Shown in pieces: positions 1 to 35,306 of a stretch of DNA of 35,306 bases. Both the position numbers and the translations under genes were made by a program. The notes under the pieces were generated by a model. That model saw nothing but the letters and a program-made list of their open reading frames with translations. It did not search any database and had not been told where the DNA came from. How positions within the stretch are numbered: position 1 is the stretch's first letter; every line of letters starts with the position of its first letter. The stretch lies in contig JAFURY010000006.1 in the NCBI GenBank assembly GCA_017480795.1, forward strand, positions 1 through 35,306. The letters are read 5' to 3'. Source of the DNA: Succinivibrionaceae bacterium. Lineage in GTDB: Bacteria > Pseudomonadota > Gammaproteobacteria > Enterobacterales > Succinivibrionaceae.

Positions 1-138
1 AAAATAATGGATTGCGAAATTAAAGAATCTATAAATACCCTAGAGCAAATCCGAAGATGCTTCAAAATTAAGAGTTTGAAATTTTCTGACTATCAGACAT
101 CTCTGATGGGCAAGTACTACTGCAGTTCTGCGACCTGA
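1..138 (+). CDS. Possible 3' end of a gene entering from the left
   Basis: Frame 1 is open from the first base to a TGA at 136-138, 45 codons, in AT-rich sequence. An in-frame ATG lies at 7, so it could be a tiny complete ORF, but a run-in from upstream fits better because a strong terminator hairpin follows at 170-202. I recognise no motif. A minus-strand reading frame covers the same stretch and is no better supported. The chance of a real coding end is modest. Confidence 0.25.
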   Translation, partial: KIMDCEIKESINTLEQIRRCFKIKSLKFSDYQTSLMGKYYCSSAT

Positions 139-169
139 TATCCATACTAAAATTCTAATTTTTTGATGT

Positions 170-211
170 GGCAGAAACCCTTGTCGCATAAGGGTTTCTG
201 CCTTAATTTTT
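170..211 (+). terminator. Rho-independent terminator
   Basis: There is a perfect 13-bp inverted repeat, GGCAGAAACCCTT at 170-182 and AAGGGTTTCTGCC at 190-202, with a 7-nt loop and then a T-rich tail (TTAATTTTT). It would end transcription of a gene to the left and insulate the chemotaxis gene that starts at 259. Confidence 0.8.
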
Positions 212-258
212 GGCCGAAACTCTGCGGAACACAGGGATATTAGCAATAAATTTTTGCT

Positions 259-1896
259 TTGAGCCTTTTTTCAAATCTCAAAGTAGGCTACAAGGTTCTG
301 CTGTGCTTCAGCGTGATCATCGTTCTGACTCTGATCCAGGGCGTCGCCGCCACCGCAAACATGTCAAGGCTTTCATCCCAGGTCAAAGGACTGAACGCCA
401 TGACCACCGGGGTCATCATTCCGGCGACGGATCTCAAAGCCCAGTTCAGACAGCTGAGGATCTACGCCATCAGGATCACCTCCGGCAACGAGCGGCTGCT
501 GCAGGAATACGACGGCAAGATCAAGACCCAGCTGAAGGAAACCGCGGATACCATCAGGGAAATGACCAGGCTTGCCAAAGACGAGGCCACGTTGTCCAAT
601 CTTAAGGATCTCAGCGCCTCCCTGGAACGATACAGTTCAATTTTCACCAGACTCTACGCGATCCTCACCGACAAGTCCAAATCCATCGAGAAAAGAACCG
701 AGGAAGCCTTCGCCATCACCAAGGTTGACATGAAACAGGTTGGAAACGATGCCGACAGCGAAATCATGGAAATTCTGGCCAGAGAAAAGCAGAACTTCAC
801 CGCCGCCGGCGATGAAATCGAAAGAAACGCCTCCCCTTGGCTGACAGTTTCAATCTGTCTGCTGTGCGTCGCCCTTGCCGTTTTCTTTACCCTGCTCCTG
901 TCCAAATCCTTCGGAAGCCGCGCCAATCGGCTGGTCCAGGCCGCCAACCGGGTGGCCGACTGCGACCTTACCGTGGAGGTAAAATCCCGCAGCCATGACG
1001 AAATCGGCAATCTGACCGCCTCCATCGGAGCCATGATCCACCATCTCAGAGACATTATCGCCGCCATGACCGGTCATTCCAGCACCATCGGCACGGCGGT
1101 GGACGAGCTGGAACGCACCAGCCGCACCATCTCCGAATCCACCTCCCAGATCCTGAATCAGACTCTGGCGGTAAGCGCCGCCAGCGAGGAAATGGCCGCC
1201 ACCCCCAAGGAGATCGCCAACAACTGCAACGCCGCCGCGGTGGCCTCCGAGGAAACCAAAAACACCACGCATGACAGCATCGAATCGGTAAGATCCACCG
1301 TGGCTAAAATCAGAGAGCACTCCAGAAAGACCGAGGAGGATGCCCGAACCATCGCCAAGCTGGGAGACGAAACCAAGCAGATCGACACCATCATCGCCAC
1401 CATTCAGGATATCGCCAACCAGACCAATCTTCTGGCCCTGAACGCCGCCATCGAGGCCGCCCGCGCCGGCGAGCACGGCAGAGGCTTTGCGGTGGTGTCG
1501 GACGAGGTTCGCGCCCTGGCCAACCGCACCGCCCAGTCCACCCAGGAGATCAACAAAATGATCAAGGCCGTACAGGACGAGGTGGAAGACGCCAACCGAT
1601 CCTTTGCCGAAACCGTGACCCAGATGGAGGAGATCGCGGCCGAAACCGAACAGATAGAAAACAGTCTGGATGTCATCGTCGGCAAGGTCAACGACGTCAA
1701 CAGCCAGATCAATCAGATTGCAGTGGCCACCGAGGAGCAGACCGCCACCTCCGTGGACATGTCCGCCAATCTCCAGAAGATCGCCATGCTTACCAAGGAT
1801 GTCAGCGCCAACGCCGACGACACTCTGAAGGCGACCGAAACCATGACCACGCTTTCCCAGGAGATCATCGCCGACACCGGCAAATTCAGACTCTGA
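259..1896 (+). CDS. Methyl-accepting chemotaxis protein (transmembrane)
   Basis: This is a 545-aa chemoreceptor that senses a ligand at the membrane and controls CheA through CheW. TM1 is about residues 11-32, followed by a periplasmic four-helix-type sensor at 33-190, TM2 at 193-214, a HAMP linker at about 215-267 and a long cytoplasmic signalling coiled coil. The hallmark hairpin tip is at about 384-425, including [20 protein letters not shown]. There is no C-terminal NWETF-type pentapeptide for CheR tethering. The start is TTG at 259. In-frame stops at 241 and 247 exclude an upstream start, and the next ATG would delete TM1. No good Shine-Dalgarno sequence precedes it; AGGGA at 234-238 is too far away. 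The ligand cannot be inferred, and no che genes are nearby. Confidence 0.92.
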
Positions 1897-1937
1897 CAGC
1901 AATCGCCCCTAAAAAGGAGGCTGCGGACAAGGGAAAA

Positions 1938-1974
1938 CGGCGCCGGATTTTCAGCTTCGACGCCGCTTTTTTTT
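1938..1974 (+). terminator. Probable terminator after the chemoreceptor gene
   Basis: CGGCG at 1938-1942 pairs with CGCCG at 1961-1965 and is followed directly by eight T residues at 1967-1974. The loop is long (18 nt), so the stem is only moderately convincing, but the position about 40 bases after the stop codon is right. Confidence 0.5.
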
Positions 1975-2027
1975 GGGTGGGATATTCGCAGAAAGCCTGG
2001 CCAGCGGCCATGGCCTCCGTCTCATGA

Positions 2028-3014
2028 TTACCGGTACATATCCGGACTGTCAAGATATCTGGTGACGTATTCCCCCACGCCATCCTCAAGGGAGGTCATA
2101 GGACGGTCGTAGCCTGCGCTTCTCAGACGGGTCAGATCAGCCTGTGTGAAATACTGGTAGCGATCCCTGATCGCCTCCGGCATCTCCACAAACTCCACCT
2201 TCTCCTCAAGTCCCAGCGCGTTCCAGGTGGATTTGGCCAGATCGTAAAAGGAACGTGCCTGTCCGGTGCCCACATTGAACAGTCCGCTGACGTCGGGATG
2301 GTCCAGCATCCAGACGATGACGCTGACAATGTCTTCCACATAGACAAAGTCGCGCAGCTGCCAGCCGTCGCGGTATTCCGGACGATAGGATTTGAACAGC
2401 TTCACCGGCTCGCCCTTTTTCACGCTTGGGAATATATGGGCCACCACCGATTTCTGTCCTCCCTTGTGATATTCGTTCGGTCCGTAGACGTTGAAGAATT
2501 TCAGTCCCACATGCTGCTTCGGCACGCCTCTGCCCTGCTCCAGCTCCCGGGCCACCTTGATGTCGAAGGACGCCTTGGACCAGCCATACGGATTGAGAGG
2601 ACGCAGCGACTTCAGATATTCAAGACTGTCGTCGTCTCTGAAGCCGTTGGCACCGTCGCCGTAGGTGGCGGCCGATGAGGCGTAAATGTACTGGGCGTCG
2701 TTGTCCCGGCAGAAGCGCCATAGTTTCCAGGAAAGCTGCTGGTTGCTTCTGAGGATCAGATCGACATCCCGCTCGGTGGTGGTGGAGATGGCGCCCATAT
2801 GGATGACCGCGGCGATCTCCTTTTTGCGCCGCTCCAGAAAATCGTCCATCTGCTCGGGCAGAATAATGCCGCCCAGCTCGTGCTTGGCCAGATTTTTCCA
2901 TTTGTCCTCCGAGCCGAGCCAGTCCACGGCGTAAACGTCATGGATGTTCAGTTCGTCAAGCCTGGCCACGATGCAGGATCCGATAAAGCCGGCCGCGCCT
3001 GTAACTACTATCAT
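2028..3014 (-). CDS. hldD: ADP-L-glycero-D-manno-heptose 6-epimerase
   Basis: This cytoplasmic short-chain dehydrogenase-type epimerase converts ADP-D-glycero-D-manno-heptose to the L-glycero form, the last step in making activated heptose for the LPS inner core. The 328-aa protein opens with the Rossmann motif TGAAGFIGS at residues 5-13. It has the HldD signature GAISTTTE, the catalytic Tyr-x3-Lys in NPYGWSK, and FNVYGPNEYHKGGQKSV, which is typical of the family. GGAG lies 5 nt before the ATG at 3014. It sits 69 bp downstream of gmhA on the same strand, so two steps of heptose synthesis are likely co-transcribed. Length is close to the family norm (about 310-330 aa). Confidence 0.93.
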   Translation of the reverse strand: MIVVTGAAGFIGSCIVARLDELNIHDVYAVDWLGSEDKWKNLAKHELGGIILPEQMDDFLERRKKEIAAVIHMGAISTTTERDVDLILRSNQQLSWKLWRFCRDNDAQYIYASSAATYGDGANGFRDDDSLEYLKSLRPLNPYGWSKASFDIKVARELEQGRGVPKQHVGLKFFNVYGPNEYHKGGQKSVVAHIFPSVKKGEPVKLFKSYRPEYRDGWQLRDFVYVEDIVSVIVWMLDHPDVSGLFNVGTGQARSFYDLAKSTWNALGLEEKVEFVEMPEAIRDRYQYFTQADLTRLRSAGYDRPMTSLEDGVGEYVTRYLDSPDMYR

Positions 3015-3083
3015 ATCAACTCCAAAAAAGCAGACGGAACGATCTCCGCTCCGCGCCGCTGCAAAACAAAATCCAGGACAGCC

Positions 3084-3695
3084 CTACTGAGCGGGCTGCT
3101 CCTCCTTCAGCATGGTCTCAATGAGACGGATCAGGATATGGATCACCTTGATGTGAATTTCCTGGGTCCGGTCGGCGAAGCCGTAGTGACGCACGCAGAT
3201 AAAGGAATCGGAATGGGAATAAAGCAGGCCGCCGTTTTTGCCGGTAAGGCCCACCACCTTCATGCCCTTGCGGCGGGCCAGCTCGGCCGCCTCCACCACG
3301 TTCTTGGAGTGTCCCGAGGTGCTGATGGCCAGCAGACAGTCTCCCGGGCGGCCCAGGGCCTCCACGTACCTTGAAAACACATGATCGTAGCCGAAATCGT
3401 TGCTGACGCAGGAAAGATGGCTTGGGTCGGAAATGGCGATGGCGGCATACGGAGGACGATCCTCCCGGTACCTGCCGGTAAGCTCCTCGGCAAAATGCAT
3501 GGCGTCGCAATGGGATCCGCCGTTGCCGCAGGATATGATCTTGCCTCCGGATCTGATGGCCTCCGCCATCATTTCTGCCGCCTTCACAATCTCTTTGATA
3601 TTGTTCTCGTCGCCGAGAAACTTCTCCAGAACCTGCCGCGCCTCGTCAAGATCGCCCTTTGCCAAAGCCTCAAGATCCGTTTGATTCTCACTCAT
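3084..3695 (-). CDS. gmhA: Phosphoheptose isomerase (sedoheptulose-7-phosphate isomerase)
   Basis: GmhA converts sedoheptulose 7-phosphate to D-glycero-D-manno-heptose 7-phosphate, the first step of LPS heptose synthesis. The 203-aa protein is a single SIS domain. [17 protein letters not shown] (from residue 56) carries the phosphate- and metal-binding residues, STSGHS follows at 125-130, and [16 protein letters not shown] lies near the C-terminus; all match enterobacterial GmhA closely. A longer reading frame begins with TTG at 3713, but GGAG is spaced 7 nt from the ATG at 3695, which also fits the family length (about 192 aa). It lies upstream of hldD in a probable operon. Confidence 0.95.
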
Positions 3696-3788
3696 CGAAT
3701 AACTCCGCAACAATGCACTTCAAAACCGCGCGAGGACAAACCGTCCCGGGCGGAACAGCCTAAACACGAAATGTCGCGCATAGCGCCC

Positions 3789-4568
3789 TCATCCCAGAGC
3801 CGCGTCAAGCGCCATCATCAGAGAGAAACCGCCGCAGAACACCAGCGTGGTAAGATTGGTATGCTCTCCTCGCGAAACCTCCGGCATAAGCTCCTCTATT
3901 ATGACATAAAACATGGCCCCTGCGGCGAAGGATAGCAGGTAAGGCATCACAGGTGTGAGATATGAGGCAAGCAGAATGGTGGCCAGCATGCCGCAGGGCT
4001 CCACCGCGCCGGAAAGGAAGCCGCAGAAAAAGGCACGGGGACGGGAAGCCCCCTCGGCTGCCATGGGCAGCGACACCACCGCGCCCTCGGGAAAGTTCTG
4101 AAAGGCGATGCCAAGGGCAAGACTCAGCGCGCCGAATTCGGAAATGCCGGCGCCGCTGCCAAGACCGGCGTAAACCACGCCCACCGCCATGCCCTCCGGC
4201 AGATTGTGAAGGGTCACGGCTATCATCAGCATGGTGTTGCGCTTCAGTTTTCCCGGCAGACCTTCCGGCACGCTGCTCTGACGGTGAAGATGGGGAACTA
4301 TGCTGTCAAGAACATAGAGGAAGAGCACTCCCGCCCAGAAGCCGGCAAAGGCGGGCGCAAAGGCAAGACGCCCCATGGAGAGGCTCATGTCTATGGCGGG
4401 ATCCAGCAGACTCCAGACGGATGCAGCCGCCATGACGCCGGCGGACATGGCAAGAAAGCACCGCTGATGCAGCTCGTTGAGAGTTCCTTTGAGGAAAAAC
4501 ACCAGCGCCGCCCCCAGGGTTGTCCCCAGAAGCGGCAGGACAAGTCCCGGCAGAATCGAAAAATTCAC
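3789..4568 (-). CDS. ZIP-family divalent metal transporter
   Basis: This is an inner-membrane ZIP transporter, 259 aa, about eight hydrophobic segments, that imports Zn, Fe or Mn. Family metal-site motifs are visible: HNLPEG at residues 121-126, QNFPEG at 157-162, SGAVEP around 187-192 and EELMPE at 225-230. A histidine-containing loop lies at about 93-110. The start is set by GGAGG spaced 5 nt from the GTG at 4568; a GTG at 4574 directly abuts the Shine-Dalgarno and is unlikely. A perfect hairpin/palindrome at 4587-4606 lies just upstream and may be a metal-responsive operator. It resembles ZupT and the GufA-type group; the exact metal cannot be assigned. Confidence 0.88.
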   Translation of the reverse strand: MNFSILPGLVLPLLGTTLGAALVFFLKGTLNELHQRCFLAMSAGVMAAASVWSLLDPAIDMSLSMGRLAFAPAFAGFWAGVLFLYVLDSIVPHLHRQSSVPEGLPGKLKRNTMLMIAVTLHNLPEGMAVGVVYAGLGSGAGISEFGALSLALGIAFQNFPEGAVVSLPMAAEGASRPRAFFCGFLSGAVEPCGMLATILLASYLTPVMPYLLSFAAGAMFYVIIEELMPEVSRGEHTNLTTLVFCGGFSLMMALDAALG

Positions 4569-4586
4569 ACGCACCTCCGAAAATAC

Positions 4587-4606
4587 CGGTTAGTTTATGC
4601 TAACCG
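4587..4606 (-). promoter_or_regulatory. Palindrome upstream of the ZIP transporter gene
   Basis: CGGTTAG (4587-4593) and CTAACCG (4600-4606) form a perfect inverted repeat around a 6-nt centre, about 10 nt upstream of the ribosome binding site of the metal transporter gene. GGTTAG/CTAACC resembles the half-sites used by DtxR/MntR-type metalloregulators. This resemblance is the only evidence for regulator identity. The same sequence would also fold as a leader hairpin in RNA. Confidence 0.4.
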
Positions 4607-4653
4607 TGTATTCGGAGGCAAGAGCCGCCAGGCAAAAACAGAGCCCGGCGGGA

Positions 4654-4881
4654 TCAGTCCAGGGACAGATCGGCAAGCAGCTGCTTGAGATTCTTCATTT
4701 CATCCTCGTTCAGAGTCACTCCCTTGCCCATCTTTTCGTGCTTTTCGTCCTAGTCTCTGAGATCGTATTTGGCCTTGGCCCCGTTCCAGCTCACCAGATT
4801 CAGCTCCTTCCGCCAGCCCTTGGCGCTGGCCTCGGACAGCTGTCCCAAATGCTTTACGATTTCAAACTTGATGTCAGCCAT
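4654..4881 (-). pseudogene. YdbC/PC4-type ssDNA-binding protein gene with in-frame amber codon
   Basis: The frame from ATG 4881 to TGA 4654 would encode a 75-aa protein of the YdbC/PC4 family, small cytoplasmic proteins that bind single-stranded nucleic acid. The N-terminal part has ELNLVSWNG and AKYDLRD. Codon 44 is TAG (4750-4752) and the frame then continues with HEKMGKGVTL, the family's next conserved block. As I remember the family, tryptophan stands at this position, so a single TGG-to-TAG change explains the break. AGGAG lies about 10 nt before the ATG. It starts 7 bp after the upstream 298-aa gene and is probably co-transcribed. It is either a recent pseudogene, a sequencing error, or read through by a suppressor tRNA. 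As read, only 43 residues are made. Confidence 0.75.
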
Positions 4882-4888
4882 TTGTCTT

Positions 4889-5785
4889 TTACTCCTTGTT
4901 CGTGGTTTCATTCGCGTCTGCGGCGGCGTTCGCCTCCGCTCCAAGCCCGCCGCTTTTCAGCGCGGACAGACGCTGCCGGATAAGTTCGTTGTCCCGATCG
5001 ATCTGCTCCAGGGAACTGTTGAGGTTCGTGTAGCTGATGAAACCCTTGGCGTATTCCTTCAGCTGATAGTTGGCATCAAAGAACGTCTCCCGGTAGCCAA
5101 CAATGTTCTTTACGCCCTCCTCCTGCCGGCATTTTGCGGCCAGCTCCATGGGATAATGGCATCTGAATCGTTCGCTCCCGCCGTACTCGGGACTTGCGCC
5201 AAGAGGGGTGCAGTCCATTCCCCACTCCTGGAATCTGGTGCTGGGATCGCCGGGATTGCGGTAAACGCCGGCCACCATGCGGATGGTGGAAACGGCGCTG
5301 TCGGCGACATTGTTGGAGACCAGGAACACGGCGCCGTCGCAGTCGCCGTACTCCCGCTGGACCTTCACCAGATCAAGTCCGGGATCGATCCGGCCGGCCA
5401 GAGCCGCCAGTTCCTTTTTCCGAACCTCGTTCCGGGCCATGCGGCTGCTCAGAAGTTCCGCGGCGAAGGCGACGATCTGTCCGGGAGTCCTGCCGTTGAT
5501 CTCCCGCTCCAGCAGTTTTTTCATTTCCTCGTCCCGGGGAGTCGAATTGAGGTAGGAAATGCTGCTGGCCTGATTGTTGAGATGAATGTTGACCTCAAGA
5601 GCCGCCTGATGAAAGGCGGGACGATCGGAAGGATCAAGCCGCCTGAGAACATCGGCCACCGCATCCGCGAACTCCCCCTGGCTGCGGCATGAAAAGATCG
5701 TCTCCCCTTCCCCGACATCCTGCGCCAGGCAGAGCGACGCAAAGAGGGCAAGCGCCGCCGCAAGCGCGTTCATGGAATGTTTCAT
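4889..5785 (-). CDS. Hypothetical secreted protein
   Basis: This 298-aa protein opens with a clear signal peptide: a short basic start, then a run of Ala/Leu ending near LCLAQ around residue 22. It is probably periplasmic. There is no lipobox with a good +1 cysteine after the cleavage region. The first ~80 mature residues, with ADAVADVLRRLDPSDRPAF, loosely recall small periplasmic DUF6694-like proteins, which I hold only weakly. Four cysteines in the mature part could form disulfides. The C-terminal 40 residues are acidic and Ala/Asn-rich. GGAG precedes the ATG at 5785 closely. The YdbC-like gene follows 7 bp downstream. No function can be assigned. Confidence 0.75.
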   Translation of the reverse strand: MKHSMNALAAALALFASLCLAQDVGEGETIFSCRSQGEFADAVADVLRRLDPSDRPAFHQAALEVNIHLNNQASSISYLNSTPRDEEMKKLLEREINGRTPGQIVAFAAELLSSRMARNEVRKKELAALAGRIDPGLDLVKVQREYGDCDGAVFLVSNNVADSAVSTIRMVAGVYRNPGDPSTRFQEWGMDCTPLGASPEYGGSERFRCHYPMELAAKCRQEEGVKNIVGYRETFFDANYQLKEYAKGFISYTNLNSSLEQIDRDNELIRQRLSALKSGGLGAEANAAADANETTNKE

Positions 5786-5858
5786 TGATGCTTCTCCTTC
5801 AGCAAATCATCTGTCGCCCGCGGTTTCTGGGACGCTCCGAAACCCGCTAATTGCTTGG

Positions 5859-5880
5859 AAAAAAACCGGCGAACCGTCCT
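5859..5880 (-). terminator. Weak terminator candidate after the 356-aa gene
   Basis: On the minus strand a short CGG-TTCG-CCG tetraloop hairpin is followed by seven T residues (A run at 5859-5865 on the plus strand), about 50 bases past the stop codon at 5929. The stem is only 3-4 bp, so this is marginal. Confidence 0.3.
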
Positions 5881-5928
5881 GAAAACCATCCCGGCAGGCG
5901 CGGGATCCCGGCTCGGGCAATACGAATT

Positions 5929-6999
5929 TCATCGACCTGACGAAATTCTGCGTCTTCCGCCGGATCTTCCGGTCGCCGCGCCGCTTTTGCGGGATTGGCC
6001 TCCCGATGCAAGAAACCTGACCAGCTCCGAGCGGTCCGCCTGATGCTTTTGCGCCAGTTTCTGGGCCATGTCATAGGTCATGGAGCCAAGCGCCACCTCC
6101 AGCAGATTCTGGAATTTTTCTTCAAAACCGACGAACTGATCATCGAATTCTTCGCTTAATTCGCATCCGAACTCATCCTCGATTTCGTCCTGGCGGGTGA
6201 TGAGAAAATCCAGCCATGAAAACAGCAGATCGGAAAAATCTTCCAGCGCGGTTCCGGCCAGACCGAAAACGCGCTCAAGAAAGGCTCCGTCCCGGAATCT
6301 GCCGCCCGGACAGAACGGGGCCACCAGATGCAGCAGCTCGTAAAACAGCATTTCCTTTGACACCTTTCTGCAGTAGAGCGCAAAGGTGGCCGCGATGACC
6401 TGGGCGTATTCCCTGTCGTTCATTCCCGTCACCCCGTAGAAGAACGCCTCGTCAACCGTAACGGTGTCGGAATTTTCGTTGTCCTCGCCCTCATACGGAA
6501 TTTCCAGCAACCGGATGGCATCCGCCAGTTCCTTGCCGCCATCGTTGAAGCCGTCCACGACGCACCGCACCAGACAGGCGCAGGCATTGCGCAGATCCCG
6601 GCACACGTCCTCCGGATCGCTCATCTCGAAAACCTCGCCGTGCTGGGTCTCCAGCCAATGGTCGGTATACCGGCAGCAAAGCGTCCTGGATCCCTTTTCG
6701 ATCCCGCGAAGCTGGCGCAGACACTCGTCAACCCGTTTGCCAAGATCTTCGGTTGCCGCCGGGCTTTTCAGACCTTCCGAGTCTCCTTTTTTCAGAAGCG
6801 CCAGCAGCTCCCGCTTCGAGCCGGCCATCCGCCTGGTTCCGCCGTCCCTGACAATGCCGATGATATCCCGCCGCCACTTGGAATCCATAAAATTGAATTT
6901 CCCCAGAAGATACATTTCCAGCGCGGTGAATTCGGAAACGTCAATCTGGTTCAGCGCGTTCTCTAAATCGAACAGAAGTTTGGCGTCTTGGGGTTTCAT
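5929..6999 (-). CDS. Hypothetical protein, 356 aa
   Basis: This is a soluble, acidic, mostly helical protein with no signal peptide or membrane segment, and I recognise no family. AAGGAAA sits 3-4 nt before the ATG at 6999, so the start is well supported. Residues ~255-300 are strongly acidic (many Glu/Asp, with DEIEDEFGCELSEEFDD). The last ~25 residues switch to Ser/Gly/Arg-rich, basic and probably disordered. A cluster of cysteines lies around 125-165. Base and codon use match the neighbours. It may be specific to this lineage. Confidence 0.75.
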   Translation of the reverse strand: MKPQDAKLLFDLENALNQIDVSEFTALEMYLLGKFNFMDSKWRRDIIGIVRDGGTRRMAGSKRELLALLKKGDSEGLKSPAATEDLGKRVDECLRQLRGIEKGSRTLCCRYTDHWLETQHGEVFEMSDPEDVCRDLRNACACLVRCVVDGFNDGGKELADAIRLLEIPYEGEDNENSDTVTVDEAFFYGVTGMNDREYAQVIAATFALYCRKVSKEMLFYELLHLVAPFCPGGRFRDGAFLERVFGLAGTALEDFSDLLFSWLDFLITRQDEIEDEFGCELSEEFDDQFVGFEEKFQNLLEVALGSMTYDMAQKLAQKHQADRSELVRFLASGGQSRKSGAATGRSGGRRRISSGR

Positions 7000-7057
7000 A
7001 GATTTCCTTTCGCAGACAGATAAAGTGAAAATCGTCGTTCTGCAGACGTCGCTCAGG

Positions 7058-7744
7058 TCACGCCTCAGTCTTTTTCCGCCGGCCCAAAAGCCAGGCCATG
7101 GCCCGGGCGGTTCTCAGGTGGCTGTCGACAAAATGATTGCCTCTGTTCCACTCAAGAGCGCAGTCGACGTTCGCTGCGTCCAGCAGTTCCTTCTGCCGCC
7201 GTATCGCATCCCCTACCGCGGCCATCGCCGGATTGCGGGTCTTCTCCTCCCGATCTCCCAGGCTCAGATAAACCGCCGAAGTCAGAGGTCTGCCGGCAGC
7301 CTCCGCATAGGAGATCCAGCCCGGATACCAGACCGAAGGGGAAGCGGCGGCCACGCCGGAAAACATATCGGTCTGATACGAGGCCCAGAGGGCGAAAAGT
7401 CCGGCAAGAGAATAGCCGGCGATATAAACCCGGACGGACTCCTTTGTCTCAAGCCGATCGGTTATTTTCGCCAGCGCCTCGCCTTTCAGCCGCATCAGCG
7501 TTTCCGCTGCGCCGTCGCCGAAGGAGTTTTTGCCGAAAACGGCGGGAGCGCTCCAGGGAGTCAGATCATGAAACCAGTCGCCAGCCGTCACGGCGGCAAG
7601 ACACCACCTGCCGCCACAGGCCATTTTCTCAAGCGCCTCCGCCTGGCTGCCCATCAGTTCCATGTCATGCTCGTCGGCCAGTTGCAGAAAGAGATCCGTC
7701 GCAGATCTGTCGCCGAAAAGACGGATTCCGCTCGTATCAATCAT
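7058..7744 (-). CDS. Alpha/beta-hydrolase (putative esterase)
   Basis: This is a 228-aa cytoplasmic alpha/beta-hydrolase fold protein. The nucleophile elbow is GYSLAG (G-x-S-x-G). An Asp in LSLGDREEK and a His in GNHFVDS after the fold's later strands fit a Ser-Asp-His triad. The layout resembles small esterases of the putative esterase D/IroE group; the substrate is unknown. GGAGG lies 5 nt before the ATG at 7744, which makes that start better than the TTG at 7756 that extends the frame. The spacing to its neighbours (58 bp to the 356-aa gene downstream) allows co-transcription. Confidence 0.8.
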   Translation of the reverse strand: MIDTSGIRLFGDRSATDLFLQLADEHDMELMGSQAEALEKMACGGRWCLAAVTAGDWFHDLTPWSAPAVFGKNSFGDGAAETLMRLKGEALAKITDRLETKESVRVYIAGYSLAGLFALWASYQTDMFSGVAAASPSVWYPGWISYAEAAGRPLTSAVYLSLGDREEKTRNPAMAAVGDAIRRQKELLDAANVDCALEWNRGNHFVDSHLRTARAMAWLLGRRKKTEA

Positions 7745-7953
7745 GGTCGCCTCCAAAAATCATGTCGGAGCCGCTCGGCGCGCGCCTCGGCAATTGAAAG
7801 CCAGGATATGGAATCGTTGCCGCCGGACGAGAAAGCAAAAGCGCCCGCTTGCCGGAAAGGATCGGCGGCATCAGGGCGCGATGCCATCCCGCGGGCGGAA
7901 CAAAAAGACGGACCTGAGCCCGCCTCTTGTGAAATACGCGCGCGCGGCGCCCG

Positions 7954-9243
7954 TTATTCGTAGTCGCGCTGCATCAGCAACTCCTGAGCATCGGGATTGC
8001 CCAGCTCGGATGCCATGCGCAGATAGCGCTTGGAGGCTTCGTGATCCCGATAGCCGTACTTGTCGGTGTAGTACACGTCAGCCAGATTCATCATGGCAGG
8101 CACAAATTTCTTTTCGGCGGACTTGATCAGCCAGTTCACGCCCTCCACCGGATCCTTCGGAGTGCCGGCGCCGTTGAGCAGCATGAGTCCGGCGAAGTTC
8201 TGGCACTCGGCGTCTCCCATCTTGGCGCCCTTGTAATAGTAGGCGAAGGACTTTTCAGCCGAAATAGGCACGTACTTGCCGTTGGAGTACAGCTCGCCCA
8301 GAAGTCTCAGCGCCGCAAGATTGTTCTGGGAGGCTGCGCGCTGGATCAGCTCCATGCCCTTGAGTGCGTTGGGATCGGTGCCCTGGCCCTTGAGATACAT
8401 CATGCCGCCTTCGATCATGGCGTCCTGCAGCTTCGCCTTGGCGGCGGTTTCGAAGTACTTGAGGGCCTCAACGAAATTGATTCCGACGCCCGCGCCGTCG
8501 CGGTACATGCGGGCCACCGCCAGGGCGCTGTCGGCATTGTCCAGATCCGCCGACTTCCTGTACAGTTCGAAGGCCTTGACCGGATCCTTGTTCACTCCCT
8601 GTCCGGCCAGATAGAAGCCCGCCAGGATTTCCATGGCCCGCGGATTGTTGCCCGCCACGGATTTTTCAAGATAAGGCAGTGCATCGTTGAGATAGTTCTG
8701 TTCAAGGAGAATTTCGGCCACGCTCAGCTGCGCCTCGGCATTGCCGGCATCGGCCGAGAGTCTGAAATACTTTTCCGCCTGCTCCTTGGAGTAATAAGAG
8801 CTTTTAGGATCTGACGCCATGACTCCCAGAGAGAAGTTCGCATCGTTGCTGCCGAGTCTGGCAGCCTTCTCGTAGTAGAAGTGCGCATCGTTCTCGTCGG
8901 CGGTCACGCCCTTGCCTTCCATGTACAGATTGGCCAGGTTGTTGGCGGCGTCGGCAAGATCGGCCCCGGCCGCCTGCTTGTAGTAGTCCGCGGCCTTGGA
9001 GTAATCCTGCTGGGTTCCCCAGCCGTTCTCATACATGGCGCCCAGCAGGTTTACAGCCTGGGCATCCTTGTAGGATGCGGCCTTTTCGCAATTTTTGATG
9101 GCGTCCTCATACGCCTTGCTGTCAAAGCTGCCGTAGCAGGCGTTGGCGCTTTCAATGGAAGCCTGACTTTCCGCCAGCGCAAGGCCAGGGACGCAGGAGG
9201 CGCAGGCTGCGATCGATACTGCAATCAACTGAGATTTGTTCAT
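7954..9243 (-). CDS. Secreted Sel1-like repeat (TPR-like) protein
   Basis: This 429-aa protein has a signal peptide ending near ALAES (residues 1-26), followed by a chain of about ten Sel1-type helical repeats. Typical units are visible: LLGAMYENGWGTQQDYSKAA, NLYMEGKGVTADENDAHFYY and AGFYLAGQGVNKDPVKAFEL. Such proteins form solenoids that mediate protein contacts in the periplasm. The frame extends upstream to 9345, but the ATG at 9243 begins a perfect signal peptide and has AAGGA upstream; the extension would bury it. A TATAAT box lies 38 bp upstream. No partner is evident from the neighbours. Confidence 0.9.
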   Translation of the reverse strand: MNKSQLIAVSIAACASCVPGLALAESQASIESANACYGSFDSKAYEDAIKNCEKAASYKDAQAVNLLGAMYENGWGTQQDYSKAADYYKQAAGADLADAANNLANLYMEGKGVTADENDAHFYYEKAARLGSNDANFSLGVMASDPKSSYYSKEQAEKYFRLSADAGNAEAQLSVAEILLEQNYLNDALPYLEKSVAGNNPRAMEILAGFYLAGQGVNKDPVKAFELYRKSADLDNADSALAVARMYRDGAGVGINFVEALKYFETAAKAKLQDAMIEGGMMYLKGQGTDPNALKGMELIQRAASQNNLAALRLLGELYSNGKYVPISAEKSFAYYYKGAKMGDAECQNFAGLMLLNGAGTPKDPVEGVNWLIKSAEKKFVPAMMNLADVYYTDKYGYRDHEASKRYLRMASELGNPDAQELLMQRDYE

Positions 9244-9280
9244 GGTATGTATGATCCTTTTGATTGTCACAATTGGTACG

Positions 9281-9286
9281 ATTATA
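9281..9286 (-). promoter_or_regulatory. -10 box candidate for the Sel1-repeat gene
   Basis: TATAAT reads on the minus strand at 9286-9281, 38 bp before the start codon of the Sel1-repeat gene. The surrounding sequence is AT-rich in an otherwise GC-rich region. No good -35 element stands 16-18 bp upstream, so the promoter is only a candidate. The rest of 9287-9540 holds nothing I can identify. Confidence 0.35.
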
Positions 9287-9539
9287 TAATCACAGGCGGG
9301 GCGTAATGAGAATATGAGCCATTTTTCATTTTTAATTGTGAGCATGATTGCAGATCACAAGACGGCAAAGAACGCATCGCGCCACCGGAAACGCCAGCCT
9401 GCTCAGGCGGTTCAGGACGGAGCTTTCCGACAGGAAAACCGGACTTGTCGCCGCCCTGCAGGCGCGTGTCAGGCGGCATGAAACCGCGCGCGGCCGTCAG
9501 ATCCGTCCCTGTGGCGGAATTCTGAAAGCGCCCGGAATC

Positions 9540-9568
9540 AAAAAGCGGGGAACGAAACCGAACCCCGC
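9540..9568 (-). terminator. Rho-independent terminator after the small secreted protein gene
   Basis: On the minus strand GCGGGG (9568-9563) pairs with CCCCGC (9550-9545), followed by five T residues (A run 9540-9544 on the plus strand). The 12-nt loop may close further. It lies 25 bases past the stop codon of the gene ending at 9594. Confidence 0.65.
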
Positions 9569-9593
9569 CTTGCCGAACATGCCAAAACCGCAG

Positions 9594-10004
9594 CTAAAGA
9601 CTGTTGCTTCCCATGATGAGTTTCAGATCCTCGTAGGAGGCGCCTCCGATAAGAGATGCTGCGGTGATCCGGTTATCCTTCTTCAGCAGGTAAATGCTCA
9701 CCTTTCTGGGCATTTCCGCATTGCGGTCGTCCGATCGGGTGCAGTCGAAGCTTACCAGCGAGGAGGAAAGACGATAGTTGGCGCAGCTGAACCCCAGATC
9801 GCCGTAAAGCTCCCTCATTTCCTCTCCCATCTGCTCGATGGTCAGATCTCCCGTCTCCACCGGCGCTATGGAGATGGTCTTGCTGCTGTTGACGTAAAAG
9901 GACACGTCGCCGCCGAGACCGCCGGCGGCAATCCAGCCGTCGGGCAAAGCCGCGGCGCAGACCGGCAGGAGCGCGGCTCCTGCGGCCAAAAGTTTGATAC
10001 TCAA
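9594..10004 (-). CDS. Small secreted hypothetical protein
   Basis: This 136-aa protein has a signal peptide: KLLAAGAALLPVCAAALP near the N-terminus, cleaved around residue 18-20. The mature part, about 115 residues, has two cysteines (FSCANYR, SFDCTRS) spaced to make one disulfide. It looks like a small beta-rich periplasmic protein, but I recognise no family. The start is TTG at 10004, chosen because GGAG is spaced 6 nt upstream and the signal peptide begins directly there; the frame runs back to 10232 but that extension makes no sense as a secreted protein. A clear terminator follows the stop. Confidence 0.7.
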   Translation of the reverse strand: MSIKLLAAGAALLPVCAAALPDGWIAAGGLGGDVSFYVNSSKTISIAPVETGDLTIEQMGEEMRELYGDLGFSCANYRLSSSLVSFDCTRSDDRNAEMPRKVSIYLLKKDNRITAASLIGGASYEDLKLIMGSNSL

Positions 10005-10251
10005 TTTTAACTCCAAGAATGTGAACCAGATCAAATTTGACAGAGCGAGTTTATCACCGGATACGACAAAATCAAGAAACCGCCGGTCAAACAATAACCG
10101 GCAGTGATACAAAATTTTCGACAGGATCCGAACCGCAGGGACGGCCGTCCGAAAAGAAAGCGCCAGGCCGCGACCCGGAAGAAAGCCGCAGCGAAAAGGA
10201 ACGACCTCGGGACATGGGCGAAAACCGGTCACCGGAGATCTTCAGAGATCT

Positions 10252-13200
10252 TCAAAACACTTCCGGAAAAGTCTCCAGCGCCTTGAGCATCTGGGGATCC
10301 GAGGTGAACAGCGCGGGTTCCAGTCCGATCTCCTTCAGCTTCGCCAGGGCGGCAAGCGCCGCCTGCGCCTCATGCTGGGACTTCATTGCAAGAGAGTCGT
10401 CGGCAAACACCCGCCTCAGACCCCTGGCGCCAGAAATCTCAAGCAGTCCCAGTCCCATGGCCACGGCCGAGGCCAGAAGCGCATCAGACGTCATGGCCGA
10501 GGGCTGCAGAGCGACGCCGCCCCGACTTTCGTCGACAATCTCCAGACTTATCCCGCAGCCGTCCTGCGGAAGGGAGATCCGGACGGTTCTGAATTTCAGC
10601 GCCGGGACCATCGCCGAGACAAACTTCGTGGCCGTCTCCGCAAGCCGGGCGACGGTGACGTTGCGGGCCGAATTTGAAAAGCCGGCGCCATCGTCAACCT
10701 CGGCCAGCTCCGGATCCCCCTCCAGACGCCCAAGCCGCTCCGTCATTTCCTCAAGTTCCTCCTTCGCCGCCTGCGCCTTGCCCGCCTCGTCAAGATACCG
10801 CTGCGTCACCAGGCGCCGCCTGGCGGTCTCCTCATCCAGCCGGAATCGGGCGGCGCGCTGCCTTTCAATCCACTGCTCGTCCAGAAAGCCGTCGGTGATG
10901 TCCTCCGGACCGACATCCGGAATCAGTCTCAGCTTCATGTCGTATTCTTCCCTGGCAAGTCTGAGAGCGGCCTCCGAACTCTCGTTTGCTATAACCGCGG
11001 CGGCCAGATCGTCGTCGGCCTTCTCCACCTGATCCCGCAGCCTCTCGTAGTAATCGGGCTTCCGATCCAGAATTTCAGACAGGAAGGCCGCGGTCATGTC
11101 CTTGTTCTGCTCCAGAAACTCGTCGATGCTTTCGGCGCTGTCGGATATCTCCTGGCGGCAGTCGGCGATCCTGACGTTGATCTGCTCCAGTTCGGCCGCG
11201 ACGTTTTCAATGCTGACAGAGACCGCGTCAACCTCCGCGTTGATCTCCCGCAGCTGACGTTTTGAAAGTTCCTCCCTGGCGTTGAGATTCTCCATGGCGT
11301 GATCCACGGTGTCGTCCAGCACCCGGGATCTCTGCTCCTTCAGCTCCTCCAGCTCGTCCCGGCTCTGTTCGAGATCGGCTTCCGCCTGCTGGCTTGCGGC
11401 GATGCGCTCGTCCAGGGTGGATTTGGCCACATGCTCCTCGTTCTGGCGGTTCTCCTGACTGGAGAGCATCTTGGCGTAGGACTCCGTGGAGCTGATGTAG
11501 TCGCGGCACTCCTTCTCCCATCCGGCAATGGCCGCCTCCTTTTCCGCCATGGAATGATTCTCCCGGACGAAGCTGTTGTAGAGAACGTCCCACCGCTCCC
11601 CCATGTAGCGCCGGAGAGTTTCGTCGAGTTCGGCAATCTGCCCCCGGTACAGAGCCAGGTCGCTCTCCAGCAGCTTCAGCTCCTCGGCGTTGCGGCTGTA
11701 ATCGGCGCTGAGCTCGTCCCGAACCTTGCGAATCCCGGACACCTTCTCGCTGACCAGGTTCCGCTGATTGGTCATAACGGTAAAGTTGCGGAAGGCCTTG
11801 TCGTTGCGATCCTTCAGCTGCAGCAGATCGTCGAACTGGCGGATTGAGATCTGCAGCATGGATCTGATCTCCGAGCTGGCCCGTCTGAAGCTTTCGGCGG
11901 TAAACTGTCCTTCGCCGTTGTCCCAGCGCGTCTCCAGTTTCCGTCCCTGGCAGCGTTCGGCAAGAGAGCGGCAGAGCCGGTTGATTTCATCCAGAGTCTC
12001 GTCAAGCTGAACGGAAACCTCCCGGTTCTGATCCCGCAGCCCGTCCAGTCTCTGTCTGATGCCGGCGTTTTCCTCCTCCAGCATCCGTCTTTCCTCCGAC
12101 AGCTCCTGCCGATCCTCGACCAGACTCCGCTTCTCCCGGTTGACCTCGGCGATGAAGGAAGCGATGCCGTCCACGGTGCCGCCGCAGAGAGGACAGCGCT
12201 CCCCGTCGTGGATGCCCGAGCGGATATGGCTGAATTCCGACACCTTCTCGTTGACCCGCAGGAGAAAATCCAGATTGGCGATTTTCTTTTCCATGGCGAT
12301 GATCTTTTCATCCGACATGGCCAGCCGCTCTTCGGCTGACCGGATCCCCTTTCTCAGATCCTCAAGGATCTCGTGCTGATTCTCGTATCGGACGAAGCAC
12401 GCCTCCGTGGCATCGGCATCCGGCTGCAGACTGCGGAGAAACTCGATATCTCCCCCCAGCTGGTTTATCTTCTGATCAGCCTGGTTCTCATCGGCGCTGG
12501 TCTTGGCCGATTTGACAGTCTGCAGCGCCATGTCCTGATCGTTTTCCTGGCGCACGGCATCGGCAAAACCGGTTTCGGCCTCGTCAAGCCGAAGCTTCAT
12601 CCCCGCCACGATCAGGGAAAGCTCCCGCTGCTCCTGTTCCGCCCCTTTGAGCCGGGCATCGGTTTCAATGAACTTGGTCATGCAGTCGATGACCTTCTCC
12701 AGATCGCGGCAGCAGGGCTCCAGATCGGAATTCGCATCAACGTAGGCGGCCAGCCGGGCGGTTTCCTCACTTTGCTTCGCAAGCTCGTCGCTTAAAGCAT
12801 CAAGACGCTCCCGGGCCTGCCGCGCATCGTTTTTCTTCTGGGACAGCGCCTCTTCCAGCGCCCGGCAGCGGCTTTCCTGCACCGCAATCAGACCGTCAAG
12901 CTTCTGAGCCGAATCAATGGCCACCGTCTGTCCGTCCTTTGACGACGAGAAATCGTCGGCCGCCTTCTCGGCCTGGCTCTGCCTTATTTTCAGTTCCTCC
13001 AGTTCGGATATCAGCTGCTCCCGCCTGCTTTTGAGTCCGCCCGCCTCCGACTCAAGAGCCGAAAGCCGCTCCTCCTCCTCTCTGAGCTTGCGATAGCTTA
13101 TGCTGCAGCCCTTCTGCAGACGCTCGTAGTTTTCAAGCAGCCGCCGATCCTCCCGGGCATCCTCCACCGCCTTCTCCTGACGCCGCAGTTCGATCTTCGT

Positions 13201-13653
13201 TTCCTGATTTTCCGCCATTGCCCGCCGCAGCTGCGCGCCGCATTCCTCCAGCTGCTCGAAATCATAAAGCAGCTTCTCGGTTTCAGCGCTCTGGCGGCTG
13301 TTGTCCTCCAGGAAGGCCACGGCATCCCGGTACTCCTCCTCGGTCACGGTGCGCACCTCGCCGCAAAGATCCTGCCGGGCTCTGATCTCCTGTCTCAGGC
13401 TCGCCAGATACCCGACGGCCGACTTTCTGAGTCCTTCGCATACCGCCTCCCCCGCAATGCCGCACAGCAGCGGAAAACGCTCGGATGGTCTGCAGGCAAG
13501 CAGACGCAGCGCATCGGATGGCGAAAGAAGCACGCCGTCGGCCGGAGCGCCGGGCTCGAAATCCCGCAGTCCCGGCACGGCCGGACGCGCGCCGGCGTCC
13601 TCCAGGGCCACCCACTTTCCCTGACGGTTGATCTGAAACTGCTTTTTGTTCAC
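10252..13653 (-). CDS. Rad50/SbcC-like coiled-coil zinc-hook protein lacking Walker A
   Basis: This 1133-aa protein is almost entirely heptad coiled coil. It is split near the middle by a zinc-hook motif, CPLCGG, with cysteines at residues 487 and 490 (codons at 12184-12195), as in Rad50/SbcC. The C-terminal ~100 residues are placed like an SMC-type ATPase C-lobe. The signature motif is replaced by PSAMTSDALLASAVAMGLG, and the Walker B region reads RRVFADDSL at 1081-1088. The N-terminus (residues 1-95) has no GxxGxGK[ST] P-loop. ATP hydrolysis therefore looks unlikely unless a partner supplies the N-lobe. The GTG start at 13653 has CGGAG about 10 nt upstream, and a strong promoter is at 13742-13770. 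No sbcD/mre11-type nuclease gene is adjacent. Role unknown; a DNA-tethering or structural role is inference. Confidence 0.8.
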   Translation of the reverse strand: MNKKQFQINRQGKWVALEDAGARPAVPGLRDFEPGAPADGVLLSPSDALRLLACRPSERFPLLCGIAGEAVCEGLRKSAVGYLASLRQEIRARQDLCGEVRTVTEEEYRDAVAFLEDNSRQSAETEKLLYDFEQLEECGAQLRRAMAENQETKIELRRQEKAVEDAREDRRLLENYERLQKGCSISYRKLREEEERLSALESEAGGLKSRREQLISELEELKIRQSQAEKAADDFSSSKDGQTVAIDSAQKLDGLIAVQESRCRALEEALSQKKNDARQARERLDALSDELAKQSEETARLAAYVDANSDLEPCCRDLEKVIDCMTKFIETDARLKGAEQEQRELSLIVAGMKLRLDEAETGFADAVRQENDQDMALQTVKSAKTSADENQADQKINQLGGDIEFLRSLQPDADATEACFVRYENQHEILEDLRKGIRSAEERLAMSDEKIIAMEKKIANLDFLLRVNEKVSEFSHIRSGIHDGERCPLCGGTVDGIASFIAEVNREKRSLVEDRQELSEERRMLEEENAGIRQRLDGLRDQNREVSVQLDETLDEINRLCRSLAERCQGRKLETRWDNGEGQFTAESFRRASSEIRSMLQISIRQFDDLLQLKDRNDKAFRNFTVMTNQRNLVSEKVSGIRKVRDELSADYSRNAEELKLLESDLALYRGQIAELDETLRRYMGERWDVLYNSFVRENHSMAEKEAAIAGWEKECRDYISSTESYAKMLSSQENRQNEEHVAKSTLDERIAASQQAEADLEQSRDELEELKEQRSRVLDDTVDHAMENLNAREELSKRQLREINAEVDAVSVSIENVAAELEQINVRIADCRQEISDSAESIDEFLEQNKDMTAAFLSEILDRKPDYYERLRDQVEKADDDLAAAVIANESSEAALRLAREEYDMKLRLIPDVGPEDITDGFLDEQWIERQRAARFRLDEETARRRLVTQRYLDEAGKAQAAKEELEEMTERLGRLEGDPELAEVDDGAGFSNSARNVTVARLAETATKFVSAMVPALKFRTVRISLPQDGCGISLEIVDESRGGVALQPSAMTSDALLASAVAMGLGLLEISGARGLRRVFADDSLAMKSQHEAQAALAALAKLKEIGLEPALFTSDPQMLKALETFPEVF

Positions 13654-13741
13654 TTGCTTGTCGCTCCGCTTTCAACTCCGGGGATCGCGCCTCCCGGACT
13701 CTGTCCGCCAATGTCCGCGCAATGCGGACCGCCTCATGACA

Positions 13742-13770
13742 AATCTACTCAGCGGGGGGCGGGATGTCAA
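13742..13770 (-). promoter_or_regulatory. Sigma-70 promoter for the zinc-hook coiled-coil gene
   Basis: On the minus strand a perfect -35 TTGACA (13770-13765) is separated by exactly 17 bp from a -10 TAGATT (13747-13742, 4 of 6 consensus). Transcription would begin near 13735, giving an ~80-nt leader to the GTG at 13653. Confidence 0.6.
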
Positions 13771-13846
13771 CATTTTAGGCTTCAGGGCGGGAGAGCGGGT
13801 GGCAAGAATTTTGCTTCGGCAAAAGCAAATGACCTTCAGGCTGTGA

Positions 13847-13852
13847 TAGAAT
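13847..13852 (+). promoter_or_regulatory. Extended -10 promoter candidate for the 109-aa gene
   Basis: TGATAGAAT contains an extended -10 (TG one base before TAGAAT at 13847-13852), about 128 bp before the GTG start at 13980. No convincing -35 is present, as is usual for extended -10 promoters. A small TTTTGC-TTCG-GCAAAA hairpin lies just upstream at 13810-13825. Confidence 0.35.
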
Positions 13853-13979
13853 CATTGCCAGACGGACGACGCCGCCATTGCCCCGTTGCGCCGTCAAACG
13901 CGCCCCAAGAAAACAAGAGCCATGGCGGCGACAGCGCGCAAAGAATGCAGACCGGCGCCTGCCGGCAGTGGAGACTTAA

Positions 13980-14309
13980 GTGAAAAGAACAGACAGCGAA
14001 AACCAACTCACAGATCTTGCCAGGGATCCGTCCTGGGAAATCCACGGAAGTCTCTGGAACGACATCGACCAGGACTGCTTCCTGCGATTCGAGGATCTGC
14101 CGGCCAACTACAACCAGGTGCACGAGGTGAGGATCCTGCGGGACGAGTTCAGAATGGCGGCCTACGACTACACCCTCAACAACGTGTTCTATCCCGGCGA
14201 TCTCCGCGGCGCCTTCACCGCCGTGAACGTGATGGAGGATATGAAGCGGAGGATTCTCCTGGCCATGCAGTCCCGCAAAAGCCAGGGCGACAACGTCAGC
14301 GGATCCTGA
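13980..14309 (+). CDS. Hypothetical protein, 109 aa
   Basis: This small, soluble, mixed-charge protein has no signal peptide and is not recognised. GTG at 13980 is preceded by GGAG with 6-nt spacing, so translation is credible. It is rich in aromatic and acidic residues in its first half (WEIHGSLWNDIDQDCF) and ends in a basic, Ser-rich tail. A strong hairpin follows its stop, so it is probably transcribed alone rather than with rdgC. Its codon use resembles the surrounding core genes. It is divergent from the zinc-hook coiled-coil gene with a ~325-bp promoter region between them. Confidence 0.7.
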   Translation: MKRTDSENQLTDLARDPSWEIHGSLWNDIDQDCFLRFEDLPANYNQVHEVRILRDEFRMAAYDYTLNNVFYPGDLRGAFTAVNVMEDMKRRILLAMQSRKSQGDNVSGS

Positions 14310-14322
14310 CATTCATCATATC

Positions 14323-14359
14323 CGCCGGACCGGACCGGGCTGCCCGATCCGGTCCGGCG
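14323..14359 (+). terminator. Strong hairpin, probable terminator
   Basis: A perfect 12-bp inverted repeat, CGCCGGACCGGA (14323-14334) with TCCGGTCCGGCG (14348-14359), has an inner CGGG/CCCG extension. The tail (TTCCAATTTC) is only partly T-rich, so termination may be inefficient and let some transcripts run into rdgC. Confidence 0.55.
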
Positions 14360-14401
14360 TTCCAATTTCAGAAAAAAATCAGCTTCAAGGAAGAATCAGC
14401 A

Positions 14402-15310
14402 ATGTGGTTTAAGAATCTTCGCGTATACCATCTCAAGGAAAACCTTTCCATCAGTCAGGAAACGCTGGAAACCCAGCTCAAAAGCTTCGCCTTCGCCCCC
14501 TGCACCTCGGATCAGACCGAAACCCAGGGTCTGGTGCCGCCACTGGGAGACAAGACGGACAGTCTCTATCACGTCAGCGACGGACAGTATCTTTTCGCCG
14601 CGCGCTTCGAGAAAAAGCTGCTGCCGGCCTCGGTGGTCAAGGACATGGTGAACGAGAAGGTGGAGGAATTCGAATCGGAGAAGGGAAGAAAGCCCAAGGG
14701 CAAGGAAAAGAGCGAAATCAAGGATGCGGTGATGCTCTATCTTCTGCCCAAAGCCTTTGCCGTTCACAGCGACATCTACGCCATCATCGACCCGAAGAAC
14801 GCCCTGGTTTATGTGGACACCGCCTCCGCCGCCAAAGCCGAGGCTGTGCTTTCGCTGGTGAGAAAAGCCCTGGGAACGCTGCCGGTGGAGCCGCTGAAGG
14901 TCAACGAGAGCGCCAGCTCGGCCATGACCGGCTGGCTTCTGGAAAACCGTCTGCCTTCCAGATTCCAGACCGGCGATCAGATCTCCATGTACTCCACCCG
15001 CAACGAAAAGAAGGTGGTCAACGCCAAAACCGACGATCTGATGGAGGACGAAATTCTCAACCACCTGAAGCAGGACAAGATCGTGTCGAAAATCGCGCTG
15101 GTTTTCGACGAAACCCTGAGCTTTGTGCTTGACGAGGAGCTGAACATCAAGCGTCTGAAGTTCACGGAAGAATTCTTCGAGCGGGAGGAGGAGACCGAAA
15201 ACGAGGACGCGCTGGCACGCCTTGCCGCCGACATCTTCGCCCAGCTGGCGGTGTTCTCCCGTCTGACTCCGTACATCATTCGCGAATTCGGCGGTCTTGC
15301 CCAGTCATGA
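14402..15310 (+). CDS. rdgC: Recombination-associated protein RdgC
   Basis: RdgC is a ring-shaped DNA-binding protein of beta- and gammaproteobacteria that coats duplex DNA and restrains RecA. The 302-aa product matches the E. coli protein (303 aa) in length and along its whole course: MWFKNLRVYHL at the start, then FAPCTS, VPPLGD, LLPKAF, the KAEAVLSLVRKALGTLPV block, and KRLKF near the C-terminus. AAGGAAG lies 8 nt before the ATG at 14402. Its stop codon overlaps the start of trhP by 4 bp (ATGA), so the two are translationally coupled. Antisense frames across this gene are shadows. Confidence 0.95.
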   Translation: MWFKNLRVYHLKENLSISQETLETQLKSFAFAPCTSDQTETQGLVPPLGDKTDSLYHVSDGQYLFAARFEKKLLPASVVKDMVNEKVEEFESEKGRKPKGKEKSEIKDAVMLYLLPKAFAVHSDIYAIIDPKNALVYVDTASAAKAEAVLSLVRKALGTLPVEPLKVNESASSAMTGWLLENRLPSRFQTGDQISMYSTRNEKKVVNAKTDDLMEDEILNHLKQDKIVSKIALVFDETLSFVLDEELNIKRLKFTEEFFEREEETENEDALARLAADIFAQLAVFSRLTPYIIREFGGLAQS

Positions 15311-16599
15311 TGAGGAAAACCGAACTGCTCTCGCCGGCGGGAACCCTCAAAAACCTCCGTTACGCCCTGGCCTACGGCGCGGATGCGGTGTATGCCGGCC
15401 AGCCCAGATATTCCCTGAGAGTCCGCAACAACGACTTCGATCTGGAGAATCTGAAAACCGGCATCGCCGAGGCCCACGCCATGGGCAGAAAGGTTTACGT
15501 GGTGGTGAACATTCAGCCCCACAACGCCAAGCTGCGCACCTTCAGGGACGATATGAGGGAGGTGATGTCCCTTGGCCCGGATGCGCTGATCATGAGCGAT
15601 CCGGGACTGATGATGCTGCTGAAGGAGGACTGGCCGGAGGCCTGCATCCATCTTTCGGTGCAGGCCAACGCCGTCAACTGGGCCACGGTGAAATTCTACG
15701 AGAGGTTCGGCGTATCCCGGGTGATCCTGTCCCGGGAGCTGTCCATCGACGAAATCGAAGAGATCCGCCAGCGCTGCCCCGACATCGAGCTTGAGGTGTT
15801 CGTCCACGGCGCCCTGTGCATGGCCTATTCGGGACGCTGCCTGCTGTCGGGCTATCTCAACCACCGGGATCCCAACCAGGGCACCTGCACCAACGCCTGC
15901 CGCTGGAAGTACTCCATAAAGCCGGCGGTGGAGGACGATCTGGGGAACATCGTGGCGCTGGGGCATACCACCCAGCCGGCGCTGCTGGCCGAGGAGACCC
16001 GGCCCGACGAGCTCATGAGTGCCTTCGAGGACGAGCATGGCACCTACATTTTCAATTCCAGGGATCTCAAGGCGGTAAGGCTGGTGGAGCAGCTGGTCAA
16101 AATCGGGGTGGATTCGCTGAAAATCGAAGGCCGCACCAAATCCTTCTACTACGTGGCCCGCACCGCCCAGATCTACCGCAGAGCCATCGACGACGCCCTG
16201 GCGGGAAGGCCCTACAATCCCGCTCTCTCCCGCGAACTTGACACCCTGGCCGCTCGGGGAACCACCGAAGGCTTCCTGGTCAGAAAGAACCACAGCGAAT
16301 ATCAGAACTACCAGCAGGGCACCTCCGTCTGCAGCAGCGCGGTTCTGGCGGGAGAGATCACGGGAGCCGACGGGACTATGGCCTACGTGGACGTAAGAAA
16401 CCGTTTCCAGGAGGGAGACGACATCCGGATCATCACCCCCAACGGCGATTTCGATGCGAAGGTGGCGAACATGCTGGATCAGAAGAAAAACCCGGTAGCC
16501 GTGGCTCCCGGAGACGGGCACAAAGTGTGTCTGCCCCTTGGCATGAGCGCCGATCAGCTGAAGCACGGCATTGTTCTGAAACTGCTGGGGAGGCCGTGA
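15307..16599 (+). CDS. trhP: Peptidase U32-family tRNA U34 hydroxylase
   Basis: TrhP (formerly YegQ) uses prephenate to form 5-hydroxyuridine at the wobble position of certain tRNAs and depends on iron-sulfur cluster formation. The 430-aa protein has the U32 signature EVFVHGALCMAYSGRCLLS, followed by CTNACRWKY, which supplies more of the conserved cysteines. It begins ELLSPAGTLKNLRYALAYGADAVY as YegQ does. Length is close to the E. coli protein (about 453 aa). Two ATG codons stand in tandem at 15307 and 15310; the first overlaps the rdgC stop. A YfhL-type ferredoxin gene follows directly, which fits an electron or cluster partner. Confidence 0.92.
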   Translation: MMRKTELLSPAGTLKNLRYALAYGADAVYAGQPRYSLRVRNNDFDLENLKTGIAEAHAMGRKVYVVVNIQPHNAKLRTFRDDMREVMSLGPDALIMSDPGLMMLLKEDWPEACIHLSVQANAVNWATVKFYERFGVSRVILSRELSIDEIEEIRQRCPDIELEVFVHGALCMAYSGRCLLSGYLNHRDPNQGTCTNACRWKYSIKPAVEDDLGNIVALGHTTQPALLAEETRPDELMSAFEDEHGTYIFNSRDLKAVRLVEQLVKIGVDSLKIEGRTKSFYYVARTAQIYRRAIDDALAGRPYNPALSRELDTLAARGTTEGFLVRKNHSEYQNYQQGTSVCSSAVLAGEITGADGTMAYVDVRNRFQEGDDIRIITPNGDFDAKVANMLDQKKNPVAVAPGDGHKVCLPLGMSADQLKHGIVLKLLGRP

Positions 16600-16863
16600 T
16601 TGGCGTATCAGATCACTTCCCGCTGCATCAACTGCGACATGTGCGTGCCCGAGTGTCCCAACGGCGCCATCGCCATGGGCAGACTTCACTACGAAATCGA
16701 TCCATGTCTCTGCGCCGAGTGCCTGGGCTTCAGCGACAGACCCAGCTGCGTGGCGGTCTGCCCGGTGAAGTGCATAAAAAGGATTCAGGAAGAGCATGAA
16801 AGACCGGCTGGGAAAAACGCCGGGAAAAAAGGCGCGAGAAACGCGGATAAAAATTCGGGATAA
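16600..16863 (+). CDS. yfhL: YfhL-type 2[4Fe-4S] ferredoxin
   Basis: This 87-aa ferredoxin has two cysteine sets. The first is C9-x2-C12-x2-C15-x3-C19-P. The second has the YfhL-specific spacing C38-x2-C41-x8-C50-x3-C54-P, unlike ordinary clostridial ferredoxins. The lysine- and glycine-rich tail after residue 65 is basic and probably disordered. The start is TTG at 16600, directly after the trhP stop, with GGGGAGG spaced 6 nt upstream. YfhL has been linked to U32-type RNA hydroxylases in E. coli (from memory), so co-transcription with trhP suggests it serves TrhP. A strong terminator ends the operon. Confidence 0.9.
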   Translation: MAYQITSRCINCDMCVPECPNGAIAMGRLHYEIDPCLCAECLGFSDRPSCVAVCPVKCIKRIQEEHERPAGKNAGKKGARNADKNSG

Positions 16864-16935
16864 GTCTCCCAGATTTCGCAGGATGTTTTCATCCAGAGCC
16901 TGGCAAGCGTGCGTTTCATGTTTCAGAAAATTGAA

Positions 16936-16978
16936 AAAGCCGGTCTCGGACCGGCTTTGTTCGTTTTAGTTTTTTTGT
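16936..16978 (+). terminator. Rho-independent terminator of rdgC-trhP-yfhL
   Basis: AAAGCCGGTC (16936-16945) and GACCGGCTTT (16949-16958) form a perfect 10-bp stem with a 3-nt loop. It is followed by T-rich sequence with a 7-T run from about 16971. The A-rich left flank allows it to work for convergent htpX transcription too. Confidence 0.85.
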
Positions 16979-17018
16979 TTTCGCTTTTCCGCCCCGGTTC
17001 ATGCCAGGGGCTTTGCCG

Positions 17019-17915
17019 TCACTTCAGCTTTTTCAGCGCCGCGATACGCTCGTGCAGCGGCGGATGACTGGCAAAAAGGCTGGCGATGGCCCGCTGCGGA
17101 TCGGAAATGCACATGGCCCGCACGGACTTGAGATTCTCGTCAACAGCGGATCCCCGCTGCAGCACCTGAAGAGCGGATATCATCTTGTCGGCTCCCACCA
17201 CTTCGGCCGATCCCGCATCGGCCCGGTACTCGCGCCATCTGGAGAACTTCATCTGCACCATGACGGCGGCCACGCCAAACACCGTATGCATAACCGAATT
17301 CACCATTCTGAAGATCATGTAGTAAAGTCCGCCGGTTCCTCTGCGGCTGTTTTTGCTCAGGGCGCCGGCTATGGCCGAGGCCACGATGAAGGAGAAGAAA
17401 TATACGAAAGAGTTCAGAAGCCCCTGCAGCAGAGCCGATGTCACCATGTCGCCGTTGGCCACGTGGGACATCTCATGACCCAGCACCGCCTCGCACTCGT
17501 CCCTGCTCATGGATGAAAACAGTCCCGTGCTGACGCACACCAGGGAGCTGTTCCGGCTCCATCCGGTGGCGAAAGCGTTCATTTCGTTGGATTTGTAGAT
17601 GCCCACCTCTGGCATGCCCACGCCCTTGGCGGCGGCAAGACGCTTCACTGTGTCCACCAGCCAGATCTCGTCGGAAGAGGACGGAGTGTCAATCACCTGA
17701 ACGCGCATGGCCTTCTTGACCATGAACTTGGACATGAAAAGACTGACGATGGAACCGGCGAAGCCCCAGAACAGACAGATCAGGATCAGAGGCAGATACC
17801 CTCCGGCATCGTCCAGATTGATATCGAAAACCGTCACGCAGATGGTGACAAACACGCCGAACACCACCATTACGCCCAGCATGGTGGCTATGTAATAAAG
17901 ACCCCGCGTCAGCAT
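17019..17915 (-). CDS. htpX: Membrane zinc metalloprotease HtpX
   Basis: HtpX is an inner-membrane M48 protease that degrades misfolded membrane proteins together with FtsH. The 298-aa protein has two N-terminal membrane segments (about 8-30 and 38-62). The zinc-binding motif is HEMSH at residues 147-151, and a further hydrophobic pair lies at about 160-215. The downstream glutamate ligand is in SRWREYRADAGSAEVVG. MNAFATGWS before the active site is typical. AAGGAG lies about 10 nt before the ATG at 17915. Length matches E. coli (293 aa). It converges on yfhL across a shared terminator. Confidence 0.95.
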   Translation of the reverse strand: MLTRGLYYIATMLGVMVVFGVFVTICVTVFDINLDDAGGYLPLILICLFWGFAGSIVSLFMSKFMVKKAMRVQVIDTPSSSDEIWLVDTVKRLAAAKGVGMPEVGIYKSNEMNAFATGWSRNSSLVCVSTGLFSSMSRDECEAVLGHEMSHVANGDMVTSALLQGLLNSFVYFFSFIVASAIAGALSKNSRRGTGGLYYMIFRMVNSVMHTVFGVAAVMVQMKFSRWREYRADAGSAEVVGADKMISALQVLQRGSAVDENLKSVRAMCISDPQRAIASLFASHPPLHERIAALKKLK

Positions 17916-18405
17916 TGCTCAAATTCTCCTTGAACCTAGCGCATTGAATTCCAAACACAAGTTGTCGCCATGATCTCAAACGACCGGCGAGTCTGAAAAC
18001 AATTCTAAACGTATCGGCGCAAATGATCCACGAATTTCAAAGGAACGGCCCGGAGCATGATGCCCAGCTGCCAAACTGCCGGGGCGCGCCCGGCGCTGGG
18101 TGAAACAATTCGTGACGGAATTATGTTCATGCAGGCATGACCGGGCCCTGCAAGCCATCTTTCGGCCGGCCGCGCAAAAGGACGCAGGAGGATCGGCGCA
18201 AGTTCAAACAGCAGGCGCCTGTCCGAAGTTCAGGCAAGATGCGCCGGAAAGCGCAGGAATACCGAATTCCGGGCCTTTGGTTTGCAAACGTCGCGCGTAT
18301 GACGCAAAATAGCGGCAACAGCCGGTTCGGCCGGTTCCTGCAGGACAACCACTGGACAGGCGGGAACCCGGTTGCGACGACGAAGTTCCCGGAGGAAAAC
18401 GAATC
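17916..18405. other. 490-bp intergenic region between divergent htpX and symporter genes
   Basis: No open frame here looks real. The region should hold divergent promoters for htpX and the symporter, but I see no convincing -35/-10 pair. Several GC-rich inverted repeats occur (for example around 18100 and CCGGTTCGGCCGG at 18321-18333) without T tracts. GGAGG at 18391-18395 is the symporter ribosome binding site. Confidence 0.5.
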
Positions 18406-19872
18406 ATGGAACTGTCCCTGACGCATATTCTGATGATGCTGCTTACCATGCTTGCGATCATCGCAAGCGGCATTCTGGCCGCCGGCCGGGCCAGAACATC
18501 CGAAGGCTTCAGCCTCAACGGCCGCAAAGGATCCTGGCCCATGGTATGCGGAGCCGTGGCCGGCGCCAGCATCGGCGGAGGATCCACCATCGGCACCTCC
18601 CAGATGGCCTTTTCCTGCGGACTTTCGGCCATCTGGTTCACCCTCGGCGTGGGCATCGGCCTCATCTTCATGGCCGTTTTCTTTGCAGGGCCCCTGCGCC
18701 GCAGCGGTCTTGAAACCATTTCCCAGGTGCTGATCGGATGCTACGGCCGCCAGTCGGGACCGGTAGCCAGCATCATCGCCTCCATCGGCATTTTCTTCTC
18801 CTGTCTGGCCTCCATGCTCCCGGCCATCTGGCTGCTGTCGGCCATGCTGGGCGTAAGCGTCTACGCCGCAGGAGCCGCGCTGATGATCCTCATCGCCGTC
18901 TACATCTACTTCGGCGGCATGAAGGGCGCCGCGGTGAGCGGCATCATGAAGACCGTCTTCATCTGGTCCATGCTGACTGTCACGGGCTTTACGGCATGGG
19001 ATCTGCTGTCCGATCTGCCGGATCCGCATCTGGCGTTTCCCGAGGATTCCTGGTTCGACGTTTTCAGCATCGGCCCCGGGCGCTGCCTTGAAAACATTTT
19101 TTCCCTGATTGTGGGCATCACCTGCTCCCAGACCTACGCCCAGGCGGTGTTTTCAGCCACCGACGCCCGAACCGCCAGAATCGGACTGCTGTCCGCCGCC
19201 GCCGTCAGCATGCCGGTGGGCATCCCCTGCGTTCTGGCGGCCATGTATATGCATGCGGCCCATCCCGAAACCCAGGCCATTCTGGCCCTGCCGAGCTTCG
19301 CCCTGAACTACCTCCACCCCGTGGTCGCCGGCATCACCATCGGCGCCCTGATGATGTCCCTGGTCAGCTCCGTTTCCGGCCTGACCTTCGGCATAAGCAC
19401 CATGCTCTCCCGGGATATCTGCTCCCCGCTTTTCGGTCTTCAAACCGACCGGGCCGTGCTGAGATGCAACAAGATCCTGATCCTGCTGATCTCGGCGGGA
19501 GTCATCGGCTTCGCCCTGGCCCATCTGGATTCCCAGGTGCTGACCTGGAATTTTCTCTCCATGAGTCTCAGAGGAAGCATTTTCATCCCTCTTGCCATGG
19601 CCATTATGGGCTGGCGCAGAATGGCCGCGCTCTGGGCGGTGCCGTCCATGCTCATGAGCTGCCTGGCCGCGGTGGTTTCAAGAGAGTTCCTGAGCCTTGA
19701 CATACCGCCGCTGTTCATCGGCTTCATCGCCAGCAGCACCGTGGTTTTCATCGGCATCGTCGCCAGCCGCAGACTCAACCACAGCCTGCTTAAAATCTCC
19801 GCCCGGCTCCGGCTGGCCGTCTCAAAAAGGGCTAAAATGTTGCACAGATCACATGATAAAACTATAATGTGA
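18406..19872 (+). CDS. Sodium:solute symporter family protein
   Basis: This inner-membrane transporter of the SSS/SSF (2.A.21) family is 488 aa with about 12-13 hydrophobic segments. The early stretch GAVAGASIGGGSTIGTSQMAF corresponds to the family's unwound TM1 with small residues around the Na+ and substrate sites. YIYFGGMKGAAVSGIMKT matches the conserved region of the family around TM5. A basic cytoplasmic tail (RLRLAVSKRAKMLHRSHDK) closes the protein. GGAGG lies about 10 nt before the ATG at 18406. The substrate cannot be deduced. The 3' end overlaps the suhB promoter. Confidence 0.88.
   Translation: MELSLTHILMMLLTMLAIIASGILAAGRARTSEGFSLNGRKGSWPMVCGAVAGASIGGGSTIGTSQMAFSCGLSAIWFTLGVGIGLIFMAVFFAGPLRRSGLETISQVLIGCYGRQSGPVASIIASIGIFFSCLASMLPAIWLLSAMLGVSVYAAGAALMILIAVYIYFGGMKGAAVSGIMKTVFIWSMLTVTGFTAWDLLSDLPDPHLAFPEDSWFDVFSIGPGRCLENIFSLIVGITCSQTYAQAVFSATDARTARIGLLSAAAVSMPVGIPCVLAAMYMHAAHPETQAILALPSFALNYLHPVVAGITIGALMMSLVSSVSGLTFGISTMLSRDICSPLFGLQTDRAVLRCNKILILLISAGVIGFALAHLDSQVLTWNFLSMSLRGSIFIPLAMAIMGWRRMAALWAVPSMLMSCLAAVVSREFLSLDIPPLFIGFIASSTVVFIGIVASRRLNHSLLKISARLRLAVSKRAKMLHRSHDKTIM
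19840..19868 (+). promoter_or_regulatory. Sigma-70 promoter for suhB
   Basis: A perfect -10 TATAAT at 19863-19868 lies 17 bp from a -35-like TTGCAC at 19840-19845, just inside the end of the symporter gene. Transcription would start near 19875, leaving a ~24-nt leader before suhB. Confidence 0.6.
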
Positions 19873-19898
19873 GAACGATTTTTTACTCTCGGTGATTT

Positions 19899-20747
19899 AT
19901 GAACAACGGTATGCTGAACACGGCGGCCAGAGCCGCCAGAATTGCGGGAAAGATCATTCTCAGAAATTTCGAGCAGGCTGATCTTGATGTGGCGGAAAAA
20001 CAGAAAAACGATCTGGTGACCAACATCGACAAGGAATGCGAGAAGGCCATCTTTGACTTCATCGGCAGCAAATATCCGGGACACCGTTTCCTTGGCGAGG
20101 AGGGCGGCGCCCAGGAAACCAGGCAGGCGCCGGAAACCGAGGCCGCAAAGACCAGAAAACCAGGTCTTGGCAAAGCGTCCGGAGATCATCTGTGGATTGT
20201 TGATCCGATAGACGGCACCACCAATTTCGTCAAGGGGATCCCCCACGTGGCCGTCTCCATCGCCCTTCAGATCAACGGCGTCACCGAGCTGGGAGTGGTG
20301 TACGATCCGATTCGGGACGAAATGTTCCAGGCTCTGAGAGGCCAGGGAGCCGTTCTGAACAACCGGCGTCTGAGAGTAACCGACGCCATGGGTCTCGACG
20401 GCACGATTCTGGCCACCGCCTTCCCTCACCGCAAGCGGGAACTGATGGATTCCTACACCGCCATCCTCATGCGGGTATTCAAGGAATGCGCCGACATCCG
20501 CCGTGCCGGAACCGCCTCCCTTGATCTGGCATATGTGGCGGCAGGTCGCCTTGACGGCTACTTCGAACTTGGCCTGAAGCCGTGGGACATGGCGGCAGGC
20601 GAACTGATGGTCAGAGAAGCCGGGGGCATCGTGGCCGATTTCAAGGGCGGAAACGATTACATGAAGTCCGGATCCGTTCTCTGCGGAAATCCCAAGATCG
20701 CAAAGCGTCTGGTGGCGCTGGCCCGGGAGGATTCGGCAAACCTCTAA
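19899..20747 (+). CDS. suhB: Inositol-1-monophosphatase / SuhB
   Basis: This Mg2+-dependent sugar-phosphate phosphatase hydrolyses inositol monophosphates. In E. coli SuhB also joins the NusA/rRNA antitermination complex. The 282-aa protein has the metal-site motif WIVDPIDGTTNF (D102, D105), GEE at 66-68 and the second motif KPWDMAAGELMVREAGG (D230). Compared with E. coli SuhB (267 aa) it carries a ~13-residue charged insertion at about 72-95, between the GEE and WIVDP motifs. The Shine-Dalgarno sequence is weak (CGGTGA), which may reflect translational control. A bidirectional terminator follows. Confidence 0.93.
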   Translation: MNNGMLNTAARAARIAGKIILRNFEQADLDVAEKQKNDLVTNIDKECEKAIFDFIGSKYPGHRFLGEEGGAQETRQAPETEAAKTRKPGLGKASGDHLWIVDPIDGTTNFVKGIPHVAVSIALQINGVTELGVVYDPIRDEMFQALRGQGAVLNNRRLRVTDAMGLDGTILATAFPHRKRELMDSYTAILMRVFKECADIRRAGTASLDLAYVAAGRLDGYFELGLKPWDMAAGELMVREAGGIVADFKGGNDYMKSGSVLCGNPKIAKRLVALAREDSANL

Positions 20748-20800
20748 AGGCAGTCTTTCCGGCCGGGCAGGATCTGCCGCCGCCAGCCGGAGAGGATCTG

Positions 20801-20833
20801 AAAAGGCCGCCCTGCTATGCAGGGCGGCCTTTT
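20801..20833. terminator. Bidirectional terminator between suhB and nifS
   Basis: A perfect 15-bp stem, AAAAGGCCGCCCTGC (20801-20815) with GCAGGGCGGCCTTTT (20819-20833), has a 3-nt loop. T runs on both strands let it serve the convergent suhB and nifS transcripts. Confidence 0.85.
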
Positions 20834-20968
20834 GAATTTCGAGTTTCGCGGTTTGGAATTTCGCAGTCCGACTGCGGTCTTTATGCTCCCGGCGGGATTT
20901 CCGCATTAGTCCGCTCAGATCCGCCTTTCTTTTGGCTCGGGCGGTCCTGAGAACGGACTCAGAGCGCG

Positions 20969-22192
20969 TCAGGCTCCCAGCGTTCCCTTGAAATCAGGAT
21001 TGAAGGCCGGAGCTCCCTCCGCCACCTGCTTCCAGTACGGACTCATGGCCCGGAGATCGGCGATGATCCGGGGCACCTTTTCCACCACGTAGTCGATCTC
21101 CTCCTGCGTCGTGTAGCGGGAGAGGGAGAAGCGGATGGTGCCGTGGGCCGCGGTGAAAGGAACCTTCATGGCCATCATCACATGGCTTGGCTCAAGGGAT
21201 CCGGAGGTGCAGGCGCTGCCGGAGGAGGCGGCGATGCCCTCGTGATTGAGCTTCAGCAGAATGCCCTCGCCCTCCACGTATTCAAAGGCGATGTTGGAGG
21301 TGTTGGGAGTGCGATTCCGGGCATCCCCGGTGACGAAGGCGTGGGTGACGCGGGAAAGAATGCCCTGCTCCAGGCGATCTCTGAGGCGCGCGGTCTCGTC
21401 CGCGCCCCCGGAGGCGAGATATTCCTCCGCCATCCGGCATACCCGGCCAAGGGCCGCGATGGAGGCGGAGTTCTCGGTGCCGGCCCGTCTGCCCCGCTCC
21501 TGATGGCCGCCACGCATGAAATTGCGGAATCTGGTGCCGAAACGCACGTAAAGGGCGCCGACTCCCTTGGGAGCGTGCAGCTTGTGGCCGGAGAAGGACA
21601 GCATGTCGATGCAGGTATCCTTCAGGCTGATAGGCAGCTTGCCCACCGCCTGCACCGCATCGGTATGGAACAGGATCCCCTTTTCCCTTGCCATGCGGGC
21701 CAGTTCCGGCACCGGGAAAACCGTGCCGGTTTCGTTGTTGGCCCACATGATGGAAACCAGCGCCACCCGATCCGACAGTTTCGAGCGGTAAAAATCAAGG
21801 TCCAGCTGTCCCCTGGAGTTGACCGGCACCCGGTGCACCGTGTAGCCCCGCTCCTCAAGGTAGGCGCAGGGCTGTAGAATCGCCGGATGCTCCACCGCCG
21901 AGGTGATGATCTCCCTGCGATCGGGATAGGCCTGAACGGCGGAGAAAATGGCGGTGTTGTCGGATTCGGTGGCGCAGGAGGTGAAAATTATTTCGGAGTC
22001 CTTCTCGGCGCCCAGGAGACCTGCCACCCGGCTGCGGGCCAGAGCGAGACTTTCGCTTACCGGCGTTCCGAAATCGTGCATGGAGGACGGATTGCCGTAC
22101 ACGTCGGTAAGAAACGGCATCATCTCCTCAAGGGCCTCGGGGGCCACTCTGGTGGTGGCGTTGTTGTCCAGGTAAACCTTCATCTCACTCAT
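20969..22192 (-). CDS. nifS: Cysteine desulfurase NifS
   Basis: This PLP enzyme takes sulfur from cysteine and passes it as a persulfide to the NifU scaffold. The 407-aa protein shows the PLP lysine in [10 protein letters not shown] (K204), [10 protein letters not shown] and the sulfur-accepting loop [10 protein letters not shown] (C328). The sequence is of the NifS type, with RRAGTEN and the partner NifU. Its ATG at 22192 lies inside the end of nifU (8-bp overlap), so the two are translationally coupled. No nitrogenase genes are visible, so the pair most likely serves general iron-sulfur assembly. Confidence 0.95.
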
Positions 22193-23234
22193 GATCGAAC
22201 TCTCCTGACATCGGGTTGTTTAGATTGTTGATGACGGTCTTCAGTCCCAGCCGCTCCTCGATGAGATCGGCGATGAAGGAAAGCGTCATGTCCTCCATCA
22301 TGCAGCCCTGGCACTGACCGGTGAGCCGGACGTCGATCCGGGTGAAATCCACATGCACCAGCTCGATGTCGCCGCCGTCTCCGTTAAGTCCCGGCCTGAT
22401 CTCGTCGAACAGATCGGAAATCGGTTTCCAGAGCAGATGGTCGGGATTCGGTCCGGTGGCGTTCTTCCTGCCGGCATCCGGCTTTTTCGGCTCAGGGCGC
22501 ATGAAAAACGGCCTGGCCGGAGCGTCGTCCGCCGCGCTTGCCTCCTTCGGCGGATGCGCGCCGCCAGCAGCGCCCATTTCCCTGGCATGGTCGTGACTGC
22601 AGGATTTTTCCTCCGCGGCCTTTCTTACCGCCTCCATGTCGGTGGTGACGTATTTGCCGGCGTACTCGCCCTTTTTGATGCCATCAAGAATTTTCTCGAT
22701 CTTCTCGTGGCATGATCCGCAGGCGCCGCCGGCCTTGGTGTAGTTGATGACATCCTGCAGCGTGGAGAGGTTGTTTTCGGTCACCTCCCGCACGATCTTG
22801 GCCTCGTCGATGCCGAAGCACTTGCAGATGAGAGGGGATTCGATGTGATTCTCCTCGGGAGTTATGCCGCGGTAGTTGGCGATGGCCGCATCCAGGGCCT
22901 CCCGGCCCATCACCGAGCAGTGCATTTTTTCGGGAGGCAGTCCGTCGAGATAATCGGCAATGTCCTTGTTGGTCACCTTGGCGGCCTCGTCGAGGGTCTT
23001 GCCGATGATCATCTCGGTAAGGGCCGAAGAGGATGCGATGGCGCTGCCGCAGCCGAAGGTCTGAAAGCCGGCATCCTCGATGACCTCGGTCTCGGGATTG
23101 ACCCTGAGCTGGAGCCGCAGGGCGTCGCCGCAGGTGATGGATCCCACGTCTCCGGTGGCGTTGGCATCCTTCACCTCCTTGGCGTTGCGAGGATTGAAAA
23201 AGTAATCCTTGACCTTATCGGAATAGTCCCACAT
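22185..23234 (-). CDS. nifU: Full-length NifU iron-sulfur scaffold
   Basis: This 349-aa three-domain scaffold builds Fe-S clusters with NifS. Domain 1 (residues 1-125) is IscU-like with C35, C62 and C106 plus D37. Domain 2 (about 134-185) is a BFD-like [2Fe-2S] domain with C137, C139, C172 and C175. A Pro/Ala/His-rich linker (about 205-262) follows. Domain 3 (about 265-345) is an Nfu domain whose C-x2-C is C308/C311 in [10 protein letters not shown]. Full-length NifU is longer than IscU (about 128 aa) and typical of NIF systems, which in non-diazotrophs are mostly found in anaerobes and microaerophiles. An extended -10 promoter lies upstream. It overlaps nifS. Confidence 0.95.
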
Positions 23235-23246
23235 TGCAAACTCCGT

Positions 23247-23256
23247 ATACCTGACT
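23247..23256. promoter_or_regulatory. IscR-like half-site upstream of nifU
   Basis: ATACCTGACT matches the left half of the E. coli IscR type 1 site consensus (ATASYYGACT) at all ten positions, between the nifU start codon and its probable promoter. The other half of the palindrome is not conserved, so the regulator is uncertain. A match of this length is suggestive because of its position next to a Fe-S assembly operon. Confidence 0.3.
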
Positions 23257-23293
23257 CAAAAATATATCCAACGTACATTAATCGATTACCCGG

Positions 23294-23302
23294 ATTATAT
23301 CA
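23294..23302 (-). promoter_or_regulatory. Extended -10 promoter of nifUS
   Basis: On the minus strand TGATATAAT combines a perfect -10 (TATAAT, 23299-23294) with the extended TG. No good -35 is seen. Transcription would start near 23286, about 50 nt before the nifU start. Confidence 0.5.
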
Positions 23303-23639
23303 CACCGGCGCGCCGGCACGCGGAGACCGTCGCCAGCTTTGTATATATTTTGACAGACAGTAAACCCCAATAGCGGAATCGCGCTTACAGGCGGACTGAA
23401 GAAAACCAGCCGGCAAAACCGGGGGGGGCGAAGGAGATTCGGACAAACGCGAACGGCGCGCCGGAAGATGCGGCGGGAGACGGGCGCATCACGAGCGCCG
23501 GGGCGGGAACGGGATCGGAACAGAGCGCGGAGAACAAGGGCGAGCGCCGGCGACGGGCGGCCATGAACCGCGGAATGCGGCAAAGACAGGCAGGCGGCCT
23601 GGCGCAGCGGCGGTCCGGAATCCGGCTCCGGACCCGCCG
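23303..23639. other. ~340-bp GC-rich intergenic region between lrp and nifU
   Basis: A minus-strand open frame fills this stretch but its translation is a Pro/Arg/Ser-rich string with no domain and no ribosome binding site. It looks like a by-product of GC-rich sequence. A run of seven G bases occurs at about 23420-23427. I see no terminator hairpin for lrp and no repeat. Confidence 0.4.
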
Positions 23640-24104
23640 TCACTGAGCCTGATCGGCAAGCTCGGGATTTACGCCCCGCGGCTCCACAGCGGTGGAGAAT
23701 ACAATCAGAGTGTTGGTGACGCCGAAGCGCTTCTGGAGAAAGCCGATGAAGCCGTCAAGCTCCATGGTGGTTCTGAAAGCCACCTTGATGAGCATGGAGT
23801 AGTTGCCGGTGACGCAGTTGCACTCAAGCACGTTGGGACAGGTGTCGATGTACTGATAGAACTCGGGCTTGCCGGTAGGCGGCACCTCGAGATTGATGAA
23901 TGCGGTGATGTTGAAGCCCAGCTTGTACTGGTCGATGCGGGCCGAATATCCCTTGATGACGCCGGTGTTCTGCAGCTTTTCGATGCGGGAGGATACCGCC
24001 GGAGTGGAAAGCTCCACCTTTTCCGCCAGATATTTCAGCGAATAGCGGGCGTTCTCCTGCAGAAGCTTAATTAGTTTGATGTCCGTGCGATCAAGCTGCT
24101 CCAT
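23640..24104 (-). CDS. Lrp/AsnC-family transcriptional regulator
   Basis: This 154-aa feast/famine regulator has an N-terminal winged helix-turn-helix. It begins LDRTDIKLIKLLQENARYSL and includes the recognition region LSTPAVSSRIEKLQNTGVI. The C-terminal RAM domain (about 65-150) binds amino-acid effectors and oligomerises; NVLECNCVTGNYSMLIKV is its typical core. GGGGACA lies just before the ATG at 24104. It is divergent from dnaT. Its leader contains a terminator-like hairpin downstream of a good promoter, so its expression may be attenuated. Which amino acid it senses cannot be told. A member of the general Lrp group is possible, but the sequence alone does not make it the global Lrp. Confidence 0.92.
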   Translation of the reverse strand: MEQLDRTDIKLIKLLQENARYSLKYLAEKVELSTPAVSSRIEKLQNTGVIKGYSARIDQYKLGFNITAFINLEVPPTGKPEFYQYIDTCPNVLECNCVTGNYSMLIKVAFRTTMELDGFIGFLQKRFGVTNTLIVFSTAVEPRGVNPELADQAQ

Positions 24105-24133
24105 ATTGTCCCCAGCCTGGTTAGAAAGCGACT

Positions 24134-24176
24134 AAAAAACCCGCCGCCGCCCGGAATCCTGAAGACGGGGCGGCGG
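24134..24176 (-). terminator. Terminator-like hairpin in the lrp-type gene leader
   Basis: On the minus strand CCGCCGCCC (24176-24168) pairs perfectly with GGGCGGCGG (24152-24144) around a 15-nt loop. The sequence CGGG and then six T residues (A run 24134-24139 on the plus strand) follow. It sits between the regulator's promoter (24189-24216) and its ATG at 24104, where it could end transcription early. Confidence 0.6.
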
Positions 24177-24188
24177 AAACACGTGCTA

Positions 24189-24216
24189 ATTGTACTACCA
24201 GATAAAATAAAGTCAA
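24189..24216 (-). promoter_or_regulatory. Sigma-70 promoter of the Lrp-type gene
   Basis: On the minus strand TTGACT (24216-24211, 5 of 6) is spaced 16 bp from TACAAT (24194-24189, 5 of 6). Transcription would begin near 24182, directly before the hairpin at 24176-24144. Confidence 0.6.
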
Positions 24217-24327
24217 AACCGCCCGAGGCGAGGTTTCAAACCGCTTTGTCCCCGCAGAAAAAACATCCGATGAGCCAAACAGGATGCGACTCGCACATTT
24301 CCTCCGCGGAAAAAAGCACGCGTAATG

Positions 24328-24333
24328 TATAAT
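24328..24333 (+). promoter_or_regulatory. -10 box candidate for dnaT-dnaC
   Basis: A perfect TATAAT lies 18 bp before the dnaT start codon; no clear -35 is found at 16-18 bp upstream. The transcript would have a leader of only about 12 nt, consisting essentially of the strong GGGGAGG ribosome binding site at 24341-24347. Confidence 0.4.
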
Positions 24334-24351
24334 TGTCCATGGGGAGGAATT

Positions 24352-24951
24352 ATGAATCAGACAGAAATCATCAGGCTCAACAACCGCTTTGTCAGTCACG
24401 CGGCAAGATCTCTTTACATATTCGAAATCCGTCCGTCGGCGGACGTTTCCCTGGCCTATCGGGCGGATTACAACCGGATGAGGCAGGCCCTTACGGTGCT
24501 TGGCCGGGACGGGCACCCGGTTTACGCGCCGACTCCCTCCGACATTACCGCCTGCATCGAGGAGCTGGCCGGTATCGGCATGCTGCTTCCGGCAGGGGAT
24601 TCCGTCAGAGAGCACGAGGACTACCACGGACTCACCTTCGTTCTGCCCCTGGCGCGCGAGGCGGCGATGGTCTCAGACGCCGAGGAGCTTGAACAGGTGT
24701 ACCGCATGCACGAGAACTGGACGCCTTCCGACGGCTTCCGCGCCTCGGCCCGCATGGCCATGCTCATCGACGTCTCCTACAGCAGAGAGGAGCTGGCGGA
24801 GTTCAGGGCGTACTGGAGCGCCAGAGGCGACACCCGCCTCACCTCCGCCAGGTGGGATCAGAAATTCGTGTCCTATCTCAAGCGCCGTCACAGCATAAGT
24901 TCGGATCAGGTTCCCGTCTACCGCGAGCGGATCGGATTTCAACGGAGATAA
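24352..24951 (+). CDS. dnaT: DnaT-like primosomal protein
   Basis: DnaT links PriB/PriA-bound DNA to the DnaB-DnaC complex during restart of stalled replication. The 199-aa protein carries a DnaT-type ssDNA-binding domain at about residues 120-182. NWTPSDGFRASARMAMLIDV aligns with the E. coli stretch of Trp-x-Pro-x2-x-Phe type, and ELAEFRAYWSARGDTRLTSA plus RWDQKFVSYLKRRH match its AYW...W-Q-QK pattern. The N-terminal ~100 residues differ from E. coli. GGGGAGG spaced 4 nt from ATG 24352 is an excellent ribosome binding site, and an upstream in-frame start is not needed. A dnaC-like gene follows after 5 bp, which is the usual dnaT-dnaC order. Confidence 0.82.
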   Translation: MNQTEIIRLNNRFVSHAARSLYIFEIRPSADVSLAYRADYNRMRQALTVLGRDGHPVYAPTPSDITACIEELAGIGMLLPAGDSVREHEDYHGLTFVLPLAREAAMVSDAEELEQVYRMHENWTPSDGFRASARMAMLIDVSYSREELAEFRAYWSARGDTRLTSARWDQKFVSYLKRRHSISSDQVPVYRERIGFQRR

Positions 24952-24956
24952 AATTT

Positions 24957-26150
24957 ATGGAAACAGCACAGGCAAACGGCATTCCCGAATCTCTTCATGT
25001 CCTGAACGCGGATCTGGCCTCCGCGGCGGGAAGGATCGAGGCCGAGAACGCCATGGACGCCATCAGAAGACTCTTCGATCTGGCAGGCGACGTCAGCGTG
25101 CCGGCCGTGGATTACCAGACTCTGAAAAGACAGAACGACATCGAGGCCAACCTGCGTCTGCTCAAAAGCCGCAGGGAGGACGCCCTGACCGATCCTCTGC
25201 ACATGCAGGAGGATATCAGCCCGGAGTGGACCTTCGAGAACATGGAGCAGGACGACCCCGCCACCCGGGAGTCCCGCCGGACGGCCAGAAAGTTCATAGA
25301 GGACGTGCTGGCGCGCTCGGAGGAGCTGCCGGCGCCGAACCTGCTCATCACGGGAGCATCCGGCAGCGGCAAATCCCACCTTGCCGGCGCCATCGCCCAT
25401 GAGCTCATCGCCCGGGGCGAGAAGGTGCTGTTCAAGAATTTCACCCAGTTCATGTACCAGCTGCTGGACAGCGCCGACGATTCCGCGGGCAGACAGCAGC
25501 TTGCCCGAATGCTGAACCACGAATTCAGAGTGCTGGTGCTGGACGACATCATCGTCCAGGCGAAAAAGCTGTCCGACTTCAGAATCGAACGGCTTTCCGG
25601 CATTCTCCGCGCCCGTCACAACGCCAATCTGTGCACCATTCTCACCGCCAACTGCCAGATTGACGTCATGCAGAGCAAACTGGGGGAATACGGTCTGCAG
25701 TCCATCATCAATCTCAACCCGGAGCTGGTCGAGCTGGGCAACGCCTCCTACAGAAGAACCCTGGGCAGCCACGATTTCGTGACCGGAACCTCGGCTCCGC
25801 GGACGCCGGCGGCAGTTCCGGCGTCGCAGCCCAAAGGCGCCCTGGAACCATCGAGTTTCGGAGAGGTCGCAGCGGCCAACTGGGATGCGGCGGATGCCGC
25901 GCGCAGACAAAACGGTCAATTCCAGCAGGCTCAATACATGCATGAGCAGATGCCCGCCGAGGCGGAGGAAACGGATCGCGAATCTTCCGAGGAAGAGCGG
26001 TATCAGGCCAAAGAACAGATGCTGGAAGACTCGCATGATCCCGACCGTCAGATCGGAGCGGAGGACCGAGAGCCCCGGCGGCATCAGGAAGACGGATGGA
26101 ACAATGCGGAAGATGCCGCCTCCGACGAAGCCTTCGGACTCGGCGGTTAG
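24957..26150 (+). CDS. dnaC: DnaC-like helicase loader with long acidic tail
   Basis: This AAA+ ATPase loads the replicative helicase DnaB. It has Walker A GASGSGKSHL (residues 133-142) and Walker B RVLVLDDI (about 191-198). The C-terminal part resembles E. coli DnaC's sensor and arginine-finger region, ending in ASYRRTLGSHDFVTG. The E. coli protein is 245 aa; this one is 397 aa, with a ~95-residue N-terminal region before the ATPase and a ~115-residue tail (about 280-397) that is acidic, Gln/Glu/Asp-rich and probably disordered. The ATG at 24957 is chosen because GGAG lies 9 nt upstream, overlapping the dnaT stop; an in-frame extension to 24852 would run inside dnaT. The tail has no match I recognise. 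Confidence 0.85.
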   Translation: METAQANGIPESLHVLNADLASAAGRIEAENAMDAIRRLFDLAGDVSVPAVDYQTLKRQNDIEANLRLLKSRREDALTDPLHMQEDISPEWTFENMEQDDPATRESRRTARKFIEDVLARSEELPAPNLLITGASGSGKSHLAGAIAHELIARGEKVLFKNFTQFMYQLLDSADDSAGRQQLARMLNHEFRVLVLDDIIVQAKKLSDFRIERLSGILRARHNANLCTILTANCQIDVMQSKLGEYGLQSIINLNPELVELGNASYRRTLGSHDFVTGTSAPRTPAAVPASQPKGALEPSSFGEVAAANWDAADAARRQNGQFQQAQYMHEQMPAEAEETDRESSEEERYQAKEQMLEDSHDPDRQIGAEDREPRRHQEDGWNNAEDAASDEAFGLGG

Positions 26151-26171
26151 CTTTTCTGGAGACGCAATCCC

Positions 26172-28343
26172 ATGAAACTGAAAAGAGCGCTGGGCGCGCC
26201 CATGGCGGTTCAGCATGCGATCCGCCTGGTATCCCTTGCGATCTGCGCCGCGACTCTGGCGCACCTGGCCGCCGCATGGGAACGGGAAAGCGAGCCCTGC
26301 GCCCTTGCGCCCTCCGACATTTTCGATCTGGCGCTGATCCGTCTGGCATCATCCGAGACGATGCAAACGCCGCATGAGGCAAAGGCGACTGATCATCCCC
26401 GGCTTGTTTGCGGCGACAGCTGCCGGATAGTTTTTCCGCGCCAGAACGGCGGACCGTACGAGGCGACGCTGGAGGATCTCAACCGCGCGCTTGAGTTTTT
26501 CCCTCTGCGGGCCTTCGCGGCGGTCGTTGAAACCTCCGATGGCAAGCTGGGGGATCCGGAAACCAGGATCTACGAAAGTTCCCACCGCATATTCGCAGGA
26601 TCCCGCAAGCTTCCCGCGCCGGAGAAAACCGACGGTGAGATCACCATCCGCCAGGCGTTGGAGCAGGCCTGCGGCTGCCCGGGAGAGTGCCGCGCGGAGC
26701 TTGTTCAAAGCAGGATTCTGGAGCCTGTCGAGCCACAGATCAGTCTTGCGCTGCTGACTCGTCAGCCTTCGTTGCCTTCATTTCTGCTCCATCACGGCGC
26801 CGCCGCGGCACTGCTTGCGCTCTGTCTGTCCCTCAGCCTTTTCATATCGCTGCGCATCTACGCAGGCGTAAGGGACGCGGCGAGGATCCTCAAGAAGCGC
26901 GTCACCTTCAACCCGTCCTTCACGATCAGAGACGAACTGAGCTATCTGCGGCTGAGAGCGGCGGAAAGCAACCGGATCAGCGAACAGCATCAGAGCATGA
27001 TCAGGTATCTCAAAAATCAGCTTTCGAAATATTCGACCCGGGATCCGGCCACCGGTCTGCCCCTTGAGCAGCAGTTCTGTCAGGAGGCGTCCTCAAGACT
27101 GCTGAATCTGAATCCCAACGAATTCTCGGCCATGGCTCTGGTCTCCGTCAGCCCCTCCGCCCTGACGGACGTCCGCAGACAGATACTGACGGAGGAGATC
27201 TCGGCCGAAGTCCATACCACCCTGCATCGGCTTGCCGGCGATCAGGACGTGATGGGACTGGACAGGGAAAGAAACCTTGCGCTTTTCATATATAACCGCC
27301 GCTCGGACGAAGCCGCGCTGCAGATCCTGAGGGATGCCATGGCGGACATCGCCCGGCGCCACGCAACGGATACCGCTCCGGGCAAACAGCTGATCCACGG
27401 CGGTCTGGCGTTTCAGACATCTCCTGACGAGAACGCCGCCGATCTGCTGGAGCAGGCCAGATGCGCCCTGCATACCGCCCAGGGCACCTTCAGCAGCCAG
27501 CCGGTGGTATACAGCGGCAAAAAAATCGATTCCGGCAGAGGACGCAACGAAAAATACGCCGCCCGGTTCAGATCGGATTTCGAGCAGAAACGGATCTCGG
27601 CCATGTTCAGGCCGGTTTTCAGCGCCGAAACCGGCGCCTGCACCGCTCTGATGTGCATTCCGCAATGGAAGCTGGACGATGATACGACGCTGACCGGAGG
27701 CGAGCTCTACCAGGCGGTGGAGCATCAGGGAATTCAGCGGCAGATCTTCTGCATGCTGGCGGAGGAAGGCATCAAGACCATGCGCAGAATCGATCAGGCC
27801 AACGCCCATAGCTGCACCTTCATCGTGTTCTCCATGACCGCCATGCTGCTGAGAGATCCCCAGATCTTCGCCTATCTTGACCAGCTTACTCTGAAGCACA
27901 CTCTCATGAACAGCAGAATCGTTTTCGCCGTCAGCGACGACGTTCTTGCCGACGACAGCTGGAACCGGAAGGAGGTCCTTGAAAATCTTGGGGAAAAAGA
28001 CTTCAGACTGTCGCTGGAATTCATAAACTCGCTGGACAGAGCCGAAGAGCTGCTGGAATGCAGCCAGTGCGACGTCGTCGCCATCAGCTGCGAACTGGCG
28101 AACCCGGATCCGGATGACGCTCCACTCATGGACAGGCTGCGTCTTATACGGCGCCACGCGGATGCCACCGGACGGGCGCTGGCGTTTACGGATATCCCGG
28201 ATGCGCAGACGATGGAGAGGATCAGGGATGAAACCTGTCCGACCTACATTGCAGGAGATGCGCTGGCTCCGCTGATGGACCGGGAGGCGGCCGTCGCCAT
28301 GGCCCAGGAGTCAGCCGACAGCGGGGATGAGGAATACAGTTAG
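26172..28343 (+). CDS. Membrane protein with degenerate GGDEF and EAL domains
   Basis: This 723-aa inner-membrane protein has TM1 at about 12-36, a periplasmic domain at 37-203 with several cysteines, TM2 at about 206-231, a coiled linker, a GGDEF-like domain (about 285-445) and an EAL-like domain (about 458-710). RDPATGLPLEQQF is the normal GGDEF entry motif, but the active loop reads LDRERNLALF instead of GGDEF. The EAL motif is replaced (CTALMCIPQW), and no DDFGTG-like loop is present. It should therefore not make or cleave cyclic-di-GMP. It may resemble CsrD, the degenerate GGDEF/EAL protein that controls CsrB/CsrC RNA decay; this is inference from architecture. It starts 21 bp after dnaC with a TGGAG ribosome binding site. 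Confidence 0.75.
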   Translation: MKLKRALGAPMAVQHAIRLVSLAICAATLAHLAAAWERESEPCALAPSDIFDLALIRLASSETMQTPHEAKATDHPRLVCGDSCRIVFPRQNGGPYEATLEDLNRALEFFPLRAFAAVVETSDGKLGDPETRIYESSHRIFAGSRKLPAPEKTDGEITIRQALEQACGCPGECRAELVQSRILEPVEPQISLALLTRQPSLPSFLLHHGAAAALLALCLSLSLFISLRIYAGVRDAARILKKRVTFNPSFTIRDELSYLRLRAAESNRISEQHQSMIRYLKNQLSKYSTRDPATGLPLEQQFCQEASSRLLNLNPNEFSAMALVSVSPSALTDVRRQILTEEISAEVHTTLHRLAGDQDVMGLDRERNLALFIYNRRSDEAALQILRDAMADIARRHATDTAPGKQLIHGGLAFQTSPDENAADLLEQARCALHTAQGTFSSQPVVYSGKKIDSGRGRNEKYAARFRSDFEQKRISAMFRPVFSAETGACTALMCIPQWKLDDDTTLTGGELYQAVEHQGIQRQIFCMLAEEGIKTMRRIDQANAHSCTFIVFSMTAMLLRDPQIFAYLDQLTLKHTLMNSRIVFAVSDDVLADDSWNRKEVLENLGEKDFRLSLEFINSLDRAEELLECSQCDVVAISCELANPDPDDAPLMDRLRLIRRHADATGRALAFTDIPDAQTMERIRDETCPTYIAGDALAPLMDREAAVAMAQESADSGDEEYS

Positions 28344-28484
28344 GCGGCAAATACAACGGCCGCTGACACAGAAACCGGCGCAGGCGAATGGCACGAGCCC
28401 TTCAGTCTCCGCCGGACATGCCACCCCAAAGGACGGGACGAAGAAACATCCGGTCAGAGCCCAAACGCCGAAGAGCAGGAAGCT

Positions 28485-29153
28485 CTAGCGGCCACCCAGA
28501 AGATCCGACAGGTGCACGCCCTCCTCGCCGATGACCAGTTCCCCGTCTCTGATGGGCCCTTTTCCCTTGACTGACTTGCCCGCGCCGGCGGATTCCGCTC
28601 CAGGGATCCTGCCGCCGGTCACCGCGCCGTAATCGGCATACAAAGACATGGCGCATACCTTCAGATGCTCCTGCAGCGTGGTGACGATGCTGTCGAACTC
28701 CTCCTCGGATTCGATGTTTTCCGACTCCACCTGGGTGAAGGAGGAGATCTCCTCCAGCAGTTCCCGGCCGGAGGAGGACAGCTCCTCGCTGCCGAAACTG
28801 CAGCCGAAGCCCAGAAGAAACGCAGATGCCCACATGGAAAGATAGTAGACCGCATCATCGGGGGTGGTCAGACGATCCTCGAAAGGGAAATCCAGCGTTT
28901 CCATTTCCCGGTACTGCCGCGACAGCAGGTCGAAGAATTCCACCAGCCAGCTTTTCACGCTCTCGCCGAAGGCTTCGCCGGAATTGATGGTGTTGACAAC
29001 GCTTGGCATATAGGCCGACACGTTGTTCTCGCAGCCTCCGGCGATCATGCCGCAGATAAGACCGTGAACCTCGGTAATCTCAATGTCGGCGTTCTCAAGC
29101 AGAAGCGCCGCCTCGCCGCTGTTCCAGCTTGCCATCAGCTTTTCCGAAATCAT
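28485..29153 (-). CDS. ygfB: UPF0149 / YgfB-family protein
   Basis: This 222-aa YgfB-type protein belongs to a small, acidic, helical family found mainly in gammaproteobacteria. The family motif EVHGLICGMIAGG is at about 28-40, and a later conserved segment SMWASAFLLGFG is at about 107-118. It is longer than E. coli YgfB (192 aa) because of a C-terminal extension from about residue 190 (GKSVKGKGPIRDGELVIGEE). In E. coli ygfB lies next to zapA and the 6S RNA gene; here a GH36 gene separates them. The biochemical role is not settled. The ATG at 29153 is a reasonable start. Confidence 0.88.
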   Translation of the reverse strand: MISEKLMASWNSGEAALLLENADIEITEVHGLICGMIAGGCENNVSAYMPSVVNTINSGEAFGESVKSWLVEFFDLLSRQYREMETLDFPFEDRLTTPDDAVYYLSMWASAFLLGFGCSFGSEELSSSGRELLEEISSFTQVESENIESEEEFDSIVTTLQEHLKVCAMSLYADYGAVTGGRIPGAESAGAGKSVKGKGPIRDGELVIGEEGVHLSDLLGGR

Positions 29154-29267
29154 TTCAAACTCCTCTTGTCATACGCGCCCTCTTGCGCATCCTCTGCAAC
29201 GCCAGATGCGGAGGACGGCGGCCATTTTAACAGGCGCGGGACTTTGCCGCAAACCGGCGCATGGCGC

Positions 29268-30797
29268 CTAAAGCCCCCTGGGTCTTGAAACGCTGTCGCG
29301 CCAGCGCCTGGCCAGATCATGCATCCGCTCTCCGGCATCCGCCAGAGCATCCCCCACCAGCATTGGCCCCCTGGATTCAAGGAGCATGTCCTCCAGGATT
29401 TTCGCATCCTCCCGAGACACCCCGCTGTGGACCATGCAATCCACGTCGTTGAACCAGAGGCGGCCGGACATCCAGGATCTGGCATCGGCCTGCGTCTTCT
29501 GCTCATGAATTCGAGCGGATCGCCGCTCCACGTCGTCGGTCACCCGCTGAGCCTCGAAGAGACCAAGAGACGGCCAGAGCGGCGCGTTGCAGCCAAGAAT
29601 GTAGCTGTCCTCCCCCACGGCCTTGCGGATCGCCGACATGCCCAGCCGGAAATGCTCGCACGCGGTCATGCCCTGCCGACGGAACTTCATGCCGGGAATG
29701 GCGCCCCAGAAAAGAGCGTCCAGTTTGAAGTAGTCTATGCCAAGGCGATGGCGGAACCAGGAAAAGACTTCGGAAATGTAATCCCGCGCCTCGCTTACGG
29801 AAAAGTCAGGCATGTACCATGCGCCGTCCCGCCATCCGCCGTATGTGACGTCCCTGGCGGCAAGGGGGCGGTTGCGCGGCCCTTGAACAAACCAGTCGGG
29901 ATGCTGTCTGAACATCAGCGAGTCGCCGCTTGCGATAAACGGAGCGACCCAGATGCCTGGCTTTCTGCCGGCGGCTCTGATCTTCTCGCAAAGCGCCTCA
30001 AGACCGCCGGTAAAGCGATCCGACGGGATCATCCAGTCTCCCATGTGGATCTGGTAACCGTCGTCGATCTGCAGATATTCAAGCTCGGGCCAGTCGTTCT
30101 TCATAAGATCGAGGTTCTCCAGCACATCCTGCTGGGTAACCTTGTCGTAGTAGGCGTACCAGGAGCACCAGCCGCTTACCGGAGAGCTTCTGCGGGGACG
30201 ATGGGATCGCGCGACAAGCGCTCCGTAGCGATCCAGAAGCTCCTGACGATCGGAGGATGTCAGAAGGCATATTTTCTCGCCGGAAAACTCGCTGCGGGGA
30301 GCGACGCCGGCGCCGGACATTTCCCAGAACACCTCCACCGAACAGTTCTTCAGCCGGAAGGAGATATAGGTTCTTTCGCAGCTTACCGCGCCCAGAAGAT
30401 ACCAGAAGCTGTCGATTTTAACCAGCATGTAGTTGAAGCCCACGGCATCGGATGCGATGTTCTTCAGCACGCGGAGATCCTTCTGTTCGTTCATTCTTCC
30501 CAGCTGAACCGGCCTGGAGGCCGTGCCGCCGATATGGGAGAGCATCTGATAGCCCTCCATGTAAATCGGAGCGTCGGCGGGAAGAACGAAGGAAAACAGC
30601 GGCACGCTTTCGGGGAAAATCTCCTTGTACAGATTGTTTCTGAAGGAAAGCACCCGGACATAATACTCGTCGTCCACAGTGCGGACGAACACATGTCTGA
30701 GATTCTCGTGAAGAAGAGAGTTGTACTGGATTTTGATATCCGGCGAGACGCCGGACTCCGGCTCTTTGCGCTGGCCGCCCTGCTGCAGTTCTGTCAT
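29268..30797 (-). CDS. Alpha-galactosidase, glycoside hydrolase family 36
   Basis: This 509-aa cytoplasmic enzyme (no signal peptide) cleaves terminal alpha-galactosides such as melibiose or raffinose. YLQIDDGYQ (about 241-249) and IDYFKLDALFWGAIPG hold the GH36 core. D360 in FKLD is the nucleophile by position, and D422 in RVTDDV the acid/base. AVGEDSYILGCNAPLWPSLG matches the family's next block, recalling the Thermotoga GalA type. GAGG lies upstream of the ATG at 30797 with good spacing; a longer frame to 30824 is less likely. A TTAAC-C-GTTAA palindrome 37 bp upstream may be the operator of a LacI-type regulator. It interrupts the ygfB-zapA synteny, so it may be a local insertion. No sugar transporter is adjacent. 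Confidence 0.9.
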   Translation of the reverse strand: MTELQQGGQRKEPESGVSPDIKIQYNSLLHENLRHVFVRTVDDEYYVRVLSFRNNLYKEIFPESVPLFSFVLPADAPIYMEGYQMLSHIGGTASRPVQLGRMNEQKDLRVLKNIASDAVGFNYMLVKIDSFWYLLGAVSCERTYISFRLKNCSVEVFWEMSGAGVAPRSEFSGEKICLLTSSDRQELLDRYGALVARSHRPRRSSPVSGWCSWYAYYDKVTQQDVLENLDLMKNDWPELEYLQIDDGYQIHMGDWMIPSDRFTGGLEALCEKIRAAGRKPGIWVAPFIASGDSLMFRQHPDWFVQGPRNRPLAARDVTYGGWRDGAWYMPDFSVSEARDYISEVFSWFRHRLGIDYFKLDALFWGAIPGMKFRRQGMTACEHFRLGMSAIRKAVGEDSYILGCNAPLWPSLGLFEAQRVTDDVERRSARIHEQKTQADARSWMSGRLWFNDVDCMVHSGVSREDAKILEDMLLESRGPMLVGDALADAGERMHDLARRWRDSVSRPRGL

Positions 30798-30833
30798 AAC
30801 ACCTCTAGCTTGTCTTTGGCACATACCGCAATC

Positions 30834-30844
30834 TTAACCGTTAA
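30834..30844. promoter_or_regulatory. Palindromic operator candidate upstream of the GH36 gene
   Basis: TTAAC (30834-30838) and GTTAA (30840-30844) form a perfect inverted repeat around one C, centred ~42 bp upstream of the alpha-galactosidase start. The AACCGTT core has the AAxCGxTT flavour of LacI/GalR-family operators. No regulator gene is in the window. Confidence 0.3.
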
Positions 30845-30942
30845 ACAAAGATTTTGGTGATAGCCAGCCTGAAAAACGTAGCAAAAATCCGCCCGGCGAC
30901 CCCAAAAAACTCAGCAGCGCATGGCGCGCCTCCGCTTGAGGT

Positions 30943-30971
30943 TTGCCAACAATACAGAATTTTGATAGACT
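30943..30971 (+). promoter_or_regulatory. Promoter candidate for zapA - 6S RNA - fau
   Basis: TTGCCA (30943-30948) is 17 bp from TAGACT (30966-30971); each matches consensus moderately (5 and 4 of 6). It would give a ~90-nt zapA leader. It is the best pair I see in the zapA upstream region. Confidence 0.35.
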
Positions 30972-31065
30972 TCAGATATGATCAGATGCCTTTCCGCCGA
31001 ACAAGAAGAGCATAATCCAACATACGACGGCAGGAACGACAGAAAGAAACACGCAGGATAAAAAA

Positions 31066-31371
31066 ATGGAATCGACAACGGTCGAAAAAGTAGAAATCGA
31101 GGTTCAGCGCAAGAAATTCACCATCAGCTGCAAGGCGGGAGAAAGCGACTCCTTCCGCAGGGCGGCAAAGGCGGTGAACAAGGACATTCAGGACATGCAG
31201 TCCCTGACCGGCAACAGGCTTCCCCTCGACCAGGTTCTGAGCCTTGTGGCCGTGAACTACTGCAAGGAAAACCTTGCCAAAGACGCCGAATTCAAAAAAG
31301 AGATGGACGCGCTCAAATCGAAGGTCAACGCGCTCATCAAGAAGCTCGACAAGATCGGAGCGGATATTTAA
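31066..31371 (+). CDS. zapA: Cell division protein ZapA
   Basis: ZapA is a small cytoplasmic protein that bundles FtsZ protofilaments at the division ring. The 101-aa product has the globular N-terminal domain (VEIEVQRKKFTISCKAGESD, then LLAAxYV-like ALTEM region replaced by SFRRAAKAVNKDIQDM) and a C-terminal coiled coil (about 70-98) rich in Lys/Glu/Leu. Length and pattern match the family (about 105-110 aa). AGGA precedes the ATG at 31066. The 6S RNA gene follows directly after the stop, as in E. coli, which strengthens the call. Confidence 0.9.
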   Translation: MESTTVEKVEIEVQRKKFTISCKAGESDSFRRAAKAVNKDIQDMQSLTGNRLPLDQVLSLVAVNYCKENLAKDAEFKKEMDALKSKVNALIKKLDKIGADI

Positions 31372-31374
31372 CCA

Positions 31375-31556
31375 GTTTGTGTCCCGGTATCGGAGCGGTG
31401 TGTTCCTGAGCCGATGCAAAAAACGCAGGGATCGTTTACCCGACGGTGCGCATGCTCAACTCGCATTGAGAAGCCTAAGACGGAGTAACTCGATTTCCAC
31501 TTGGACCACAAGGGTTCAAGGCAATATTACTTAACCGTGCCGGGGCATCCTCCACA
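31375..31556 (+). ncRNA. ssrS: 6S RNA
   Basis: 6S RNA is a ~180-nt RNA that mimics an open promoter and binds RNA polymerase-sigma70 in stationary phase. The 187-bp gap between zapA and fau is where gammaproteobacteria carry ssrS. Conserved blocks match E. coli 6S RNA: TTCCTGAGCCGAT (31414-31426), GCATGCTC, GAGAAGCCTAAGACGGAG and AAGGGTTCAAGGC near the 3' side. A closing stem forms between CCCGGTAT (31383-31390) and GTGCCGGG (31537-31544, with G-U pairs). The ends given are estimates. Co-transcription with zapA or fau is possible. Confidence 0.9.
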
Positions 31557-31558
31557 AT

Positions 31559-32158
31559 ATGCGAAATCAGATCCGAAAACGAATACGGCAGCTCAGAAGA
31601 GAACTGTCGGCCGAAGAGCAGGCGGAGGCCGCCAAGTCGCTGCTGGCGCAGCTTAAAGCCATCCCCGGGCTGTTCTCCTTCAACTCCTACGCGCTCTACC
31701 TCCCCTCCGACGGCGAAATCGACACCGCCCCAATAGTCGACGAACTCAGAAGATCCAGTTCAGAACTCTACCTGCCGGTAATCGATCCCGATCTGCCCCA
31801 TGCCATGACCTTCAGACGCTACGACGAATTTTCCACCCTGACTCCCAACCGCTACGGCATTCTCGAACCGGACGAGGAGAACCAGACCATAGCGCCTGAC
31901 GATCTTGACGTGATATTCGCGCCGCTGGTGGCCTTTGACAGCCGCGGAAACCGGCTTGGCATGGGAGGAGGCTACTATGACAGTCTCATCAGCAGTCTGC
32001 GCCAGAGCGGACGGGAGGTGCTGGTCATCGGCCTGGCACACAACTGTCAGAAGGTGGAGGAGCTGCCGGTATGCGCCTGGGATCAGCCAATTTCCGTCAT
32101 AGCGACTCCGGATGCCGTTTACGAATTCAAGCAGGTGAAAGAACATGAATCAGAATGA
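31559..32158 (+). CDS. fau: 5-formyltetrahydrofolate cyclo-ligase
   Basis: This cytoplasmic ATP-dependent enzyme (also called ygfA or MTHFS) turns 5-formyl-THF into 5,10-methenyl-THF. The 199-aa protein has the basic N-terminal helix [16 protein letters not shown], a middle block [11 protein letters not shown], and the nucleotide/folate signature [13 protein letters not shown]. Downstream of 6S RNA is its normal gammaproteobacterial place. The start is ATG 31559; there is no strong Shine-Dalgarno, and the message may be processed from the 6S precursor. It overlaps rpiA by 14 bp, so the pair is coupled. Confidence 0.93.
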
Positions 32159-32798
32159 AATGAAGCAGCTTGCCGCCAGGGAGGCGGTGAAATACGTGAA
32201 GGATGACGCGGTGCTGGGCGTTGGCACCGGATCGACCGTCAATTTCTTCATTGACCAGCTGGCTGCCGTCAGAGACAGGATCAGAGGAGCGGTGTCAAGC
32301 TCCGAAGCCTCCACCAGAAGACTCAAAGAGCTTGGAATACCGGTTTTCGATCTCAACGACATCACCGGCTTTGACATCTACGTTGACGGCGCCGACGAGA
32401 TCAACCCTGACAAGGAAATGATCAAGGGCGGCGGCGCGGCACTGACCCGGGAAAAAATAGTTGCGGCGGTCGCATCGACATTCATCTGCATCGTTGACGA
32501 AACCAAAACCGTGGACGTGCTGGGAAGATTTCCGCTGCCGGTGGAGGTTATTCCCATGGCCAGAGAGCATGTGGCCCGGCAGCTTGCCGCCCTGGGAGGC
32601 AGACCGGTATGGCGTCAGGACGTTGTCACCGACAACGGCAATCATATTATTGACGTGCATGACCTGAAGATCACGAGGCCTCTGGAACTTGAGGAGCAGA
32701 TCAGCATGATCGCAGGCGTTGTCACCGTAGGAATTTTTGCCCGCCGCAAGGCGGACGTGCTTATCGTCGGAGCCGGCGACGGCGTAAGAATAAGTTAG
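32145..32798 (+). CDS. rpiA: Ribose-5-phosphate isomerase A
   Basis: This cytoplasmic enzyme interconverts ribose 5-phosphate and ribulose 5-phosphate in the pentose phosphate pathway. The 217-aa protein (E. coli RpiA 219 aa) has [15 protein letters not shown], the active-site motif [20 protein letters not shown] and [11 protein letters not shown], plus the C-terminal [21 protein letters not shown] block. It starts with ATG 32145 inside the end of fau and stops at TAG, which shows that amber is used as a stop here. Its product, with gmhA's substrate sedoheptulose 7-phosphate, connects to the heptose route encoded at the other end of the window. Confidence 0.96.
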
Positions 32799-32871
32799 CG
32801 CGCCTGGATTCGGGCGGACGGACCGCATCCGGCGCCGCCCGGCGGATTTTTCAAAACAGAAAGGAGTGGAT

Positions 32872-33216
32872 ATGCCGTTTATAAACGCAAAACTGACCGT
32901 TGATCTCAGCGATGAACAGAAGGAAAAAGTGCAAAGCGCCCTGACCGATGCCGTAGGCGCCTGCTTCGGCAAGCCAAAGCAGTACGTGATGACCACCATA
33001 AGCGGATCTTCCGATCTGTGGATGGGTGGAAAGAAGCTCGAAAAAGGAGCGTTCGTTGACATCAGTCTGCTGGGCTCGGTCTCAAGAAGCGCAAGCAGCC
33101 AGGCCACCGCAAAAATCTGCCAGATCCTGGAAAGCGAGCTTGGAATTCCGGGTTCAGGAGTTTATGTGGCCTACCATCCGGTGGAAAACTGGGGTTGGAA
33201 CGGGTCCAATTTCTAA
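32872..33216 (+). CDS. MIF-like tautomerase family protein
   Basis: This 114-aa protein of the macrophage migration inhibitory factor/4-oxalocrotonate tautomerase superfamily keeps Pro1 after Met removal (MPFINAKLTV) as catalytic base. The C-terminal pattern VYVAYHPVENWGWNGSNF matches the MIF type. The substrate is unknown; phenylpyruvate or a hydroxyphenylpyruvate is typical of MIF. AAGGAG lies 6 nt before the ATG at 32872; a GTG at 32866 is too close to it. A terminator at 33267-33293 follows. It is the last core-like gene before the AT-rich accessory part. Confidence 0.88.
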   Translation: MPFINAKLTVDLSDEQKEKVQSALTDAVGACFGKPKQYVMTTISGSSDLWMGGKKLEKGAFVDISLLGSVSRSASSQATAKICQILESELGIPGSGVYVAYHPVENWGWNGSNF

Positions 33217-33266
33217 AACCACCAAGCCATGGATTTGATTTCAAAACCATGACTGCGTGATCCAGA

Positions 33267-33294
33267 CCGCTGCCGCCAACAGGCGGCGGTTTTG
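33267..33294 (+). terminator. Terminator after the tautomerase gene
   Basis: CGCTGCCGCC (33269-33278) pairs with GGCGGCGGT (33282-33290, with G-T wobbles) over about nine pairs around a 4-nt loop. TTTT and a T-rich tail follow. Confidence 0.65.
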
Positions 33295-33296
33295 CT

Positions 33297-33708
33297 TTAT
33301 GGACAACAAATACAGCGAGGAGAACCAAGACGATGACACGCCCTATTTTCCGAAAGAATATTTGCATCGGGGCTCTTTTCAACTGATAATGGTCGCAGGA
33401 CCTATCCCGCGTGATTAGAAAACATCCACAGTTGGAAGGACAGACTAAACCAAGGCGCGGCTGTCCAATTGGATTTTCTGACAGTTCGAAGGATTTTGCC
33501 AGATTTGCAAACGCCCATACATGCTTGGATAAAGCAAAAGAACAGCCATGTATGTTGGAATCGGACACAGGCGTATCGCTGTCATAAGACCAAAACTCTT
33601 GATGAGCATATTTCGCAGGCTTGCCCAATCTTTGATTGAAAACTGCGCCAACACAAAATCATCAAAATACTATCCAGGAAGAAGTTTTCAGCAGGACGAC
33701 TCTTTTGC
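33297..33708. other. ~410-bp stretch with no convincing gene, start of accessory DNA
   Basis: Base composition shifts here to AT-rich. Several short frames are seen. A 39-codon frame starts at ATG 33299. A 58-codon frame runs from GTG 33411 to TAA 33587 (translation includes FSDSSKDFARFANAHTC). A 36-codon frame runs from ATG 33602 to TGA 33712 and overlaps the next gene by ATGA. None has a good ribosome binding site or a recognisable family. They may be remnants of a degraded gene. I see no terminal inverted repeats or transposase. Confidence 0.5.
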
Positions 33709-34188
33709 ATGATTCTATTTCATGGAAGCAACCAGGAAATCACCAATCCGGGTTTGCGCTATTCGCGCCGCAACCTGGATTTTGGTATCGGTTTTTACAC
33801 CACGACTGATTTGTCGCAGGCAGAGAAATGGGCAAGGCGCGTTGCCAAAATCCGCAATATTGGCAAACCTGTCGTATCCGTATTCGAAACCGAGCAGAAA
33901 CTATGGACCGAATTGTCGATCCTTGAATTTAAAAAGGCGGATAGCGACTGGCTTCAATTGGTCGTTAATTTTCGCACCGATCAAAAATTAACATGCGACT
34001 ATGATGTCATCGCCGGACCCGTTGCCGACGACAGAACAGTAGACGTAATCAACCAGTACATAGCCGGAACATACAACGAAGAAATTGCCATGAAACTTCT
34101 CCTGCCCATGCAGTTTAAGGATCAATGGGCGCTGAAGACAGAGAATGCTGTTTCGGCTTTGGTCTGGAAGGAGACGATCACCCCATGA
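33709..34188 (+). CDS. DUF3990 ADP-ribosyltransferase-like protein (putative toxin)
   Basis: This 159-aa cytoplasmic protein is of the DUF3990 family, which I place in the ADP-ribosyltransferase superfamily. The N-terminal H in MILFHGSNQEI and the Y in FGIGFYTTTDLSQAEKWA fit the H-Y part of the catalytic set. The later DYDVIAGPVADDRTVDVINQ is the family's conserved core. The ATG at 33709 starts exactly at the domain; the Shine-Dalgarno is poor (AGGA 13 nt away). The stop (TGA 34186-34188) overlaps the next gene by ATGA. Proteins of this family often travel with small DUF3791-type partners, seen here two genes on, so a toxin-antitoxin role is a reasonable inference. The target is unknown. Confidence 0.8.
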   Translation: MILFHGSNQEITNPGLRYSRRNLDFGIGFYTTTDLSQAEKWARRVAKIRNIGKPVVSVFETEQKLWTELSILEFKKADSDWLQLVVNFRTDQKLTCDYDVIAGPVADDRTVDVINQYIAGTYNEEIAMKLLLPMQFKDQWALKTENAVSALVWKETITP

Positions 34189-34433
34189 TAAAGCAGAGTC
34201 CTGAATCCCTGTGCTATTACGACCATGCAGTCACAGATCTGATGATGGAAAAATACGGCTTTGACCGGATGGAAGCGTTAAGAAGATTCGTGAAATCTGA
34301 GACGCATGAGCTGCTGGAAGATCCTGAAAACGGTCTTTCTTCATTTGGTTGCGTCGGTATTTTTGAAATTTGGGAAAGCGAGGTAATTACAGGGGATCCC
34401 CGTAACTCGGTCTATATTCGGGAGGACTCATGA
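34185..34433 (+). CDS. Small partner protein of the DUF3990/DUF3791 operon
   Basis: This 82-aa protein is translationally coupled on both sides: its ATG (34185) overlaps the DUF3990 stop, and its stop overlaps the next start, each by ATGA. It is helical and acidic (FVKSETHELLEDPENG) and ends in a conserved-looking WESEVITGDPRNSVYIRE. I recall similar ~80-aa proteins ending in TGDPRNSxYIR beside DUF3990 genes, but cannot name the family. The likely role is regulator or antitoxin; this rests on position only. Confidence 0.75.
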   Translation: MIKQSPESLCYYDHAVTDLMMEKYGFDRMEALRRFVKSETHELLEDPENGLSSFGCVGIFEIWESEVITGDPRNSVYIREDS

Positions 34434-34669
34434 AGCTTTCCAAACTTGACGAAGAGATGTGGTTTTTTATCTACCTGTTGGAGCATTACGCGAACCACAA
34501 AGGCCGGCTGACGGGCGACGTACTGAAAGAATGGGATCAACACGGCATCACGGATGAAATTTACGATGGATATTTTCAGTATCACCAGGAACGAATAGAA
34601 AACGCCTACGAAGATATTGACTGTCTGGTTGCGACAGGCAAACATCTGTTGGATGCGAGTTTGAGGTAG
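34430..34669 (+). CDS. DUF3791-like small protein
   Basis: This 79-aa protein has the pattern of DUF3791, with a start like KLDEEMWFFIYLLEHYANHK, then GDVLKEWDQHGITDEIYDGY and a C-terminal IENAYEDIDCLVA. The family is small, helical and often next to DUF3990 genes, where it may act as antitoxin or regulator. The start ATG 34430 overlaps the upstream stop by ATGA. It closes the three-gene operon; no terminator is visible after its stop at 34667-34669. Confidence 0.75.
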   Translation: MKLSKLDEEMWFFIYLLEHYANHKGRLTGDVLKEWDQHGITDEIYDGYFQYHQERIENAYEDIDCLVATGKHLLDASLR

Positions 34670-34706
34670 CAAATTTTCGCTATCGTTGCGTAATCAACCA
34701 AAATAA

Positions 34707-35213
34707 CAGATCTGTCTGCCAGGAACTTACGCTTGGGAACAGCATAAGCTGGGTGATGAGTCTATAGAAATACTTGCTGGTGGAGATATTGATAAAGAAA
34801 AGGCTCTAAAAAACGGAAGATACCCTATATATGCAAATGCTCTTACCAATGATGGTATTGTAGGATACTATGACGATTATTATAGAATCAAAGCTCCTGC
34901 AGTAACCGTTACAGGTAGAGGAGAAGTCGGTCATGCTCAGGCAAGAGTAACTAATTTTACACCAGTTGTGAGGCTTTTAGCAGTTAGATCAAATCATGAC
35001 TGCTATTTCTTAGAGAATGCCATCAATATTCATAAAGTTGTAGTTGAATCAACTGGCGTACCTCAATTAACTGTTCCTCAATTATCGTCCTACAACATAT
35101 TTTTTCCAAAAAATAAGGATGAAGAATCAAAGATTGGACAGTTTATACATAATATCGACAACCTCATTGTTACTATTCACACCCCCGGGGACAGCCTCCC
35201 CGGATGGGCATAG
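34707..35213 (+). pseudogene. hsdS: hsdS fragment (type I restriction specificity subunit), no start codon
   Basis: A continuous frame of 168 codons follows an in-frame TAA at 34704-34706 but has no start before the homology begins. The translation runs TYAWEQHKLGDESIEILAGG, then RYPIYANALTNDGIVGYYDD, PAVTVTGRGEVGHAQ and GVPQLTVPQLSSYNIFFPK, and ends IGQFIHNIDNLIVTIH before diverging to a stop. This is one HsdS target-recognition domain with both flanking conserved segments. A complete HsdS (~400 aa) has two such domains. It ends at the point where the second conserved coil should continue. The high AT content contrasts with the rest of the window. It is either a silent specificity cassette for recombination into a full hsdS or simple debris. 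Confidence 0.8.
35185..35203. repeat. GC-rich hairpin at the end of the hsdS fragment
   Basis: CCGGGGA (35185-35191) and TCCCCGG (35197-35203) form a perfect 7-bp inverted repeat around CAGCC, in otherwise AT-rich DNA, exactly where similarity to HsdS stops. There is no T tract, so a terminator is unlikely. It may mark a recombination or insertion boundary. Confidence 0.5.
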
Positions 35214-35306
35214 CACCAGCCAATACACCTCACACGCAACAACCCTGTCTACTACCCTAAAATACCCAAAAAATGTGATACAAGGATCAAATTTGAAAAA
35301 TAATTT
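35214..35306. other. AT-rich end of window with no gene seen
   Basis: The last 93 bases carry no open frame of note, no hairpin with a T tract and no repeat that I can match elsewhere in the window. Confidence 0.5.

Follow-up and report, generated by a model that had tools for sequence, protein, structure and literature searches.

The locus and its coding sequence

We analysed a 35,306-nucleotide stretch of DNA (the window) from a Succinivibrionaceae bacterium, in which a sequence-only reading had noted a minus-strand open reading frame of 1133 aa with a CPLC hook, no P-loop and altered signature and Walker B motifs. Our analysis bears out this description. The frame is single and uninterrupted, and its product is almost certainly an ATPase-dead paralogue of SbcC, the bacterial Rad50 and an ATPase subunit active in DNA repair; we term it pseudo-SbcC. 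The features of the locus, with the evidence used for each, are the following:

10252..13653, minus strand: pseudo-SbcC coding sequence (1133 aa, GTG start); profile-profile match to SbcC and intact orthologues in three congeners
13366..13539, minus strand: N-lobe remnant (Q-loop strand and following helices); alignment to canonical SbcC and AF2 model
12229..13365, minus strand: first coiled-coil arm, where the protein is constrained; identity comparison, helical in the model
12184..12195, minus strand: zinc-hook motif CPLC; aligns with the SbcC hook CPLCGS, CPLCG being invariant in 4/4 orthologues
10696..12144, minus strand: second coiled-coil arm; conservation profile, helical in the model
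10255..10695, minus strand: degenerate C-lobe, predicted to keep the SbcC/Rad50 C-lobe fold; AF2 fragment, structural match and PDB profile match
10483..10503, minus strand: ABC signature position, PSAMTSD in place of LSGGE; alignment, degenerate in the three orthologues too
10393..10407, minus strand: Walker B position, FADDS in place of F(I/L)DEG; alignment
13980..14309, plus strand: small 109-aa ORF upstream of rdgC and divergent from pseudo-sbcC; conserved in the four other species of the genus (G001 to G004), context only
14399..15310, plus strand: rdgC, neighbour in the conserved slot; PF04381, E 2e-98
15307..16599, plus strand: U32-family peptidase, with which the conserved block ends; PF01136, E 1e-86, and synteny

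The N-terminal lobe, taken at first to be lost as a whole, is in fact partly retained. Some 140 residues, Walker A among them, are gone; what is left is a degenerate Q-loop strand followed by helices (strand 39-42 and helices 44-97 in the AF2 model), with LSPSDA aligned to the canonical LPQGDF. Helical arms flank the CxxC hook motif on both sides in the model, and metal binding by the hook is putative; the AF2 model of the complete rod carries modest confidence (pTM 0.34). According to the conservation profile, the interruptions of the second arm are themselves conserved, namely NGxGxF, the W687/W711 region and a joint-like IPxV...TDG...EWI segment. Elsewhere in the window, a DUF3990 protein (PF13151, E 1e-45) is encoded near the contig end at 33709-34188 on the plus strand.

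SbcC ancestry and loss of the ATP site

When the four pseudo-SbcC orthologues (that of the window and those of three congeners) were compared by hhalign with 22 canonical SbcCs of the family, the two groups aligned colinearly from a point shortly ahead of the Q-loop through to the C-lobe (probability 100, E 6e-49). Searches with hmmsearch between pseudo-SbcC and SbcC gave up to 220 bits and, among solved structures, the pseudo-SbcC profile matched E. coli SbcC (6s6v_C, E 5e-13). This colinear homology upholds the earlier assignment to Rad50/SbcC. As in E. coli SbcC (PDB 6s6v, 6s85 and 7yzo), a Q-loop segment, an arm, the CPLC hook, a second arm, a joint-like segment and a C-lobe follow one another in the same order.

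The last 209 residues were modelled with AF2 (pLDDT 83), and the best structural match of this fragment was chain 7yzo_D of E. coli SbcC (Z 10.7; rmsd 3.7 over 131 residues), with P. furiosus Rad50 second (Z 10.2). Because of these matches, the C-lobe fold that pseudo-SbcC shares with SbcC is predicted to survive despite the lost catalytic motifs. The C-lobe fragment was used for the structural search in place of the full-length model, whose Foldseek matches to SMC and MukB are dominated by coiled coils. Pfam and NCBIfam matches to coiled-coil or SMC families fell far below their cut-offs and were given no weight. Pseudo-SbcC scored 33 bits with NCBIfam sbcc_Staph (cut-off 920), a shortfall that says little because the canonical SbcCs of the family miss the NCBIfam SbcC cut-offs too, and 23 bits, with no Walker A, with NCBIfam ASRP (ClsN/Sph; cut-off 300). 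With SMC and MukB the protein shares an overall coiled-coil architecture; unlike them, it has a CxxC hook, no hinge domain and no working ATPase. Archaeal SMC-related ASRPs (ClsN/Sph) offer another case of a zinc-hook SMC-like protein outside the Rad50-Mre11 pair, but they keep both Walker A and Walker B (PMC9389158), whereas pseudo-SbcC keeps neither in working form.

Unlike SbcC, pseudo-SbcC is devoid of the Walker A lobe, and Walker A, the Q-loop Gln, the SGGE signature, the catalytic Glu, the D-loop and the switch His are missing from all four orthologues. No P-loop of the pattern [AG]x4GK[ST] was found in the frame or in the 1.5 kb upstream, on both strands, for the window and the three orthologues. 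The observation therefore stands against a P-loop displaced upstream by a frameshift or sequencing error, and the homologues, far from carrying a normal N-lobe, are without it too. Pfam matched neither AAA_23 nor SbcC_Walker_B in pseudo-SbcC, whereas both were matched in the canonical SbcCs of its relatives. In the alignment of the four orthologues, in which the exact register of the G004 motifs is less sure, the canonical LPQG of the Q-loop reads SPSD/DLDD/DLDD/GLDE, the signature SGGE reads MTSD/AGSS/VSPA/LKEG, the Walker B stretch DEGFGTLD reads DDSLAMKS/SDGLKGSD/DDGSGSSD/EDGGLAGG and the switch ITHV reads FTSD/VSSD/FSGD/LTSD. As aligned, the catalytic Glu position of Walker B is Asp in 4/4 orthologues.

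Distribution, genomic slot and canonical SbcCD

Orthologues of the window protein (37, 33 and 30% identity) are encoded in three of the four other species of the genus (G002, G003 and G004), and all four sequences, from four rumen species, have the same start point, near-equal length and no N-lobe. Profile searches of 57 family and 394 order genomes found pseudo-SbcC in neither the other 52 family genomes nor the order sample; beyond the genus, the SbcCs that they returned all looked canonical. When the species-genome collection was scanned by pattern, an approach that reaches near relatives best, only the same three relatives came up. The four sequences all come from fragmented metagenome-assembled genomes (MAGs), that of the window (G000, with the window as its contig C18) being 75% complete, and such incompleteness makes the absences soft. 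In the fifth species, G001, the slot holds another gene while the small ORF, rdgC and U32 are kept; because no pseudo-SbcC was found in this 96% complete genome, the protein is probably dispensable there. A mobile-element origin was also considered and rejected, since plasmids, phages and viral contigs yielded no relatives.

In G002, G003 and G004 the gene order is U32, rdgC, small ORF, divergent pseudo-sbcC and then ppk, with rdgC in the same position each time. In the window, the rdgC side of this slot is conserved and the ppk side is rearranged. A Sel1-repeat protein is encoded downstream of pseudo-sbcC (7954-9345, minus strand), where ppk sits in the three orthologous loci. The 109-aa ORF, which matches no Pfam family, lies upstream of rdgC in 5/5 species of the genus and probably corresponds to L119 6417-6866 in the sister genus. 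The sequence-only reading had the gene standing alone, with its own strong promoter and no nuclease neighbour. It is indeed alone on its strand with no sbcD adjacent, and tblastn found no sbcD in the window; it nevertheless sits divergently within a conserved slot. The promoter could not be upheld, since the candidate TTGACA-17-TAGATT (10/12) is at chance level, with 1 found against 0.8 expected in shuffles.

In the sister genus (g10, genome G013), the rdgC-ppk slot holds a canonical sbcD-sbcC in the same orientation, and in genome G023 sbcDC adjoins rdgC; the sbcDC slot next to rdgC overlaps the position of pseudo-sbcC. In E. coli K-12 sbcC is near rdgC too, two genes apart. The rdgC neighbourhood hints weakly at DNA metabolism and could be no more than a legacy of the sbcDC slot; we found no literature linking RdgC and SbcC in Succinivibrionaceae.

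A separate canonical sbcD-sbcC operon is present elsewhere in all four genomes that hold pseudo-SbcC: on contig C138 in the genome of the window, C274 in G002 (cut by the contig end), C75 in G003 and C13 in G004. Wherever their sequence extends far enough, the canonical SbcCs read across the family all show the hook, the signature and Walker B, and with a single exception they fit the pattern employed for Walker A. The SbcC of genus g8 is a giant of 1859 aa with a CPCC hook near residue 825 and intact ATP motifs (G011:C6, G028:C135); among the 57 Succinivibrionaceae genomes, SbcCD seems to be missing altogether from genus g2 and from most of g7.

The four pseudo-SbcCs fall into a single clade of the tree (100/100), the placement of which relative to individual SbcCs is limited by long branches. 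The canonical SbcCs of G000, G001 and G002 group with the sister genus (89/93). That of G004 (L023, on C13) groups with other genera (g8/g11), which suggests that the native sbcDC operon of this species was replaced. The G003 SbcC (L024, on C75) is of a distant 1068-aa type, encoded on a short contig of 38% GC compared with 45% at the pseudo-SbcC locus of the same genome, and may represent either an acquisition or contamination. Most likely, sbcDC gave rise to a second copy or changed its place, and what stayed between rdgC and ppk became truncated and was retained for its arms; the order of these events is a likely history that goes beyond what the tree can prove.

Constraint on the arms and candidate functions

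Identity between G000 and G002 is 36.8% for pseudo-SbcC and 34.3% for canonical SbcC; the dead copy therefore evolves no faster than the working one. Its pN is below pS, with synonymous differences near saturation. Pseudo-SbcC is not decaying.

The distribution of this constraint differs between the two proteins. Over the first arm, G000 and G002 are 37% identical in pseudo-SbcC (95% interval 33-45%) and 23% identical in canonical SbcC (19-27%), with no overlap between the intervals. Identity in the N-lobe remnant is 29% compared with 52% in canonical SbcC, and in the C-lobe 29% compared with 57% (the canonical value from G000-G001, the G002 SbcC being truncated). Besides the hook, the most conserved segments of pseudo-SbcC lie around residues 101-140, 301-420, 581-720 and 881-920. 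These comparisons show that selection acts on the arms of pseudo-SbcC more than on its head remnants, an inversion of the canonical pattern, in which heads are conserved in place of arms.

The hook holds Rad50/SbcC as persistent dimers, and the Rad50 zinc hook, a CxxC at the tip of an antiparallel coiled coil as in pseudo-SbcC, has been described as a constitutive dimerisation module (PMC6969161). That work concerns intact Mre11/Rad50 with a working ATPase head, whereas the head of pseudo-SbcC is dead. By analogy, two pseudo-SbcC copies may join via a zinc ion at their CPLC hooks, and the resulting rod or V-shaped tether would be permanent and need no ATP. A partner, protein or DNA, would bind to the conserved segments of the arms, and the folded but dead C-lobe would be at most a cap or docking surface. 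Such a protein would hold or position things rather than cut DNA, probably in DNA repair or nucleoid organisation. Taken as a whole, mechanism included, a genus-specific, ATPase-dead pseudo-SbcC acting as a tether or scaffold is the reading we favour and consider reasonably probable. A tether without ATP cycling had already been put forward from the sequence. That reading is supported by the SbcC-colinear homology, the loss of ATP motifs in four species and the constraint on hook and arms, while tethering itself is still inferred. It is plausible, and we suggest it tentatively, that this SbcC-derived rod, which stands alone, was domesticated as a scaffold that dimerises through its hook, works without ATP and has a partner of its own binding to the arms.

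Rad50 and SbcC are seen as machines driven by ATP, with hook and arms at the service of the head. If the tether reading is true, Rad50-type arms and hook can carry a selected function without an ATP cycle or a nuclease. A natural paralogue in which the ATP machine is lost and the arms are more constrained than those of the working protein amounts to a separation-of-function case made by evolution, and would allow the role of hooks and arms without ATP to be asked directly. No description of such a protein was found in the open literature searched, a search of limited extent.

The main rival, which we consider unlikely, is that pseudo-SbcC is a regulatory subunit pairing through its hook with canonical SbcC, so that one dead head damps or redirects nuclease activity. 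The coexistence of canonical SbcCD in 4/4 pseudo-SbcC genomes is consistent with such a role, as is the resemblance of the hook surroundings (R...G..CPLCG) to those of canonical SbcC. However, the gene persists where SbcCD is of another lineage (G004) or of the distant 1068-aa type (G003), and this persistence while the would-be partner was swapped in G004, perhaps also in G003, argues against a tightly co-adapted pair. Constraint moreover falls on the arms and not on the hook alone, and G001 has SbcCD without the paralogue.

Somewhat less likely again is a structural or cytoskeletal coiled coil of SbcC descent that has nothing to do with DNA. Constrained arms with conserved non-helical interruptions and invariant Cys and Trp, together with relaxed heads, would suit a protein of this kind, but the hook and the C-lobe fold are kept and the locus lies beside rdgC, a position that by itself counts for little.

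A missing N-lobe beside a present C-lobe would fit a split ATPase whose N-lobe comes from a separate small protein, an idea already raised from the sequence, and there are other ABC proteins that are split. An AAA_23 scan of the five genomes of the genus, however, revealed no short N-lobe ORF common to the four holders, and the one 157-aa N-lobe ORF in G000 adjoins an open frame resembling its continuation. On the C-lobe side the ATP site has been lost too, with signature, Walker B Glu, D-loop and switch His all gone, so that an N-lobe provided from elsewhere would fail to rebuild a standard site. We regard this arrangement as very improbable.

Least probable of all is a decaying pseudogene or an assembly or frameshift artefact: the lost catalytic motifs, MAG origin and fast-evolving head remnants might suggest one, but intact frames of 1130-1150 codons at 30-54% identity in four separate species assemblies, with pN below pS, the same start point and no upstream P-loop, refute it for the four species unless all were mis-assembled alike.
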